Positions 1-64,000 of a DNA stretch of 64,000 nucleotides are shown piece after piece. The notes under the pieces were generated by a model, which was given only the letters and a program-made list of their open reading frames with translations, did not search any database and was not told where the DNA came from. A program made the translations under genes and the position numbers. The stretch is taken from contig NZ_WJIE01000002.1 in the NCBI RefSeq assembly GCF_009649845.1, forward strand, positions 744,001 through 808,000, written 5' to 3'. This DNA is from Polyangium spumosum (GTDB lineage: Bacteria > Myxococcota_A > Polyangia > Polyangiales > Polyangiaceae). Numbering within the stretch: position 1 is the stretch's first letter; every line of letters starts with the position of its first letter.

Positions 1-1855
1 CCTCGCACGGCTCGCCCGTCTTCTCCGACGGCGGCTTCCAGGAGGCGAGCTTCTTCGCGGGCTCGAGCTGCTGGCGGAAGCGCTTGTAAAAACGCTTGAG
101 GAGCTGCTCGCGCTTGAGGGAGCCGGCGCCGACCTCGTCGAGCTCCTCCTCCATCTGCGCGGTGAAGTTCGGATCCATGAAGTCGAGGTTCGAGCGCACG
201 AGGCCCTCGACCACGAACCTCCCGAGCTCGGTCGGCTGGAACGCGCCGCCGGAGAGCTTCTCCACGTACGCGCGCTGCTGCACCTTGCTGATGATCTCGG
301 CGTACGTCGAAGGCCGGCCGATGCCGCGCTTCTCGAGCTCACGCACGAGCGAGCCTTCGTTGTACCGCGGCGGCGGCTGCGTGAACTTCTGATCCGTCAC
401 CACGCCGGGCGGCGCGGCGAGGCGGACGACGTCGCCCTCGTTCATCTCCGGCAGGAGCGCGTCGCTGTCCTCCTCGACCGGCGCGACGGCCTTCGCCGCG
501 GCCGTGGCCTCCGCGCCCTCGCCCTCCGCGGCCGCGTCTTCCTCGCCCGCGAAATCACGTTGCCCCTCGGTGACCTCGAGCCAGCCCTTGTCCTTGAGCA
601 CGCGGCCCGTCGAGCGCAGCATGTACGTCTTGCGCGAGGCATCGGCGCGCGTCGGCTCGGCCTGGATCTCGACCGTCGTCCGATCGTAGACGGCGGGCGT
701 CATCTGCGAGGCGACGAAGCGGTTCCAGATGAGCTTGTACAGCTTGTACTGCTCGTCCTTGAGGTGCTTCTTGACCGACTCCGGGTGCAGGTTGACGTCC
801 GTCGGCCGGATCGCCTCGTGCGCGTCCTGCGCGTTCTTCTTGGACTTGTAGACGTTCGGTTTGTCCGGAACGAAGGACTTGCCGTACCGCTTCTCGATCG
901 CCTCGCGGACCTCGGTGATGGCGTCGTCGCTGACGCGCGTCGAGTCGGTACGGATGTAGGTGATGAGGCCGACCGGGCCGCCGTCCTGCTTGAGGTCGAC
1001 GCCTTCGTAGAGGGCCTGCGCGACCTGCATCGTGCGCTTCGTGCCGAAGTGCAGGATGTTCGTCGCGTCCTGCTGGAGCTTCGAGGTCGTGTACGGCGCG
1101 GGCGGGTTGCGCCTCTGCTCGCGGCGCGTGACCTTCGCGACCTTGCAGCTCGCGCTCTCGAGATCGGCGCGCACGAAGGCCGCCGTCTCGCCGTTCCTCA
1201 CCTCGAGCTTCTCGCCCTCGGCCGCGGCGAGCTTGGCGACGAAGGACGCGCCGCTCGGCGCCGAGAGGCCCACCGAGACGTTCCAGTACTCCTCGGGGAC
1301 GAACGCGTCGATCTCACGCTCGCGATCGACGATGAGCCGCAGCGCCACGGACTGCACGCGGCCCGCGGAGAGGCCGAAGGCGAGCTTCGACCAGACGAGC
1401 GCCGAGACGTCGTAGCCCACGATGCGGTCGAGCACGCGGCGAGCGCGCTGCGCGTCGTAGAGGTTGAGGTCGAGCGGCCGCGGGTGCTGCACGCCGTGGT
1501 CGACGCCCTTCTTCGTGATCTCGTGGAACTCCACCCGCTCGACCCGGAGCTTGTCGTCCCGGATCTCCTCGGAGATGTGCCACGCGATCGCCTCGCCTTC
1601 GCGATCAGGGTCGGTCGCCAGGAGCACGGCGTCCACCTTCTTGGCCGCGTCTTTCAGCTCCTGGAGGATCTTCTCCTTGCCGGCGATGACCTCGTACTTC
1701 TCGGTGAAGTCGTTCGCGACGTCGACGGCGTTCTGGTTCTTGGGCAAATCCTTCAAATGCCCCTTGGAGGCGACGACGTCGTACCCCGAGCCGAGGTACT
1801 TCTTGATCGTCTTCGCCTTGGCCGGCGACTCCACGATGACGAGCGTCTTGGCCAT
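1..1855 (-). CDS. topA: DNA topoisomerase I (C-terminus cut by window edge)
   Basis: Type IA topoisomerase that relaxes negative supercoils by transient single-strand breakage. The N-terminus is a TOPRIM domain (starts MAKTLVIVESPAKAKTIKKY, with the acidic ATDPDREGEA motif). The active-site tyrosine lies in GLITYIRTDSTRVS at residue 300 (Tyr319 in E. coli). A Glu/Ala-rich insert follows near residues 440-480, then GIGRPSTYAEII. The 618 codons seen reach the end of the catalytic core; the C-terminal zinc or basic repeats lie outside the window. The ATG at 1855 is preceded by AGAAGGAA, a good ribosome site. Upstream on the same strand is dprA, an arrangement common in bacteria. Confidence 0.97.
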   Translation of the reverse strand, partial: MAKTLVIVESPAKAKTIKKYLGSGYDVVASKGHLKDLPKNQNAVDVANDFTEKYEVIAGKEKILQELKDAAKKVDAVLLATDPDREGEAIAWHISEEIRDDKLRVERVEFHEITKKGVDHGVQHPRPLDLNLYDAQRARRVLDRIVGYDVSALVWSKLAFGLSAGRVQSVALRLIVDREREIDAFVPEEYWNVSVGLSAPSGASFVAKLAAAEGEKLEVRNGETAAFVRADLESASCKVAKVTRREQRRNPPAPYTTSKLQQDATNILHFGTKRTMQVAQALYEGVDLKQDGGPVGLITYIRTDSTRVSDDAITEVREAIEKRYGKSFVPDKPNVYKSKKNAQDAHEAIRPTDVNLHPESVKKHLKDEQYKLYKLIWNRFVASQMTPAVYDRTTVEIQAEPTRADASRKTYMLRSTGRVLKDKGWLEVTEGQRDFAGEEDAAAEGEGAEATAAAKAVAPVEEDSDALLPEMNEGDVVRLAAPPGVVTDQKFTQPPPRYNEGSLVRELEKRGIGRPSTYAEIISKVQQRAYVEKLSGGAFQPTELGRFVVEGLVRSNLDFMDPNFTAQMEEELDEVGAGSLKREQLLKRFYKRFRQQLEPAKKLASWKPPSEKTGEPCE

Positions 1856-1943
1856 CAGTTCCTTCTGAGCGAGCTGTTTGCGTGAGGACGAGGGGTACAA
1901 CCGCCGGGCCCGGCCGGCTCCCGAAACGAGCAAGAGGGCCCAT

Positions 1944-2855
1944 CTAGCGCTTGCCCCGCCGGTAGGAGCCGGCGGGGCCCTCTACTACTACGGCCTGTAG
2001 TGTCAACGTCAAGAGCGCCCCAGCGACCGCAGGAAGAGGCGCCCCGACCGTATCGCAAATCACGTCCAGGTGCGTAGGGGTATCCCCCAGCACTCCAAGA
2101 ACGGCCTTTTCGAGAGGACCGAAGGTCCCTTCGAAGGGGAGGGGGAGCGCCCGAGGGGGCCCGGGTTCCCTCTCCGTACGTCGCCTGCGCGGAGGAGGGT
2201 GATGCCCCATGGCGCCGAGGACGTCCGCCGCACAGGTGACCGCGCGGGCCCCCATGGCTAGCTCCTCCGCGCAGCCCGCGCCAGCCTCGGTCCACGGCGG
2301 ATGCGGGACGACGAGCAGCGGTCGACCGAGCTTACGCGCAGCCGCAGCCGCCGAACGAGCGCCACTCTTGAGCCCGGCCTCGACGACGACGGTCACACGC
2401 GTGAGGGCTGCGAGGACGTGATTGCGCGCGAGAAAATGCTGAGGCCTCGGGGGGATCGTGTCGGGCAAGCGCGAGAGGAGCGCGCCGCCGGCGGCGAGGA
2501 CACGATCGAAGAGAGGGACGTGCTCCCGCGGGTACGGGCGATCGAGCCCGGCGCCCGTGACGACGACGGTGCGCCCGCCGGCCTCGAGCGTGGCCTCGTG
2601 CGCGGCCGCGTCGACCCCGAACGCGCCGCCGGACCAGACGGCGAAGCCGGCCGCGACGAGATCGTGGACGAGCGCCCGCGTGAAGGCGCAGGCCTCGGCG
2701 CTGGCCTCGCGGCGGCCAACGACGGCGACGGCGGGCAAGGTCGGGAGCGCGCCGCGCAGGTACAAGGTCGGAGGCGCGCGCTCGGCGGTGGCGAGGTCGC
2801 GGAGGGCGGCAGGATAGTCGGGCGCATCGGGCGCGAGGACGACGGTGGAGGGCAC
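1944..2855 (-). CDS. dprA: DNA processing protein DprA (Smf family)
   Basis: Single-strand-DNA-binding protein that loads RecA during natural transformation. The 303 residues carry the Rossmann-like DprA core: VAVVGRREASAEA, then GGAFGVDAAAHEATLEAGG, then PRPQHFLARNHVLAAL. A C-terminal winged-helix region (from GPLEKAVLGVLGD) ends in SYRRGKR. I chose the GTG at 2855. The frame stays open upstream, but it would have to overlap the preceding lipoprotein gene and the added sequence is low-complexity. The N-terminal SAM domain found in many DprA proteins is absent. It lies 88 bp before topA, on the same strand. Confidence 0.9.
   Translation of the reverse strand: MPSTVVLAPDAPDYPAALRDLATAERAPPTLYLRGALPTLPAVAVVGRREASAEACAFTRALVHDLVAAGFAVWSGGAFGVDAAAHEATLEAGGRTVVVTGAGLDRPYPREHVPLFDRVLAAGGALLSRLPDTIPPRPQHFLARNHVLAALTRVTVVVEAGLKSGARSAAAAARKLGRPLLVVPHPPWTEAGAGCAEELAMGARAVTCAADVLGAMGHHPPPRRRRTEREPGPPRALPLPFEGTFGPLEKAVLGVLGDTPTHLDVICDTVGAPLPAVAGALLTLTLQAVVVEGPAGSYRRGKR
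1953..1978. terminator. GC-rich perfect hairpin inside the 3' end of dprA
   Basis: The arms GCCCCGCCGG (1953-1962) and CCGGCGGGGC (1969-1978) pair perfectly over 10 bp around a 6-nt loop. The hairpin lies within the last codons of dprA, ending seven bases before its stop codon. There is no T-run after it. It could end or pause dprA transcription before topA, or it may simply be tolerated coding sequence. Confidence 0.35.
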
Positions 2856-2898
2856 GCACGTCCATCGACGGGAGGCGGCGGGAGTTGCGTGGAATCGT

Positions 2899-3546
2899 TC
2901 AGCGCTCGCGCGTGACGGGCCGGAACGGCTGGACGAGGACCAAGCCGGAGCCCTCGCGCATGAAGACGGAGAGGTGTCCGCTGAAGGGCTCGAGGAAGGT
3001 GAAGCAGTCGTGCTCGCCGCCGATGACGGCCGTCGGCCCCGCGCGAGCATCCTGCGCGACGATACGCACGGGGCCTGGTTCGCCGGTCGTGAGGAAGAGA
3101 TCGAGCTCGACGACGCCGAGGCCACCCTGCGCGACGACGGTGAGGCAAGCCCCCGCGGAAAACGAGACGGGCACGGAAGCACGTTGCCCCTCGGCGAGGG
3201 TCGCGCCGAGGCGAGGCCCCTCGGCAGACATGCCGGCGGTCTCGCCGCGCACGGAGCCATCGAGCGCGAGCACGAGGACACGCGAAGGACGGACGTCCGT
3301 GCGAAGGGGGAGCGGAGGAAGCAGGTAACGCTCGAGGAAGAGGCGCGCGGCCTCGGGATCGGGGACGGGCGCAGGTTCGTCGGGGGCGCGGAGGGCAGAG
3401 GCAGGCGCGGAGGCGGAGGCCACGCGGGAAGAGGTGCGGCCGCGGCGCGCGGGGAGCGGATCCACGACGAGAGGCTGGGTTTCGGCTTGGGAGCCGCAGG
3501 CGGGGAGCAGGGCGAGGCATGCGAGCGCGCGGGAGGCGAAGCGCAT
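2899..3546 (-). CDS. Predicted lipoprotein, unknown function
   Basis: A 215-residue protein with a short signal peptide ending in a lipobox (LLPAC, Cys17), so it is probably an envelope lipoprotein. Residues 20-65 are Ala/Pro-rich and look disordered. The rest is a beta-rich domain with two cysteines (GACLTV and EHDCFTF) that could form a disulfide. I recognise no family. It ends 43 bp before the dprA start, so the two may be co-transcribed. Confidence 0.75.
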   Translation of the reverse strand: MRFASRALACLALLPACGSQAETQPLVVDPLPARRGRTSSRVASASAPASALRAPDEPAPVPDPEAARLFLERYLLPPLPLRTDVRPSRVLVLALDGSVRGETAGMSAEGPRLGATLAEGQRASVPVSFSAGACLTVVAQGGLGVVELDLFLTTGEPGPVRIVAQDARAGPTAVIGGEHDCFTFLEPFSGHLSVFMREGSGLVLVQPFRPVTRER

Positions 3547-3555
3547 GCAGGAGCG

Positions 3556-4128
3556 CTAGTCCAACCCTCCGTCGGCGGCCACCGCCCTCCCCTCCTGCTC
3601 CACCGCTCCGGCGTTGAACGTCATGAACGACCGGATCGACCACCAGACCAGGTTGAACCAGGCCGGCGCGGGCAGCTTCCGTGTCACGCCGATCTCGACC
3701 AGGCCGAGCGAGAAAAACAGGACCGGCATCAGCGTCCCGAGATCCGCGCGGTGATCGAGCGCGCCGCGCACGTCGCCGTTGATCTCCGCGAACGCGTGCG
3801 CCACGGCCTTCGCCACGCGCGTCGGGCCCGGCAGCGCGTCGCGGCCGAGCTCCGTCACCTTGCGGCCCTCATCGTCGCGCTCCTCGGCCACGAGCTGCTC
3901 CAGCATCACGCGCACGGCCTCGGCGTCGAGCGTCCCGTCCTCGCGCTCCACGATCACCGAGCCCGTCCACGGGCGCACCTCCACCCGCTCGCAGCTCGGA
4001 TCCATCATCGCGAGCTTCTCCGCGACGCGCAGGCACACGTCGCGGTGACCCACGATCGCCGCGGACCGCAGCCGCACGCGGCGCGGAAGGTGATGGATGA
4101 GCTGGCTCCACTGATCCCTGGGTATCAC
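3556..4128 (-). CDS. HMA-like membrane-associated protein
   Basis: A 190-residue protein. Residues 15-80 have a ferredoxin-like pattern of the heavy-metal-associated type (RRVRLRSAAIVGHRD, then VEVRPWTGSVIVERED), but without the CxxC metal site. A hydrophobic stretch at about 128-165 (LGTLMPVLFFSLGLVEIG) is likely one or two membrane segments. The start is GTG with GGGGAGAAGAC upstream. It lies 24 bp behind a small membrane protein and a P-type ATPase, and is presumably an accessory of that transporter. The function is inferred from context only. Confidence 0.7.
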   Translation of the reverse strand: MIPRDQWSQLIHHLPRRVRLRSAAIVGHRDVCLRVAEKLAMMDPSCERVEVRPWTGSVIVEREDGTLDAEAVRVMLEQLVAEERDDEGRKVTELGRDALPGPTRVAKAVAHAFAEINGDVRGALDHRADLGTLMPVLFFSLGLVEIGVTRKLPAPAWFNLVWWSIRSFMTFNAGAVEQEGRAVAADGGLD

Positions 4129-4152
4129 GCGTCTTCTCCCCTCCCCTCTCGC

Positions 4153-4455
4153 TCAATGCGGCGCCGCGCCGACCTGCGTCCCCGTCCCCGAAGGCACGTG
4201 TTTGCCGTTGCCCGACGTCGCACCCTTGCGCGCACGGCGCGGCGCTTGCCGGAGGTGACGCGCGCGGTCCTCGACCTCGGCCCAGAGGTCCTCGGCGTGC
4301 TCGCGTTGCCGCTCCACGACGGCGCGTCCGAGCCGCGCGAGGTGCAGGCCGAGCGCACCGATCTCGACGACCGCAGGCTTGAGCCTCCGCGCCGTGCCCA
4401 TCACGACGACCGCGCTGCCAAAGCCGAGCATGAACGATGGCGTGTGAAACTTCAT
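4153..4455 (-). CDS. Small accessory protein of P-type ATPase cassette (DUF5132-like)
   Basis: A 100-residue protein. The first 40 residues form a Gly/Val-rich hydrophobic helix (PSFMLGFGSAVVVMG), followed by a basic amphipathic helix and a Thr/Gly-rich tail. Its ATG overlaps the TGA of the P-type ATPase gene (ATGA), showing translational coupling. It resembles the small proteins (DUF5132 type) that accompany such ATPases, but that name is from memory and should be checked. It may tether or regulate the pump. Confidence 0.65.
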   Translation of the reverse strand: MKFHTPSFMLGFGSAVVVMGTARRLKPAVVEIGALGLHLARLGRAVVERQREHAEDLWAEVEDRARHLRQAPRRARKGATSGNGKHVPSGTGTQVGAAPH

Positions 4456-7400
4456 CGACGAGCCTCCTCCTCGAACATCAAGGGCGACGACGCCCAAGGC
4501 CCCGACGGCGCAAGACGATCGGCCCCCTCGATCAGGGGAGATCCCGCCGGGATATCGCGGCGCTCCACCACGATCGGAGCCTCCGGGTTGAACAACGATT
4601 TGCCTTCACGCGCGAGCGTCGGGAGCAGCCCGAGCAGCACCGCGATCGACAGGTCGATCGGGCCGAGCGGCGTCGTGCCGAGCACGCGGCGCAGGCCCGG
4701 TAAGCCGAGGGCCGCCGCCTGCAGGCCGAGGCTCACCACGAGCGCGCGGCGGAGCTCCGGGTTCGGCTGCGTGCCGCTCGATCGGCACGACCTCGCGTGG
4801 AGGAGCTGCGCCACGACGAGCGACGCGAACGACATCGTGCGCGCCCGCGGCAAACTCGCGCCAGGACCGAGCGCCCCCACGCCGTACGCGGCGAGCGAGA
4901 TCGCCGCCATCTTCGAGGCCTCGCGCGCGAGCTTCTTGCCACGCGCCGACCCGAAGAGCGGCGCCTGCGGGTCGCGCGGCGGCCTGCGCATGATGTCCGC
5001 GTCCGCCGGCTCGATCGCCAGCGCGAGCGCGGGCGCGACGTCCGTCAGCATGTTGATCCACAGGAGCTGCAGCGGTCCGAGCGGCTCGGCCCCGAAGATC
5101 GACCCGGCGAGCATGACCATCACCTCGCTCGCGTTCGTCGCCACGAGGTACTCGATCGCGCGCCGCACGTTGTCGTACAGCCTCCGGCCTTCGCTCACCG
5201 CGTCCGCAAGGCTGCCGAGGTCGTCGTGCGCGAGCACCACGTCGGCCACCGCGCGCGCGATGTCCGTCCCGCGCTCGCCCATCGCCACGCCGACGTCCGC
5301 CGCCTTCAGCGCCGGGCCGTCGTTCACCCCGTCGCCCGTCATCGCCACGATCGCGCCGCCGTCCTGCAGCTCGCGCACGACGTCGAGCTTCGCCTCGGGC
5401 GTGACGCGGCTGTAGACGTCGGCCGCGCCGATGCCGAGCTCGGCGCCGATCGCCTGCGCGGTCCGCGCCTGATCACCCGTCAGCATCATCGTCCGCACGC
5501 CCGCGCCCGCGAGCACCGCGAGCGCCTCGCGCACCCCGCGCCGCGGCGGATCACGCATCCCCACGAGGCCCGCGAGCACGAGCGGCGCCTCGCGTGTCCG
5601 CTGCGGATCACCGTCCTTCCGCCACGCGAGCGCGAGCACGCGCAAACCCCGCGACGCCATCGCCTCGTTCATCGCGACGAGCTTCGCGCGCTCCTCCGGA
5701 GGCACGCTCACGAGCTCGATCACCGGCTCGGGCGCGCCCTTCACGAGCTCGATCCGGCCGAGGTCCGGGTGCTCGTGCACCGTCACCATGAACGGCCGCT
5801 CCGCGCTCCGCCGCTCCTCGCGCACGCGCTTCATCGCGCGGCGGCGCCGCCGCACCGGGTAGCCGATCGCCATCGCGAACTCCACGAGCGCCCGCTCCGT
5901 GCCGCTGCCGCTCGTGATCTCGTCGCGCTCGTCGAGCTCCACGTCCGCGTTCAGCGCCGCGATGCGCCCGATCTCGCGGAGCGACGAGACCAACACGCGC
6001 CGGCCATCTTCCCCGAGGAGGCAGAGTGACAAGGGCGCGCCGTCGTCGCCCGACGGCCCGCCGTACTCGACCCGCACGAGCCCGTCCGCCGGCAGGAACA
6101 CCTCGGCGACGCGCATGCGGTTCTCGGTGAGCGTGCCCGTCTTGTCCGCGCAGACCACGCTCACCGCGCCGAGCGTCTCGGCCGCCGCGAGCCTGCGGAT
6201 CACGATGCCCTTCTTGTTCAGCCGCTGGCTCGCGAGCGCGAGCGCCGTCGTCCCCACCGCGGGGAAGCCCTCGGGGATCGCGGCCACGCCGAGCGCCACC
6301 GCCGAGCGCGCGAGCGCCGCGATCGGCTGGCCACGCAAGAGGCCGAGCGCCGTCACCGCGATCGAGCTGCCGAACGCGAGCGTCGCGACCCGCTTGCCGA
6401 GGTGATCGAGCTGCTGCTCGAGCGGCGCCGCGCGGTCCGCCGTGTGCGACAGCGCGCGCTGGATCGTGCCGAGCTCCGTCGCGCTGCCCGTCGCCACGAC
6501 GACCGCGCGCGCCTGGCCCGTCGACACGACCGTGCCCGCGTAGAGCATGTCGTCGCGATCCGCGAGCGGCGCGCCCTCGGCCACCGCGGCCGGCCCCTTC
6601 TCCGCCGGCTCGCTCTCGCCCGTCAACGTGCTCTCGTCGACCGTGAGATCCGAGGCCGAGGCGATCCGCGCGTCGGCCGCGATCGCGTCGCCGGCCCGCA
6701 CGCAGAGCACGTCGCCCGGAACGACCTCGCTCGCCGCGACGGTCGTCTCCACGCCGTCCCGCAGGACACGCGCCCACTCCACGCGGAACTTGCTCCACGC
6801 GTCGAGCAGCTCCTCCGCGCGCGACTCCGTGAAGTATCCGACGACGATGTTCGAGCCCACGACGAGCAGGATCGCGCCTGCTTCGAGGAGGTCCCCGAGC
6901 AGCACGGAGAGGCCCGCCGCGCCCGCGAGCAGCGCCGTCGGCACCGTGAAGACCTGGCCCGAGAGGATCTCCAGCCGCGTGCGCGGCGCGATGCCCGCGA
7001 GCACGTTCGGCCCGACCTCGCGCAGGATCCGGTGCGCCTCGGCCGTCGCGAGCCCACCCTCGAGGTCCACAGAAAACGCCTGCGTGAGCTCCTCGATCGA
7101 GCGCGCGTGCCAGGGCGTCGTCGGCGTGACGTCCACCTCGTCCTCGACGCCGCCGTTCGTGTTGTACGCGCGGAGCACGTCGCGCACGGAGGCCGCCGCG
7201 TTCTCGACGACACGCGACAAGGAGGGCGGCGGCGGTGCTTGCGAGTCCTCGTGTTCCGCGAGGATCGAGAGCACCTCCGCGCGCGTCGTCGGCGCGTTCG
7301 GCGCGAGCACGCAGAGCACCGTGCCCGTATGCTCGTTCGCTCGCGCCGCGGTCACGCCGGGGAGCTCGCCCAGGGCGCGCTCGATCCGCCTCGCGCGCAC

Positions 7401-7523
7401 CGGCTCTCCAAAGAGCCCGGCCACCTCGACCCTGAGCCGCTGCTCGCTGTGCAGCACGCGCCCAGAGGGCTTGCCAGCATGTGACACTGACGCGCGCCCT
7501 CGGGCGAGGGCGCGCCACTTCAT
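4452..7523 (-). CDS. P-type cation-transporting ATPase (P2-like)
   Basis: A 1023-residue inner-membrane ATPase. The N-terminus (about 20-95) is an HMA-like ferredoxin fold without CxxC. The actuator has TLTGESEP, the phosphorylated Asp is residue 460 (CADKTGTLTENRM), and the hinge has MTGDGVNDGPALKAADVGVA. Transmembrane ion-site residues match Ca2+-type P2A pumps: M4 VAAIPEGFPAV, M5 TNASE (Asn and Glu three apart), M6 WINMLTDVAP (NxxTD). A Glu in M8 is not evident. I therefore expect Ca2+, Mn2+ or similar rather than a soft metal. ATG 7523 is preferred over GTG 7568, which sits in a hairpin after the previous operon. It leads the cassette with the two small genes downstream. Confidence 0.92.
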   Translation of the reverse strand: MKWRALARGRASVSHAGKPSGRVLHSEQRLRVEVAGLFGEPVRARRIERALGELPGVTAARANEHTGTVLCVLAPNAPTTRAEVLSILAEHEDSQAPPPPSLSRVVENAAASVRDVLRAYNTNGGVEDEVDVTPTTPWHARSIEELTQAFSVDLEGGLATAEAHRILREVGPNVLAGIAPRTRLEILSGQVFTVPTALLAGAAGLSVLLGDLLEAGAILLVVGSNIVVGYFTESRAEELLDAWSKFRVEWARVLRDGVETTVAASEVVPGDVLCVRAGDAIAADARIASASDLTVDESTLTGESEPAEKGPAAVAEGAPLADRDDMLYAGTVVSTGQARAVVVATGSATELGTIQRALSHTADRAAPLEQQLDHLGKRVATLAFGSSIAVTALGLLRGQPIAALARSAVALGVAAIPEGFPAVGTTALALASQRLNKKGIVIRRLAAAETLGAVSVVCADKTGTLTENRMRVAEVFLPADGLVRVEYGGPSGDDGAPLSLCLLGEDGRRVLVSSLREIGRIAALNADVELDERDEITSGSGTERALVEFAMAIGYPVRRRRRAMKRVREERRSAERPFMVTVHEHPDLGRIELVKGAPEPVIELVSVPPEERAKLVAMNEAMASRGLRVLALAWRKDGDPQRTREAPLVLAGLVGMRDPPRRGVREALAVLAGAGVRTMMLTGDQARTAQAIGAELGIGAADVYSRVTPEAKLDVVRELQDGGAIVAMTGDGVNDGPALKAADVGVAMGERGTDIARAVADVVLAHDDLGSLADAVSEGRRLYDNVRRAIEYLVATNASEVMVMLAGSIFGAEPLGPLQLLWINMLTDVAPALALAIEPADADIMRRPPRDPQAPLFGSARGKKLAREASKMAAISLAAYGVGALGPGASLPRARTMSFASLVVAQLLHARSCRSSGTQPNPELRRALVVSLGLQAAALGLPGLRRVLGTTPLGPIDLSIAVLLGLLPTLAREGKSLFNPEAPIVVERRDIPAGSPLIEGADRLAPSGPWASSPLMFEEEARR

Positions 7524-7567
7524 GATCGCCGAACGCACTCGGGAGGATGAACGCAAAGAGCGATCCA

Positions 7568-7595
7568 CGGCTCGCCGCGAGGAGCGAGCGAGCCG
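7568..7595 (-). terminator. Hairpin after the TonB operon
   Basis: CGGCTCGC (7568-7575) pairs perfectly with GCGAGCCG (7588-7595) around a 12-nt loop. It lies 29 bases beyond the stop of the beta-helix lipoprotein gene and before the ATPase ATG. No T-run follows. Position and stem strength suggest a terminator separating the two operons. Confidence 0.45.
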
Positions 7596-7623
7596 GACCG
7601 CGCGGCGCGGCGGGAGGAAGGGA

Positions 7624-8934
7624 TCAGTTGGGCGTGAACGAGATCCAGGCCCCGTCGAGCCAGGTGTCGTCCTGCGAGAAGGCGCCCGCGTAGGTCGCCT
7701 TCGTGTCGAAGAAGCCGTCGCTCGGCGGCGTCACGGCGCCCGTCGTGAGCGTCGCTTTGGGCCGGAAATCGGGCGCCGTGCGATCGTAGGGCGCGACGAG
7801 CTCGGGGTCGGCCTCGGTGTTGCCGCTGTCGGCGAACCACTTCACCTCGTCGAAGCCCATGTCGTCGTCCTTCTCGGAGCCCTCGCCGTCGGCCGTCTCC
7901 ACGTACGCGACGTTCTGCGCGAGGTTTCCGTGGAAGATGGAGCCTTCGAGCGTCACCGACGTCGACGCGTCGCGGATGTCGATGCCCGCCTCGAAGCCCG
8001 TCGCGACGATGTTGAAGAGGTTCGCCTTCGTCGCGCGGCGCAGGAGCATCGCGTACTGCTGCTTGTCGACGTCCACGTTCTTGCCGACGAGCGTCGCGTT
8101 GTAGATCGTGGGCTCGGCGATCGGCGCGTTCGTCGTGCCCATCGCGTCGTTGTCGCCCTCGAAGCCGTTCGTGTCGTCGACGGCCGCCGGATCCTGCTGG
8201 ATCACGACGAACTGGAGCTTCCCGGTGTACCCGAGATCCCAGTCGATCCCGTCGTCCTGGTTGTACGTGCAGGCCAGGTGCTTCGCGTTCACCGTGCCGC
8301 CGAAGAATTCGAAGCAATCGTCGAGCGTGTAGCGGACCTGCACGGAATCGACGGTCGTCCCGCTGCCGACGCCGGCGAACGTGAGCCCGTTGATCTCGTT
8401 GTCGGTCGAGAGGAGGATCCCGCCGAACTCGATCCGCACGTACTTCAGCACGCCGCTGTTGTCGGCGGGGTCGTCCCCGCCATACTCGGTCTCCGAGGTC
8501 GCCTCGATTCCCTCGACGTTCGCTCTTCCGCCGGGCACGTTGATCGGGGCCTTGCCGAGCAGGATGACGCCGCCCCAGTCGCCGGGCGCGCGGTCGCCGG
8601 GTTCGGCGCGGCTCGTGAAGACGATGGGCTCGTCCTTCGTGCCTTCGGCGTGGATACGGGCGCCCGGGTCGACGACCAGGGTGCCGAGCGTGGACTTGTC
8701 GCCCTTGATCGTGGTGCCCGGCTCGATCGTGAGCGTCGCGCCTGCGCGCACGTGCACGATCCCCTTCAAGATCCAGTCCTGGTCCGCCGTGAGCGTCAGG
8801 TCCGACGTGATGCTCGTCGGGATCTCGTCGCTCTTCGCGGGGGGCGCCGGGGTTTGTCCGGTCTCGTCTCCGCCGCAGCCGATCAGGCTGGAAAGAAAGA
8901 GCGCGCTCGTCGCAAGCAATACCTTCGATCGCAT
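7624..8934 (-). CDS. Secreted lipoprotein with right-handed beta-helix-like fold
   Basis: A 436-residue protein with a lipoprotein signal (LSSLIGC, then an Asp/Thr/Pro-rich linker). From about residue 45 it shows the ladder of short Gly- and Asp-rich strands of a parallel beta-helix (GATLTIEPGTTIKGD, then GSIFHGNLAQNVAY). Acidic clusters such as TLDDCFEFFGG and NQDDGIDWD could bind metal. GGAGGAA precedes the ATG. It is the last gene of the TonB operon, 84 bp after a TonB-dependent receptor, so it is probably a surface partner that captures or presents the receptor's substrate. Similar pairs occur in many Gram-negatives; the substrate cannot be read from sequence. Confidence 0.8.
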   Translation of the reverse strand: MRSKVLLATSALFLSSLIGCGGDETGQTPAPPAKSDEIPTSITSDLTLTADQDWILKGIVHVRAGATLTIEPGTTIKGDKSTLGTLVVDPGARIHAEGTKDEPIVFTSRAEPGDRAPGDWGGVILLGKAPINVPGGRANVEGIEATSETEYGGDDPADNSGVLKYVRIEFGGILLSTDNEINGLTFAGVGSGTTVDSVQVRYTLDDCFEFFGGTVNAKHLACTYNQDDGIDWDLGYTGKLQFVVIQQDPAAVDDTNGFEGDNDAMGTTNAPIAEPTIYNATLVGKNVDVDKQQYAMLLRRATKANLFNIVATGFEAGIDIRDASTSVTLEGSIFHGNLAQNVAYVETADGEGSEKDDDMGFDEVKWFADSGNTEADPELVAPYDRTAPDFRPKATLTTGAVTPPSDGFFDTKATYAGAFSQDDTWLDGAWISFTPN

Positions 8935-8993
8935 GTTCGGTGATTCCTCCGCGCATGCATTGTGGTGATGCCGCGTGACGTCACGGAAAGGCG

Positions 8994-9012
8994 CGCGTAA
9001 CGATCTCGCGAC
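8994..9012 (-). promoter_or_regulatory. Candidate response-regulator box, copy 3
   Basis: The minus strand reads GTCGCGAGATCGTTACGCG. Ungapped, it matches each of the two boxes near the regulator and tonB genes at 12 of 19 positions, including the TC.CG half and the GT.ACG half 11 bases further on. It lies between the receptor and beta-helix lipoprotein genes. This is the weakest of the three and could be chance in GC-rich DNA. Confidence 0.3.
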
Positions 9013-9018
9013 AACCCG

Positions 9019-11907
9019 TCAATTCTGGATGGTGGCGCTCAGCGTGAAGGTCGCGCCGGGCTGAAATTGCTGTACGACGTTCGTGAGGTCGGAGATGACG
9101 GCATTGGGGACCTCCGCGCGGCTCGGCCCCTGCGTGAACACGACCGGCGCGAGCAGGAGGTTCTCGGCCGAGAGCTTCAGGTCCACGAATTTGCCGATAC
9201 GCTGGGCCACGGTCACGTCGAGCAGGTGGCGCGGCTGCTCGTAGACGTCGGGCAACCCGAGCGAGCCCACCTGCGCGATGCGCCGGCCGTACACGTTGTA
9301 GAGCACGCGCAGGCGCGTCCCGCGCTTGTCGCTCGCGTAATCGAGGCCCGCGTTCACCACGTAGGGCGATTGCCCCGCGAGCGGGCGGACGTTGTTCGTC
9401 TGCACGCTCGTCCCCGCGTCGTCGAGCGAGACCCGCGAATGCACGAGCGTCAGGTTCGCGAGCACCCCGAGGTCGGAGACGACCGGGCTGATGAAGCCGA
9501 GGTTCTTCCGCAACTCGAGCTCGACGCCCGCGTTCTGGGCCCCCTTCGCGTTCTGGTACGACACGATGCCGCGGTTCGAGGGGATGATGATCTGCTCGAT
9601 CGGATTCGTGAAATCCTTGTAGAAGACGCTGATCGCCGCCACCTCGGAGAGCGTGGGGAAAAACTCGAAGCGCAGGTCGGCGTTCACGATCGTCGTGCGA
9701 TCGAGGCCGGGGTTGCCCTGGATCTCGCGGGCGCCGAAGTAATCGGTGAACGAGAAGGGCGCGAGTTCGCGGAGCTGCGGCCGGGCGAGCGTACGCGTCA
9801 CGGAGGCGCGCAGGTTCGAGCGCTCGTTCGTCTTGAAAACGAGCCCGAGCGAGGGGAGCAGGTCCGTCGTGGAGAGCTCGACCTGGCGCGGCAGGAGCGA
9901 CGACGGATTGACCGTGTCGAGCCGCTGGGTCGACGCCTCGAGCCGCGCGCCAAGCACGACGCGCATCCACGGACGTATCGAGGTGTCCGTCATGAAGTAC
10001 CCCGAGATGACCCGATGCGTGGCGTCGTACGAGTCGGTCGGTCGTGTATACTCCGTCAGGGAGAGCGAACTACCGATGTATTCGTTCACGAAGAGCTGAT
10101 CGGCCGGGAGCGAATATGCGGCGGCCTCCGCCGTCGTCTCCGCCGTGGGGATGTACCGCAGGCGGCGCGCGTCGAAGGCCCGGTCGCGCGACTGCGCGAG
10201 CGCGCCCACCTTCACGCGGATCGGCATATCCCCCGTCCGTATCGGCTGCGTGTAATGGACGGCTCCGCCGATCGCCGTCTCGGCCTGGTTCGCGTAAAAA
10301 TGCATTCCGGAGAGCGTCGTGCTTTGCCAAGCGCTCCGCCCCGCGTCCTCCAGGTACACGTTCTCCCGCGTGCCGGGCTCGTCGCTCGTCGCGAGGGACG
10401 TGGTCAGGTTCCATTCGAGCGTCGCGTCGTTCGCGTTGCGAACCTTGTGCTCACCCGCGAGCTGGCCGAACGTGAGCGAGCGGCTCACGAAGCGGAGGCG
10501 CGTATCGTAGAACGTGCGCCCCGGCCCGCCCTCCTCGCTGAGCCCCGAGATCTCGCGCGCCTCGTTCTCCGACGAGCGGCTGTGCAGGCCGATGAGCGCG
10601 ACCTTGTGGTCCTTCTTGTACCGGTAGGTGAGCCCCGCGAACCCGCCCCACGATACGACGTCGAGGCCCGTATCCACGCGGTAATCGTTCTGCGGCTGGA
10701 GATCGTCCGACACGTTGGGGTCGATCCTCAGCGTCCGGAGGATCTCGCCCTGCCGGATCTGGAACTTGCGCCCGTACGTCAGCGCCGCCATGTACCCGAG
10801 CTCGTGATCCTCGCCGAACCTGTGCGTATTGCCGATCGTGAGGTTGCCGCTCATGTTCGGCAGCGCCGTCGTCCGCGACGTGGTCATCGGCCTGTTCAAG
10901 GCGCGACCGTACTCGTCGGCCTCGCGCGAGGACATGAACGAGCCATCCGGCTTTTCCTCGCCCTTCCCGACCTTGTGATCGGTGGGAAACCCCGGAGGCA
11001 GCGCCCGCGTCCCGTCGTCGATCCCGAGGAAATCGAGCCCGCCGCCCGCGTACGTGAGCCGATCCCGGAACGTCGTCTCCGTGTTCGCCCCGAGGTAAAA
11101 CGTGCCGCTGATCGTGAACTTCTCCGGGAGCTCGCGCGTCGAGACGCGCACCGAGCCGCCCGTGAAATCACCCGGCATGTCGGGCGTGAACGTCTTGATG
11201 ATCGTCAGATCGCTGAGGACCGTCGTGGGGAACAGGTCAAATGGCACGGCCTGCCGATCTGGCTCGGGGCTCGGCAGCGGCACGCCGTTCAAGAGCGCAT
11301 TCGTGTACCTGTCGCCGAGGCCGCGCACGTAGACGTATCTCGACCCGACGACGGATGCGCCGACCACGCGGCGCGCCGCGTCCGCCGCATTTCGATCCGG
11401 CGTCCGCGCGATCTCCTGCGCGCTCACCGCGTCGCCCGTGTGCGCCGCGTTCTTGCGGATGAGCGTCTGCGCCGCGGCCGAGGCCCGATCCGGGTCCGCC
11501 TCGATCTCGACCACGATCTCCTGCTTGGCCTCCTCGGTCGACAGCGCGACGTCGACCTCCTCGACCACGCCCGCCGCGACGCGCACGTTCTGCACCCGCT
11601 GCGCCTTGTAGAGCTGATAAAAGACGCGCAGCTCGTACGTGCCCGGCGCGAGCTCCAGCCGATATCGACCGTCGAAATCCGCGATCACCTTCTTGTTCGT
11701 CCCGACGACCGAGACTTGCGCGTCGATGATGGGCTCTTTCGTCTTCGCGTCCGTGACGACGCCCCAGACGACGCCCTTCCCGGCGGGCGCAGCGCGGGCC
11801 GGGTCCTCCTCGCCGAGGAGCGCCTCGTCCGCGGCCTCCTGCGAGAGCACGAGCGCCGGATGGAGGAGCGTGAACGCCGAGGCAAGGGTAACGATGATGT
11901 TTCGCAT
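9019..11907 (-). CDS. TonB-dependent outer-membrane receptor with carboxypeptidase-regulatory domain
   Basis: A 962-residue outer-membrane active transporter. It has a signal peptide (residues 1-22), then an Ig-like carboxypeptidase-regulatory domain at about 48-115 (GVVTDAKTKEPIIDAQVSV, DGRYRLELAPGTYELRV). The plug is at about 150-285 (YVYVRGLGDRYTNALLNG, GDFTGGSVRVSTRELPE), followed by a long beta-barrel to the C-terminus. Its start is 7 bp after an exbD stop. With TonB, ExbB and ExbD in the same operon, it has its own energising complex. The substrate is unknown; the PhoB-like regulator upstream makes phosphate a possibility, but nothing in the receptor proves it. Confidence 0.93.
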   Translation of the reverse strand: MRNIIVTLASAFTLLHPALVLSQEAADEALLGEEDPARAAPAGKGVVWGVVTDAKTKEPIIDAQVSVVGTNKKVIADFDGRYRLELAPGTYELRVFYQLYKAQRVQNVRVAAGVVEEVDVALSTEEAKQEIVVEIEADPDRASAAAQTLIRKNAAHTGDAVSAQEIARTPDRNAADAARRVVGASVVGSRYVYVRGLGDRYTNALLNGVPLPSPEPDRQAVPFDLFPTTVLSDLTIIKTFTPDMPGDFTGGSVRVSTRELPEKFTISGTFYLGANTETTFRDRLTYAGGGLDFLGIDDGTRALPPGFPTDHKVGKGEEKPDGSFMSSREADEYGRALNRPMTTSRTTALPNMSGNLTIGNTHRFGEDHELGYMAALTYGRKFQIRQGEILRTLRIDPNVSDDLQPQNDYRVDTGLDVVSWGGFAGLTYRYKKDHKVALIGLHSRSSENEAREISGLSEEGGPGRTFYDTRLRFVSRSLTFGQLAGEHKVRNANDATLEWNLTTSLATSDEPGTRENVYLEDAGRSAWQSTTLSGMHFYANQAETAIGGAVHYTQPIRTGDMPIRVKVGALAQSRDRAFDARRLRYIPTAETTAEAAAYSLPADQLFVNEYIGSSLSLTEYTRPTDSYDATHRVISGYFMTDTSIRPWMRVVLGARLEASTQRLDTVNPSSLLPRQVELSTTDLLPSLGLVFKTNERSNLRASVTRTLARPQLRELAPFSFTDYFGAREIQGNPGLDRTTIVNADLRFEFFPTLSEVAAISVFYKDFTNPIEQIIIPSNRGIVSYQNAKGAQNAGVELELRKNLGFISPVVSDLGVLANLTLVHSRVSLDDAGTSVQTNNVRPLAGQSPYVVNAGLDYASDKRGTRLRVLYNVYGRRIAQVGSLGLPDVYEQPRHLLDVTVAQRIGKFVDLKLSAENLLLAPVVFTQGPSRAEVPNAVISDLTNVVQQFQPGATFTLSATIQN

Positions 11908-11914
11908 GGGGGAG

Positions 11915-12349
11915 TCAGCCGCCGAGCTTCTCGGTCAAGATTGCAATGCCTTTGGCCCCGCCCCTCTTCGCGATATCCATCACCTCGACGGTGATCCCGT
12001 ACGGCGCGTCGTCCGCCGCGTCGAAGTAGAGGAGCTTGTCGGCGCGCGCCGCGAAGATCCGCGAGAGCCGATCCCGGAGCTCGGCCCGCGAGACCTCGGT
12101 CTGGTTGATGCGGATCGTGCCCTTCTCGTCCACCCGGAGCACCACGGGTTTGTCCGCGTCCGGAGGAGGCGGCTCGTTCTTCGCGTCCTCGTCCTTCTTC
12201 GGCAGGTTCAGCCATAGCTGCTTGTTCAAGAGCGGCGTCACCACCATGAAGATGATGAGCAGCACGAGCACCACGTCGACGAGCGGCGTGACGTTCATCG
12301 TCGGCGCGATCGCGCCCTTTTTCCCGCCCGAGGAGACGTCCATCGCCAT
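11915..12349 (-). CDS. exbD: ExbD/TolR-type biopolymer transporter (second copy)
   Basis: A 144-residue protein with one N-terminal membrane helix bearing the proton-path Asp (MNVTPLVDVVLVLLIIFMV) and a periplasmic domain ending KGIAILTEKLGG. Pro/Glu-rich residues separate the two. The chosen ATG at 12349 follows the preceding exbD stop by 2 bp and has GGAGAG upstream; a second ATG lies two codons later. It works with ExbB to energise TonB. Two non-identical ExbD proteins in one operon are common in TonB systems of this kind. Confidence 0.92.
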   Translation of the reverse strand: MAMDVSSGGKKGAIAPTMNVTPLVDVVLVLLIIFMVVTPLLNKQLWLNLPKKDEDAKNEPPPPDADKPVVLRVDEKGTIRINQTEVSRAELRDRLSRIFAARADKLLYFDAADDAPYGITVEVMDIAKRGGAKGIAILTEKLGG

Positions 12350-12351
12350 GG

Positions 12352-12789
12352 CTAGCTCTCCTCTCCCTTGCCTTTTTGGCTCACGCTGAGCGCGACGCCC
12401 GTGTATCCGGCGCGCTGACACGCGGCGAACGCGTCGCGCATCCTCGCGTATTGCACCGTCGCGTCTCCCTTCAGCACGACCCGCCGATCCGGCTCGGTCC
12501 CATGCATCGCCGAGAGCCGCGCCTCGAGCGCCGCCACGTCCGGGAGGGCCTCCTTTTCGAGAAAGAGGCTGCCCCGCGCGGTGAGCGTCACGGTGATCGG
12601 ATCGAGCTTCGATTTGTTCTCGTCCGGCTGCACCACGCTCGGCAGCTCCACGCGCTCGCCGTGCTCGAGCTCCGGCGCGATCACCATGAAGATGATGAGC
12701 AGCACCAAAACCACGTCGACGAGCGGCGTGATGTTGATGTCCGGCTCAGGCAGCTTCTTCGAAGATCCGCTCTTCACTCGCGCGCCCAT
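12352..12789 (-). CDS. exbD: ExbD/TolR-type biopolymer transporter (first copy)
   Basis: A 145-residue protein with the diagnostic helix INITPLVDVVLVLLIIFMV and a TolR-like periplasmic domain (EPDRRVVLKGDATVQYARM). I chose ATG 12789, which overlaps the end of exbB by 44 bp; the frame is open 10 codons further but only over exbB. The overlap suggests coupled translation. It forms the ExbB-ExbD proton channel that drives TonB. Confidence 0.92.
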   Translation of the reverse strand: MGARVKSGSSKKLPEPDINITPLVDVVLVLLIIFMVIAPELEHGERVELPSVVQPDENKSKLDPITVTLTARGSLFLEKEALPDVAALEARLSAMHGTEPDRRVVLKGDATVQYARMRDAFAACQRAGYTGVALSVSQKGKGEES

Positions 12790-13447
12790 GCTGGTTCTCC
12801 ATGTCGTCGAGCAATTCACCCGCGCTCCGCTCGAGCGCCGCCTCGACGGCCGTGATCTTGCCCGTCAGGTAATTGAAGAAGAGCACCGACGGGATGGCCA
12901 CCGAGAGGCCGAGCGCCGTCTCGATGAGCGCCTCCGAGATGCCCGCGCTCACCGCGCCGAGCCCGCCCGAGCCCGTAGCCGCGATGCCCTGGAACGCCGA
13001 GATGATGCCGACGACCGTGCCGAGCAAACCGACGAACGGCGCGACCGATCCGACCGAGGCGAGCACCGAGAGCCCGCGCCGCAAATCGGCCGAGAGCGCC
13101 TCCCGCCGCCGCTCGACCTCGCGCCGCGCGAGCTCGACGGGCGTGAGATTGCCGGATGCCTCGCTCTCGGCCCGCAAGAATCGCCGCATCGCCGAGGAGA
13201 CGAGCCGCGCGAGCGCCGAGAGCCGATATCGGTCCGAGACGCGGAGCAGCTCCTCCGTATCCCAGGCGTCGAGCAAAGGCTCGGCCTCCTTCACGAAAGC
13301 CCGGGTCTCGGCGTTCATGCGCGCGAGCGCGATCATCCGCTCGACCACGACCGCGATGGTCGCGACCGCCATGAGCACGAGCACGAAGGCGATGAGCCTC
13401 GAGACGAGGCCCATGCTCGCCCAGATGTGCGCGAGATCGAATTGCAT
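12746..13447 (-). CDS. exbB: ExbB/TolQ/MotA-family proton channel protein
   Basis: A 233-residue inner-membrane protein. The first helix is near residues 10-33 (LVSRLIAFVLVLMAVATIAVVV). A cytoplasmic loop follows, then two helices of the MotA/TolQ/ExbB domain (LSVLASVGSVAPFVGLLGTV and LIETALGLSVAIPSVLFFNY). AAGGAG lies just upstream of the ATG. It sits between tonB and exbD and partners both ExbD proteins. Confidence 0.94.
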   Translation of the reverse strand: MQFDLAHIWASMGLVSRLIAFVLVLMAVATIAVVVERMIALARMNAETRAFVKEAEPLLDAWDTEELLRVSDRYRLSALARLVSSAMRRFLRAESEASGNLTPVELARREVERRREALSADLRRGLSVLASVGSVAPFVGLLGTVVGIISAFQGIAATGSGGLGAVSAGISEALIETALGLSVAIPSVLFFNYLTGKITAVEAALERSAGELLDDMENQHGRASEERIFEEAA

Positions 13448-13486
13448 GGTGTGGCTCCTTGTCGGAACAGCAAATGCCCGACGAAC

Positions 13487-14251
13487 TCAGGTCTTGATCT
13501 TGAAATTGAACCTTGCGTTCTGGTACGTCGCGACGGGGCGGCCCTCGACCATGGCCGGCTTGAAGCGCCACGTCTTCACGGTCGCGATCACGTGCGCCGC
13601 GAGCCGCGGATCCCCTCGCACGACGGTGACGTTCGAGACGTCACCCGATTCTGTCACGACAAACCGTACGATGACCGTGCCCTCGACGCCCTGGCCCTTC
13701 AGGTCCTCGGGATACGGTGGCTGCGGCTTCGATATCGGCGACGGCGGCGTGCCGTCCTCGCCGAGGACGATGGGACCCGCCGCTCTGGGAGGAGGAGGCG
13801 GCGGCGGCGGCGGCGGTGGCGGTGGAGGAGGCGCCACCGCCGCCGCGGTCCCCATTCCCCCGGGCGTCCCACCCGAGCCCTCCCCCGAGCCCTCTCCATA
13901 ATCGTCGTCGCTCGCCTTCGCTTTGCTCGGATCTGCCTCCTTCGGCATCTCCGTCGGCATTTCGACCGGCGCGGCGATCGGCCTGTGTTTTGGCCCGGGC
14001 GGCGCCGGCGGCTTCGGCGCCGCGTCCGCGGGCGGCGGCGGAGGAGGCGGCGGCTTCGGCGGCTCCACGGTGGGCGTGAGCTCGACGGCGACGACCTCCT
14101 CTTCTTCTTCCACGGCGGGCGCGCTCGATTTCATCGTCGCCCCGACGACGCCGACCGCCGTGCAGATGGCGATCGCCGCCGCATATCCGATGAGAAGCCT
14201 CCTGCCGCGCCCGGGATCGGTCTCCCCGACGCTCCACGCCTCGAAGCCCAT
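13487..14251 (-). CDS. tonB: TonB energy transducer
   Basis: A 254-residue protein with an N-terminal membrane helix (LLIGYAAAIAICTAVGVVG) and a very Pro-rich periplasm-spanning linker (about 60-160), including a run of about 15 prolines. The C-terminal TonB domain has PPYPEDLKGQGVEGTVIVRF and TVKTWRFKPAMVEGRPV. It transmits proton-motive force to the receptor encoded downstream. It is the first gene of the operon; a 92-bp gap before it holds a candidate regulator box. Confidence 0.94.
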   Translation of the reverse strand: MGFEAWSVGETDPGRGRRLLIGYAAAIAICTAVGVVGATMKSSAPAVEEEEEVVAVELTPTVEPPKPPPPPPPPADAAPKPPAPPGPKHRPIAAPVEMPTEMPKEADPSKAKASDDDYGEGSGEGSGGTPGGMGTAAAVAPPPPPPPPPPPPPPPRAAGPIVLGEDGTPPSPISKPQPPYPEDLKGQGVEGTVIVRFVVTESGDVSNVTVVRGDPRLAAHVIATVKTWRFKPAMVEGRPVATYQNARFNFKIKT

Positions 14252-14285
14252 TGCCGTCTTTCCTCGGCCCCCACCTTGACGATCG

Positions 14286-14304
14286 TTCGTGACAACCTCG
14301 TGAA
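14286..14304 (-). promoter_or_regulatory. Candidate response-regulator box, copy 1 (tonB operon)
   Basis: The minus strand reads TTCACGAGGTTGTCACGAA, about 35 bp before the tonB ATG. TCACGA occurs twice, 11 bp apart, the spacing of direct-repeat sites bound by OmpR/PhoB-family dimers. It matches the box before the adjacent regulator gene at 13 of 19 positions. Binding by that regulator is inference. Confidence 0.45.
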
Positions 14305-14343
14305 CGTCGCGAAACGATCACGTGCGCGTCGTATGACGCTCCT

Positions 14344-15051
14344 TCAATCGGGGTGCGAGCCGGGCATGTCGGGGTCGCCGCCGAATCGATAGCCGATCCC
14401 CCGCACCGTCTGCACGTAGTCGCCGGCCGGCCCGAGTTTGTCGCGGAGCCTCTTCACGTGCGTGTCCACCGTGCGCGTCGTGATCTCGACGTCCATCCCC
14501 CACACCCCCTCGAGCAGCGCGCCGCGCGTCTGGACGCGCTCGCGATTCTCGTAGAGGGCGACGAGGAGCTTGAATTCGAGCAAGGTGAGCTCGACCTCGG
14601 CGCCGTCGACCCATACCCGGTGCGCCTCGTCGTCGATACGCAGCCGGCCGAACTGAAGGACCCGGCGCTCGCCGGTCTTCGCCTTCGCGCGCCGCAGGAT
14701 CGCCTGCACCCGGAGCAAGAGCTCGCGGACGCTGAACGGCTTCACCACGTAATCGACGGCCCCGAGCTCGAAGCCGACGACCCGGTCGACCTCGTCGCCG
14801 CGCGCCGACACGATGACCACGGGCATATCGCGCGTCTCCTCGCTCTGCTGCAAGCGAAGGCAGACCTCGGTGCCTTGCAGGTCGGGGAGCATCAGGTCGA
14901 GCAGGATGACGTCCGGGCGCCGCTCGCGCGCGAGCCGGAGCCCCTCCTCGCCGCGCGGCGCGAGCAGGACCTCGTGCCCCGCCTGCCGGAAATTGTAATC
15001 GAGCACCTTGAGGAGCGCGGGCTCGTCCTCGATGACCAGGATACGTGCCAT
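14344..15051 (-). CDS. OmpR/PhoB-family response regulator
   Basis: A 235-residue two-domain regulator. The receiver domain has the acidic pair (VIEDEP), phospho-acceptor Asp52 (ILLDLMLP) and Lys in DYVVKPFS. The C-terminal winged helix runs from about residue 130 to TVRGIGYRFGG. No histidine kinase adjoins it, so its sensor lies elsewhere. It is immediately upstream of the tonB operon on the same strand, and similar 19-bp boxes precede both, which suggests it controls the operon and itself. It looks PhoB-like, but the signal is unproven. Confidence 0.92.
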   Translation of the reverse strand: MARILVIEDEPALLKVLDYNFRQAGHEVLLAPRGEEGLRLARERRPDVILLDLMLPDLQGTEVCLRLQQSEETRDMPVVIVSARGDEVDRVVGFELGAVDYVVKPFSVRELLLRVQAILRRAKAKTGERRVLQFGRLRIDDEAHRVWVDGAEVELTLLEFKLLVALYENRERVQTRGALLEGVWGMDVEITTRTVDTHVKRLRDKLGPAGDYVQTVRGIGYRFGGDPDMPGSHPD

Positions 15052-15124
15052 CGAGCCCGCTTGTACTCCCCTCCTGTTACGCGCCGATGAAGCCCGTGTT
15101 GCAGGTCGGCGGGGAATTCCGCGC

Positions 15125-15143
15125 TTCGTTACGATTGCGTGAA
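15125..15143 (-). promoter_or_regulatory. Candidate response-regulator box, copy 2 (regulator gene)
   Basis: The minus strand reads TTCACGCAATCGTAACGAA, about 74 bp before the regulator ATG. It shares 13 of 19 positions with the box before tonB, including TTCACG and ACGAA. This suggests autoregulation. Confidence 0.42.
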
Positions 15144-15163
15144 TACGACGTGTCGAGACGTCT

Positions 15164-16402
15164 TCAGCGAGGAGCTTTGGCGCGCAGGGCGGCGCGCAAG
15201 GTGGCGAGCTCGCGGCGGAGCGGGCCGATGAAATCGGCGCTGATGGTCCGCTTCTGCCCCTTCATCGCGCGCGCGGTGTGCCACTTGCTGAGCGCGAGCC
15301 GCGACGCCGCCCGGATGAACGCGCGCCCCTCGGCGCCGCGCCCGTCGAACGTGCACTTGATGCGGCCGACGGGCGAACACACGAGCTCGAGCTCGTCCTG
15401 GCTCAGGTTGCCGAGCAGCACCTCGTCCCGGAGAAACTGCCGGATCGTGCGGCCCTTGCGCATCACGAGCGCGACGATGATGCAGAAAAACGCCGCCACG
15501 AAGAGCAACCAGAAGAGCAACATCACCACGAACGCGTTCGGGATGACCGTGGGCACGAAGTTCCAGAGCGCGTGCAGGAAGACGCCCACGAAGAACCCGC
15601 CGATCGGCGCGACCCACCGCACCCACGTCCGGCTCGACTCACGCGCGATGCCGAAGCCGATGCCGGTCATCGACGTGTAGAGCGGGTGACCCCAGGGCGC
15701 GAGCACGCCGCGCAAGAAGAAGGTCGTGCCGAGCTGATCGGCCATGTCCGCGCGCGCGTAATAACTGACGTTCTCGACCGCGGCGAACCCGAGCGCGCAG
15801 AAGGTCGCGTAGATGATGCCGTCGACGACGCCGTCGAACTCGCGCCGAAGGAAGTAGAAGAAGCCCAGGATCGCGAGCCCTTTGAAGAGCTCCTCCGAGA
15901 GCGGCGCGCTCACCACGGTCGTCATGAAATTGCCGACCTTGGGCCCGAACAGGCCCGCGAACACGATGTGCACGCCCGTGTTGATCATCCCGGCGAAGCC
16001 CGTCGCCACGACCGCGCCCCAGAGGAACGCCATCGCGAGGCACCACCACGGCTCGGGATCGTACCGATCGAGCACCATCGGCACGAAGAGGTAGAAGCCG
16101 AGCGGCAAGAACGCGAAGAGCGCGCCCGTCAGGACCGCCGAGAGCATGCGCCCCGGCGCCTTCGACAGGAAGATCTCGGCCATCGTGAAGAGGATGTTCA
16201 GCACGACCCCGGCGAGCATGCCGACGATCCAGAGCCCGAGCCCCACCACGCGGCGGCGCTTGTCCGGATCGGGCGGCTCCTGCGGGACGTGCCGCTGCGG
16301 CGCGCCGTGACCGTGCTGGGGGTACGGCGCCTGGGGATGCTGCGGGTACGGGTAAGGAGCGTGGCCGTGACGGCCGGGCGGCGATCCGTAGGGGTTGTTC
16401 AT
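15164..16402 (-). CDS. PrsW-family intramembrane metalloprotease
   Basis: A 412-residue multispanning membrane protein. A Pro/His/Tyr-rich cytoplasmic tail (about 1-50) precedes roughly eight helices. The PrsW catalytic signatures are present: SEELFKG, GFAAVENVSYY, and later histidines in APWGHPLYTS and FLHALWNF. A soluble C-terminal domain of about 100 residues follows. In Bacillus, PrsW cleaves an anti-sigma factor; the target here is unknown. ATG 16402 is 4 bp after a perfect hairpin and lacks a clear ribosome site. ATG 16444 is an alternative that would add 14 residues. Confidence 0.88.
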   Translation of the reverse strand: MNNPYGSPPGRHGHAPYPYPQHPQAPYPQHGHGAPQRHVPQEPPDPDKRRRVVGLGLWIVGMLAGVVLNILFTMAEIFLSKAPGRMLSAVLTGALFAFLPLGFYLFVPMVLDRYDPEPWWCLAMAFLWGAVVATGFAGMINTGVHIVFAGLFGPKVGNFMTTVVSAPLSEELFKGLAILGFFYFLRREFDGVVDGIIYATFCALGFAAVENVSYYARADMADQLGTTFFLRGVLAPWGHPLYTSMTGIGFGIARESSRTWVRWVAPIGGFFVGVFLHALWNFVPTVIPNAFVVMLLFWLLFVAAFFCIIVALVMRKGRTIRQFLRDEVLLGNLSQDELELVCSPVGRIKCTFDGRGAEGRAFIRAASRLALSKWHTARAMKGQKRTISADFIGPLRRELATLRAALRAKAPR

Positions 16403-16406
16403 GGCA

Positions 16407-16438
16407 GAACGCCCGACGCATCCACGCGCCGGGCGTTC
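16407..16438. terminator. Perfect 9-bp hairpin before the prsW-like ATG
   Basis: GAACGCCCG (16407-16415) pairs with CGGGCGTTC (16430-16438). It could terminate the upstream lipoprotein transcript. It is also only 4 bases from the ATG at 16402, where it could limit translation of the protease. Confidence 0.4.
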
Positions 16439-16474
16439 GCTCATCCTATCGAATGTGCCGCCGCGAGGGCGAGG

Positions 16475-16906
16475 TCAGTCGGCGACCTTCTGCTGGATCA
16501 CCACGTGCGGCGAAGGCGACTTCGGCGCGTTCTGTTGCTCGGCGCTCACGATGAGCTCGAAGCTCGTGAGAGGCACCGTCGCCGCGGGCAACGAGCCCGT
16601 GCGCTTGTCCGCGTTGTAGGCGAGCGACCCGATGCGCTGCCACTCGCTGCTCGAGTCCTTGCGGGCCCAGACGACGAAGGCCGAAGCACCCGGCATGAGA
16701 CGATCGGGCGGGGCCAGGTGCTCCGCCTCGATGCTCACGGTGGTCAGAACCGTGCTGCTGTTGACCTCGGCGACGATCTTCGCGTCGGCGTCGGGCGCGC
16801 GCGGCGTGCCCTTGGTCATGTACTCGAGCGGGCCGCCGCACGCCGCGAAGAGCAGCGCAAAGGCGACCGAAAGCATCCCGCGACCCATCCAGCTATGCGC
16901 GTTCAT
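16475..16906 (-). CDS. Predicted lipoprotein, unknown function
   Basis: A 143-residue protein with a signal peptide and lipobox (LLFAAC). The mature part is one small beta-sandwich-like domain (STVLTTVSIEAEHLAPPDR, GASAFVVWARKDSSSEW, LTSFELIVSAEQQ), the kind of pattern seen in anti-sigma-factor-like or Ig-like modules. I recognise no named family. ATG 16906 is preferred over the one five codons earlier. It lies between lolA and the prsW-like gene, all minus. Confidence 0.7.
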   Translation of the reverse strand: MNAHSWMGRGMLSVAFALLFAACGGPLEYMTKGTPRAPDADAKIVAEVNSSTVLTTVSIEAEHLAPPDRLMPGASAFVVWARKDSSSEWQRIGSLAYNADKRTGSLPAATVPLTSFELIVSAEQQNAPKSPSPHVVIQQKVAD

Positions 16907-16972
16907 CGCACCTCCAAGCAACTCTGGATGTACCAGACTTTCCGTCCGGTTGCATCGTTTCCAGCACTCTCC

Positions 16973-17692
16973 TCACGGCTTGACGACCCGCGTGCCCGGC
17001 GGCGGCTTGAAGTCGAACTCGCCCTTGGCGACGGGCTGGTTGACGACGGGCGCGCTGAAGTCGAACCGGTTCTTGTTGCCTTGCGCGTCGAGGATCAGCA
17101 CACGGCGAACCTGGTTCGTCGCGGCGTCGACGTAAAGGAGGACCTTCTGGTAGGCGGGCGTCGCGTCCTTCGGCGTGCCCTCGAGCACGTATCCGCCCTC
17201 GAATTTCATCTGCGCGGCGTCGAGCAGCTTCAGGTTGAAGTCCTTCACGAGCTGGCCCGTGCCCATCAAGAAGGCGAGCGCCGCCGGGTATTGCGAGTTC
17301 TTCACCGGCGACTCGAACATCTGCTCGTTTTCTTTCTCGTAGACCCGGATCACCTTGCCGTCGGACACGACGCGGTTGCCGTTCGGCGCGGCGTAGGTCC
17401 AGCTCATCTTGCCGGGCTTCTCGAAGGTGACCGTGCCCTTCGACTCCTTCTTCACGTTCTGGACCTTGATCGTGTAGGTCTGCGAGAACGTGGCCTTGAA
17501 GGTCTTCGTGGAGTCGTAGAACTGCTGCACGCGACGGCCGATCTCGTCGGCCGTGGGGCCCTTCGCCGCGGCAGGGGCGGCGGGCTTCGCGGCCTGGCTG
17601 TGGCCGTCGGTCGAGCAGAGCAGGAGGGCGGGGACCACGGCGAACGCCGCGAGGAGGGAGGAGATCGAGAGGGACTTTACCTTACGCATCAT
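16973..17692 (-). CDS. lolA: Outer-membrane lipoprotein carrier protein LolA
   Basis: A periplasmic chaperone of 239 residues that moves lipoproteins from LolCDE to the outer membrane. The signal peptide is about 1-30. The half-barrel LolA domain follows, with FYDSTKTFKATFSQTY, PGKMSWTYAAPNGN and QVRRVLILDAQGNKNRF. CAGGAAG precedes the ATGATG at 17692; the frame is open further, but the extension is low-complexity. A high lipoprotein count in this window fits its need. It is 76 bp after ruvC. Confidence 0.9.
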   Translation of the reverse strand: MMRKVKSLSISSLLAAFAVVPALLLCSTDGHSQAAKPAAPAAAKGPTADEIGRRVQQFYDSTKTFKATFSQTYTIKVQNVKKESKGTVTFEKPGKMSWTYAAPNGNRVVSDGKVIRVYEKENEQMFESPVKNSQYPAALAFLMGTGQLVKDFNLKLLDAAQMKFEGGYVLEGTPKDATPAYQKVLLYVDAATNQVRRVLILDAQGNKNRFDFSAPVVNQPVAKGEFDFKPPPGTRVVKP

Positions 17693-17768
17693 TTTCTTCC
17701 TGTTCCGCGTCGCTTTCGGGACCAAAGCTCGCGGGGTTGGACGCAGGGCGCCCACGGGCGATGCAAGA

Positions 17769-18299
17769 TCAAGGGACGCTGGCGCGCCGTCGACCCGGGC
17801 GGGCAGGCGCAGAGGCGGCGAGCGCCGTCTGGAAGCCGACAACGTTGCAGTGCGTGAGCGCGATGGCGAGGGCGTCGGCGGCGTCCGACCGGGGCGGGGC
17901 GCCGAGCCGGAGGATGGCCGTCACGACCATGGCCACCTGGCGCTTGTCCGCCGCGCCCTTGCCCGCGACGGTGCGCTTCACGAGCGCAGGCGCGTACTCG
18001 AACGTCCGGACGGACGCGCGGGCGAGCCGGAGCAGGACGACGCCACGCGCATGGCCGAGCTTGGCCGCGCTCTGCGCGTCCTTGGAGAAGAAGATGCTCT
18101 CGACCGCGGCGTGTGAGGGCGCGTGGGCGGCGATGACCTCGCCGAGGCGATCGTCGATGTCGACGAGCCTGTCGGCGAAGGTGCCGTCGAGGTCGACGTC
18201 GATGACGCCATGCGCGACGTGCTCGACGCGTGTGCCGACACGCTCGAGCACGCCCCACCCGAGATGACGGCTGCCAGGATCGATGCCGAGGACACGCAC
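17769..18299 (-). CDS. ruvC: Crossover junction endodeoxyribonuclease RuvC
   Basis: A Holliday-junction resolvase of 176 residues, the usual family length. The RNase H-like catalytic acids are visible: Asp7 (GIDPGS), Glu67 (AAVESIFF), Asp139 and Asp142 (RSDAADALAIA). The first of the last pair replaces the His of E. coli. ruvA and ruvB are not adjacent. It lies 10 bp downstream of a FAD oxidase gene and before lolA, all minus. Confidence 0.95.
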   Translation of the reverse strand: MRVLGIDPGSRHLGWGVLERVGTRVEHVAHGVIDVDLDGTFADRLVDIDDRLGEVIAAHAPSHAAVESIFFSKDAQSAAKLGHARGVVLLRLARASVRTFEYAPALVKRTVAGKGAADKRQVAMVVTAILRLGAPPRSDAADALAIALTHCNVVGFQTALAASAPARPGRRRASVP

Positions 18300-18309
18300 G
18301 CGGGGCGTT

Positions 18310-19737
18310 CTAGCAGACCCCGTGACCGCGGCGGGGGAAGATCTTGTGCGGGTTCAGGAGGCCCTTCGGGTCGAAGACGGCCTTCAAGCGGCGCTGCAGA
18401 TCGATGAGCTCGGGGCCCTGTTCGAGCGGGAGGTACTCGGCCTTGGAGGTGCCGATGCCATGCTCGCCCGTGAGCGTGCCGCGCATGCCGATCACGCTGC
18501 GGAAGAGGCGATCGAGGCCACGCTCGACGCGAGGGGCCGCGTCGGGGTCGTCCCAGAGGAAGTTCACGTGCAGGTTGCCGTCGCCCGCGTGGCCGTAGGA
18601 GAGCATGCGTACCCTCGTCTCCTCGCTGATGCGGTCGATCTCGCGCAGCAGCTCGGGCAAGCGCGTGCGAGGCACGACGACGTCCTCGGAGATCTTGTAA
18701 CGGGCCATCGCGCGGGTCGCGGGCGAGAGGGCGCGGCGCGCTTCCCAGAGGCGCTCGCGCTGAGCGGCGTCCTGCGCGACGAGGACGTCGAGCGCACCCT
18801 CGGCCACGCACGCCTCGCCGATGCGCTCCATCGCGGCCTCGCACGAGGCGGGATCCCCGTCGACCTCGATGAGGAGGAGCGCGCCCGCGCGCGGGTCGAC
18901 AGGCACGCCGCGGGCGCGGACGGCCGAGAGCGCGCCCGCGTCGAGCAGCTCGAGGCAACGCGGGACGAGGCCGGCGGCGATGATGGCGGAGACGGCGCGG
19001 CCGGAGGTGAAGGCGGTGTCGAAGAGGCCGAGCAGCGTGGTGACGCTCGGAGGTTTGGGGATGAGCTGCAACGTGGCCTCGGTGAAGACGGCGAGCGTGC
19101 CCTCGCTGCCGACGAGCAAGCTCGTGACGTCGTAGCCGGTGACGCCCTTGACCGTGCGCCTCCCGGTGCGGAGGCGCGTGCCGTCGACGAGCAGCGCCTC
19201 GAGGCCGAGCACGTACTCGCGCGTGACGCCGTACTTGAAGGCGCGCGGGCCGCCCGCGTTCTCGGCGAGGTTGCCGCCGAGGGCGCACATCCTGAGCGAG
19301 TTCGGATCGGGCGGGTAAAAGAGGCCCTCGGCCTCGACGGCGGCGTGGAGGTCGCCGAGGATCACGCCGGGCTCGACGACGGCGACGAGCTCCTCGCGAT
19401 CGATCTCCTTGATGCTTCGCATGCCGAGCGTGGTGACGACGACGCCGCCGCCCACGGGCACCGCGCCGCCCGATTTGCCGCTGCCGGCGCCACGAGGGAC
19501 GATCGGGACCTCGGCCTCGCTCGCCGCGGCGAGCGCGCACCGGATGTCGTCGGGCGTCTCGGCGACGACGACTGCGTCGGGGATCACGGGCTCCTGATCG
19601 GACTCGTCTCCCGCGTACGCCTCGCAGCCGTCGGGCGAGGTGATCACCTTCGACGGGCCGAGGGCCCGGTCGAGCAAGCGCCGCGCCTTGTCGACGGCGG
19701 CGGCGGAGGGTCGGGGGAAGGGCGCGCGACGGAGCAC
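18310..19737 (-). CDS. FAD-linked oxidase, GlcD (glycolate/D-lactate oxidase) family
   Basis: A 475-residue flavoprotein that probably oxidises a 2-hydroxy acid. The PCMH-type FAD domain is N-terminal (IVPRGAGSGKSGGAVPVGGG, GGNLAENAGGPRAFKYGVTR). The C-terminal FAD-oxidase domain has GHAGDGNLHVNF and GTLTGEHGIGTSKAEYL. The start is GTG; an in-frame stop four codons upstream excludes a longer form. No GlcE or GlcF partner is next to it, so it is either the single-subunit D-lactate or glycolate type or works with unlinked partners. Confidence 0.9.
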   Translation of the reverse strand: MLRRAPFPRPSAAAVDKARRLLDRALGPSKVITSPDGCEAYAGDESDQEPVIPDAVVVAETPDDIRCALAAASEAEVPIVPRGAGSGKSGGAVPVGGGVVVTTLGMRSIKEIDREELVAVVEPGVILGDLHAAVEAEGLFYPPDPNSLRMCALGGNLAENAGGPRAFKYGVTREYVLGLEALLVDGTRLRTGRRTVKGVTGYDVTSLLVGSEGTLAVFTEATLQLIPKPPSVTTLLGLFDTAFTSGRAVSAIIAAGLVPRCLELLDAGALSAVRARGVPVDPRAGALLLIEVDGDPASCEAAMERIGEACVAEGALDVLVAQDAAQRERLWEARRALSPATRAMARYKISEDVVVPRTRLPELLREIDRISEETRVRMLSYGHAGDGNLHVNFLWDDPDAAPRVERGLDRLFRSVIGMRGTLTGEHGIGTSKAEYLPLEQGPELIDLQRRLKAVFDPKGLLNPHKIFPRRGHGVC

Positions 19738-19814
19738 GTTCGACTTCTAGTACGGATCCCGCGCTCGGGCGACGGCCCCTATGCGCGCCTCCTGCAGCCT
19801 GGTATCGCGCTCCC

Positions 19815-20501
19815 ATGCATCGCGTCATGGTGGTCTTCCTGGGCGCGCTGGGCCTCGCCGGCGTGGGGTGTGGGGGCGAGGGCTCGGCGGGATCGACGAA
19901 CACGCAAGGCGAGCCGCACGCCTGCTCCGCGGACGCGGCGCCGACACGGACGGCGTCGTGCGTGGCCGCGTTCGACCCCGGCGACGACGGCGGGTTCGGA
20001 TCGGATCGGTTCCCCGAGATCGTCTACGGCGAGCCGCTCGGCAGCGGCACGACGTCGGGCGGGCTCGACGTGCTCTCGCTCGGCCGTGGTGGCTCGATCG
20101 TGCTCGGCTTCGGGGGCAACACGATCGTCGACGGCGAAGGCCCGGACTTCGTGGTCTTCGAAAACCCGTTCTTCGCGGCGGGCGATCCGAACAACGTGTA
20201 CGCGGAGCTCGGCGAGGTCTCCGTCAGCATGGACGGGGAGAGCTGGAGCGTGTTCCCGTGCGCCGAAGACGCGGAGCCACCCGCGGGTTGCGCCGGCTTC
20301 TCCCCGGTCTTCGCGAACGGCGACCTGGGCATCTCGTCCCTGGATCCCGCGGTGTCCGGCGGCGACGCCTTCGACCTCGCGGAGCTCGGCGTGAGCGAGG
20401 CTCGGTTCGTCCGCATCCGGGATCTCCAGGGCATCGGCGCGGAGCCAAACGCGGGGTTCGATCTCGACGCGATCTCCGTCCTGCACGCGAAGGTGCCGTG
20501 A
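19815..20501 (+). CDS. Secreted lipoprotein with calcium-binding-type Gly/Asp motifs
   Basis: A 228-residue protein with a signal peptide and lipobox (LAGVGC, Cys19). The body is one beta-rich domain with conserved-looking motifs GGSIVLGFGGNTIVDGEGPD, FVVFENPF and SEARFVRIRDL. It has the look of a cell-surface or discoidin-like sandwich domain found in many secreted bacterial proteins. Two cysteine pairs may form disulfides. It is transcribed divergently from the FAD oxidase. Function unknown. Confidence 0.8.
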   Translation: MHRVMVVFLGALGLAGVGCGGEGSAGSTNTQGEPHACSADAAPTRTASCVAAFDPGDDGGFGSDRFPEIVYGEPLGSGTTSGGLDVLSLGRGGSIVLGFGGNTIVDGEGPDFVVFENPFFAAGDPNNVYAELGEVSVSMDGESWSVFPCAEDAEPPAGCAGFSPVFANGDLGISSLDPAVSGGDAFDLAELGVSEARFVRIRDLQGIGAEPNAGFDLDAISVLHAKVP

Positions 20502-20551
20502 TGCTTGCGAGGTGAGAGGGGCCGACCTAGGAACAAGGCCCGTCTCCCCGC

Positions 20552-22366
20552 ATGTTGCCTGCCCACGTCGAGCCACGCGATCTGCACGTCACAGCGATGC
20601 ACGCCCTCTTCACGGAAGAGGCCGACGCGGCGGTCCGCTCGATCCTGCGCGACGCGGTGCTCGCGGCGGGCTTCGAGCTCGCCATCGCGTGGCGCCTCGA
20701 TCGTGAGGCCTACGTGCTCCGCTGCGTCGCGACGTATCAGGACCCCGAGCGGCCCGGCGCGCCCGTGTTCGAGGCGGACTCGATGCGGATGACGTTCTCG
20801 TACGGCGAGGGTTTGCCCGGGCTCACCTGGGCGCGCGCCGCGACGACGTTCATGCACGACCTCGCCAGCGAGCCGCTGTTCGTGCGCCGCTCGGCCGCGG
20901 CGATGGCCGGGCTCCAGTCGGCGGTGGCCTTCCCGATCCACCTCGGCGGCGAGATCATCGGGGTCGCCGAGTTCTACGACCGGAAGGGCCACGTCCCGGA
21001 CGCGCCGGAGCTCGGGACGTTGCTCGCGCTCGAGGCGCCGCTCGCGCTCGGCATCACCCGCGTCGCGGGCGCCGAGGATCGGGGCCGCGTCGATCGCTCC
21101 CTCGGGCTCTTGCTCGACGTGGGAGAGGCGCTCGGGGACGCGGCGGAGCTCGCGCCTCGGCTGGCCAGGGTCGCCTCGCGCGCGGCCGCGTGGATCGGCG
21201 GCTTCTGCCTCGTCCACCTCCTCGACGCGACCGGCGCGCGGCTCGTCGCGGTGGATCACGAGGACCCGGAGAAGGCCGCGCTCCTGCGGCAGCCGTGCAT
21301 GTACCGGAGCCCCGCGCTCGACTCGACGAAGAGCCCGCTCGCCCGGGTGATACGCACGGGCGTGGCGCACGTCCTGCCAGAGACGTCCGACGCGATGCTC
21401 GCCGCGACGATGAGCGACGCGGAGGCGCTCGCGGTCCTGCGCGCGGTCTCGATCACGGCGGGCATGCTCGTGCCGATCGTCTGGCAGGGGCGCGCGCTCG
21501 GGGCGCTCACGCTCGCGGCGAGCCGCGCGGATCGGCGGATCTTGCGCACGGACGTGAAGGTGGCCGAGGAGCTCGCGCGGAAGCTCGCGCTCGCGGTCCT
21601 CTCGGATCGAGCGGCGCAGGGCGAACGCGAGGCGGCCCTCGCGCGGGAAGAACACGACCGGCTCTACCGCGCCTCGCAGGCCGCCGTGCGGGCGCGGGAG
21701 GATCTGCTCGCGATCGTGTCGCACGACCTGCGCAACCCGCTCGTCGCCATCAAGCTCAGCGCCACGCAGCTCGGGCGCGAGGCGGAAGGAGACGCGCGCG
21801 TCAAGGGCAAGACCGCCCTCATCTTGCGCTCGGCGGACCGCATGGATCGCATGATCCGGGATCTGCTCGATGCTTCGAGGATCGAGACGGGCGGGCTCGC
21901 GCTCACGGTCGCGCGCGAGGACGTGCGCCTGGTCGTGCAGGAGGCGATCGATCACTTCAAGCCGCTCGCGGCGCCGAAGGGGATCCAGATCGAGGAGGAT
22001 CTCCCGGACGAGCCGCTCTTCGCCGAGGTCGATCGCGAGCGTGTGCTGCAGGTCCTGTGGAACCTCGTGGGCAACGCGATCAAGTTCACGCCCGAGGGAG
22101 GTGTCGTCACGTTGTGCCTCCGGCGAGAGGGCTCGTCCGCGCGGATCGACGTCGCCGACAGCGGGCCCGGCATCCGGAGTGATCACCTGCCGCACGTCTT
22201 CGATCGGTACTTCCACGCCGAGACGAACAAGGCCACGGGCACGGGCCTCGGCCTCTTCATCGCCGACGGCCTCGTGCGCGCGCATGGCGGGACGATCCAC
22301 GTCGAGAGCGAGCCCGGCGTGGGCGCGCGTTTCTGGTTCACGTTGCCGATCGAGGGCGCGGGTTAG
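20552..22366 (+). CDS. GAF-domain sensor histidine kinase
   Basis: A 604-residue soluble kinase with no membrane helix. Two GAF-type sensor domains (about 20-170 and 190-350) precede a dimerisation domain with His391 (IVSHDLRNPL). The ATPase domain has the N-box NLVGNAIKFTPEGG, the G1 box DSGPGI and the G2 box GTGLGLFIADG. It probably senses a cytoplasmic ligand or redox state. No response regulator is adjacent; the orphan regulator at 14.3-15.1 kb is a possible but unsupported partner. Its stop overlaps the convergent di-haem gene by 4 bp. Confidence 0.93.
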   Translation: MLPAHVEPRDLHVTAMHALFTEEADAAVRSILRDAVLAAGFELAIAWRLDREAYVLRCVATYQDPERPGAPVFEADSMRMTFSYGEGLPGLTWARAATTFMHDLASEPLFVRRSAAAMAGLQSAVAFPIHLGGEIIGVAEFYDRKGHVPDAPELGTLLALEAPLALGITRVAGAEDRGRVDRSLGLLLDVGEALGDAAELAPRLARVASRAAAWIGGFCLVHLLDATGARLVAVDHEDPEKAALLRQPCMYRSPALDSTKSPLARVIRTGVAHVLPETSDAMLAATMSDAEALAVLRAVSITAGMLVPIVWQGRALGALTLAASRADRRILRTDVKVAEELARKLALAVLSDRAAQGEREAALAREEHDRLYRASQAAVRAREDLLAIVSHDLRNPLVAIKLSATQLGREAEGDARVKGKTALILRSADRMDRMIRDLLDASRIETGGLALTVAREDVRLVVQEAIDHFKPLAAPKGIQIEEDLPDEPLFAEVDRERVLQVLWNLVGNAIKFTPEGGVVTLCLRREGSSARIDVADSGPGIRSDHLPHVFDRYFHAETNKATGTGLGLFIADGLVRAHGGTIHVESEPGVGARFWFTLPIEGAG

Positions 22367-24438
22367 AGCAGGTCGAGGAACCCCCGCAGCGCCTCGCGCT
22401 CCTGCGCTTCGAGCCCCGCCGCGCCCTCGGGCGCGCCGTCGTGGAAGAACGCGCCGTCCTTCGTCCACCGCGCCCGCGCGAGCAGCTCGGGGAGGTCCTT
22501 CGCCGCGCCGCTCGTCAGGTACGGCCGCTTCTTGGCGAGCCTGCGCAGCGACGGCACGCGCGCGCCGCGCTCGTGCACGTAGGGGACGACGCCCGTCTTC
22601 CGGTACTCGTTGGTGCCCCAAACGATCGGCCCCGCGGGCGTGAAGAGCAGCCTCTCCCAGCGCTCGAACGGCACGCGGCTGCCCGGCTCGTTGGCCGAGA
22701 GCCGCGCCTCGTGGCAGCCCTCGCAGCGCGCCTCGAAGAGCTTCGCGCCCTCGCGCTCGAGCGCCGAGAACGCGGTTCGCCCGGCCGTGCGCGGGTTCTG
22801 CCGGTGGGAGAAACCCATGAGGAAGGTCATCAGCGCCTTCCGGAGCGCGAGCGGCTCGAGGGCGCTCGCCTCCGTCCGGCCGAGCGCGGCGAGCACCGGG
22901 TGCCTCGCGGGATCGAGGGAAAACCAGGGCGAGTGACCACTCTCGGCGCCGGCCACGCGGAACTCGGCGTGCGCGACCGTGGACAGGTCCGGATCGAGCG
23001 CGCGCGAGAAGTGCGGGCGGTTGTTGAAGAGGCCGAGGAGCGGCTTCGTCACGACACGCACCTCGCCGCGGCCCGTGTGGTGGATGCGCCCGTCGACGTA
23101 GCCCTCGAAGTGGCACGTCTCGCAGGTGAAGCGGCTGTGCGCGCCCTCGGTGATGTTCTCCGGGGCCATGAGCGTGGAGAAAAAAAGCGCCTCGCCGAGG
23201 CGCGCCTCGGCGCTCGGGGGCGGCGGGCCATCGTGATCGACGACGGGCACGCTCACCTCGCGTGGCTCGCCCGGACGCACGATCACGAACGCGTCGAGCA
23301 AGGGGTTCACCGTGACGAACCCGCCGCCGGGTTGCTTCACGAGGTCGCGCGTGCCCGGCATCAGCGTGATCGTCTTCGCCGCATGCGCGCGAGGTTTGCC
23401 GCTCGCGTCGAAGGCGAGCCGCGCCGCCCTCTCCCCGCCGTACCCCGTGACGAGCGCCGCGAGCGTGCCGTCCTCCTCCTTCGCGAGGTCGAGCGCCTTC
23501 GGCGTCACGACGCCGAGCTCGCTCACGTTCACCGCGGAGAGCAACCGCGCCGCGCCGCGCTCGACGCGGTACAGAAAGACGAACGAGTCGATGTAGCCGA
23601 AGAACCCGCCCTTCCGATCGAGCGGATGATCCTCCACGCCGCCCGCGAGCACGAGCAGCCCGTCTCCGTCGGGGAGCGCGGAGAAACCCCAGATCGGTCC
23701 GTCGTGCACGATCCGCTCTTCGCCCGCGTCGAGCGCGCGCCCTCTCTCGTCCACGGACCGGATCACGAGCGCATGCGCGTGGAGCGTATCGATCACGACG
23801 AACGAGCCCACGCGCTCGACGTGGATCGGCCCGCCGCCGATCGTCGCGACCTCCTCCTGCGCGTTCGGGGCGTCGGGCCAGAACGTGAAGAGCCGCCCCT
23901 CGTCCTCCTCGACAGCGTACACCACGCCCTCGGGCCCCGCGGCGATGTCCCGCAGCCCCCGCGCCCTCGTGTTCAGCGCGTCATCGCTCCGCGCGAGGTA
24001 CGGCGCGGCCTCCTGGACATCGAACCGCGTGATGCCGGCGTCGCGCTCGCCCACGACGAACACGCGGCGACCATCGGGCGTCACCACGAGCCCGCTCGGC
24101 GAAGCGGGCGCGGGCAGACGCGTGAGCTCGCGCATCGACGCGTCGAGCACCACGATCACGTCGCGCCCGCGCAGGAGCGCGACGAAACGCTCGCCGCCCG
24201 GCAGCGCGGCGAGCGCGTAGGGATCGGGTCCCGACGAGGCGTCGCTCGGCGGCAGGGCCACGAAATCGGCCGCGGCCCGCCGCGAGGCCTCGTACACGCG
24301 CAGCGCCGGCAGCGGGTCCGGCGCGGCGGCGGCCTTCGCCTCGGCGGGCGGATCCTCTCGCTTGCACCCCGCGGCCGAGGCGAGGGCGTGGAGTAGCACG
24401 AGGCCCGCGGCGCGGCGTGAACCGCTCACCCGCTTCAT
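22363..24438 (-). CDS. Lipoprotein with beta-propeller and di-haem cytochrome c peroxidase-like domain
   Basis: A 691-residue envelope protein. A lipobox is near residue 25 (ASAAGC). Residues 50-390 are a beta-propeller (repeats such as GLVVTPDGRRVFVVGERD). The C-terminal part has two haem c sites, CETCH at 439-443 and CEGCH at 572-576, as in the MauG/MbnH/cytochrome-peroxidase family. That family oxidises side chains or reduces peroxide. A fused propeller may recognise the substrate or electron donor. No mbnP-like partner is adjacent. ATG 24438 was chosen; the upstream frame is Arg/Pro-rich and unlikely. Confidence 0.85.
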   Translation of the reverse strand: MKRVSGSRRAAGLVLLHALASAAGCKREDPPAEAKAAAAPDPLPALRVYEASRRAAADFVALPPSDASSGPDPYALAALPGGERFVALLRGRDVIVVLDASMRELTRLPAPASPSGLVVTPDGRRVFVVGERDAGITRFDVQEAAPYLARSDDALNTRARGLRDIAAGPEGVVYAVEEDEGRLFTFWPDAPNAQEEVATIGGGPIHVERVGSFVVIDTLHAHALVIRSVDERGRALDAGEERIVHDGPIWGFSALPDGDGLLVLAGGVEDHPLDRKGGFFGYIDSFVFLYRVERGAARLLSAVNVSELGVVTPKALDLAKEEDGTLAALVTGYGGERAARLAFDASGKPRAHAAKTITLMPGTRDLVKQPGGGFVTVNPLLDAFVIVRPGEPREVSVPVVDHDGPPPPSAEARLGEALFFSTLMAPENITEGAHSRFTCETCHFEGYVDGRIHHTGRGEVRVVTKPLLGLFNNRPHFSRALDPDLSTVAHAEFRVAGAESGHSPWFSLDPARHPVLAALGRTEASALEPLALRKALMTFLMGFSHRQNPRTAGRTAFSALEREGAKLFEARCEGCHEARLSANEPGSRVPFERWERLLFTPAGPIVWGTNEYRKTGVVPYVHERGARVPSLRRLAKKRPYLTSGAAKDLPELLARARWTKDGAFFHDGAPEGAAGLEAQEREALRGFLDLL

Positions 24439-24454
24439 CGCCGCGCTTCGGCCT

Positions 24455-24628
24455 CTACCAGCCGCCGCCTTCCGTCGAGGCCGGCTTGGCTGCGGGCGCC
24501 GCGCTCGGCGCGGCCTTGGCGCTCTCGGCGGGCTTGGCGCTGCTGTCCGGCGTGGGTTTGGCCTTGTCCTCGCAACCGGCGAGGGCGAGAGAGACAAGGG
24601 CGACGAGCACGAGCGTCATGGCTTTCAT
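24455..24628 (-). CDS. Small Ala/Lys/Pro-rich lipoprotein
   Basis: A 57-residue protein with a clear lipoprotein signal (LVSLALAGC, Cys19) followed by a disordered Ala/Lys/Pro/Ser tail ending EGGGW. GAGG lies just before the ATG. It is 17 bp upstream of the di-haem lipoprotein gene on the same strand, so the two are probably co-transcribed. Function unknown. Confidence 0.7.
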   Translation of the reverse strand: MKAMTLVLVALVSLALAGCEDKAKPTPDSSAKPAESAKAAPSAAPAAKPASTEGGGW

Positions 24629-24771
24629 GGTTCCGGCCTCCTCGGACGCAGCGAAGCACGACGAGCGCGCGGCGCGAAGGGGATACCATCGCGGCCCCGC
24701 GCCGAGGATGCAGGCGAGCCGGACCTCCCTCAGGTGCGGCACAGCGCAGGGATTACGGACCCTCCCGACAA

Positions 24772-24824
24772 GAAAAACCGAGGGCTGGGTGATACGACGA
24801 CAAGGGCCATGTCGGCCCCAGCCT
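24772..24824 (-). terminator. Rho-independent-type terminator of the phosphoribosyltransferase gene
   Basis: On the minus strand GGCTGGG (24823-24817) pairs with CCCAGCC (24789-24783), and five T's follow within about ten bases (24777-24773). A shorter inner stem, GGGCC/GGCCC, is an alternative fold. The remaining bases between 24629 and 24867 hold no ORF that I can support. Confidence 0.55.
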
Positions 24825-24867
24825 TTCGAATCGTCGTTTTTCTGAACATTTCGTTCCCGCATCCGCA

Positions 24868-25584
24868 TCACGCCGGCGAGGACGGCCCGCCCGCGCCGCT
24901 CGGCCGGCGCCCCATGCCGCGCGTGGACGTCCGCCTCTCGGTCGAGGGTTTCCTGCCGTGGCTCTCGAGCAGGCTCATGACCTCGTCCTCCTCGATGGAC
25001 CGGAAATCCTCGTAATACTGGCCCACGGCATAAAGGTTCGGGTCCTCGACCAGGCAAACCACGAGGTCCGCCTCGCCGCGCAACATGTCCGCCCGCTCGG
25101 GCGAGGCCACTGGCGCCGCGAGCACGACCGTCGTCGCCCCGGCGGACCTGGCCGCGCGCAGGGCCGCCATCGCCGTCGCGCCGGTCGCGATTCCGTCGTC
25201 CACCACGACCACCGGCCGCCCGGCGAGCGAGGGCTTTCGATATCGCGCGAAGAGCTCCTCCCGCCGCCGCGCCTCCTCGGCTTGATGTATTCGCTCGGCC
25301 TCGAGGTACTCCGGGTCCACGCCGAGCACCCGGAGCGCGCGCGGCTCGACCCAGCACGAGCCGTCGGCGGTGGCCGCGCCAATCGCGAGCTCCGGCTGGT
25401 GCGGCGCGCGTAATTTCCGCGCCACGATCACGCCGAGCTCGCCCCCGAGCGCCTCGGCCACGCCCGCCGCGACGACCACGCCGCCGCGCGGAATGCCGAG
25501 CACCACCGCCCCCTCGAGCCCCCCGATGCCCTGCAAATGCGCTCCGAGCGACTGGCCGGCCTCTTCCCGATCCTTCCACATCAT
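24868..25584 (-). CDS. Phosphoribosyltransferase-family protein
   Basis: A 238-residue protein with the PRPP-binding signature [16 protein letters not shown] in a type I phosphoribosyltransferase fold. The N-terminus has the [17 protein letters not shown] and [16 protein letters not shown] motifs of the large predicted group often found beside dienelactone hydrolase or erythromycin-esterase genes. The substrate of this group is not established to my knowledge. The C-terminal 30 residues are Ser/Arg/Gly-rich. ATGATG at 25584 is chosen over an Ala/Arg-rich upstream extension. It is divergent from pdxH. Confidence 0.85.
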
Positions 25585-25699
25585 GACGCCCTCCCCGCCC
25601 CCGGACACATCGTCCCCGGGGCGCCCGCTGTCATGCGGGGGCGGCCGGGAAACGTTTCGCCCTTTTCCGGCCGTCGCCCGGCCCCTATGCTGCGCCGCG

Positions 25700-26287
25700 A
25701 TGAGCCATCCTGCATCGGACCCCATTGCCGCGTTCCGCGAGGCGCTCGCCCGCGCCGAGGAGCGCGAGGACCACGACCCCACGGCCATGACCCTCGCCAC
25801 CATCGACGAGGGCGGCCGCCCCTCGGCCCGGGTGGTCCTCTTGAAGGGCGTGGACGCGCGTGGTTTTTCTTTCTACACGAACCTGGAGAGCCGCAAGGGC
25901 CAGGCGCTCGCGAGAAACCCTCACGTCGCGCTCTGCATTCACTGGCCCAAGGCCGCCGAGCAGATCCGCGTCGAGGGCCGCGTCGAGCCCGTCAGCGTGG
26001 AGGAGGCGGACGCCTACTTCGCCTCGCGCCCGCGCGGCAGCCAGATCGGCGCCTGGGCCTCGGATCAGAGCCGCCCGCTCGTCTCCCGCGCGGAGCTCGA
26101 GGCCCGCGTCGCGGAGGTGACCGCCCGCTTCGAGGGCCGCCCCGTGCCGAGGCCGCCGCACTGGAGCGGCTATCGCGTGGTCCCCGATCGAATCGAATTC
26201 TGGTTTGGCAGGGACAGTCGCCTTCACGACCGTCACGTGTACGTGCGTGACGGCGACGGGTGGCGCTGCGAGCGGCTCCAACCCTGA
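25700..26287 (+). CDS. pdxH: Pyridoxamine 5'-phosphate oxidase
   Basis: A 195-residue FMN enzyme that makes pyridoxal phosphate from pyridoxine or pyridoxamine phosphate. Family motifs: [20 protein letters not shown] (FMN site), [34 protein letters not shown], and the C-terminal [15 protein letters not shown]. It is slightly shorter than E. coli PdxH (218). The frame is open 110 codons upstream, but the homology starts at this ATG. It is a stand-alone gene. Confidence 0.95.
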
Positions 26288-26389
26288 GGATCCAGCGTCG
26301 GGATCTTGCCTTCCGGTCGCTCGTCCGCCAAGAAAGGAGTGTAGGAAACGAAGGGCAGCCGCCGTTGTCCCTGAAGGCAGGAGCCCACG

Positions 26390-27751
26390 ATGAAGATCGA
26401 GCGAGTCGAGCTCTACTACGTCAAGATCCCGCTCTCCGGGGATCGGCCGGGTTTCTTCGACGAGCGCGTCGTCTTCGAGCCCAACTGGATCCCCGGCTAC
26501 CACCAGACGGACCTGCGCTTCTACCTGCTCCGCCTCGTGACCGACGCGGGTCTCGACGGCGTCGCGGCGATCCCGGCGATGGGCCGCGAGCGCGAGTCGC
26601 TCGGGGCCTTGCTCGGCGCGTACCTGCTCGGATTGAACCCGCTCGACATGCGGCTCGTGAACCAGCGAATCGAGGAGTTCTCGATCCTCGGCATGCGGAA
26701 CGGCTGGATCGACGCGGCGTTCTGGGATCTCGTCGGCAAGATCCGCCGCGAGCCGCTCTTCCGGGTCCTCGGCGGCGAGGGTGGCTTCGCCGTGCCTTAT
26801 GCCTCGCTCGGATCGAATCACGAACACGACCCGGCCGTCGTCGCGCGGCTCGTCGCCGAGCGGCGGGGCGAGGGGTATGCCGGCGTCAAGATCCGGGTGA
26901 AGAGCGACGATCTCGAAAAGATGGTCGCCGTCGTCGCCGCCGCGCGTGAGGCGGCGGGGGAATCGATGGAGCTCATGGTCGACGCCAACCTCGGCTGGCC
27001 GGTGGAGCTCGTCGAAAAGAGCCCGCGCTGGGACGAGGACTTTGCCCTCCGCTTCCTCGAACACATCGAGCCGTATCGGATCTCCTGGCTCGAAGAGCCG
27101 CTCCACCGAGCCGATCACGAGGCGCTCGCGCGGCTCCGTCGCCGCTCGAAGGTCCCGATCGCGGGCGGCGAGGCGACACCCTCGTGGCGCGAATTCCGGT
27201 CGATGCTCGACGCCGGGAGCCTCGACGTCTACCAGCCCGACGCCGTGCTCGCGGGCGGCACGTACGGCGGCGGCGTGAGCGTCGTCCGCTGGCTCGTGCG
27301 CGAGATCCGGCGGCGCAACCACGCCGCGCGCGAGAAGAACGAGGACCGGCCGCTCCGGTTTTCGCCGCACACCTGGACGAATGGGCTCGGGTTCGCGGTG
27401 AACCTCCATCTCTTTGGCCTGCTCCCGCCGGCGGAGCGGGGCCTCTTCGAGTTGCCTCACGACCTCTACTGGCAGATGCCGCAATGGGCGCGGTTCCTCC
27501 GTCATGGATTCGCGCGGGACGACGCGGGCCGGATCCGCATCCCGGACGAGCCGGGGCTCGGCGTGGAGATCGACTGGGAGGTGATCGGCCGCTTCGGCAA
27601 GCGGATCGACGTCGTCACGAAGGCGAGCCTCGCCGCCTGGACCGTGCTCGATCACGGCTGGCGCGAGGCGGTGTATCTGCGCAACAAGAAGCGCGAGGTC
27701 GAGGACCGGAGCGCGCTCGCCGAATTCGCGCTTCCCGAGCCGCCATTTTGA
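26390..27751 (+). CDS. Enolase-superfamily enzyme (mandelate racemase/muconate-lactonising group)
   Basis: A 453-residue enzyme with the capping domain (1-140) and TIM-barrel of the superfamily. Likely catalytic and metal residues: Lys167 and Arg169 (GVKIRVK), Asp198 (MVDANLGW), Glu235/236 (WLEEPL), Glu261 (AGGEATP), His327 (FSPHTW). The KxR pattern and His point to an acid-sugar dehydratase or racemase. The substrate cannot be assigned. AGGAG precedes the ATG. The GH9 cellulase gene starts 26 bp after it, so they may share a transcript and a role in carbohydrate use. Confidence 0.88.
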   Translation: MKIERVELYYVKIPLSGDRPGFFDERVVFEPNWIPGYHQTDLRFYLLRLVTDAGLDGVAAIPAMGRERESLGALLGAYLLGLNPLDMRLVNQRIEEFSILGMRNGWIDAAFWDLVGKIRREPLFRVLGGEGGFAVPYASLGSNHEHDPAVVARLVAERRGEGYAGVKIRVKSDDLEKMVAVVAAAREAAGESMELMVDANLGWPVELVEKSPRWDEDFALRFLEHIEPYRISWLEEPLHRADHEALARLRRRSKVPIAGGEATPSWREFRSMLDAGSLDVYQPDAVLAGGTYGGGVSVVRWLVREIRRRNHAAREKNEDRPLRFSPHTWTNGLGFAVNLHLFGLLPPAERGLFELPHDLYWQMPQWARFLRHGFARDDAGRIRIPDEPGLGVEIDWEVIGRFGKRIDVVTKASLAAWTVLDHGWREAVYLRNKKREVEDRSALAEFALPEPPF

Positions 27752-27777
27752 TGTAGCATCGCGGCCCGGAGGTCTTC

Positions 27778-29937
27778 ATGAGACATATCCTCTTGGCTTC
27801 GATTCCTGCACTTTCGCTCGTCGTGCTCGCCGCCTGCGGGGGCGACGGGAACACGAGCTCTTCGAATACGGGCGGCGGCGGCGCGGGCGCGACCGGCGGC
27901 ATGGGCGGCGCGGGCGCGACCGGCGGCATGGGTGGCGCGGGCGGCGGCGCAGGCGGCATGGGTGGATCCGGCGGCGGCGTCGGCGGAATGGGTGGATCCG
28001 GCGGCGGCGTCGGCGGAATGGGTGGATCCGGCGGCGTCGGCGGAATGGGCGGCGCGGGCGGTGGTGGCGGCGCAGGTGGCGGCATGATGCAGGTGAAGCC
28101 ACCCGTCACCCCGTACATCGTCGTCGATCAATTCGGGTACTTGCCGAACGGCGAGAAAATTGCGGTCATCCGCGATCCCGAGAATGGCTTCGACGCCGCG
28201 GAGTCGTTCTCGCCCGGGGGAGCGTACGCGCTCGTGAATGCCGACACGGGCGAGCACGTGCTCACGGGCAGCACGGTCGTGTGGGGCCAGGGCGGCGTCG
28301 ACCCCTCGTCGGGAGATCGCGCCTGGCATTTCGATTTCTCGTCGGTGCAGACGCCCGGCACCTATTACGTGCTCGACACGGGCCTCGACCTGCGCTCGCA
28401 CGAGTTCCGGATCGCGACGAACGTCTATCGTGACGTCCTGAAGGCCGCGGTGCGCACGTTCTTCTACCAGCGCGCCGGATACGAGAAGACGGCCGCGCAC
28501 GCGGGCGCGGGCTGGGCGGACGGCGCGAGCCACGTGGGCCCGGGGCAGGACAAGAACGCCCGGCTCTACAACACGCCGAACGACGTGGGGGCCGAGCGGG
28601 ACCTCTCCGGCGGCTGGTACGACGCGGGGGATTACAACAAGTACACGAACTGGCACGCCAGGTACGTGACGACCTTGCTCTTTGCCTACGACGAGGCCAA
28701 GGCCGCCTTCACCGACGATTACGGGATCCCCGAGTCGGGCAACGGGATCCCCGACGTCGTGGACGAGGTGAAGTTCGGCATGGACTGGCTCATCAAGATG
28801 CAAACCACGAACGGCTCGGTGCTGAGCATCGTGGGCGTCGCGCACGCGAGCCCGCCCTCGGCCGCGACGGGCCCGAGCCGCTACGGCCCCCCGAGCACCT
28901 CGGCGACGCTGAGCGCGGCCGCGGCCTTCGCGTATGGCTCGATCGTGTTGCGCTCGCTCGGCGGCTCGTTCACGGCCTACGCGGACGACCTCGTCGCGCG
29001 GGCCGAGAATGCCTGGAGCTGGGCGAACGCGAACCCGAACGTCACCTTCCAGAACAACGACGCCGGCAATGGCTCGCAGGGCCTCGGCGCGGGGCAGCAG
29101 GAGACGAACGATTACGGAAGGCTGAGCAAGAAGATCGAGGCCGCCGCCTATCTCTTCCACGCGACGGGCAAGGCGACCTACCGCCAGTTCTTCGACGCCA
29201 ATTACCAGCAGATCCACCTGATGCAGTGGAACTACGCCTTCCCGTTCGAGACCGAGCAGCAGGACGCGCTGCTTTATTACACGAAGGTGCCGGGCGCGAC
29301 CACGAACGTCGTGACCGCCATTCGCAACACGTACAACGGCGCGATGGACGGGGCCGACAATTTCGGCGCGATCAACAGCGGGGCCGACCCGTACCGCGCT
29401 TACATGAAGGACTACGTCTGGGGCTCGAACGGGACGAAGTCGCACCAGGGCAACATGTACGAGAACATCCTCGTCTATGGCATCGACCCGGCGAAAAACA
29501 CCGCCGCGGAGCGGGCGGCGGCGCGGTACATCCATTACCTCCACGGGACGAACCCGCTCGGGCTCGTGTACCTCTCGAACATGAACGACCACGGCGCGGA
29601 GAACAGCGCGAACGAGTTCTACCACGCGTGGTTCGAGAATGGCAGCGCGTCATGGGATCGCGTGGGCGCATCGACCTACGGCCCGGCCCCGGGCTTTTTG
29701 ACGGGCGGCCCGAACCCGAGCTACGACTGGGACGGCTGCTGCCCGGGCAATTGCGGCAGCGCCGAGAACAACGCCGTCTGCGCGTCGGAGGCGATCAACC
29801 CGCCGAAGGGGCAACCTGCGCAGAAGTCGTACAAGGACTTCAACACGAGCTGGCCCTTGAACTCGTGGTCCGTCACCGAGAATTCGAACGGCTACCAGGT
29901 CGCGTACATCCGGCTGCTCTCCAAATTCGTGAAGTAG
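27778..29937 (+). CDS. Glycoside hydrolase family 9 endoglucanase, lipoprotein-anchored
   Basis: A 719-residue cellulase-type enzyme. Lipobox Cys20 (LAAC) is followed by a Gly-rich linker (about 20-105) made of GGMGGSGG-like repeats. An Ig-like cellulase N-terminal domain comes next (PYIVVDQFGYLPNGEKI). The GH9 barrel contains GGWYDAGDYNKYTNW with Asp282 and Asp285 (nucleophile and base pair) and a C-terminal general acid, probably Glu701 (SVTENSNGYQVAYI). Expected action is inverting cleavage of beta-1,4-glucan at the cell surface. GGAGG precedes the ATG. The start follows the enolase-superfamily gene closely. Confidence 0.9.
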   Translation: MRHILLASIPALSLVVLAACGGDGNTSSSNTGGGGAGATGGMGGAGATGGMGGAGGGAGGMGGSGGGVGGMGGSGGGVGGMGGSGGVGGMGGAGGGGGAGGGMMQVKPPVTPYIVVDQFGYLPNGEKIAVIRDPENGFDAAESFSPGGAYALVNADTGEHVLTGSTVVWGQGGVDPSSGDRAWHFDFSSVQTPGTYYVLDTGLDLRSHEFRIATNVYRDVLKAAVRTFFYQRAGYEKTAAHAGAGWADGASHVGPGQDKNARLYNTPNDVGAERDLSGGWYDAGDYNKYTNWHARYVTTLLFAYDEAKAAFTDDYGIPESGNGIPDVVDEVKFGMDWLIKMQTTNGSVLSIVGVAHASPPSAATGPSRYGPPSTSATLSAAAAFAYGSIVLRSLGGSFTAYADDLVARAENAWSWANANPNVTFQNNDAGNGSQGLGAGQQETNDYGRLSKKIEAAAYLFHATGKATYRQFFDANYQQIHLMQWNYAFPFETEQQDALLYYTKVPGATTNVVTAIRNTYNGAMDGADNFGAINSGADPYRAYMKDYVWGSNGTKSHQGNMYENILVYGIDPAKNTAAERAAARYIHYLHGTNPLGLVYLSNMNDHGAENSANEFYHAWFENGSASWDRVGASTYGPAPGFLTGGPNPSYDWDGCCPGNCGSAENNAVCASEAINPPKGQPAQKSYKDFNTSWPLNSWSVTENSNGYQVAYIRLLSKFVK
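27961..28060 (+). repeat. In-frame 30-bp tandem repeats encoding the Gly-rich linker
   Basis: Two identical 30-bp units (27961-27990 and 27991-28020, beginning GGTGGATCCGGCGGCGGCGT) and a shortened third copy encode GGSGGGVGGM units. The repeats lie in the flexible linker between the lipid anchor and the cellulase domains, so their number could vary between strains without frameshift. Confidence 0.85.
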
Positions 29938-29993
29938 TCCCCGCCATTCCCCCTTGACGAGCCGCGCCGTCCGCGCGACGACGATCGTGTCCC

Positions 29994-30578
29994 ATGCGAT
30001 CGAGGCGCCTCTTTCTGGCCGTGGATCCGAGCGAAACCTGCCAGGCGAAGATCGCCGAGGCCGTGAGCCGAGCGCGCACGTCCGCCCCGCGGGCCAAATG
30101 GGTCCGGACGGAGGGGATTCACGTGACGCTCGTGTTCCTCGGCGCGGTGGCGGAGGAGCTCGTGCCCGCGGTGGTGGCGAACGCGGAGGCCGTCGCGGCG
30201 AGGCACGCGCCGCTCACGCTGCGATTCGAGGGCGCCGGGTGTTTCGGCGGGCGGAAGCCGAGGGTTTTGTGGGCCGGGGTCGAGGGCGACGTGCCGGCGC
30301 TCGGGCTCGTGCAAAAAGAGCTGTCGGAGGCGCTCGTGGAGGTCGGGTACGTGCCGGAGGAGCGCGTCTTTTCGCCGCACCTCACCCTGGCGCGCGCCTC
30401 GGGCTTCGGCGGAGACACGGGGCTCGTGCTGGCCGCGCGGTCGCTCGCGGGAGAATCGTTCGGCGAGGTGGACGTGCGGGAGATCGTGCTTTACGAGAGC
30501 GTGCTTTCGCCCGCGGGGGCGCGATACGAGGCCGTGACGCGATTGCCGCTCGGGGGGGCGCCGCCGCCTTTGCATTGA
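29994..30578 (+). CDS. thpR: RNA 2',3'-cyclic phosphodiesterase (ThpR/LigT)
   Basis: A 194-residue 2H-phosphoesterase. Both catalytic histidine motifs are present: HVTLVFLG near residue 43 and HLTLAR near 127. The family opens 2',3'-cyclic phosphates on RNA ends and can ligate tRNA halves in vitro. The length is normal for the family. It is convergent with the unknown gene downstream, 24 bp apart, and probably monocistronic. Confidence 0.93.
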   Translation: MRSRRLFLAVDPSETCQAKIAEAVSRARTSAPRAKWVRTEGIHVTLVFLGAVAEELVPAVVANAEAVAARHAPLTLRFEGAGCFGGRKPRVLWAGVEGDVPALGLVQKELSEALVEVGYVPEERVFSPHLTLARASGFGGDTGLVLAARSLAGESFGEVDVREIVLYESVLSPAGARYEAVTRLPLGGAPPPLH

Positions 30579-30602
30579 GGGCGGCGTCGGGGTGGGTGAG
30601 GC

Positions 30603-31394
30603 TCAGCCGCCGGAGGGGTTTTCGTTGGTCGGCGTCGTCGTCGTCGGCGGCGCCTCGGCGGGCGGCGTGACCTCTTCGCCTGCGAGGGCGCGGCTCGTCG
30701 GGCGGACGCGCTCGGCGAGGTCTTTTCGGCCGGCGAGGCGGAAGAGGCCGACGAGGGTGTCGGCGATGCCTTGATGGTCCTCGATCCAGGCGAACACTCG
30801 TTGCTCGCGGAGGCCGAGCTGATCGGCGAGCTCCTGCTCCTCGCGTTTCATGGTGGCGAGTGATTTGTCGAGCATGCTCGCCTTCGTGGCGAGCGTCTGG
30901 GCCATTGCGGCGCTGTCGAAGGTGATGCCCTCGACGGTGACGAGGAACGGCTTTTTGATCATCAGGTTCGAGACGCTCTCGGCGTGGCTCACGAGCTCGC
31001 GGGGCGCGCGTGGTGTCTCTCCTTCGAGGCTGTAGGTCGCGATCCCCTCCGGGCCGAGCGCGTCCGAGACCATCGATTTGACGCGCACGGCGGCGCGGAG
31101 GAGGTCGGCGGTGACCGAATCACGCTCCTCGCGCAGGCCGACGTCGTCGGAGCGCTCGGCGAGGACGCGGTGCTCGGCCTCGTCGAGGGATTGGGCCGAC
31201 GCGCCGAGGGTATCGGTCAAGAAGGCGAGGAGGACGTGAAAGAACTCCTTCGTCGCCATGGTATTCACGCCTTGCACGGAGATCGCGCGCGCCGCGAGCC
31301 TCTCGGCGACCTGCTCGGCGTGTGTCTTCGCGGCATGAACGACATGCTCGCTCGATTGAATGCGGTTATCGACCTGCCTGGACTTCTTCGCCAC
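30603..31394 (-). CDS. Helical protein of unknown function
   Basis: A 263-residue protein with no signal peptide, mostly predicted helix (KTHAEQVAERLAARAISV, LATMKREEQELADQLGLRE), and a disordered Pro/Thr/Glu-rich tail. The start is GTG with GGGAGG six bases upstream. The second unknown gene, on the far side of the repeat array, is also helical and minus-strand. I recognise no domain. Confidence 0.7.
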   Translation of the reverse strand: MAKKSRQVDNRIQSSEHVVHAAKTHAEQVAERLAARAISVQGVNTMATKEFFHVLLAFLTDTLGASAQSLDEAEHRVLAERSDDVGLREERDSVTADLLRAAVRVKSMVSDALGPEGIATYSLEGETPRAPRELVSHAESVSNLMIKKPFLVTVEGITFDSAAMAQTLATKASMLDKSLATMKREEQELADQLGLREQRVFAWIEDHQGIADTLVGLFRLAGRKDLAERVRPTSRALAGEEVTPPAEAPPTTTTPTNENPSGG

Positions 31395-31552
31395 GAACGA
31401 CCTCCCTCACGTGAAGCGCCCGACCTCCCCGAGGCGGACATCGAGCGAGGGAGCTTACGAGCTTGCGCCCGTCGGTGTCCAGTCCGGACGTGCCGCGGAC
31501 ACGTTCCGTAAGTTACGGAGCACGATCGCGGCGGCCTGGGAGGGGTTCCGTC
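31395..31552. other. Intergenic sequence before the repeat array
   Basis: This is part of the only gene-free stretch longer than 300 bases (31395-31801). It holds the ribosome site of the minus-strand gene ending at 31394. I see no convincing ORF, promoter or RNA here. The rest of the stretch is the 42-bp repeat array and 39 bases before the stop of the next gene. Confidence 0.5.
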
Positions 31553-31762
31553 ACCAAAACGGCGGCGTCGCGGGGGCAGATTTGTAGCTACGTACACAAA
31601 ACGGAGGCGTCGCGGCGTCCGGATTTTGTTTTCGTCCGGGAAGCGGCGGCGTCGTGGGGGTCGATCGGGGGGATCGTCACGGCGCGGCGGGGGCGCGGGG
31701 GTCGATCGGGGGTTTTGTTCCGGGAGAGGTGGGGGCGCGGGGGGCGCGAATGGCTGATTTCG
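31553..31762 (+). repeat. Five degenerate 42-bp tandem repeats
   Basis: Units begin at 31553, 31595, 31637, 31679 and 31721 in exact 42-bp register. The best preserved core is AAAACGGCGGCGTCGCGG-like. Copies 1 and 2, and copies 3 and 4, are the closest pairs; copies 3 and 4 share GGGGGTCGATCGGGGG. One plus-strand frame stays open through all five units as 14-residue repeats (for example TKTAASRGQICSYV and HKTEASRRPDFVFV), but no start or ribosome site supports a gene. Confidence 0.7.
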
Positions 31763-31801
31763 TGGCTTTTGCTGCTTTCGGGTGCTCCCCCGCCGCGACT
31801 G

Positions 31802-32500
31802 TCAATACGTCGACGGCACCTGCGGAAGCTGGCTCAGCCGTGACGGGCTCTCGTCGGCGAGGTCGTCGAACACCTCCCGGATCAGCGGCACCTTGTCGAT
31901 GCCGGCCAGCGAACCGAGCACCACGTGTTTGGCCGACGCATACGTTCGTTGCCACGCGTTCCATGCCCCGGCCACGTCCGCCGTCATCGAGCGGCGCTCC
32001 GACCTGCCCGCGTGCACCTCCGCGTCGAACGTCTCGAGCGCCGCGCGCGTCTGCTCCACACGCGAGGACCAGCTCGCGTGCTCCGGCATCATGTGCTTCA
32101 TCTTCTCGATCGCCTCGAGCGCGTGCTCCAGCCGCAAGAGCAGCTTCATCGGCGTACGCCGCACCGCCGTGCTGAGCGATTCTCCCTGGAGCAGGCGCGA
32201 CGCGATCATGAACCCGTCGCGGCAAGCCTCGGCATAGTGGACCAGCGCGCGCAGCGTCTCGCGCGCCGCGAGGACCGGATCGGGCTCACCCTCGGGCGCC
32301 CGGTGCAGGTAGAGCTCCGGCACGCCGGCGCGGAGCAGCGCCGCCTCGAGCGCGTCGCTCGCCGCGGCCACGCGGCCCGCCATGAGGCGCAAGGTCCCGT
32401 CGAGCTCGTGATCGAGCCCGAGCAGGAGCGTGTTGATCTGCGCAGCAGTGAAGCGGCCATACGCGATGGCCTCGTAGGGATCCATGCGGGGGTCGGTCAT
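31802..32500 (-). CDS. Helical protein of unknown function
   Basis: A 232-residue soluble, helix-rich protein (GLDHELDGTLRLMAGRVAAA, LLLRLEHALEAIEKMKHMM) without signal peptide or cofactor motif. I recognise no family. A ribosome site (GAGAGG) precedes the ATG, and a plausible promoter lies 50-75 bp upstream. It faces the GTG start of the membrane protein at 32645 divergently. Confidence 0.7.
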   Translation of the reverse strand: MTDPRMDPYEAIAYGRFTAAQINTLLLGLDHELDGTLRLMAGRVAAASDALEAALLRAGVPELYLHRAPEGEPDPVLAARETLRALVHYAEACRDGFMIASRLLQGESLSTAVRRTPMKLLLRLEHALEAIEKMKHMMPEHASWSSRVEQTRAALETFDAEVHAGRSERRSMTADVAGAWNAWQRTYASAKHVVLGSLAGIDKVPLIREVFDDLADESPSRLSQLPQVPSTY

Positions 32501-32548
32501 GATCGACCTCTCGGTGGTGCGGGATTTTTGGGGAAGCGAGCCCCACCA

Positions 32549-32576
32549 TTACTGCAAATAAAGGGCGGAGGTCAAT
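32549..32576 (-). promoter_or_regulatory. Sigma70-type promoter for the 31802-32500 gene
   Basis: The minus strand has TTGACC (32576-32571), a 16-bp spacer and AGTAAT (32554-32549). The -10 is imperfect, but this AT-richer patch stands out from its surroundings. It would give a leader of about 40 bases. Confidence 0.4.
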
Positions 32577-32614
32577 CGGCGCGACGAGGACGACACCTCG
32601 ACCCCCGCCGATCG

Positions 32615-32620
32615 TATAGT
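32615..32620 (+). promoter_or_regulatory. -10 element TATAGT before the 32645 gene
   Basis: TATAGT lies 25 bp upstream of the GTG start. No good -35 is visible at 16-18 bp, so an activator may be needed. Confidence 0.35.
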
Positions 32621-32644
32621 CTCTTCCAAAGAAGCCGATAAGCC

Positions 32645-34456
32645 GTGAGCGAAGACAAACCCGAAGGCGACGCCAGCCAGGCGAAAGCCGAAGCGAAACC
32701 CGAGGGCGGGGCAGGCCGGCGGCGCAAGCTCACGCTCGGCGCGCTCGGCGCCCTCGTGCTCGGCGCAGGCACCTTCGCCACGTTTTACGGGGCGCCACGA
32801 TGGACCGCGTCACGAGACGCGAAGCGCGCGGGCGCAGCGCTCTTCCGTTGTCTCTTCGGCGAGACGCCCGCGGCAGGCGAGACGCCGGAGCGACGGCTGC
32901 GGAGGATCTTGCTCACGGCCGTGTCGTTGCCCGCGCCGGAGCGCGTCTCGGCAGAAGGCCCCGGGTGGCCCGGCCGATGCGCCACGCACGCCGAGGCGCT
33001 CGCGGACGCCGAGCGACGCAGAGGCCGCGCCACCCTCGCGCCGCCGCCGGATCTCGCGGCCCGCGTGATCCAGAAAGCGCAGGACATGTTCGCGCGATCG
33101 GACCTGCCGCTCGAGTCGATCTGGAGCATGGCCGATCCGGACGGCGGTCCCAGGGACGTGCCGCTGCCCCCCGCGCCCGCGTCGCCGGTCGATCTCGACG
33201 CGCCGAACCTCGGCGAGCGGATCACGTTCGGGGATCACTCCGCGGACGCCGTCCCCGGACGAACCCTGCGCCTCGTGTTCCGGGGTGATCGCGGCGGGCC
33301 GCCCATGGCGTGCGTGTTCCCCGCGGGGCTCGGCTCGGCCACGTGCACGCCGCTCGCGCCGCGCGCCCGCCTGCCGCGTCCGCACCTCTGGCCCTCGGCC
33401 GACGACGACGGGCCCGCGCTCGTCGCCGATCGGAGCTCGGCACGAACGACGTTTTACCGGGCCGACACCGGGCAGGCGTTCGGGGAGGCGTACCACGTGG
33501 TCGGCGGGTTCTCGGCGGCGAAGGAGGTCGTGGGCGTCGTCGAGATGGAGCTCGGACCACGAGGCGAGGAGCGCGCGCTCTGGCTCGATCGGAGCGAGGG
33601 CACGAGGCGCGTCGGTCACGCGCGGATCGATCCGCCGCCGCGCGTGCGCTTCTCGAGCGTGTTCGTCCTCGGCGACGCGCTCACGTGGATCGAGCCACGC
33701 GCGGGCAAACCCCACCTCCTGCTGCGCCGCCTCGGCACCTCGGCAGGCCCGCCCGGACCGATCGAGGACGCAGGCCCGCTGCCACACGACGCCATGCAGC
33801 TCGCCGCGTGCCACGCGCCGAAGAGCCTCGTGCTGCTCGCGAGGGACGGCCGAGGCACAACGTGGATGACGCGCCGCGATCGTCGCGGCGGCTCGCCGCT
33901 CGTGCGCGCCGAAGAGCCACGAAGGCCCCCGAGCGCCGCAGTCGTCTCGGAGATCGTGACGTGTGACGACGACGCGGCGGCGGTGACGCTCGTGCTGCGC
34001 AAGGGCGACGGCGCGAAGGCGGCACACGAGGTGCGGCAGGCGCGGTGCACGAAGGAGACGTGCGAGACGGTCGTCGTCGCGGAGGCCGATCTCTTCCGCG
34101 CTCGGGATCCGATGTCGCGCCCGGCGCCGCCGGTGAACGAGGAGACGACCGTGCTCGCGGCTTCGCTCGGCGCGTCGCTGCTCGTCGTGTGGAGGACGCC
34201 GGAGGCGGGCGTGCGCGCGCGGATCGCGCTCCCGTCGGCGATCACGTCCGCGCCCGACGTGGTGGTCTACGACGAGGCGAGCCAGGACGTGAACGGCGCG
34301 GGGCGGCTGCACGCGATGCGCCTGTTTCCGCGCGGCGACGCGGCGATCCTGCTGCTGCACGCGGTGAGCGGCGTCAAGGCGATCCGCATCGGCGCGGACG
34401 GGACCGTGCGGCCGATCAAGGGAGGTGCGGAGGAGGCGGCCGCGGTGGTACAGTGA
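32645..34456 (+). CDS. Membrane-anchored protein with repeat-rich periplasmic domain, unknown function
   Basis: A 603-residue protein. A charged N-terminal tail of about 28 residues precedes one membrane helix (LTLGALGALVLGAGTFATFYG). The remainder looks extracytoplasmic and contains irregular beta repeats (SLVLLARDGRGTTWMTRRD, ASLLVVWRTPEAGV) that could form a propeller. Paired cysteines suggest disulfides. The start is GTG. The Ser/Thr kinase gene begins 9 bp after its stop, so the pair is an operon and this protein may sense for or be modified by the kinase. Confidence 0.75.
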   Translation: MSEDKPEGDASQAKAEAKPEGGAGRRRKLTLGALGALVLGAGTFATFYGAPRWTASRDAKRAGAALFRCLFGETPAAGETPERRLRRILLTAVSLPAPERVSAEGPGWPGRCATHAEALADAERRRGRATLAPPPDLAARVIQKAQDMFARSDLPLESIWSMADPDGGPRDVPLPPAPASPVDLDAPNLGERITFGDHSADAVPGRTLRLVFRGDRGGPPMACVFPAGLGSATCTPLAPRARLPRPHLWPSADDDGPALVADRSSARTTFYRADTGQAFGEAYHVVGGFSAAKEVVGVVEMELGPRGEERALWLDRSEGTRRVGHARIDPPPRVRFSSVFVLGDALTWIEPRAGKPHLLLRRLGTSAGPPGPIEDAGPLPHDAMQLAACHAPKSLVLLARDGRGTTWMTRRDRRGGSPLVRAEEPRRPPSAAVVSEIVTCDDDAAAVTLVLRKGDGAKAAHEVRQARCTKETCETVVVAEADLFRARDPMSRPAPPVNEETTVLAASLGASLLVVWRTPEAGVRARIALPSAITSAPDVVVYDEASQDVNGAGRLHAMRLFPRGDAAILLLHAVSGVKAIRIGADGTVRPIKGGAEEAAAVVQ

Positions 34457-34465
34457 CGGTCTCGC

Positions 34466-35878
34466 ATGAAGGCCGGTGACCTCATCGGCGGCAAGTACCG
34501 CCTCGCCCGCAGGCTCGGCCAGGGCGCGATGGGCGTCGTCTGGGAGGCCGTGCACGAGATGACGTCGCGCCGCGTCGCGGTGAAGCTCATCGTGAACGCG
34601 ACCGACAACCTGCGCCGCCGCCTCCTGCGCGAGGCCCGCGCGGCCGGGCAGATCGCGCATCGGAACGTGGTCGAGGTCTACGACGTCGGCGAGACCGCGG
34701 AGGAAGATCCCTTCCTCGTCATGCAGCTCCTCTCGGGCGACACGCTGTACGCCTGCATGAAGCGCGAGGGCCGCATGGCCCCCGCGCGCGCCCTGCCCGT
34801 CGCCCGCGACATCGGCCGCGCCCTCGCCGCCGCGCACGCGCAGGGCATCATCCATCGGGATCTCAAGCCCGCGAACGTCTTCCTGCACCGCGAGGCGGGC
34901 GCCCCGGGCGAGCTCGTGAAGGTGCTCGACTTTGGCCTCTGCAAGCCGATGGGCGTCGACGAGATGCTCACCATACCCGGGGGTTTGCTCGGCTCGCCCG
35001 CGTACATGAGCCCCGAGCAGATCGCCGGCGCGCCGGACCTCGATCCACGCACGGACATCTGGTCGTACGGCGTGCTCATGTTCGAGCTCTTCGCAGGACA
35101 GCGCCCCTTCGCGGGCCGCGGCCCCGACCTCATCAACACGGTGCTCACCGCCCCGATCCCGCGCCTGCGCGACGTCGTTCCCGGGATCGATCCAGGGCTC
35201 GACGAGATCGTCGCCGGCTGCATCGTGCGCGACAAACGAGCGCGGATCGCGTCGGCGGCGGAGATCGTGGCGCGGCTCGAGCCGATCACCGAGAGGGCGC
35301 AGAGCGCCGGGCCGGCGCCCGCGGACGACGGGGACGAAGGCGGGCTCGCGGTCACGATGGTCTACCGGCCCGGGGCGAATGGACCGCCCTCGGCGGGACA
35401 CAAGGTCGCGAAGACGATCCCGCTCGCGGCATATCCGGGGCCGCTGCCGGGCGCGCCGGCGCCGATGCGGGAGGGCCCGCCGCCCTCGTATCCGCAGCCC
35501 GCCCCGCCCTCGCAGCCCGAGCCTCCGAGGAGCGCTCCGCAGGGGAGCTTCGCCGGCATGCAAGGCCAGGCGCCGCCGCCGCGTTTGTCCGAGGCGCAGA
35601 GGTCGTCCTGGGGGCCGCAGCCCCCGCAGCCGCAGCCCCCGCAGCCGCAGGCGCCGCCGCCGAGCTGGCAGGCCATGACGGGGCAGAACCAGGCCATGAT
35701 GCAGCCCTTCCCGGCCGCGCCGCAGGCTCCGCCCGAGCGGCGGTGGATCGGCTTCGTGATCCTGACGCTCGGCGTCCTCGCGCTCGTCGGGGTGCTGGCG
35801 TTCGTCAGTTTGTCCGGGGGGCGCTCCTCGAAGCCAAACGCGCCCGCGGCCCCCTCGGCCGCGCCTCCGTCGCGTTGA
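34466..35878 (+). CDS. Ser/Thr protein kinase with C-terminal membrane anchor
   Basis: A 470-residue Hanks-type kinase. The Gly loop is GQGAMGVVW, with Lys40 in VAVKLI, catalytic Asp132 (HRDLKPANVFL), Asp155 (DFGLCKP) and activation segment GSPAYMSPEQ. All key residues are intact. After the domain (about 275) comes a Pro/Gln-rich linker, then one membrane helix (WIGFVILTLGVLALVGVLAF) near the C-terminus with a short outside tail. It is cotranscribed with the membrane protein upstream. The motif LAVTMVYRP after an acidic stretch resembles the T-V-M-R motifs of the pseudokinase at 45.6 kb. Confidence 0.94.
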   Translation: MKAGDLIGGKYRLARRLGQGAMGVVWEAVHEMTSRRVAVKLIVNATDNLRRRLLREARAAGQIAHRNVVEVYDVGETAEEDPFLVMQLLSGDTLYACMKREGRMAPARALPVARDIGRALAAAHAQGIIHRDLKPANVFLHREAGAPGELVKVLDFGLCKPMGVDEMLTIPGGLLGSPAYMSPEQIAGAPDLDPRTDIWSYGVLMFELFAGQRPFAGRGPDLINTVLTAPIPRLRDVVPGIDPGLDEIVAGCIVRDKRARIASAAEIVARLEPITERAQSAGPAPADDGDEGGLAVTMVYRPGANGPPSAGHKVAKTIPLAAYPGPLPGAPAPMREGPPPSYPQPAPPSQPEPPRSAPQGSFAGMQGQAPPPRLSEAQRSSWGPQPPQPQPPQPQAPPPSWQAMTGQNQAMMQPFPAAPQAPPERRWIGFVILTLGVLALVGVLAFVSLSGGRSSKPNAPAAPSAAPPSR

Positions 35879-35927
35879 CGCTTGCATAACGATAGCCGCG
35901 CGATAACACGCTGCATTGCAGCAAGCG
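35879..35927. terminator. Inverted repeat after the Ser/Thr kinase gene
   Basis: CGCTTGC (35879-35885) and GCAAGCG (35921-35927) are a perfect 7-bp inverted repeat enclosing a second small palindrome (CTGCATTGCAG). It starts at the kinase stop codon, so it may act as a terminator or 3' end structure. There is no T-run. Confidence 0.3.
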
Positions 35928-35970
35928 CGCGCCGGCACCCGTGGTGCGCACGTCTCGGACGTCTGCGCGC

Positions 35971-35999
35971 TTGACATCCCCCTTTGGCTTGGGTTTGCT
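35971..35999 (+). promoter_or_regulatory. Promoter of the MMPL/LolA-like/DUF1302 operon
   Basis: A consensus -35 TTGACA (35971-35976), a 17-bp spacer, and a poor -10 TTTGCT (35994-35999), 35 bp before the ATG at 36035. The perfect -35 in GC-rich DNA makes it credible, but the weak -10 suggests low or regulated activity. Confidence 0.42.
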
Positions 36000-36034
36000 C
36001 CGCCGCTGCCCAAAAGCCTCCAGGAAGCACCTCG

Positions 36035-38902
36035 ATGCAAGCCTTCGCACATCTACTCGTTCGTCGAGCGACGGCGTGGACCATCGTCCTCGCGGTCGTA
36101 TTGCTCTCGCTCGCGAGCCTCTTTTTTGCGTCTCGGGTCGATCGCGACGACGACGTGCTTTCGTTCCTGCCGCGGGAGAACCCGGAGGTCGGCGTCTTCT
36201 ACGACGTGAGCAAGCGATTCGGCAGCCTCGACGTCGCGCTGGTCGGAATCAGCACGGACGACGCGCTCTCTCCGGAGTTTTTGACGCGCCTGCGCGCCCT
36301 GACGAAGCGCCTCAACGAGACGGACGGCATCGGCTACGCGATGACCCTCACGAACGTGGAGGATTTCGCGGCGGATCCGCAGAAGGGCGGCATCACGACC
36401 GATTACCTCGTCGGCAAGATCCCGGAGACGGCCGAGGAGCAGGCCGCCCTGCGCGAGAAGGTGCTCTCGCGGGATCACGTGGTGGGCAACCTCATCTCGG
36501 CGGACGGAAAGGCGACGCTCCTTTATTGTTTCGCGGGCTACGGGGCCGAGCCGAAGGTGGTGGCGGCGAAGGTCCGCGAGGCGGTGGAGGAGGCATTTCC
36601 GCGCGAGGCAAAATACTGGGGCGGCGCGCCGTTCATATCGACGTACATCTATGACGTCACGCAGGAGGACATGCGGAGGCTCGCGCCCTGGGCGGTGCTG
36701 GTGATCGTGCTCATCACGGTGCTGTCGTTCCGCGACTTCATCGGCGCCGGCCTCGCGCTCCTCTCCACGGGCCTCGGTATCGTGATGTCCCTCGGGCTCA
36801 TGGGCGCGCTCGGCGTGTCGGTGAACGTGGTGCTCGGTTCGCTACCGGTCATCCTCTTCGCCCTCGGCAGCGCGTATGCCGTGCACATCCTGAGCCGTTA
36901 TTACGTGGCCGCGCACGAGCAGAAGGACCCGGCGGCGGCCCTCGTGCGGACGCTCTGCGAAATCGGACCGCCGGTGCTCGCCAGCGGCCTGACGACGTTC
37001 GTGGGCCTTTTGTCCTTCCTGCTGATGGACATCGCGCCGCTGCGCACGTTCGGCATTTTCACGGCGCTCGGCATCCTGATCACGCTCATCCTCTCGCTCA
37101 CGTTCGTGCCCGCGGTGATTTACCTCGTGCGGCTGAAGGGGAAGCCGGCCGAGGCGGCGGGCCCGGCGCGTTTCCACGTGTGGCTGACGACGCTGCCGCA
37201 ACGGAGGCGCCTCGTCGTCGCGCCCGTGCTCGCGGCGCTCGCGATCACCAGCGGGATCTTCGTCGGCAAGGTCGACAGCCGCATGGACAACGCGGCGTTT
37301 TTCTCGAAGGACAGCCCGCCCGATCAGGCCGAGACGTTCCTGCGTGACCATTTCGGCGGCTCGCTCTTCCTGCAGATCCAGGTCGAGGGCGACATGACCG
37401 ATCCGGTCGTGCTGCGCGAGCTGCGTGTCCTCGCCGATCGTATCGCGGTCCTGCCGCACGTGAGCTCGGTGAACCACGTGGGCGCCGTGGTCGCGCAGAT
37501 CAACGAGGCGATGGAAGGCGACCGGCGCATCCCGGACAGCGCGGCCAAGGTGAAGCTGCTCTACGGCTTCCTCGAGGGGAAAAAGGCGGTCTCGCAGCTC
37601 GTCACGGACGATCGGCAGCGGGCGCTCGTGCAGATCAAGCTCGACACGAACCTCGCCGCCGAGACCGAGCCGCTCATCGAGCAGATCCGCGGCGTGACGA
37701 GCACGGCGATCGCAGCGACGTACACGGTGGCCGAGGCGAACGGCGGCCGGAAGGACGAGGTCGCCTCACGCGCGCGCACGCTGGTGACGAGCCGGATCGC
37801 CGCGATCGGTCGGCAATTCGGGGTCTCCGTGCCGGACGAGGCGGCGCTCGGCGAGCGCCTCGGGGCGGGGAACGTGGAAGGCGCGGCCGAGCCCACGCGG
37901 GCGGAGCTCGTGCGGTTCCTCGGCTCCGAGGAGTGCAGCGTGGAGCTCGAAGGGCCCGAGGTGATCAACGCGGTCGCCCGCGCGCTCGCGGCGCTCGGCC
38001 CGCGCCCGGAGGCGGCGAAGCTCACGGAGGCGATCGCCCAGGCGCTCGGCAAGAGCACGGACGACACGCTCGTGACCGACCTCGCCGACACGGTGGATCG
38101 TCCCCTCGAGGAGATCTGGCGGCGCAGCGAGGCGATGGTGCGGGCGAAGGAGCTCGTCGCTGCGGCGAAGATCGCGGCGCCGGAGGGCGCGAAGGGCAAA
38201 CGTCTCCACGCGGCGATCGCGACGGCGTTGATGGATCTCGACGTCCCTTCCCTCGCCTTGCCGCCTGCCGCGGGGGATCAAGCGCAGAAGCTCGGCGTGT
38301 CGGTGACGGGCTTGCCGGTGATGCACGCGGGCCTTTCGAAGAGCGTCGAGTCGAACCAGTGGAAGAGCCTGTTCTTCGCGCTCGGCTGCGTGCTCGTCAT
38401 CATGACGGCGCTCTTCCGGTCGTTCTGGAGCGGGCTGCTCGGCGTCCTGCCCATCGTGCTGACGATGGCGGTCATCTATGGCGGCATGGGCCTCGTCGGG
38501 GTGCGGCTCGACATCGGGACGTCGATGCTGGCGAGCTTGATCATCGGGGCCGGAGTGGACTATGCGGTGCACCTGATGGTCGCGTGGAGCGCCCCGGACA
38601 AGTCCCCCCTGGCGGAGTCGGCCACGACGGCCGCGCGGCAGACGGGCCCCGCGATCTGGGTGAACGCCCTGATGGTGGCCGCGGGCTTCTTCGTGTTGAC
38701 GCTCGGCGACGCGCGTCCCCTGCAGAACGTCGGAGGCCTGACCGCGGCGGCGATGATCACGGCCGCCCTCGCCACCATGCTGGTGATCCCCCTCTTCGCC
38801 CGCAAGACGCGCTACTACGGCGATGGATCTAGAATACCGGCCGAGGTCCCCTCGTCCGAGGCGTCGGACGCAGTTCTCGACACGAGCACGAGCCCTCCCT
38901 GA
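36035..38902 (+). CDS. MMPL/RND-superfamily lipid exporter (HpnN-like)
   Basis: A 955-residue inner-membrane protein with two copies of a large periplasmic loop followed by a helix bundle. The first bundle includes LAPWAVLVIVLITVLSFRDF and TALGILITLILSLTFVPAVI; the second LFFALGCVLVIMTALFRSFW and IIGAGVDYAVHLMVAWS. This is the MMPL/SSD architecture of lipid and hopanoid transporters. It is followed by a LolA-like periplasmic protein and a DUF1302 outer-membrane protein, so the three probably form a trans-envelope lipid route. The ATG at 36035 was chosen because homology starts there. Confidence 0.9.
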   Translation: MQAFAHLLVRRATAWTIVLAVVLLSLASLFFASRVDRDDDVLSFLPRENPEVGVFYDVSKRFGSLDVALVGISTDDALSPEFLTRLRALTKRLNETDGIGYAMTLTNVEDFAADPQKGGITTDYLVGKIPETAEEQAALREKVLSRDHVVGNLISADGKATLLYCFAGYGAEPKVVAAKVREAVEEAFPREAKYWGGAPFISTYIYDVTQEDMRRLAPWAVLVIVLITVLSFRDFIGAGLALLSTGLGIVMSLGLMGALGVSVNVVLGSLPVILFALGSAYAVHILSRYYVAAHEQKDPAAALVRTLCEIGPPVLASGLTTFVGLLSFLLMDIAPLRTFGIFTALGILITLILSLTFVPAVIYLVRLKGKPAEAAGPARFHVWLTTLPQRRRLVVAPVLAALAITSGIFVGKVDSRMDNAAFFSKDSPPDQAETFLRDHFGGSLFLQIQVEGDMTDPVVLRELRVLADRIAVLPHVSSVNHVGAVVAQINEAMEGDRRIPDSAAKVKLLYGFLEGKKAVSQLVTDDRQRALVQIKLDTNLAAETEPLIEQIRGVTSTAIAATYTVAEANGGRKDEVASRARTLVTSRIAAIGRQFGVSVPDEAALGERLGAGNVEGAAEPTRAELVRFLGSEECSVELEGPEVINAVARALAALGPRPEAAKLTEAIAQALGKSTDDTLVTDLADTVDRPLEEIWRRSEAMVRAKELVAAAKIAAPEGAKGKRLHAAIATALMDLDVPSLALPPAAGDQAQKLGVSVTGLPVMHAGLSKSVESNQWKSLFFALGCVLVIMTALFRSFWSGLLGVLPIVLTMAVIYGGMGLVGVRLDIGTSMLASLIIGAGVDYAVHLMVAWSAPDKSPLAESATTAARQTGPAIWVNALMVAAGFFVLTLGDARPLQNVGGLTAAAMITAALATMLVIPLFARKTRYYGDGSRIPAEVPSSEASDAVLDTSTSPP

Positions 38903-38916
38903 ACGAACGAGGTTCG

Positions 38917-39678
38917 ATGATGAGCGCAATTTTCCGTAGCTGGCTTTCCGCCTCCGCCCCCCTCCTCGGTGCCGCGCTGCTCTGGACGGGCCACGCGAGC
39001 GCCGACGCCCCGGGCGACAAGGCCTTGAAGGGGATGGACGAGGCGATGAACCGCGCCAAGACCCAGTACTTCGAGTACGAGGTCGTGAACCAGGAGCCCG
39101 GCAAGAGCGAGAAGAAGATGGCGCTCAAGGTCTGGCTCAAGGGCGAGAAGCGCCTCACCGAGTTCACGGCGCCGGCCGACATGAAGGGGACGAAGGTCCT
39201 CATCCTGTCGCCCACGCAGATGTACGTGTACCTGCCGGCGTTCGGGAAGATCCGCCGCATCGCCAGCCACGTGACCGACCAGGGCTTCATGGGCCTGGCC
39301 TTCAGCCAGGACGACCTCGCGACGCAGATGTACGCGCCGCTCTACGACGCGCAAGTCGCGTCCGACGCGGCGGCCGAGATGAAGCTCGTGGCCAAAGCGA
39401 AGGCGGGGCAAACGACGCCCCACGGCAAGATCGAGTTCCTGGTCGCGAAGGACAAGAACCTCCCGACGGAGCTCAAGTACTTCAACACGTCCGGCACCCA
39501 CGTGAAGACCGAGACGCGCACCAATTACACCTGCCAGGGGAATGTCTGCACCCCGGAGGAGCTCAAGATGGTCGACCACACGAAGGGAGGCCACTGGACG
39601 AAGATGATCCGCAAGGCGTGGAAGGTGAACGAGGCGATGAGCGACAACCTCTTCTCGAAGCGCAACCTCGAAAAATAG
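38917..39678 (+). CDS. LolA-like outer-membrane lipoprotein-sorting protein
   Basis: A 253-residue periplasmic protein with a signal peptide (cleavage near residue 29, ATWTG-like segment ending HASADA). The half-barrel fold typical of the LolA-like/DUF1329-neighbour group follows (KMALKVWLKGEKRLTEFTAP, KGTKVLILSPTQMYVYLPAF). It differs from the true LolA at 17 kb. It starts 14 bp after the MMPL gene and likely ferries the exported lipid across the periplasm. Its cargo is not known. Confidence 0.87.
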   Translation: MMSAIFRSWLSASAPLLGAALLWTGHASADAPGDKALKGMDEAMNRAKTQYFEYEVVNQEPGKSEKKMALKVWLKGEKRLTEFTAPADMKGTKVLILSPTQMYVYLPAFGKIRRIASHVTDQGFMGLAFSQDDLATQMYAPLYDAQVASDAAAEMKLVAKAKAGQTTPHGKIEFLVAKDKNLPTELKYFNTSGTHVKTETRTNYTCQGNVCTPEELKMVDHTKGGHWTKMIRKAWKVNEAMSDNLFSKRNLEK

Positions 39679-39711
39679 ACTCCGCCCCGGGCCAGATCGA
39701 GTAAAGACGCG

Positions 39712-39746
39712 CGCGCCGCCTCTCCTTCCACAGGACGGGCGGCGCG
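39712..39746 (+). terminator. Hairpin between LolA-like and DUF1302 genes
   Basis: CGCGCCGCC (39712-39720) pairs perfectly with GGCGGCGCG (39738-39746). There is no clear T-run. It may attenuate rather than end transcription, since the downstream DUF1302 gene belongs to the same functional set. Confidence 0.4.
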
Positions 39747-39778
39747 ATGCATTTCAACGATCGAGGTCACGAGCCATC

Positions 39779-41530
39779 ATGAGTCGCCACGTTCGTCGGC
39801 GCAGCATAACCGCCTGCGCCCTCGCCCTCCTCCTCGGCGCGGCGCCCCGCGCCCACGCCGACGACGAGCTCGAGCTCGATTGGAGCGGCCGCATCCAGAG
39901 CGACCTGCGCTTCCGCCTGGAGCCCGTGGGCGTGGGCGACTGGTATGCACGGCAGGAGCTGCCGGCAGGCGTGGAGCGCAACTGGAACACGCTCGGGCTG
40001 AAGCTCGAGGCGAATTACGGCAGGTTCCACGCCGTCGCGGCGGTCGATTTCGTGTGGAGCGGCTACCCCGAGCGGATGACGAGCGTCGGGGACCTGTCGC
40101 GGATCGAGAAGGCCGAGCCGTACCGCCTCGAGCCACGCGCGGTCTACGTGGAGGCCGAGGGGATCTTCGTGAAGGGGCTCGACCTGCGCATCGGCCAGCA
40201 GGTCGTCTCGTGGGGCGTCGGCGACCAGTTCAACCCGACGAACAACCTGAACCCCGACGATCTGCGTGATCCGCTGCTGTTCGGCCGGCAGGTCGCCAAT
40301 TTCATGGTGAAGGCCGATTACTGGATCAGCGAGGACTGGTCGATCTCGGGCGTGCTCGTGCCGATCTTCAAGCCCGCGATGCTCCCGCTCTCGGGCTCGC
40401 TCGCGCTGGCGCAGCTCGATCGCGTGCCCTTCGTCTCGGGGGCGCTCGGGGACCGCGTGGTCGCCGAGCAGGCGGCCGCAAAGATGCTCTTCGGCCACCC
40501 GACGATCATCGGCAGCGTGACGCCCGTGATGCCCGAGCCGACGTTCGACAACATGCAGTTCGCCTACCGGATCGCCGGGACGATCGGCGAGCACGACGTC
40601 GCGCTCTCGTATTACAACGGCCGCACGGATTTCCCGCAGCCGCGGAGCAACCACACGCGCCAGGCCCTCGGGAGGCGCTGCAACCCGGACGATGCGAACG
40701 ATTGCATCGAGGGGCTGCTGCTCACGGACGTGAACCTCGAATTCCCGAAGATGCACGTCTACGGGCTGAACGTGACGGGCGAGGTGAACCCGTTCAAGTG
40801 GATCTCGGAGGAGATCAACGGGATCGGGTACCGCTTCGAGGGCGCGCTCGTGGTGCCGCGCGGGCAGTCGATCCGGCTGACGAACGACGAGCTCGCCTTC
40901 GGAATCCCCCAGCCGGCCGGCGAATACGATTACGACGCCGACGGCCAGCCCGGCGGGCGGGAGCCGCTCGTGGTGGACGATACGCCGTTCATGAAATGGG
41001 TGCTCGGCCTGGATTACACGTTCGGCGAGCACGTGTACGTCAACGCGATGTGGGTGCACGGGCTCGTGGACGAGTTCGGCGCGGGGGACTGGATCAAGGA
41101 AGGGTACGTGGTCCGGCAGAGCGGGCTCATCGAGGGGTCGAACGTGCTCGCCTGCGCGCTCTCGAAGAACGGCGAGAGCTGCACGCAGAAGATCCTGCGG
41201 CCGCGGCTCGGCGATTACGTGGTGCTCGGGGCCGATTTCAAGTTCGCGAACCAGGCGGGCCTGTTCCGGCTGTTCGCGATCCTCGACGCGACGCCGCTCG
41301 TCGAGGAGACCTGGGACGACGAGCAGGGCAAGCGCGTGCAGAGGAAGATCTCGCCGCTCAGCGCGGAGGGCTTCTCGATGGTGATCTTCCCGGAGCTCGA
41401 TTACAACTTCGGCAATGGTCTCGAGCTCGCGGCGGGGGCGCTGCTGCAGCTCGGCAAGCCGTACACGAAGTTCGGGTCGGCGGAGACGGGCGGGTCGACG
41501 GTGTTCACCCGCGCCAAGTACAGCTTCTAA
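39779..41530 (+). CDS. DUF1302-family outer-membrane beta-barrel protein
   Basis: A 583-residue protein with a signal peptide (cleaved near AHADDE) and many alternating beta-strands ending in Phe (SRAKYSF-like C-terminus), as for an outer-membrane barrel. Family features include GQQVVSWGVGDQFNPTNNLN and the final TVFTRAKYSF. DUF1302 proteins are regularly encoded with RND/MMPL exporters and LolA-like proteins, as here. The presumed role is the outer-membrane end of a lipid or hydrophobic compound pathway. Confidence 0.9.
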   Translation: MSRHVRRRSITACALALLLGAAPRAHADDELELDWSGRIQSDLRFRLEPVGVGDWYARQELPAGVERNWNTLGLKLEANYGRFHAVAAVDFVWSGYPERMTSVGDLSRIEKAEPYRLEPRAVYVEAEGIFVKGLDLRIGQQVVSWGVGDQFNPTNNLNPDDLRDPLLFGRQVANFMVKADYWISEDWSISGVLVPIFKPAMLPLSGSLALAQLDRVPFVSGALGDRVVAEQAAAKMLFGHPTIIGSVTPVMPEPTFDNMQFAYRIAGTIGEHDVALSYYNGRTDFPQPRSNHTRQALGRRCNPDDANDCIEGLLLTDVNLEFPKMHVYGLNVTGEVNPFKWISEEINGIGYRFEGALVVPRGQSIRLTNDELAFGIPQPAGEYDYDADGQPGGREPLVVDDTPFMKWVLGLDYTFGEHVYVNAMWVHGLVDEFGAGDWIKEGYVVRQSGLIEGSNVLACALSKNGESCTQKILRPRLGDYVVLGADFKFANQAGLFRLFAILDATPLVEETWDDEQGKRVQRKISPLSAEGFSMVIFPELDYNFGNGLELAAGALLQLGKPYTKFGSAETGGSTVFTRAKYSF

Positions 41531-41571
41531 GGTTATTGCATCCCGACTTTCCGCCGCGGTAAGTGTCGGCC

Positions 41572-43482
41572 ATGATGCGGCTCGGGGCCTTCTTCGCGCT
41601 CGCGGCGCTCGCCGGTTGTGGCGAGGCCGGAGGGCGCGGCGCGCCCATCACCGCCGAACGCGGGCTCGCCGCGGCGACGGCGCTGCCGAGCGCGTCGGCC
41701 GTAGCGTCCGTCCCGACGAACGATGCGCCGCGCGTGATCACGTCGTGCACGGACGCGCCCGCGTTCGCCCTCTTCGTCTCGCCCCGCAAGCCGCGCCCAG
41801 GGAGGCCGCTCCGGATCGTCGCGGTCGCGGACGAGGCGAGCACAGGGGCGCTCGTGGTCCGGGACGGGAGCGGAGACACGGTGGCCCGCGCGGACGAGCG
41901 GCGCGGCGCAGGGCCGTACTTCTGGAACGTGACCGTGCCCGCGCCGGAGGCGGGGACGCTCCGCGTGGTGCTCGCCGAGGCGCGAGAGGCGCGCGCCTGC
42001 AAGGACGTGACGATCGACGACGCGGAGGAGCCGCCGCGCGCCCGGCGCGGGATGTGGCCGGCCGAGAGGGCGTGGGAGAAGGCGACGGAGAACCTGTACG
42101 CGGCGTGGATCGAGGCGCTCTTCGACGCGCCGATCGGCGAGCCGCTCACGTTCGCGGCGCTGCACGAGGCGCTCCGGGATCCGAAGCGGAACCTGCTTCA
42201 CGATCACCTCGGCCGCGGCGAGGACGAGCCGGGGGAAAACGCGCCGGTGCTCGATCCGGACTGCGCGGATCTGCCCTACGCGCTGCGAGCGTACTTCGCC
42301 TTCAAGATGGAGCTGCCCTTCGCGTACTCGTCGTGCACGCGCGGCGGCGGAGGGCGCGCGCCAAACTGCAAACGGCCGCGGACGAGCCTGGAATGGCCGC
42401 GGCACGTGCGCTCGGATCCGATGGCCGGCTTCGCCGAGTTCGTGCGCACGACGCTCGCGGACACGGTGCACTCGGGGACGGGGCGGACCGCGGGCGACGA
42501 CGACGAGACGGATTTCTACCCGGTCCGTCTGGACGAACGAGGGCTCCGGCCCGGGACGATTTACGCGGATCCGTACGGGCACGTGCTCGTGGTGGTGAAG
42601 CGTTTGCCGCAGACGAACGAGCGGGCGGGCATGCTTCTCGCGGTGGACGGGCAGCCCGACGGGACGGTGGCGCGGCGGCGGTACTGGCGCGGGAACTTTC
42701 TCTTCGCGCTCGACCCGTCGCTCGGCAGCCCGGGCTTCAAGCGGTTCCGGCCGCTCGTGATGGAGCGCGGGAGGTTACGCGCGCTGTCGAACGAGGAGAT
42801 CGCGGCGCACCCGGACCACGGGGATCACGCGATGGAGCAGTACGAGCACGGCGTGGAGGGGTTTTACGATCGGGTCGACGACGTGCTCTCGCCGCTGCCG
42901 CTCGACCCGACACGCGCGCTGATCGAGACGATCGACGCGCTCGAAGAGCAGGTGAAGGGGCGCGTGGTGTCGGTGGAGAACGGGCGAAAATACCGGCAAG
43001 GCGGCGGCAAGTCGGTGGAGATGCCCGAGGGGGCGAGCATCTTCCAGACGGTGGGGCCGTGGGAAGATTTCTCCACGCCGTCGCGGGATCTCCGGCTGCT
43101 CGTGGCGATCGACGTGGCGCGCGCGCTGCCCGCGCGCGTCGAGCGAAGGCCCGAGCGGTACGCGATGCCGGCGGGGAAGACGGCGGCCGAGGTGCGCGCG
43201 GAGCTCGACGCGACGCTCGCGCGGGAGCTCGAGGCGCGGCGTTTTTCGTACGTGCGCAGTGATGGGTCGTCGTTCTCGCTCTCGCTCGCGGACGTGGTCG
43301 CGCGGGCCGCGTCGCTGGAGGTCGGATACAACCCGAACGACTGCCCCGAGGTGCGCTGGGGGGCGAAGGAAGGCACGGACGAGGCGTCGACGTGCAAGAT
43401 GCGAGCGCCGTGGAAGCAGCTCGCGCGCATGCGCAAGGTGCGCGCCTGGTTCAAGGAGCGGAGGCGGCCGGCGCGAGGTTAG
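41572..43482 (+). CDS. Lipoprotein with possible Cys/His-dependent peptidase fold
   Basis: A 636-residue protein with a lipoprotein signal (LAALAGC). An Ig-like domain (about 50-150) precedes a larger domain that contains DCADLPYALRAYFAFKME, a single DxPY-like Cys near a helix, and later GTIYADPYGHVLVVVK. Cys followed by a distant His in such strands recalls NlpC/P60 or transglutaminase-like enzymes. That is inference from two motifs only. ATGATG at 41572 is preferred over GTG 41563. It overlaps the convergent MpaB-like gene by 4 bp. Confidence 0.7.
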   Translation: MMRLGAFFALAALAGCGEAGGRGAPITAERGLAAATALPSASAVASVPTNDAPRVITSCTDAPAFALFVSPRKPRPGRPLRIVAVADEASTGALVVRDGSGDTVARADERRGAGPYFWNVTVPAPEAGTLRVVLAEAREARACKDVTIDDAEEPPRARRGMWPAERAWEKATENLYAAWIEALFDAPIGEPLTFAALHEALRDPKRNLLHDHLGRGEDEPGENAPVLDPDCADLPYALRAYFAFKMELPFAYSSCTRGGGGRAPNCKRPRTSLEWPRHVRSDPMAGFAEFVRTTLADTVHSGTGRTAGDDDETDFYPVRLDERGLRPGTIYADPYGHVLVVVKRLPQTNERAGMLLAVDGQPDGTVARRRYWRGNFLFALDPSLGSPGFKRFRPLVMERGRLRALSNEEIAAHPDHGDHAMEQYEHGVEGFYDRVDDVLSPLPLDPTRALIETIDALEEQVKGRVVSVENGRKYRQGGGKSVEMPEGASIFQTVGPWEDFSTPSRDLRLLVAIDVARALPARVERRPERYAMPAGKTAAEVRAELDATLARELEARRFSYVRSDGSSFSLSLADVVARAASLEVGYNPNDCPEVRWGAKEGTDEASTCKMRAPWKQLARMRKVRAWFKERRRPARG

Positions 43483-44444
43483 AAGGTGGAGACGCTGGCG
43501 CGGCTCATGCGCAGGAGGAGCTTGAGCAAGAAGGGGCGGCCGGTGCTCGGCTCGCGGACGTAGGCGTCACCCGAGGCGAGCCGGCGCTCGGCCGCGGTGA
43601 AGGCGGGGACGTGGCGGAGCCGGGCGGGGATGCGCGGGTAGGCGCGGCGGATCGCCTCGATCGAGGCCTCGACGCGCGCCTGCTCGCGCGGCCCGAACAC
43701 GAGGCCGAACCCTTCCCGCAGCGGCTCGGGCAGGAGGGACGCGGTCATCATGGAGTACCAGCGCCAGGCCAGACCGAGCGCAGGGTGCGGCGGCGCGAGG
43801 AGGTAGTCCGCGAGCTCGCGCGCAGGCGGCGTGACGACGAGGGAGCCCGAGCGGAGCATGTCCTCGTACTGCTGCTCGAATGCGGCGAAGTCCTCCGGGA
43901 GGTCCTCGGCTTCGAGCCCGAAGAGGAGCGCGAAGCGCCGCGACTCCGCGTAATACGCGTCCTTCTCCCAGGCCTCGAGCGGGCGAAGGACGAGCTCGTA
44001 GGAGCGCACCGCGTTCATGATCAAGGTCGCGTAGACCCAGCGCAGCGCGCCCTCGTCGTTCGCGTGGTACCGCGCGCCCGCGGGCCAGGGGCCGGCGGCC
44101 TCCGTGATCACGCCGGTCACGCGCTCGTGGATCGTGTGCACGGCGCGCGCCGAGCGGAGGGCGCGATCGAGCGGGCCGAAGATCATCGCGTAGACGTTCT
44201 CGAACGTGCGCAAGAAGCGGCCGAAGGTGTCCTCACGCGTGACGGAGTGTTCGAAGACGCCGTACGCGACGAACGGATGCGCGAGCTGCAAGAGCGCGGC
44301 CGCGCCGCCCGCGAGGAACACCACGCCCTCGCGCCCGATGTGCCAGGTGAGGCTCGTGGGGCCGAACAGGCCCACACGAGGCTCGTTCACCGAGCCCTTC
44401 ACGAGGTCGAGGCACCGCTCGAGATCTGCCCTCGTCACCGTCAT
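43479..44444 (-). CDS. Oxygenase MpaB-family (DUF2236) protein
   Basis: A 321-residue mostly helical protein of the DUF2236 family, which includes latex-clearing and MpaB-like haem proteins. Typical elements: REGVVFLAGGAAALLQLAHP, FVAYGVFEHS, RARAVHTIHERV-type motif, and ALRWVYATLIMNAVRSYE. Conserved His and Arg residues in these segments are the likely haem or metal contacts. The ATG at 44444 has GGGGGGA upstream; the GTG four codons earlier is less likely. The reaction here is unknown. Confidence 0.88.
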   Translation of the reverse strand: MTVTRADLERCLDLVKGSVNEPRVGLFGPTSLTWHIGREGVVFLAGGAAALLQLAHPFVAYGVFEHSVTREDTFGRFLRTFENVYAMIFGPLDRALRSARAVHTIHERVTGVITEAAGPWPAGARYHANDEGALRWVYATLIMNAVRSYELVLRPLEAWEKDAYYAESRRFALLFGLEAEDLPEDFAAFEQQYEDMLRSGSLVVTPPARELADYLLAPPHPALGLAWRWYSMMTASLLPEPLREGFGLVFGPREQARVEASIEAIRRAYPRIPARLRHVPAFTAAERRLASGDAYVREPSTGRPFLLKLLLRMSRASVSTF

Positions 44445-44501
44445 GTGTCCCCCCACGTGTGATGTTGCCGAAGCAACCTCACGCTACCGAAATTCCGAGG
44501 T

Positions 44502-45299
44502 TTATCGACGGTCTTCGACAGGTTTGCAGCCGATGGCCGCCCCGGTCGAACGCGCCTCCGTTCGGGCTGTCTCGAGCGCCTCGGTGAGCCGCTTGCGGTT
44601 GGCGGGCGGGAGGGAGCGGTCGGCGAGATCGGCGCGGAGGCGCGCCTCGAGCTCGAGCTGGAGATCGTAGGTCTTCTGCAGCTCGCGCGCGTGCAGGTCG
44701 AGGTCCTTGCCGCGCGTGGCCGCCGCCCTCGACTTGCCGAGCGCGATCTCGGTGAAGAGCGCGGAGGTGTCGCGCGGCGGATGGTAGACGTAGAGGCCCT
44801 GGCATCGATCGGCGCGCGGGCCGATGAGCACATGCGCCTGCCGGCCTCCGGCGCGCTTGCGGCGCTCGTCTTGATCGCCGAGGAACGCGATCTTGTAGTT
44901 CTGCACCGAAGCCCCGACGAGGGAGCTGTAGCCGGGCCCATCGGCGTCCGCCTTGCTCGGCAGCTCGATCCCGATGAAGGCCTTCTCGAGGCACGCGCGG
45001 AAGGGGCCCGTGTCGCGCTCGCTCAGGCTCTCTCCCGTCGGCTCGAGCGCGGTGACGCGGGCGCTCCGGATGACCTCCGACGCGGAGATCTCCACGTCGA
45101 ACGTGGCCATGTACTCGCCCTGGAAGCCGGAGGCCTCGTACTCCTGCTCCCAGCAGGCGACGACGGGCCGGAGGTGGCCCGGGGTCGCCGCGGCGACGAG
45201 CTCCGCCGCGAGCTTCTGGGACGAGGTGCAGCCGAGGAGCCCCGCCACGATCACGGCGAAAACGACCGCGCCGGAGGTGCGCGCGAGCACGCGGCTCAC
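44502..45299 (-). CDS. Lipoprotein with TonB-box-like C-terminal region, unknown function
   Basis: A 265-residue protein with a lipoprotein signal (VAGLLGCTSS). The first half has a pattern of the AgmX/PglI or TonB-C kind found in myxobacterial envelope proteins (YMATFDVEISASEVIRSARV, FRACLEKAFIGIELP). The second half is helical and charged (ELQKTYDLQLELEARLRADL). The GTG start overlaps the TGA of the small lipoprotein gene (GTGA), so translation is coupled. Function unknown. Confidence 0.75.
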   Translation of the reverse strand: MSRVLARTSGAVVFAVIVAGLLGCTSSQKLAAELVAAATPGHLRPVVACWEQEYEASGFQGEYMATFDVEISASEVIRSARVTALEPTGESLSERDTGPFRACLEKAFIGIELPSKADADGPGYSSLVGASVQNYKIAFLGDQDERRKRAGGRQAHVLIGPRADRCQGLYVYHPPRDTSALFTEIALGKSRAAATRGKDLDLHARELQKTYDLQLELEARLRADLADRSLPPANRKRLTEALETARTEARSTGAAIGCKPVEDRR

Positions 45300-45541
45300 G
45301 GGGCGCGCCCTTCCTTTTTCGCGCCGCCGCCGCCTTCTCCCACGAGGATGGTGCTTTGGATGACGCCGTAGTCGGGGTACTGGCGGGTCGCCTCGCGAAC
45401 GCCGATGTAGCGGATCGTTGTGGCCGCGTTGCGATCGTCGTAATGCTTGGCCATGTCGAGCTCGCGCTGGCACCCGAGCAGGGCAAGCGGCAGAAGCCAC
45501 GTGGGCCATGTCGATTGAGGAAAACGAACACGCAGGCCCAT
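45296..45541 (-). CDS. Small lipoprotein, unknown function
   Basis: An 81-residue protein with a Trp/Leu-rich signal and lipobox (LALLGC), then a 45-residue mature part (VREATRQYPDYGVIQSTILV) and a Gly/Lys tail. It is the first gene of a two-lipoprotein operon and overlaps the next gene by 4 bp. It is divergent from the pseudokinase gene. Confidence 0.7.
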   Translation of the reverse strand: MGLRVRFPQSTWPTWLLPLALLGCQRELDMAKHYDDRNAATTIRYIGVREATRQYPDYGVIQSTILVGEGGGGAKKEGRAP

Positions 45542-45581
45542 GACGCGGCGACCCTAGCAGATTTTCCCACGAGCGAACGAG

Positions 45582-45598
45582 CGTCGTCGTAGACGACG
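45582..45598. promoter_or_regulatory. Inverted repeat between divergent genes
   Basis: CGTCGTC-gta-GACGACG is a perfect 7-bp dyad with a 3-base centre. It lies in the 88-bp gap between the small lipoprotein (minus) and the pseudokinase (plus). It could be an operator for either, or a chance GC-rich hairpin. Confidence 0.3.
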
Positions 45599-45629
45599 GG
45601 TCGCTCCGGCAACTAGGCTGAGGACTTCG

Positions 45630-47381
45630 GTGGAAACGCTTGCGGATCGGATAACGCGTGACGGCCCGTTGAACGAGCTCGACGCCGTCGGCTGGATCAT
45701 TCGGCTCACGAAGAAGCTCGAGGCGCTCCACGCGCGCGGGCAGACGCACGGCAGCGTGTCGCCCGCGGCCATCAAGGCGGCAGCCGTGCCGCGCACGTCG
45801 CTCGGGATGCTCGCGCCGAGCACCTCCGCGCCGAGCCGGACCGAATTCCACTCGCCGGAGCGCGTCCTGAAGGGCAGCGTCGCGCTGGCCGACGACACGT
45901 GGGCCGCGGCGGCGACGCTCTACACGCTCCTGACGGGCCAGAGCCCCTTCCACGCGGCCGACGAGGACAGCATCCGGCAGAAGATCGTGTCGACGTCCCC
46001 GTCGCCGCTCTCGGTCTTCGACGTCGGCGACGACGACCTGCAGCACATCCTCGACGCCGCATTCGAACGAGACGCGACCCGTCGCGCCTCGACGATCACC
46101 GCGCTCCGGCAAGCGCTCGAGTCGTGGCACCCGGATCCGACGGTGAAGGACCTGCCGGCGCTCGTCGACGACGAGCTCGAGGAGGACGACGACGAGGCTC
46201 GCACGGTCATGCGCGCGGTGCCCAACATGCAGCAGATGCGCGCGGTGATGGCGAAGCGCGAGCCCGCTCCAGCGCCACGCGCGGCCGCGCAGACGGTGCC
46301 GAACATGCCGGCGGTCACCGCCCTCGCTGCCGCGACGGTGCCAGGCGCGCCGCTGCCGAGGGCGCACGATCTGCTGGAGGACGACGACGAGAACGCGAAG
46401 ACGTCGCTCATGAAGATCCCGATGGTGCCGATGCGAAAGCCGGCGCCGTCCGGGAACAACGCCGCGCCCGCGCCCCCAGCGCCCGCGCCGGCCTCCACGC
46501 GCACGGGCGCGGTGCTGCCGGCGACCGGGTTCGGCCCGATGGGTGGTCGCGCGCCCGGAGGCGTCGCAGCCCGCGCAGCCGTCGCGCGCCCCGGTGCCGC
46601 AGGCGCGCGCGCCGCGGCGCAACCCGCCGCGCCCGTCGCGGCCCCGAAGGCGCCCCTCGCCCCGCCCGTGGGCGGCATCTCGCGCGAGGCCGTCATCGAC
46701 GACGGCGACGACGAAGAGGCGACGGTGATGCGCGAGGCGCCGCTCGAGCTCATCCGCCAGACGACGAGCGACGGCGGCGGAGAGGCCGATCGCGCGACAC
46801 CCGTCAACCCGATCTCGGCCGAGGTCGCCGCCGCGGCCACGGGCGAGGGCCTCCGCGACGAACCCACGCCGCCCGCGCAGAACATGGCGCACGCCTTCGA
46901 CGACGAGGCGACGGTGATGCGCGAGACGCCCATGCCCGCGCTGGCGCCCGCGCCCGCGCCCGAGATGCGCGCGCCCGAGCCGACGATGGTCCTGCCCGAG
47001 GAAAGCGCGTCGGCGCCCATGCCCGCGAGCTTCGCGGACGTGGCGCCGCCTGCGCAGCCGAGGGCGGACTCGCTGCCGGATCTCTTCGGGAGCGTCGCCG
47101 ACGAGCGCCCGCCGCTCTCCGCCGAGCAATCGATGCGCGCCGCGGCGATGCCTCAACCAGCGCCGTCGCCGTTCGCGGCCCCGCGGGAGAGCGCGCCTTC
47201 GCCGCTCACCGCCCCACGGGAGAGCGCGCCTTCGCCGCGTGTCACGCCGCCGCCCTATGTCGCGATGCAACCGGCGCCGCCGCCGCCGAGCGCCGCGAAG
47301 GGCCTGCTGCTCGGCGCCCTCATCGCGCTCGTGCTGCTCGCCGCGGGCGTCGGCGTCTACGTCGTGCTGCTCAAGAAGTGA
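45630..47381 (+). CDS. Truncated pseudokinase with phospho-motif linker and membrane anchor
   Basis: A 583-residue protein. Residues 1-170 look like the C-lobe of a Hanks kinase with the ATP-binding lobe missing: HGSVSPAAI stands where HRDLKPxN is expected, there is no DFG, and then EFHSPERV and DDTWAAAATLYTLLTGQSPF appear. It therefore cannot be an active kinase. Residues 180-550 are a disordered Pro/Ala-rich linker with four acidic T-V-M-R-like motifs at Thr192, Thr258, Thr365 and Thr428. One membrane helix is C-terminal (LLLGALIALVLLAAGVGVYVV). The GTG start has GAGG upstream. It is probably a scaffold in kinase signalling. Confidence 0.85.
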   Translation: METLADRITRDGPLNELDAVGWIIRLTKKLEALHARGQTHGSVSPAAIKAAAVPRTSLGMLAPSTSAPSRTEFHSPERVLKGSVALADDTWAAAATLYTLLTGQSPFHAADEDSIRQKIVSTSPSPLSVFDVGDDDLQHILDAAFERDATRRASTITALRQALESWHPDPTVKDLPALVDDELEEDDDEARTVMRAVPNMQQMRAVMAKREPAPAPRAAAQTVPNMPAVTALAAATVPGAPLPRAHDLLEDDDENAKTSLMKIPMVPMRKPAPSGNNAAPAPPAPAPASTRTGAVLPATGFGPMGGRAPGGVAARAAVARPGAAGARAAAQPAAPVAAPKAPLAPPVGGISREAVIDDGDDEEATVMREAPLELIRQTTSDGGGEADRATPVNPISAEVAAAATGEGLRDEPTPPAQNMAHAFDDEATVMRETPMPALAPAPAPEMRAPEPTMVLPEESASAPMPASFADVAPPAQPRADSLPDLFGSVADERPPLSAEQSMRAAAMPQPAPSPFAAPRESAPSPLTAPRESAPSPRVTPPPYVAMQPAPPPPSAAKGLLLGALIALVLLAAGVGVYVVLLKK

Positions 47382-49034
47382 TCACCGCCAGCCCGGGGCG
47401 CGGGGCCTGCCCCGGCGCGTGCTCACGAGGAGCTGGATCTCCGCGTCGAAGCCGCCCATGTCGACGCGCTGAGCGAAGGCCCGATCGAGCCCGAGCTCCC
47501 GCGCGGCGCGCGCGCTGTCGGCGGGGAGCGGCGAGATCCACGCGATTCGACCTCCCGGCTCGAGGACGGACGCGACGTGCTCGAGGAATCGATCGAAGAA
47601 CACGCGCAGATCGATCCCGCGCAGCACGCGCCGGCCCATCGGCGGGTTCGTCAGGACGAGCGTCGGCGGCGCGCCGCGCGGCACGAACGAGAGCGCGTCG
47701 CCGCGCGCGAGCACGGCGTCCTGAATGCCGATCGCCGCGAGGTTCTGGCGGGCCGCTTCGAGCGCCGAAGCCGACGTGTCCGTGCCGAGCAGCCGCGCGT
47801 AGGGGCCGGCGAGCGCGCGCTCGCAGAGCTCGGTGCCCGAACCGACGAACGGGTCCCACACGACGTCTTCGGGCCGAACGCCCGCGACCCGCACGAGCGC
47901 GGCGGCGATCGTCGGGTGCGAGGCCGCGGGCACGTCGCGCCCGCGGTAGGTGAAGCGTGGATCGGCGACCCGCGGGCAGAGCTCGACCTCGATCGCCTTG
48001 CGCTCGGGCAGCTCGTGCACGAGCGCCTCCCAGGTGCTCTCGGTGGGGTCGTTGACGAGCTTCGGGTTCGCCGCCGCGATCACCTCGGCCGCGCGCCAGA
48101 TGCTCGCGCGGCGCTTGCCGCCGCCGGCCCAGGCGATGCGGAAGCGGATGGGGCCGGCCGTGAAGTGCTCGAGCAGGCGGAGAGCCTCGGGCGACGTGAG
48201 GGCAGCCGCGACGGCCTCGGCGACGTCGCCCGAGGGCCCGAGCGGCACGGGCGGGAGCGGGAAGCCGAAGAAGAGCATGGTCCTCGCCTGGAAGAGGCGC
48301 GCGGGCGGGCCGATGAGCGTGGCGAGGACACGATCCCCCTCGCCGTCCGGCGCGACGCGAGGCGCGAGCCTGACGTCGATCTCGCGTACCAGGATGGAGG
48401 CGAGGCCCGCGCGGCAGTGGAGCGCGACCGGCACGGGCGAGGGCGCCGGCTTGTCGACCTCGAAGGACGAGGGGACGTCGCGGCCCGCGGTCCGCTGCGC
48501 CATGAGCGAGGCCTTCGCCGTGGCCCGCGCGAGCAGCTCGTCGCCGCCCGTGTCGAGCTCTCGCAGCGCGCGGGCGGCTTCATCGCCCCCGGTTTTTCCG
48601 AGCGCCGAGGCGATCACGCGACGGGCCGGCGCGTCGCTCTCCACGGCGAGCGCGGCGGCGAGCGCGGCGGCGGCCTCGGGGCTCTTGCGCTTGCCGAGCG
48701 CGTTCGCGGCGAAGCGGCGCGCCCGTGGATCCGCGTCGCCGAGCGCGTCGATCAGGAACGCCGAGAGCTCGGGCGCGTCCTCGGTGGCCGCGACCTTCCC
48801 GACGAACGCGACGAGCCGCGCGCGCGCCTTCGCCTCGGCCGCGCGTGCTCGCTCCATCGCGACGCGGGCGGCCTCCGCGCCGAGCCGCAAGAGCGATCGC
48901 TCCGCGTCGTCCGCGAGCTCTCCTTCGGCTGCGACGAGCTCGCAGAGCGCGGCCGCGTCGCCCCTGCGCGGCGAGAAGCCGGGATCCCGGATCGCGTCTT
49001 CCAGCCGGAAATCCGGAGCTCTGCGCGCCGTCAT
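47382..49034 (-). CDS. HEAT-repeat/THUMP-like RNA methyltransferase fusion
   Basis: A 550-residue protein. Residues 1-170 are Ala/Glu/Arg-rich helical repeats resembling HEAT units (DALGDADPRARRFAANALGK, ARRVIASALGKTGGDEAARA). The rest resembles RlmKL/Trm14-type methyltransferases: a THUMP-like middle region, motif I WDPFVGSGTELCERAL, and the catalytic VLTNPPMGRRV (NPPM in place of NPPY). It probably methylates guanine in tRNA or rRNA. ATG 49034 was chosen; the longer frame is low-complexity. It is convergent with the pseudokinase gene, with adjoining ends. Confidence 0.85.
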   Translation of the reverse strand: MTARRAPDFRLEDAIRDPGFSPRRGDAAALCELVAAEGELADDAERSLLRLGAEAARVAMERARAAEAKARARLVAFVGKVAATEDAPELSAFLIDALGDADPRARRFAANALGKRKSPEAAAALAAALAVESDAPARRVIASALGKTGGDEAARALRELDTGGDELLARATAKASLMAQRTAGRDVPSSFEVDKPAPSPVPVALHCRAGLASILVREIDVRLAPRVAPDGEGDRVLATLIGPPARLFQARTMLFFGFPLPPVPLGPSGDVAEAVAAALTSPEALRLLEHFTAGPIRFRIAWAGGGKRRASIWRAAEVIAAANPKLVNDPTESTWEALVHELPERKAIEVELCPRVADPRFTYRGRDVPAASHPTIAAALVRVAGVRPEDVVWDPFVGSGTELCERALAGPYARLLGTDTSASALEAARQNLAAIGIQDAVLARGDALSFVPRGAPPTLVLTNPPMGRRVLRGIDLRVFFDRFLEHVASVLEPGGRIAWISPLPADSARAARELGLDRAFAQRVDMGGFDAEIQLLVSTRRGRPRAPGWR

Positions 49035-49194
49035 GACCTCTGCTCGCTCGCCCCGCGCGGCGCGCGCGCCGCCTCGACTCCGACTCGCCGTTCGTCCACG
49101 GCGCGAGGATACGGCGCGCGTGCCCTTTCGCCACCGGTTCCGGCGTTCATTGCCTTTCCTGCCCCCCCTTCCGCCGCTACACTCGGCGTATCCG

Positions 49195-50100
49195 GTGCTC
49201 GACGTATCTGCCGTCATCCCTCGCACCGCGCCTCCGGCCGAGGTGCTGCGGGCCGCGCTCGATGCGCTCGAGCGAGGCGAACGTGTCGTCGTCGCCACCG
49301 TGATCGCCCGGCAGGGCTCCGCGCCTTGCACGCCTGGGCAGAAGCTCGCGCTCTTCCAGGCCGGCGCGGCCATCGGCACCGTGGGCGGCGGCGCCGTCGA
49401 GAAAGCCGTCCTCCGGGCGATGGCCGACGCGCTCGCCGCGGCCGCGCCTCCTCCGCGCGTCGACACCTTCCGCCTCGGGCCCTCGCTCGGCATGTGTTGC
49501 GGCGGCTCCGCCGAGATCCTGATCGAGCCCCTCTCGCCCGACCTCGCGGTGCTCGTGGTCGGCGCCGGGCACGTCGGCGTTTACCTCGCGCCGCTGCTCG
49601 CCTCGCTCGGCTTTGGCGTGACGCTCTGCGACGCACGCGAGGTCGCGGCGGATCCCGCGCGTTTGCCGCGTCCGCCCGGCGGCGCCGAGGCCTCGCCGCG
49701 CTTGCGCCTGCTCCAGGCCGAGCACGACGATCCCGAGGTCCGCGCCTCGCTCCCCGCGGATCTCGGCCGCGCCGCGGCGCTCGTCATGACGCACGACCAC
49801 CAGCTCGATCAGGCGGTGATCGAGTGGGCGCTCGGCGTGGGCTTCGGTTTCGTCGGGGGCGTCGGCAGCCGCGCGAAGGCGGCGAGGACGCGGGCGCGGC
49901 TCGAGGCCAAGGGCGCCTCGGCGGCGGACATCACGCGCGTCCGCATGCCGCTCGGCGTGGACGTGGGCGCGCGCAGCCCTGCCGAGATCGGCGTCGCGAT
50001 CGCGGCCGAGCTCGTGTCGTGGCGCGCGGGTTTGAACGGCAGCCGCCGCGGCGCGCGGGCCTCGGGCCACGGCGAGATCGAGAAGGAAGAGGACGCATGA
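49195..50100 (+). CDS. xdhC: XdhC/CoxI-family molybdoenzyme maturation protein
   Basis: A 301-residue protein that binds molybdenum cofactor and helps sulfurate and insert it into molybdenum hydroxylases. The N-terminal XdhC_CoxI region has TVIARQGSAPCTPGQKLALF and GTVGGGAVEKAV with a Cys pair in GMCCGGSAEILIE. The C-terminal Rossmann domain has VLVVGAGHVGVYLAPLLASL and the GFVGGVGSRAKAARTR motif. The start is GTG. Its TGA overlaps the ATG of the next gene (ATGA). It leads the molybdenum hydroxylase locus. Confidence 0.92.
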   Translation: MLDVSAVIPRTAPPAEVLRAALDALERGERVVVATVIARQGSAPCTPGQKLALFQAGAAIGTVGGGAVEKAVLRAMADALAAAAPPPRVDTFRLGPSLGMCCGGSAEILIEPLSPDLAVLVVGAGHVGVYLAPLLASLGFGVTLCDAREVAADPARLPRPPGGAEASPRLRLLQAEHDDPEVRASLPADLGRAAALVMTHDHQLDQAVIEWALGVGFGFVGGVGSRAKAARTRARLEAKGASAADITRVRMPLGVDVGARSPAEIGVAIAAELVSWRAGLNGSRRGARASGHGEIEKEEDA

Positions 50101-50726
50101 CGAATACCGTGTCGATCGTGCTCGCGGCCGGGAAAGGTCTGCGCCTCGGCGGGCCCAAGGCGCTGCTCCTCTGGCCCGGCGCGCCCGGGCAGAAGCCGCG
50201 TCCGCTCGCGATCGCGCACGCCGAGGCCCGGCTCTCGGCCGAGTCCTCGCGGGTCGTCGTCGTCGCGCGCAAGCCCATCGTGCAGGCGCTCATCCCGTTC
50301 GTTCGTCCGGGCCTCGACCTGCTGGTCTCGAACGCGGCCGACGACCTCGGCCCCGCGGGCTCCATCGCCGCGGCGGCGGAGCGCGTCGGCGCGGACGATC
50401 GTGTGCTCGTGTGTCCCGTCGACACCTTGCCTGCCCGCGCGGCGACCACGGCGGCCTTGCTCTCGGCCCTCGGCGCGGACGGCGCGCCTCCGCTCGCGAC
50501 GCGCCCGCGTCACGGCGGCCGCGCGGGGCACCCCGTCGCGCTGCAGGGCCGCGCGCTCGATCGGTATCGCCAGCCGAACCCGCCGCCGCTGCGAGATCAC
50601 CTCCACGCGCTCGGCGGCGACCTTCGTGACGTCGACGTCGACGACGCCGACGTGCTCGTGGACATCAACACGCCTGCCGAGGCGATGCGGTACCTGCGCG
50701 CGCCGCCCGCGTTCCTCGGTGAGTAG
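50097..50726 (+). CDS. MobA-like nucleotidyltransferase (MocA type)
   Basis: A 209-residue NTP-transferase with VSIVLAAGKGLRLGGPKALL, a nucleotide-binding start, and DRVLVCPVDTLPARAATTAA. In molybdenum hydroxylase loci this type adds CMP to molybdopterin, giving the cytosine-dinucleotide cofactor. Coupled translation with xdhC (ATGA overlap) supports that role over guanylylation. The substrate nucleotide is inferred. Confidence 0.88.
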   Translation: MTNTVSIVLAAGKGLRLGGPKALLLWPGAPGQKPRPLAIAHAEARLSAESSRVVVVARKPIVQALIPFVRPGLDLLVSNAADDLGPAGSIAAAAERVGADDRVLVCPVDTLPARAATTAALLSALGADGAPPLATRPRHGGRAGHPVALQGRALDRYRQPNPPPLRDHLHALGGDLRDVDVDDADVLVDINTPAEAMRYLRAPPAFLGE

Positions 50727-50745
50727 ACCTGGAGAGGAGCTTCTC

Positions 50746-51786
50746 GTGGGAGAGACGTCTGGAACCCGGCGCGCTTGGGCGCGCGGCACCTTGCTCGGGC
50801 TCGCGGTCGGCGATGCGCTCGGCACGACGCTCGAGTTCAAGGCCTGCGAGGCGCCGCCCTTCCCCGAGCTCGCGAAGGGCCCGCACACGGGCGTCACGGG
50901 TGGTGGTCCTTTTGGTGTCGCCCCGGGGCAGGTCACCGACGACACGCAGATGGCCACGTGCCTCGCGCTCTCCTTCAAGGCGCACGGGCGGTTTCACGCG
51001 CCCGACGTCGCGCAGCGCTACGTCGACTGGATCCCGCACGCCTTCGACATCGGCAACCTCACGCACGCCTCGCTCTCGATGATCACGCGCGGCGTCTCCC
51101 TCGGCGAGGCCTCGCGCCGCGCCTGGCTCCACTCCGAGCGCAGGACCGCGGGCAACGGCTCGCTCATGCGGATCGCGCCCCTCGGCGTCGCGCTCGCGCA
51201 GAGCCCCGAAGCGCGCCGCCTCGCCGCGCTCGCCGACAGCGCGATCACCCACTACGACCCGCGTTGCCGCATCACCTGCGCCGCGCTCTGCGCCGCGATC
51301 GCCGCGGCTGGCGCGGGCCGGACCTCGGCGACGGACATGTTCGAAGCGGCGCGGGCCGAGGTCGAGGCGGCGGCCGCGACGCTCATCGATCTCGTCCCCA
51401 CGGACGGCCGTGACGTCGAGGCGGCGCTCGCCGCGCTGCGCAAGGACCTCGAGCTCGCTGTGCGGGACGATCCCGAGCTCTACGGCCCCGAGCTCCACAT
51501 CCACCAGCACGAAGGGTTCGTCCGCGTGGCGTTCCGCCTCTCGTTCTGGGAGCTCCTGCACGCTCCCTCCTACGAGGCCGCGCTGATCGACGCCGTCAAC
51601 CGCGGCGGTGACGCCGACACGAACGGCGCCATCACGGGCGCGCTCCTCGGCGCTCGTTTCGGCGAGGACGCGATCCCGGCGGCGTGGCGCGAGCGTGTCC
51701 TCGGCGCGCTCCAGGACGGCCCGCCGAGCGCGCTGCGTGACGTCTACCATCCGCGCCGCCTGCTCGAGCTCGCGGACGGGCTGTAG
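50746..51786 (+). CDS. ADP-ribosylglycohydrolase family protein
   Basis: A 346-residue helical hydrolase. The metal-binding motifs are LLGLAVGDALGTTLEF, VTDDTQMATCLALS and AVNRGGDADTNGAITGALLG, as in ARH/DraG enzymes, which remove ADP-ribose from proteins. GTG 50746 has GGAGAGGAG just upstream; a GTG nine codons earlier overlaps the previous gene. It lies between the cofactor gene and the hydroxylase subunit genes on the same strand, so it may share their transcript, though its link to the pathway is unclear. Confidence 0.9.
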   Translation: MGETSGTRRAWARGTLLGLAVGDALGTTLEFKACEAPPFPELAKGPHTGVTGGGPFGVAPGQVTDDTQMATCLALSFKAHGRFHAPDVAQRYVDWIPHAFDIGNLTHASLSMITRGVSLGEASRRAWLHSERRTAGNGSLMRIAPLGVALAQSPEARRLAALADSAITHYDPRCRITCAALCAAIAAAGAGRTSATDMFEAARAEVEAAAATLIDLVPTDGRDVEAALAALRKDLELAVRDDPELYGPELHIHQHEGFVRVAFRLSFWELLHAPSYEAALIDAVNRGGDADTNGAITGALLGARFGEDAIPAAWRERVLGALQDGPPSALRDVYHPRRLLELADGL

Positions 51787-51840
51787 CGAGGAGAGAAGCG
51801 TTTCTCCATCGCCGCGTTCCGCGGTATCGTGTCGCCTGCG

Positions 51841-54117
51841 ATGACGACCGCCGCGCAAAACGCCTCGTCCCCCCGGCCTCCCTTCATCGGGACCAACGTG
51901 CCTCGCACCGACGGTGCGGCCAAGGTGACGGGGCGCGCCGCGTACGTCGACGACCTCCCGCGTGAGCCCGGTGAGCTCTTCGGCGCCACCGTGCGTAGCC
52001 CCGTCCCGCGGGCCCGCCTCCGCGGCGTCACCCTCGATCCTTCGTTCGACTGGAGCGACGTCACCGTCGTGCGCGCCTCGGATCTCGTGGTGAACGAGGT
52101 CCAGTGTATCTCGGCCGAGCAGCCCATCCTCGCGGCCTCGGAGATCCGCCACGCCTACGAGCCCGTCGTCCTCCTCGCGTGCGCGGACAAACGCAAGCTC
52201 GCGCAGGCCGTGCGCGCCGTGAAGCTCGACCTCGAGCCGCTCGCGCCCGTCCTCGACCCCGAGCAATCCTTCGCCAAGGTCGACGTCATCTGGGGCGAGG
52301 ACAACGTCCACAAGCGCTTCTCCATCACCAAGGGCCGCGCCGACCTCCCCGATCCGAGCGCGAGCGCCGCCGCGATCGAGGCCGCCATCTCCGGCTGCGA
52401 GGTCGTCGTCCGCGGCCGCTACACGACGCACCACCAGGAGCAGCTCTACATCGAGCCGCAGGGCGTCATCGCTCGCTGGGACGAGCGCGGCGTGCACGTC
52501 ACCGGATCCCTCCAGTGCCCGTATTACGTCAGCAAGGCGCTCGTGCACGCCTTCGGCCTACCTGCCGAACGCGTGAACGTCACGCAGGCCGTCACCGGCG
52601 GCGGGTTCGGCGGCAAGGAAGAGTATCCCTCGGTCCTCGCCCTCCACGCCGCGGCGCTCGCGCAGAAGAGCGGCAAGCCCGTGCGTTTGATCTACGACCG
52701 CAAGGAGGACATCGAGGCGACCACCAAGCGTCACCCGGCCATCTGCGAGATCGTCAGCGGCTGCGATCGTGACGGCACGCTCCGCGCCCTCTCCATCCGC
52801 ATCCTCATGGATGGCGGCGCGTACATGACGCTCACGCCCGTCGTCCTCTCGCGCGGCGCCCTGCACGCGGCCGGCGTCTACCGCTGGGACGACGTGCGCA
52901 TCGACGCCATCGCCGTCGCCACGAACACCCCGCCGAACGGCGCCTTCCGCGGCTTCGGCGCGCCGCAGACCATCTGGGCGATCGAGCGGCACCTCGATCG
53001 TGTCGCCAGGGAGCTCGGCCGCGACCCGGTGGACCTCAAGGCGCAGAACATGCTGCGCGAGGGCGACACCACCGCGACGGGCCAGATCCTGCGCGGCTCG
53101 GTCGGCGTCGCCGAGTGCGTCGAGAAGGCCCTCGCGGCGAGCGGGTACAAGGACAAACGCCAGGCGCCTCCCGTCGTCCGCGGCCGTGTCGCGCGGGGCA
53201 TCGGCGCGAGCGTCTTCATGCACGGCGCGGGCTTCACCGGATCGGGCGAGAAGTACCTCAAGGGGCGCGTCGCCATCGATCTGCTCCCCGGCGGCCGCCT
53301 CCGCATCCGCACCGCCTCCACCGACATCGGCCAGGGCACCGAGACCGTCTTCCGCCAGATCGCCGCCGACGCCGCGGGTGTTGGGATCGAGGACGTCGAC
53401 TTCGCCGTCCCTGCGACCCCGTACGTCCCCGACTCCGGCCCCACGGTCGCGTCGCGCACCGTCATGGTCGTCGGCGGCATCGTCGAGCGCGCCGCCCGCG
53501 AGATCGCGGCCCGCGTCCACGCCGAGCAAGAGACGGGAGGTGGCGACTTTGCCGCCGCCGCCGATCATTTGCTCTCCAAGGAACCCGAGGTCACCGCGCT
53601 CGTGCAGTACGAGCACCCCGGCTGGGTCACCTGGGACGACGTCACGTACAAGGGCGACGCGTACCCCGTGTACGGCTACGCGTGTGACGTCGCCGAGGTC
53701 GAGGTCGATCTCGACACGCTCGAGGTCACGGTCACGGGCTTCTGGTCCGCGACGGACGTGGGCAAGGCGATCCACCCCGTCATGTGCAAGGGCCAGATCG
53801 AGGGCGGCAGCCTCCAGGCGATCGGCTGGGCGCTCTGGGAGGACGTCGTCTGGAAAGACGGCCTCATCCTGAACCCGCGCATGACGAACTACATCATCCC
53901 GACCGCGCTCGACGCCCCGCCGATGCACGTCGACCTCGTCGAGGCCCCGTATGCGTACGGCCCCGGCGGCGGCGCCAAGGGCGTCGGCGAGCTGCCCATG
54001 GACGGCGGCGCGCCGGCGATCGCCGCGGCGATCGAGCACGCGACGGGCATTGTTTCTCGCGATCTACCCCTCTTGCCCGAGCGCCTGCTCGAGCTCCAGA
54101 ACGCGCAAAAGGGCTGA
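51841..54117 (+). CDS. Molybdenum hydroxylase large subunit (xanthine dehydrogenase family)
   Basis: A 758-residue molybdopterin subunit. Typical motifs: N-terminal TNVPRTDGAAKVTGRAAYVD, ITGGGFGGKEEYPSVLALHA-like segment, RGFGAPQTIWAIE, ASTDIGQGTETVFRQIA, and the base Glu717 in AKGVGELPMDGGAP. It belongs to the xanthine dehydrogenase/aldehyde oxidase family; the oxidised substrate is not readable. ATG 51841 was chosen (GTG 51829 is possible). Its Fe-S and FAD partners follow after a glyoxalase gene. Confidence 0.92.
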   Translation: MTTAAQNASSPRPPFIGTNVPRTDGAAKVTGRAAYVDDLPREPGELFGATVRSPVPRARLRGVTLDPSFDWSDVTVVRASDLVVNEVQCISAEQPILAASEIRHAYEPVVLLACADKRKLAQAVRAVKLDLEPLAPVLDPEQSFAKVDVIWGEDNVHKRFSITKGRADLPDPSASAAAIEAAISGCEVVVRGRYTTHHQEQLYIEPQGVIARWDERGVHVTGSLQCPYYVSKALVHAFGLPAERVNVTQAVTGGGFGGKEEYPSVLALHAAALAQKSGKPVRLIYDRKEDIEATTKRHPAICEIVSGCDRDGTLRALSIRILMDGGAYMTLTPVVLSRGALHAAGVYRWDDVRIDAIAVATNTPPNGAFRGFGAPQTIWAIERHLDRVARELGRDPVDLKAQNMLREGDTTATGQILRGSVGVAECVEKALAASGYKDKRQAPPVVRGRVARGIGASVFMHGAGFTGSGEKYLKGRVAIDLLPGGRLRIRTASTDIGQGTETVFRQIAADAAGVGIEDVDFAVPATPYVPDSGPTVASRTVMVVGGIVERAAREIAARVHAEQETGGGDFAAAADHLLSKEPEVTALVQYEHPGWVTWDDVTYKGDAYPVYGYACDVAEVEVDLDTLEVTVTGFWSATDVGKAIHPVMCKGQIEGGSLQAIGWALWEDVVWKDGLILNPRMTNYIIPTALDAPPMHVDLVEAPYAYGPGGGAKGVGELPMDGGAPAIAAAIEHATGIVSRDLPLLPERLLELQNAQKG

Positions 54118-54153
54118 ACCGGTCGTCCGCGAACCGAGGGAGAACCCAGGGCC

Positions 54154-54546
54154 ATGCGAATCCTCCACACCATGCTCCGCGTCGGCGATCTCGACCGATC
54201 GCTCGCGTTTTACCAGGACGTCCTCGGCATGAAGCTCATCCGCCGGCGGGACTACCCCGAGGGCCGGTTCACGCTCGCGTTCGTCGGGTACGGCGACGAG
54301 TCGGAGACGGCGGTCCTCGAGCTCACGCACAACTGGGACACGAAGAGCTACGACCTCGGCACGGGGTACGGCCACATCGCGATCCAGGTCGACGACGCGG
54401 CGAAGGCCTGCGACGAGGCGCGAAAGCGCGGCGGCAAGGTCACGCGCGAGGCGGGGCCGATGAAACACGGCACCACCGTGATCGCGTTCGTCGAGGATCC
54501 GGACGGCTACAAGATCGAGTTCATCCAGCGCAAGGTGGAGGAGTAA
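54154..54546 (+). CDS. gloA: Lactoylglutathione lyase (glyoxalase I)
   Basis: A 130-residue VOC-fold enzyme that converts the methylglyoxal-glutathione adduct to S-lactoylglutathione. It has the class motifs [39 protein letters not shown] and [12 protein letters not shown], with His, Glu, His and Glu metal ligands in their usual places. The length is like E. coli GloA. It is inserted between the Mo and Fe-S subunits of the hydroxylase, 37 and 2 bp away. This is unusual and hints at a carbonyl-containing substrate or simple operon hitch-hiking. Confidence 0.92.
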
Positions 54547-54548
54547 CC

Positions 54549-55028
54549 TTGAAGATCACGCTCACCCTCAACGGCCACGCGCGCGAGGTCGATCTGCCGC
54601 CGCTCGTGCGTCTGCTCGACGCGCTCCGGGGTCCGCTCGGCCTGCCGGGGACCAAGGAGGGCTGCGGCGAGGGCGAGTGTGGCTCGTGCACGGTCCTGCT
54701 CGACGGCGAGCCCGTGAACGCGTGCCTCGTCTCGATCGGCCAGTGCGAGGGGCGCGCCGTCACCACCGTCGAGGGCCTCTCGGACGCCACGCACCTCGCC
54801 CCGCTCGCGCGTTGCTTCGTCGATCACGGCGGCGCGCAGTGCGGCATCTGCACGCCTGGCATGCTCGTCTCGGCCGAGGCCTTGCTCGCGCGCCGGCCCG
54901 AGCCCAGCGACGAGGAGATCCGCGAGGCCATCGCGGGCAACCTCTGCCGCTGCACCGGCTACCAGCGTATCGTCGACAGCATCCGCGAGGCGGCGCGCGA
55001 GCGTCGGGAAGCGGGAGGCGCGGCGTGA
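54549..55028 (+). CDS. Molybdenum hydroxylase [2Fe-2S] subunit
   Basis: A 159-residue subunit with both clusters: plant-type ([16 protein letters not shown]) and the helical domain ([32 protein letters not shown]). All eight cysteines are visible. It transfers electrons from Mo to FAD. The start is TTG 54549 with GGAGG upstream; no ATG or GTG fits. Its TGA overlaps the GTG of the FAD subunit gene (GTGA). Confidence 0.93.
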
Positions 55029-55921
55029 GCCTCGCGGATCTGCCCTCGCACACGATGCAGCGCGCGGCCTCCCTCGACGCGCTCTGCGGCCTCCTCGCCG
55101 AAAGGCACGCGCGCGGCGAAGGCACCGTCCTGCTCGCGGGCGGCACCGACTGGGTCGTCGAGCAGGAGCTCAAGCCCCCGCGCGGCGACGGCGCGCCCCT
55201 GCCGCTCGTCGTCGACATCTCTCGCATGGACGAGCTCCGCGGCATCTCGCTCACGCGGGGCCTCTTGCGTATCGGCGCGGCGACGACCTACCTCGAGATC
55301 CGGCAAAACCCCGCCGTCATCGAGCGCACGCCCCTGCTCGTGGCCATGGCCCGCGAGCTCGGCGCCCTCCAGATCCAGGCTCGCGGCACGCTCGGCGGCA
55401 ACCTCGCCACGGCCTCGCCTGCGGCGGACGGCGTCGCGGCGCTCGCGGCGTACGACGCGACCGTCGTCGTGAAGAGCGTCCGCGGCGAGCGCCGCATCCC
55501 CTTCTCCTCGCTGCAAACGGGCTACAAGCAGGGCACGCGCGCGCCGGACGAGGTCATCGTCGCCGTGGAGATCGCGGTCCCGCCCGAGGGTTCGCCCTGG
55601 TTTTGGCGCAAGGTCGGCACGCGGCGGGCGCAGGCCATCTCCAAGGTCGCGCTCGCGGGCATCGCGGCGCGCTCCGAGGATCGGGCCGTGCGCTTTGGCC
55701 TCGGCATGGCCTCCGTCGCGCCGGTCACCGCCACGCTCCTGCAGACGCGCGCCCTCGTCCTCTCGCGGCCCCTCCCCGCGATCACGGCGCAGGACCTCGA
55801 CGCCGCCGTCCTCTCGGACATCGCGCCCCTCTCGGACGTCCGCTCGACCCGCGAATACCGCCTGCACGCCGCGAAGGCCGTCGTGCGGGGCTTCTTGCGC
55901 GACCTCGGCGCGCCCGTCTGA
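55025..55921 (+). CDS. Molybdenum hydroxylase FAD-binding subunit
   Basis: A 298-residue FAD subunit of the CoxM/XdhB kind: VLLAGGTDWVVEQELK, LGALQIQARGTLGGNLATAS (flavin site) and a C-terminal CO_deh_flav_C-like region (TRRAQAISKVALAGIAA). The GTG overlaps the previous stop. Together with the genes upstream it completes a three-subunit hydroxylase with its own maturation factors. Confidence 0.92.
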   Translation: MSLADLPSHTMQRAASLDALCGLLAERHARGEGTVLLAGGTDWVVEQELKPPRGDGAPLPLVVDISRMDELRGISLTRGLLRIGAATTYLEIRQNPAVIERTPLLVAMARELGALQIQARGTLGGNLATASPAADGVAALAAYDATVVVKSVRGERRIPFSSLQTGYKQGTRAPDEVIVAVEIAVPPEGSPWFWRKVGTRRAQAISKVALAGIAARSEDRAVRFGLGMASVAPVTATLLQTRALVLSRPLPAITAQDLDAAVLSDIAPLSDVRSTREYRLHAAKAVVRGFLRDLGAPV

Positions 55922-55943
55922 AAACTCGATTGGCGGGGCAAAC

Positions 55944-56453
55944 ATGACCGAAGACTTCACCTTTCGCCTCATCCGCCCCGAGGACGACCCTGCGGTCGCC
56001 GCCGTCATCCGCGCCGTGATGCCCGAGTTTGGCGCGGACGGGCCCGACTTCGCCATTCACGACCCCGAGGTCTCGGCGATGAGCGCGGCGTATGCCGGGC
56101 CTCGCTCGGCTTATTTCGTCGTCGAGATGGGCGGGCGCATCGTGGGCGGCGCGGGGCTCGGTCCGCTCGAGGGCGGCGACGCGGACACGGCCGAACTCCG
56201 CAAGATGTACTTCTTGCGCGAGGCGCGCGGCAAGGGAATGGGCGAGCGCCTGCTCCGGCACGTCCTCGACGTGGCCGCGCGCGAGCGCGGTTATGCCCGG
56301 GTCTACCTCGAGACGCTCACGGGCATGGATTCTGCGATGCGCCTTTACGAGCGCCTCGGCTTTCGCCGCCTCGATCGCCAGCGCGGGTGCACCGGACACC
56401 ACGGCTGCAATCGTTTCTACATGCTCGATCTGGTCCCCGCCGTGACCAGTTGA
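55944..56453 (+). CDS. GNAT-family N-acetyltransferase
   Basis: A 169-residue acetyltransferase with the acetyl-CoA loop EARGKGMGERLLRHVLDVAA and a C-terminal MRLYERLGFRRLDR motif. The final 20 residues carry Cys and His pairs (CTGHHGCNRF), suggesting a small metal site. The substrate is unknown. It begins 22 bp after the hydroxylase FAD subunit, so it may be part of that transcript. Confidence 0.85.
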   Translation: MTEDFTFRLIRPEDDPAVAAVIRAVMPEFGADGPDFAIHDPEVSAMSAAYAGPRSAYFVVEMGGRIVGGAGLGPLEGGDADTAELRKMYFLREARGKGMGERLLRHVLDVAARERGYARVYLETLTGMDSAMRLYERLGFRRLDRQRGCTGHHGCNRFYMLDLVPAVTS

Positions 56454-56479
56454 GGGCGCGAACCAAGGCTGCTCCTGAC

Positions 56480-56509
56480 TTGCTTTTTCCGAAGCTGGGG
56501 GTCTTTACT
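56480..56509 (+). promoter_or_regulatory. Promoter giving a possibly leaderless transcript
   Basis: TTGCTT (56480-56485), 18-bp spacer, TTTACT (56504-56509). The expected start of transcription coincides with the ATG at 56516. The five G's before the -10 could pair with CCCCC before the ATG, so an ordinary leader would also be structured. Confidence 0.35.
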
Positions 56510-56515
56510 TCCCCC

Positions 56516-57439
56516 ATGAACGGTCTTCGAGCCCTTCCCCTCGCCTTCTTGCTCGCCATGGGCGCCGTCGCGTGTGGCGCGCCCCCGCCCGAGCCCAATA
56601 TCGCCTCCTCGGCGACGCAGCCCGGATACGCCCAGGATTATCCGGCGGCGATGCAGCAAATCGTCAAGGATTTCGGCCGCGACGACGATGACTCCCGCAC
56701 GCTCTCCTCGGGTTTTTCCCAGTACCCGCAGGGCCTCAAGGCCCCCGACTGGAGCGTCGTGGGCGACATTCACCGCAGCGCGGACGACGCGGGCCGGAGC
56801 CGCGCGTACGTCGACCGCACCCGCGAGGTCACGGGCGCGGCGGCGTTCTTCGCGGCCGAGCAGGACGAGATCGTCAAGAAGGTCGCCGGCTCGGCCACGT
56901 ACGCGGCCAAGCAAAAGGGCTGCGAGGCCGACCTCTCGGGCGTCGTCGCCAAGTCCCTCGAGGACTCCGTCGACAAGCAGCTCGAGAAGCGGCTCCGCGA
57001 GCGGAACGAGGCCCACGCCATCATCGACCGGCACCGGACCCAGCTCGGCAAGGAGGACGCGGCGACGCTCGAGGAGCAGGCCGACCAGATCAGCCGCGCG
57101 AGTTACCTCGTGCACATCGCGATGGTCGAGGAGAAGGTGCGCCTGCGCGCCCTGCTCGAAGAAGCGGAGCAGGTGAAGAAGACGCTCGACGATTACATCA
57201 CCCGGGAGCGCGCCTCGCAGGGCCAGGGCAAACCGGCGGATCAGAAGGCGAGCGAGGCCCGGATCACGCGCGCCCAGGAGAGCAAGGCGCAGATCGACAG
57301 CGCGCTGACGCAGGGCCGCGAGATGGAGCCGAAGATGGAGGAGCGGATCACGGCCGCGCAGAAGCGGCACGCGGACGCGATGACGGCGCTGCTCGCCGAC
57401 GTGGACAAGCGGGCGAAGGACGCGGGGCAGAAAAAATAA
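56516..57439 (+). CDS. Lipoprotein with long coiled-coil region, unknown function
   Basis: A 307-residue protein with a signal peptide and lipobox (GAVAC). After a short linker it is almost all charged helix (LEDSVDKQLEKRLRERNEAH, RLRALLEEAEQVKKTLDDYI), consistent with coiled coil. It contains no enzyme motif. It may be a periplasmic spacer or envelope-tether protein. It is followed by a strong hairpin. Confidence 0.8.
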   Translation: MNGLRALPLAFLLAMGAVACGAPPPEPNIASSATQPGYAQDYPAAMQQIVKDFGRDDDDSRTLSSGFSQYPQGLKAPDWSVVGDIHRSADDAGRSRAYVDRTREVTGAAAFFAAEQDEIVKKVAGSATYAAKQKGCEADLSGVVAKSLEDSVDKQLEKRLRERNEAHAIIDRHRTQLGKEDAATLEEQADQISRASYLVHIAMVEEKVRLRALLEEAEQVKKTLDDYITRERASQGQGKPADQKASEARITRAQESKAQIDSALTQGREMEPKMEERITAAQKRHADAMTALLADVDKRAKDAGQKK

Positions 57440-57478
57440 CGTTCGGCCTGGCGATCGACGCAACTGCCGGGGGGCTCC

Positions 57479-57519
57479 GGTCGATATGCGAGGGCGGGGG
57501 GACGATCCCTCGCTCGACC
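57479..57519 (+). terminator. Two-part hairpin after the coiled-coil lipoprotein
   Basis: GCGAGGG (57488-57494) pairs with CCCTCGC (57507-57513), and GGTCGA (57479-57484) pairs with TCGACC (57514-57519) across a 3-nt bulge. The stem totals 13 bp. It lacks a T-run but is a good candidate terminator before the small gene at 57532. Confidence 0.5.
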
Positions 57520-57531
57520 AGGAGGCCCATC

Positions 57532-57750
57532 ATGCCCTCGTTTTTCCCGTTCCCCGGTCCTGGAAACGTCCTCCCCGAGGCCCCCGCGGCCCAAGACGCG
57601 GCGGAGGAGCCGCTCGTCCCCGCGCCGCGGCCTGCGCGCGCCGATCCCACGCTCGACTCCACCCCGCCGCCGCCGAGCGGAATGGTGGACCTCGCGTGGG
57701 ACGACACGCAGCCGATGAGCGTGATCCGTTTTCGCCCGGAAAAGCCCTAG
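57532..57750 (+). CDS. Small Pro-rich protein, unknown function
   Basis: A 72-residue protein, mostly disordered, with a final segment SGMVDLAWDDTQPMSVIRF. AGGAGG lies seven bases before the ATG, the best evidence that it is real. It overlaps the stop of the convergent PYP-like gene by 4 bp. I recognise no family. Confidence 0.5.
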   Translation: MPSFFPFPGPGNVLPEAPAAQDAAEEPLVPAPRPARADPTLDSTPPPPSGMVDLAWDDTQPMSVIRFRPEKP

Positions 57751-58274
57751 AGAACCCCCGCAGAGGGCGCGTGTTCGCTCGGCGCTGCGTCCTCTGCGCC
57801 GCCCTCGCCCTCGGCCACCTCGGCGACCGGGCGGCGCACCACGGTCATGAAGAGCCGCGCTGCCGTCCCTACCTGCTCGAGCGGCTGCGTCATCACGGGC
57901 GGCGCCTTCACGAACTGCACGGCCACGTCCTGCGCGCCGTGCAGGAAATAAAACCGGAAGCGGAAGCCCTCCTCCTGGCGGGCCTCGTCCTGCACGAGCG
58001 CCCGGAAGCGCCCGTAAAACGCCTCCACCCGCGTGCAAGGCGCGACCTCCGTGAAGAAGTTTTTCCCGACGACCCGCTCGGGGGGCAGGCGCGAGAGCTC
58101 CGATTCGTAGCGGTTGTAAAGCAGGATCGTACCTACCTCATCGAGGACGACGAACCCGTAGGGCAGCTCGTCGACCTCCTCCTTCGACATGGCCGCGAGA
58201 CGCTCGATCGCGTCGAGCGCGCCGTCCTCCGACACCATGGGGGCCTGTACGGCCGTGACCAACTCGCTGCTCAA
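57747..58274 (-). CDS. Photoactive yellow protein (PYP)-type PAS photosensor
   Basis: A 175-residue soluble PAS protein. Residues 47-90 align without gaps to PYP of Halorhodospira halophila (from memory). Tyr53 and Glu57 stand for Tyr42 and Glu46, and Cys80 in KNFFTEVAPCT stands for the p-coumarate-binding Cys69. Thr50 is Ser61, and Arg52 is Leu63. About half of those 44 positions are identical. The protein should be able to bind p-coumaric acid and respond to blue light. A C-terminal acidic Ala/Glu tail follows residue 148. The TTG start overlaps the TGA of the DUF4388 gene (TTGA) and has GGGAGGT upstream. No coumarate-synthesis gene is nearby. Confidence 0.88.
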   Translation of the reverse strand: MSSELVTAVQAPMVSEDGALDAIERLAAMSKEEVDELPYGFVVLDEVGTILLYNRYESELSRLPPERVVGKNFFTEVAPCTRVEAFYGRFRALVQDEARQEEGFRFRFYFLHGAQDVAVQFVKAPPVMTQPLEQVGTAARLFMTVVRRPVAEVAEGEGGAEDAAPSEHAPSAGVL

Positions 58275-59083
58275 CGGACACCTCCCTCTCGCATTCGGAA
58301 CGCCTCACCCCATCCCCCCTTGTCGAGCAGTCGCATCAGGCCCCCGAGCATCTCGGGGACGTAATACCTCTGGAAATGCGCCGCGTTGAACATCGAGCCC
58401 GCCTCGAACACCGCGAACACCCACGCGGCCACCGCCCTCGGGATCGCCGACCTCGCCCGCTCCACGCCCGCCACCATCACCAGGCCGTCCGCCGAGATCC
58501 GGAACGCGTCCATCGCCGGGTGCGCGGCCGCCGTGCGGGACCAGGCCGTCTGCATGATCGAAGACGCGAGCTTCGGCCCCAGCCATTTGCGCGTGTAGAT
58601 CGAACACGCATTCATCACGGCCGCGGCCAGCGCCACCTCGGTCGCGTTTCCCTCCAGCATCGCCGGGCGCAGCGACACGGGTGGCCTCTCCGACGACGGC
58701 GGGCGCGGCGGCGGCGTCGACCCGCGCTCGTCGAGCGCGATCACGTCGAAGACCGCCTGGCGGAAGCACCGGATGGCCGTGAGCGCGACCTCGGCGTCGG
58801 CCTCGGTGGGCAGATCGTCGACCCGGGCGCGTACCACGCGCCCTCGCTCCAGCATGACCTCCCCTCGCCGCCTGAGGGCTCGGACCTCCACGACACACGT
58901 CCGGCCTCGGGAGCCCAGGGAGCCGAGCAGATCGTCGAGCCCCACCTCGTCGAGTTGACCTCGAAGGATCAGCCGACCCCGCGCGCGCTCCGAGGACACG
59001 CCGGCCCGATCGGCCGACCACGCGGCGTCCGTCCCTCCGAGCCACGCTCCTCCCCCGTCCCCAGGGGCCGCGTTGTCGAACAT
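58271..59083 (-). CDS. DUF4388-domain protein, partner of the PYP-like protein
   Basis: A 270-residue protein. An N-terminal DUF4388 region (RLILRGQLDEVGLDDLLGSL, GEVMLERGRVVRARVDD) is typical of myxobacterial signalling and motility proteins. A Pro-rich linker leads to a helical C-terminal domain (ALAAAVMNACSIYTRKWLGP, AWVFAVFEAGSMFNAAHFQR) that I do not recognise. GGGAG precedes the ATG at 59083; the one at 59113 falls inside the promoter. Its stop overlaps the PYP start, so the two are made in step and likely interact: light sensor and output. Confidence 0.82.
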   Translation of the reverse strand: MFDNAAPGDGGGAWLGGTDAAWSADRAGVSSERARGRLILRGQLDEVGLDDLLGSLGSRGRTCVVEVRALRRRGEVMLERGRVVRARVDDLPTEADAEVALTAIRCFRQAVFDVIALDERGSTPPPRPPSSERPPVSLRPAMLEGNATEVALAAAVMNACSIYTRKWLGPKLASSIMQTAWSRTAAAHPAMDAFRISADGLVMVAGVERARSAIPRAVAAWVFAVFEAGSMFNAAHFQRYYVPEMLGGLMRLLDKGGWGEAFRMREGGVR

Positions 59084-59104
59084 GAGCACTCCCTTCCTTC
59101 TCTT

Positions 59105-59135
59105 GTTGTACATGGTTCGTACAACGTTTGGTCAG
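59105..59135 (-). promoter_or_regulatory. Promoter and operator of the PYP/DUF4388 operon
   Basis: GTTGTAC (59105-59111) and GTACAAC (59119-59125) form a perfect dyad with a 7-bp centre. On the minus strand CTGACC (59135-59130) and TACAAC (59110-59105) are -35 and -10 candidates, 19 bp apart. The dyad spans the spacer and the -10. A 19-bp spacer with a dyad in it is the MerR-family promoter layout. TTGTAC half-sites resemble those described for B12-dependent CarH/LitR light regulators, from memory. Confidence 0.5.
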
Positions 59136-59181
59136 GAGCGTCCAGCAGGAATTTCAAGTTCTCCGGTTAGGAAGAGCCGCA

Positions 59182-59201
59182 GGGAGCCGCCCACGGCTCC
59201 C
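59182..59201 (-). terminator. Hairpin after the 59251-59643 gene
   Basis: GGGAGCCG (59182-59189) and CGGCTCCC (59194-59201) form a perfect 8-bp stem with a 4-nt loop, 49 bases beyond the stop codon at 59251. No T-run follows, but position suggests termination before the PYP operon promoter. Confidence 0.5.
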
Positions 59202-59250
59202 GGATCTCGACCCGAACGTAGAAGGTTCGTTCAACCTCGACGCGGTGGGC

Positions 59251-59643
59251 CTACTCCTTCGTGTGGCCGAGCGTCGGGTCGAGGGCCTTCCGGAGGGCCT
59301 CGTCCCGCGCGGCGCGGGCGTGCCTGCGGCTCTCCAGGAGCGACTCGACCGCGAAATTCGCCTCGATGTCGTCCGCGAGCTCGTCCGCCGCGATCCGCGC
59401 GATCGCCTCGAGCCTCGACCCGAGCCGCGCCCGCAGCCGCTCCTTGATGGCGTCCTTCAGAATCTCGCGCGCCGCCGCGCGTGTCAGCGCCTCGGCCTCG
59501 CTGTAGAGCACCTTCGACACTTCGAGGTCGAGGAAGCCCGTGTCCTTCGGCCCCTCGGCCCGGCGCCCTCCGCCGTGCCCCTCGTCGCGCCGCTCGTGCC
59601 GCTCGCCCTGCCCCTCGGGCCCGTCCCTGCGTTGATCCTGCAT
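59251..59643 (-). CDS. Small charged helical protein, unknown function
   Basis: A 130-residue protein. The first 35 residues are a disordered Gly/Glu/Arg/His-rich tail. The rest is one or two long amphipathic helices (ALTRAAAREILKDAIKERLR, IARIAADELADDIEANFAVE). It has no signal peptide and no recognised domain. It lies between the TerB gene and the PYP operon on the same strand, with a hairpin after it. Confidence 0.65.
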   Translation of the reverse strand: MQDQRRDGPEGQGERHERRDEGHGGGRRAEGPKDTGFLDLEVSKVLYSEAEALTRAAAREILKDAIKERLRARLGSRLEAIARIAADELADDIEANFAVESLLESRRHARAARDEALRKALDPTLGHTKE

Positions 59644-59704
59644 GTCGCCTCCACCACGCAGCGTAACCGCGCGGCCGAGGCGTCGGAAGGGCCCGGCGAG
59701 GTGA

Positions 59705-60088
59705 TCAGAGCAGGTTCATGTACTTCTTGGCGCGATGCTCGGCGGCCTCGACGATCGCCTTCGCCTCCGGCGCCTCGATCTCCAGCCGGCCGCAGAGATC
59801 CTCGACGAACTTCTTCTCGCTCTCGTGTTGTTCGCCGTCGACGTACGTGAGCAGCACGGCGTGCTGCAGCAGCACGCGGCGGTCATCCATCGACATGTCC
59901 CAGACGGGGATGTCGTCGAGCGTCTTCTTCTCGGCCGCGTACGCGCGGATCTCGGCGGCCTGCTCCTCGGTCGCCTCGAACGCGGAGATGAGCGCCTCGA
60001 CCATCTCGCGCTCCTTCGCGTCGAAATGGCCGTCGGCCCACGCCACGCTGACGAGCGACTTGACGATCCCCATGTTCTCTTCGCGCAT
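59705..60088 (-). CDS. TerB-family (tellurite resistance/DjlA-like) protein
   Basis: A 127-residue helical domain of the TerB type: SLVSVAWADGHFDAKEREMV with acidic residues typical of its metal site, and the second half-repeat AVLLTYVDGEQHESEKKFVE. Solo TerB proteins are widespread and of unclear role; tellurite resistance is a family name, not a demonstrated function. A TTGACG lies 32-37 bp upstream of its ATG as a possible -35. It is divergent from the VOC gene. Confidence 0.85.
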   Translation of the reverse strand: MREENMGIVKSLVSVAWADGHFDAKEREMVEALISAFEATEEQAAEIRAYAAEKKTLDDIPVWDMSMDDRRVLLQHAVLLTYVDGEQHESEKKFVEDLCGRLEIEAPEAKAIVEAAEHRAKKYMNLL

Positions 60089-60154
60089 GACCCAAGCTTT
60101 TGCCGTTCCCCGCGGAGGACGTCAAGCCCCTCGTGATACCCTGCCCCCCCACCG

Positions 60155-60559
60155 ATGCAGCCGCCTCTGTCCGTCCACCACCTCGCCGTCGTCGTCGCCG
60201 ATCTCGACCGAGCCGAGCGCTTCTATTCGGGCGTCCTCGGCCTGCCCGTCCAGCGCCGCTGGGACGACGACCGGGGCCAGCCGCGCTCGGTATGGCTCAC
60301 GCTCGGCGGCGGCGCCTTCCTCGCCCTCGAACGTGCATCCACGAACCCCCGCGCGCCGAATGCCCCCCGCCGCGACGACGGGGCGCCCGGCCTGCATTGC
60401 CTCGCCCTCGGCATCCGCCCGGACGCCCGCGAGCGCCTTCGCGTGACCCTCACGCAGGCAGGTTTCCCCATCGAACGCGAGAGCGCGTATACCCTCTACA
60501 CGCGCGACCCCGACGGCAACCTGATCGGCCTCAGCCACTTTCCCGATCCGGCCCCCTGA
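60155..60559 (+). CDS. VOC-family (glyoxalase/bleomycin-resistance fold) protein
   Basis: A 134-residue single VOC domain: HHLAVVVADLDRAERFYSGV, then LHCLALGIRPDARERLRV, then YTRDPDGNLIGLSHF. Metal-ligand His and Glu positions are plausible, but the substrate is unknown. The next gene starts 16 bp downstream on the same strand. Confidence 0.85.
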   Translation: MQPPLSVHHLAVVVADLDRAERFYSGVLGLPVQRRWDDDRGQPRSVWLTLGGGAFLALERASTNPRAPNAPRRDDGAPGLHCLALGIRPDARERLRVTLTQAGFPIERESAYTLYTRDPDGNLIGLSHFPDPAP

Positions 60560-60575
60560 TCCAAGAACCACCTCG

Positions 60576-61496
60576 ATGAGCCTCTCCCACCAGCGCCACC
60601 GCTTCGTCGCCCGCCCGGAGGACGCCGGGCAGAGGCTCGACCAGGTCCTCGCCGCCAACGTCCCCGGCCTCTCGCGCCGCAAGGCCCGCGTCGCCATCGA
60701 CCTCGGCGGCGTCTTCGTCGACGGCGCCCGCGTCAAGGTCGCCGGCCGCGCCATCAAACCCGGACAAACCATCCTCGCCCACCTCGGCGGCGCGCTCGAC
60801 CGGGCGACCAAGGAGGTCGGCGCCGCCGCCCGCGCCAGGGACGAGAAAAACCTCCCGCCCTTCCGCGTCGTCCACCAGGACGAGGACCTCGTGGTCGTGG
60901 ACAAACCCTCCGGCCTCGTCACCGCGCCGACGCCGGAGAGCGACCGCGGGAACCTCGCCGACCTGCTCGGCCGCGCCCTCGGCGGCACGATCTACGTCGT
61001 CCACCGCCTCGACCTCGACACGAGCGGCCTCGTCGTCTTCGCGCGGACCGAATCCGCGAACCGCGCCCTCTCCGATCGAATTCGCGCCCACGATTTCGAT
61101 CGTGTCTATCTCGCGGCGCTCCACGGCCACGTCCCCTGGGACGAGCGCACCATCGAGGAGCCCGTCGCCGGCAAACGCGCCATCTCCCACGCCGCCGTGC
61201 TCGAGCGCCTCTCTCCGCCCGGCTCGCCCGGCGTGACGCTCACCCGGTTCCGCCTCACGACCGGCCGCACCCACCAGATTCGCCTGCACGCGCGGCACGA
61301 GGGCCACCCCGTGCTCGGCGATCGCAAATACGGCAGCCCGAGCCCCGTCGATCCGCCGCGGCTCGCGCTCCACGCCACCCTCCTCGGATTCGTGCACCCG
61401 CGGACGGGTGAAGCACTCTCCTGGGAGAGCCCGTGGCCCGACGACCTCGCGACCTGGCTCGAAGGGGTACGCGGCGCCGCGCCTCCTCCTCGTTGA
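60576..61496 (+). CDS. RluA-family rRNA pseudouridine synthase
   Basis: A 306-residue enzyme with an N-terminal S4 RNA-binding region (AGQRLDQVLAANVPGLSRRK) and a catalytic domain with the active Asp in HRLDLDTSGLVVFAR. RLTTGRTHQIRLHARH and VLGDRKYG also match RluA/RluC/RluD. Which uridines it modifies cannot be told from sequence. Confidence 0.93.
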   Translation: MSLSHQRHRFVARPEDAGQRLDQVLAANVPGLSRRKARVAIDLGGVFVDGARVKVAGRAIKPGQTILAHLGGALDRATKEVGAAARARDEKNLPPFRVVHQDEDLVVVDKPSGLVTAPTPESDRGNLADLLGRALGGTIYVVHRLDLDTSGLVVFARTESANRALSDRIRAHDFDRVYLAALHGHVPWDERTIEEPVAGKRAISHAAVLERLSPPGSPGVTLTRFRLTTGRTHQIRLHARHEGHPVLGDRKYGSPSPVDPPRLALHATLLGFVHPRTGEALSWESPWPDDLATWLEGVRGAAPPPR

Positions 61497-61538
61497 CGCT
61501 CGTTGACGCCCCCCGCGTGGCACTCTATCACGCAGGGC

Positions 61539-62063
61539 ATGCTCGCCCGGCGCGCCCTCCCCCTCGCCCTCGCCTCCCTGCTCGCCTCGTCCTGCACGAG
61601 TTACGAGCTCGCCCTGCACGAGACGGCCCCGCCGAGCGCCCTCGGCGCCCTGCCCCCGAACGCCGCGCGTATCTGCGTCCTGCGCCCGCACGCGGTCGCC
61701 GCGCTCGTCCCCGCGGTCGTGCGTGACAATGGCCGGCTCGTCGGCATGACCAAGGGCCCGTCGTATTTCTGTTACCTCGCCGAGCCGGGGTTTCATACGA
61801 TCCTCACGCGATACGGCGACGACGTCGACGAGAAGCTCGGCTCGGACGAGCTCGTCGACGCGACGTTGAACGCCGAGCCCGGCGGGCGGTATTTCCTCCA
61901 CCACAATGTCTCGGGGATCCTGAAGCTCGAGGTCGCCTGGGTCGACGCGGCGCGGGCGAACGAGATGATCGCCGAATGTGATTACGCCGAGCTCGTCGCG
62001 GCCCCCTCGAGCGAGACCCTGCCCGCGCCGGGGGAAATCGTGCGGGCCGCGCCGCGTCAATAA
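61539..62063 (+). CDS. DUF2846-like lipoprotein
   Basis: A 174-residue protein with a lipoprotein signal (ASLLASSC). The mature domain has the pattern ARICVLRPHAVAALVPAVVR, then PGFHTILTRYGDD and GGRYFLHHNVSG. This resembles DUF2846-type small envelope proteins that carry a beta-rich domain. ATG 61539 was chosen over one 12 codons earlier, which has no signal-like extension. Its end is convergent with the TonB receptor gene by 7 bp. Confidence 0.75.
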   Translation: MLARRALPLALASLLASSCTSYELALHETAPPSALGALPPNAARICVLRPHAVAALVPAVVRDNGRLVGMTKGPSYFCYLAEPGFHTILTRYGDDVDEKLGSDELVDATLNAEPGGRYFLHHNVSGILKLEVAWVDAARANEMIAECDYAELVAAPSSETLPAPGEIVRAAPRQ

Positions 62064-64000
62064 TCCACCCGCAGCCCGAACCGCACCTGCCGCGGCGCCT
62101 GCCAGGCCACCGGCTTTTCGTACCGAGGGTTCTTCGTGTAAAGCTCCGGGATGTCGTCTTTCGTCGCGCCGTCCTCGACCGGGACCGCGCTGTCGTACGT
62201 GTAGTTCTGGTCAAACGCCGTGGGCGTCTGGCTGTCCGCGAGGTTGTAGACCTCGACGCTCGCGCCGAGCCGGAGGTCCTTGCGCAGGAGCGCCGACACG
62301 CCGAGCCGCGCGTCGATTCGATGGACCCACGGCGTCCGCCCGACGGAGCCACGCGGCAGGAGGAACACCTCGCCCGGCCCGTGGGCCGCGTGCGCGCCGA
62401 GCGCGCCGTACGGCGCCCCCGATCGCCCCGTGTATCCGGCCCCCGCCTCCAGGATCACCCCTTTCGGCAGGAAAAACTCCTTGCCCGCGTAGAGCTTGAT
62501 CGAATGCGTGTGATCCCCGGGCAGAGCCCCGGTCCGGTTCTCGTCGAGCTCCGGCAGGTCGAAATCACGCGTCACGTTCGGGTCGAGTTGCCCCGTCTCC
62601 GGCCGGAAGAGCCCGCTGTAATTGCCATACGAGCTCGCCAGCGTGTAACTCGCGAGCCCCACGAACCCGTCGGCGAACGGCCGCATCAACGTGATCGAGA
62701 GCCCATGGTACGTGCGCTCTGCCTGCGTCGCCATCGCCGCCGCCCCCGAGCCCGGGTTTCCGATCAGGAGCCCGTTCGCCGCCGTATTCGTATCCTCGAG
62801 CGCGCGGAGGAGCTGGTCGCGCACGTACACGAGCCCGACCCGCGTGCCCAGCGGCCCCGCGATGTCCACACCCGCCGTGATCTGGTGGGACGCGGGCGCG
62901 GAGGTCGCGGGATCGATCGAAACCTGGCCCCGCCGCACCTCGTGATCGGTGCTCGGGTGGGACACGTCGTGGACTTGCACCTGCGACGCTCGATCGCAGC
63001 CGCCGTAAAGATCCGCGGGCTCGTTGACGCGGCAAGGCGGGGACTGGTGAAAGCTCGAGATCCGCGGCTCGCTCGCGAGCCCCCGCGCCGCGACGTCGAG
63101 GGGCACGGCCTGGTATCGCATCCCGTAACTCACGAACACCCGCGCGCGGCCCTTCTTCGTCGGATCCCAGGCGATCCCGGCGCGCGGCGCGAGCATGAAG
63201 GGAAACACGAGCGCCCCGCCGCCGAACAGCTGCGCGTCCCAGCGCAGGCTCGCCTCGGCCACGAGGTTCTCCCGGATGCGCCACGTATCCGCGAGGAACA
63301 CGCCCGCCGCATACGAGGTCACCCGCGTATCGATGGTATCGTACGTGACGGGATCGTCCGGTCCGCGGAGATAACCAAACGCCTCGTCCTGCACGAATCC
63401 GCCGCCCAGGGTCTCGCGCAGGAGGGCCGCGCCCGAATACCCCTGCACCTTCGACAGCGTCGCGATCTCGAAATTGACGCCGGCCCGGATCCGGTGCTCG
63501 CCGAGCCCACGCGCGCGCAGCGTGACGACGGCCCGCCCCTCGACGCGATCCGCGGTGAACCGGGACAGGAGCCCCGGGCCCCCCATGGCATACGCGCCGG
63601 CGGGGCAGTTCCTCGCCAGAATGGCGGGATCACCCGTCGGCGAGCAGAGCAGGAGCGCGTCGGTCGACAGGTCCTCGAAATCGATGATCGGGTGCGGCGC
63701 GGACGAGCGCCTCCAGTTCATCCGGGGCACGTGCGCGAGCTTGCCCGGCGTGGCGATATCGTCGACCCCCGAGGCGTCCGCCGCGAGGCTCTCCATTTCA
63801 CTGCGCACCCAGCCGAGCGCCGCGTCGAGCTCGAGGTCCCCGCCCCTCGACAAGGACCTCCCGCGGAGCACGACCGCATTCGTCAGGGCCGTCTCCCGCC
63901 GGCCGAGGGCCGTGTACTCCCCTTGCAGGTCATCGATGCCGATCCCTCCGCTCTTCGAATCGAACGCGTGTGTCCCGCCGCCCCCCGATCCCGCGAAGGT
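62057..64000 (-). CDS. TonB-dependent receptor (N-terminus cut by window edge)
   Basis: At least 647 residues, open to the window edge, so signal peptide and plug are missing from view. The visible part is outer-membrane beta-barrel: FLADTWRIRENLVAEASLRW, RAGIAWDPTKKGRARVFVSY, GLASYTLASSYGNYSGLF, and a C-terminus of alternating residues ending in Tyr (RFGLRVDY). Several Cys pairs in the loops may form disulfides. Its substrate is unknown. No TonB or ExbB gene is adjacent; it may use the system encoded at 12-14 kb or another. Confidence 0.85.
   Translation of the reverse strand, partial: TFAGSGGGGTHAFDSKSGGIGIDDLQGEYTALGRRETALTNAVVLRGRSLSRGGDLELDAALGWVRSEMESLAADASGVDDIATPGKLAHVPRMNWRRSSAPHPIIDFEDLSTDALLLCSPTGDPAILARNCPAGAYAMGGPGLLSRFTADRVEGRAVVTLRARGLGEHRIRAGVNFEIATLSKVQGYSGAALLRETLGGGFVQDEAFGYLRGPDDPVTYDTIDTRVTSYAAGVFLADTWRIRENLVAEASLRWDAQLFGGGALVFPFMLAPRAGIAWDPTKKGRARVFVSYGMRYQAVPLDVAARGLASEPRISSFHQSPPCRVNEPADLYGGCDRASQVQVHDVSHPSTDHEVRRGQVSIDPATSAPASHQITAGVDIAGPLGTRVGLVYVRDQLLRALEDTNTAANGLLIGNPGSGAAAMATQAERTYHGLSITLMRPFADGFVGLASYTLASSYGNYSGLFRPETGQLDPNVTRDFDLPELDENRTGALPGDHTHSIKLYAGKEFFLPKGVILEAGAGYTGRSGAPYGALGAHAAHGPGEVFLLPRGSVGRTPWVHRIDARLGVSALLRKDLRLGASVEVYNLADSQTPTAFDQNYTYDSAVPVEDGATKDDIPELYTKNPRYEKPVAWQAPRQVRFGLRVDY

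Follow-up and report, generated by a model that had tools for sequence, protein, structure and literature searches.

The window, the whole stretch of 64,000 nucleotides analysed here, comes from Polyangium spumosum (contig NZ_WJIE01000002.1, positions 744,001 to 808,000 of the forward strand) and carries near its end a gene of the photoactive yellow protein (PYP) family (Table 1). The TTG start codon has GGGAGGTG just ahead, a good ribosome-binding site, and overlaps the stop codon of an upstream gene whose product contains a DUF4388 domain. Two further genes on the same strand, encoding a protein of unknown family and a TerB-like protein, may belong to the same transcription unit, while a small convergent open reading frame reaches into the end of the PYP gene.

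Table 1 Features of the PYP locus (positions in the window)
Feature	Position	Strand	Description or basis
Small convergent ORF	57532..57750	+	72 aa; stop overlaps the end of the PYP gene
Deletion scar	57726..57797	.	72 nt encoding most of the acidic tail; comparison with related Polyangium
PYP-family gene	57747..58274	-	175 aa, TTG start; PYP domain approximately residues 19-150
Cys80 codon	58035..58037	-	PYP Cys69, chromophore thioester in PYP; alignment and sequence
Glu57 codon	58104..58106	-	PYP Glu46, proton donor in PYP; alignment
Tyr53 codon	58116..58118	-	PYP Tyr42; alignment
Translational junction	58271..58286	-	GGGAGG ribosome-binding site; PYP TTG start overlapping upstream TGA stop; shared with four other Polyangium loci
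DUF4388-type gene	58271..59113	-	280 aa, PF14332 at residues 51-128; proposed signalling partner
Gene for protein of unknown family	59251..59643	-	130 aa; possibly same transcription unit as the PYP gene
TerB-like gene	59705..60088	-	PF05099; possibly same transcription unit as the PYP gene

An earlier note, made from the DNA letters alone, had proposed a PYP homologue with intact chromophore residues, and sequence, profile and predicted fold all place the protein nearest to PYP. Searched with phmmer against the sequences of the PDB, it returned significant E-values from PYP entries only (1mzu, 2.2e-17; 1gsx, 2.3e-15; Halorhodospira halophila PYP, about 1e-14), and the alignment is ungapped over residues 19-94, which spans the stretch 47-90 that the note had aligned. 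The NCBIfam profile for photoactive yellow protein, TIGR02373, matches with an E-value of 8.1e-24 and 84.1 bits, below its equivalog cut-off of 143.05 bits, and on this score we file the protein as a PYP-family member rather than a TIGR02373 equivalog. That cut-off is passed in only 1 of 284 Myxococcota genomes, over which the scores split cleanly into PYP-like (at least 47 bits) and weak PAS-like matches (at most 35 bits); the existing PYP profile has been reported to have low coverage, recovering 20% of the homologues that BLAST detected (PMC9664959). In the AlphaFold2 model, most of the PYP core has a pLDDT above 90, and a structure search with this model yielded PYP or PYP-derived entries at PDB ranks 1-39 (E from 6e-11), the first generic PAS domain appearing only after rank 39 (E 8e-7). 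By sequence and modelled fold, PYP is thus a nearer match to the protein than other PAS families are, the distinction by which the family is delimited (PMC9664959). Since PYP is thought to have originated in Myxococcota, where PYPs are already known (PMC9664959), a myxobacterial PYP is to be expected, and the gene is one more member of a known family there.

The chromophore pocket bears on the alternative that the Cys arose by chance in a generic PAS domain. The Pfam families assigned to the protein are generic PAS only, which fits that alternative; the best Pfam PAS E-value is 1.2e-6, compared with 8.1e-24 for the PYP profile, and a generic-PAS placement is not borne out. Specifically, Tyr53, Glu57 and Cys80 align with Tyr42, Glu46 and Cys69 of PYP, the residues by which family members are recognised (PMC9664959); this alignment was cropped by a Cys-containing core, and no sequence was excluded for lacking the Cys. 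Among the 103 PAS matches in the window's genome, none of the 30 best-scoring other PAS domains has Glu at position 46 or Cys at position 69, in agreement with the note's view that most PAS proteins lack the set. This control, together with profile, sequence and fold, contradicts a chance Cys in a generic PAS domain, a reading that is scarcely credible. In contrast to the control, all 52 myxobacterial PYP-family sequences compared have both Glu46 and Cys69; at position 42, 48 of them have Tyr and four have Phe, and the triad is invariant within the Polyangium clade of the window gene. Judged by its sequence, the gene encodes a true PYP-family member with an intact pocket, and photochemistry of the 175-aa protein is plausible.

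The two substitutions read from the letters, Ser61 for Thr50 and Leu63 for Arg52, were also found in our alignment; the importance attached to the second was not. Leu is the commonest residue at position 52 (27 of 52 myxobacterial PYPs) and the consensus across 984 PYPs (PMC12826048), and therefore is no mark of altered function. Ser at position 50 would be the better tuning clue: both characterised Ser50 PYPs, the only two such proteins known, absorb near 432-434 nm (PMC12826048), which predicts a blue-shifted band, tending to about 434 nm rather than 446 nm. At the position of Met100 there appears to be a His, the most frequent residue at that site in the 52-sequence set, in a loop where the alignment is less sure. 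The window's genome contains a second PYP gene (L002 1396-1839, C1:1336929), which encodes a single-domain protein that keeps Tyr, Glu, Arg and Cys and has Ala at position 50. The other five genomes of the genus yielded no second PYP.

Syntenic orthologues with 76-79% identity occur in four further Polyangium genomes (G002-G005), the nearest named locus being that of Polyangium sp. 15x6 (79%). These orthologues are 325-338 aa long and consist of PYP and a C-terminal domain of about 170 aa, and in at least three of the four genomes a lipoprotein gene separates the PYP gene from its next neighbours. The window has 72 nt in place of about 1.48 kb of the relatives (L042 8160-9636), so that both the lipoprotein gene and the C-terminal domain of PYP have been lost; this deletion is private to the window's genome. 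The acidic C-terminal tail, for which a role in partner binding had been suggested, lies on the scar, has no homologue in relatives and is predicted to be disordered. We rejected it as a conserved element.

These observations raise the possibility that the gene is a decaying remnant, a non-functional PYP stub left when the deletion took its output domain. The new tail and the privacy of the deletion are in line with such decay; moreover, no PYP copy was found in a sixth genome of the genus (G001), which makes the gene dispensable and counts against our main explanation. On the other hand, the deletion has left the reading frame, the start, every pocket residue and the partner-gene overlap intact, and the commonest form of PYP is single-domain (PMC9664959). 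The dN/dS of the PYP domain is 0.25-0.38 between the window gene and its relatives, compared with 0.14-0.24 among the other relatives, and flanking genes (e.g. 56387-57439 and 60576-61496) show a likewise raised ratio on the window branch. Because the ratio is low and the neighbours are similarly affected, the PYP domain is under purifying selection with no PYP-specific relaxation. We therefore regard decay as quite unlikely.

The domain that was lost is likely a divergent V4R-like domain. The window clade forms a monophyletic group in the PYP tree (support 0.94), with the clade of PYP-V4R proteins as its sister (support 0.86); 20 cases of such fusions were reported in December 2025 (PMC12826048). 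Comparison with the V4R domain of these proteins gave 3.6%, which is not significant, for a narrower profile of the relatives' domain; after one more distant member was added, hhalign gave 64% (p 6.5e-5) at a collinear position with this best profile. The predicted order of helices and strands would fit a V4R fold in a weak model (pTM 0.49), with which a structure search recovered only PYP and spurious kinase matches. Pfam did not recognise V4R in the relatives' domain, and a profile search of the PDB with it gave no match. The window's own PYP has no C-terminal V4R domain and is not itself a PYP-V4R fusion.

Several features of the PYP-V4R proteins deserve mention in their own right. In six of them (L018, L020, L024, L025, L103 and L110) the V4R domain retains a Cys-Glu-Cys-Cys pattern; aligned with MopR and DmpR, two phenol sensors, this pattern falls on the zinc site, which suggests that these proteins may sense light and phenolics jointly. 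Five PYP-V4R loci were examined at length, and each has a protein kinase-like gene immediately upstream, in most cases with a 4-nt overlap (L050 8695-10879, L053 8544-10729, L054 8659-10928, L056 9116-12411 and L058 9132-11215); Pfam confirms a Ser/Thr kinase domain in four of them, and in a sixth locus, L110, a kinase motif occurs equally far away. The main texts of two PYP surveys (PMC9664959, PMC12826048) do not mention an overlap between Ser/Thr kinase genes and PYP-V4R genes, and a search of the literature on PYP together with Polyangium or a Ser/Thr kinase returned nothing further.

Tyrosine ammonia-lyase (TAL) and a PYP-type coumarate-CoA ligase (pCL) are a common but not a defining PYP trait, and the pathway was not found in the window's genome, which is 99.7% complete. 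The expectation that the chromophore genes would lie elsewhere in this genome did not hold: a whole-genome search returned a single, HutH-like PF00221 lyase, and for PYP-type pCL (TIGR02372) nothing beyond partial matches, the best of which scored 57 bits where the cut-off is 334.7. This lyase carries the motif NLVRSHACG, with Ser-His, which we take to be typical of histidine ammonia-lyase. Its candidacy as a TAL is unsupported given that motif. General acyl-CoA ligases are abundant in the genome. Among 59 relatives, 18 genomes bear PYP, and 14 of these have exactly one PF00221 member, always of the Ser-His type; two more have Ser-His lyases only, making 16 of the 18 with solely this motif, and the remaining two (G038 and G048) possess a second lyase with a different motif. 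As judged from gene content, the absence of a coumarate pathway here extends from the gene neighbourhood to whole genomes. TAL is rare beside PYP genes in general, at 5% of operons (PMC12826048) or 10% of genes (PMC9664959), and coumarate uptake has been suggested in this literature. In the present case, the chromophore probably derives from external coumarate and a general acyl-CoA ligase.

The same gene content would suit a PYP-fold chemical sensor rather than a light sensor, with the pocket kept for another thioester-forming or redox-active ligand. The sister clade, in which PYP is fused to a V4R domain keeping the zinc-site pattern of phenol sensors, points in the same direction, as does the change from light to redox function proposed for some PYPs by Xing et al. 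(PMC9664959). However, those proposed redox PYPs have substitutions at such positions, whereas Tyr, Glu and Cys are all retained in the window clade, and the general rarity of TAL makes its absence nearby weak evidence. A purely chemical role thus appears unlikely, and we favour light reception.

The DUF4388-type protein is the likely signalling partner of PYP, as suggested by gene order. Its gene shares 4 nt (TTGA) with the PYP gene in each of the five Polyangium loci, the window included; in another genus of the same family (G008), the overlapping letters are GTGA, and the upstream gene has 43% identity. DUF4388 has 14 matches in the window's genome, so the domain as such is not restricted to light sensing. 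The main texts of PMC9664959 and PMC12826048 contain no mention of a DUF4388-type partner of PYP.

Other gene arrangements were observed among the relatives. Coiled-coil PYPs (L047 9754-11938, L051 7957-10285 and L048 8567-10326) follow a gene for a protein of about 340-367 aa with a hydrophobic N-terminus, preceded in two of these loci by a Roadblock/LC7-like gene (weak in L051), with overlaps; the main texts of the same two papers do not describe Roadblock genes before coiled-coil PYPs. Further architectures (L059 824-1459; L032; L030; L049 8540-9673) include MerR-type HTH-PYP, which may act as a one-component regulator controlled by light, as well as receiver-PYP and PYP-histidine kinase. 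Additionally, L028 (G022 contig 449) has a single 712-aa open frame combining a phosphatase domain, PYP and an FxsA membrane protein, which may be a gene fusion or an assembly artefact.

To the family assignment, predicted fold, triad, conserved gene pair, deletion and purifying selection described above, a mechanism can be added by analogy with characterised PYPs, a family also delimited by p-coumarate bound covalently to the Cys and by a blue-light photocycle (PMC9664959). A p-coumaroyl-type chromophore would be bound as a thioester to Cys80 and held by Tyr53 and Glu57; blue light would isomerise it, upon which Glu57 would donate its proton. The changed surface of PYP could then alter its interaction with the DUF4388-type protein encoded by the overlapping upstream gene. 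The window's PYP would have become single-domain only recently, from an ancestor that carried a V4R-like ligand-binding domain as well. We assign a probability of roughly 60% to this reading, in which the protein is a blue-light receptor of the PYP type from a distinct clade centred on Polyangium, with its whole mechanism including the DUF4388-type partner. The missing TAL and pCL genes and the TIGR02373 score below the cut-off weigh against it. A broader and more speculative proposal, which we consider rather doubtful as a whole, is that the clade signals through a previously unreported, translationally coupled DUF4388-type partner, originally combined light with a V4R-like chemical input and obtains its chromophore from no known PYP pathway, the chemical input having been deleted in the window's species so that light alone is left.

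How PYPs transmit their signal is an open question (PMC12826048), for which the clade-specific overlapping partner genes are direct candidates. The natural deletion provides a matched pair in close relatives, PYP alone and PYP with a V4R-like domain. Because most PYP-bearing Polyangiales lack a coumarate pathway, the source or identity of the chromophore becomes testable.

Compared with known systems, the window's PYP shares with H. halophila PYP (PDB 2phy and others) the fold, the Tyr42/Glu46/Cys69 triad and the KNFF..VAPCT core; it differs in Ser for Thr50, Leu for Arg52, a longer loop ahead of the last strand, N- and C-terminal extensions and the lack of a TAL/pCL operon. The best sequence match is the PYP domain of Ppr from Rhodospirillum centenum (1mzu), which likewise has Ser at position 50 and reportedly absorbs near 434 nm (PMC12826048); unlike the window's PYP, Ppr is a PYP-phytochrome-histidine kinase and retains Arg52. 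The PYP-V4R fusions (PMC12826048) form the sister clade, and the window gene's relatives have a C-terminal domain at the same place. This domain, in contrast to that of the fusions, is too divergent for Pfam V4R, has no zinc ligands and is deleted in the window's genome, and the partner gene of the window clade is of the DUF4388 type rather than a Ser/Thr kinase.
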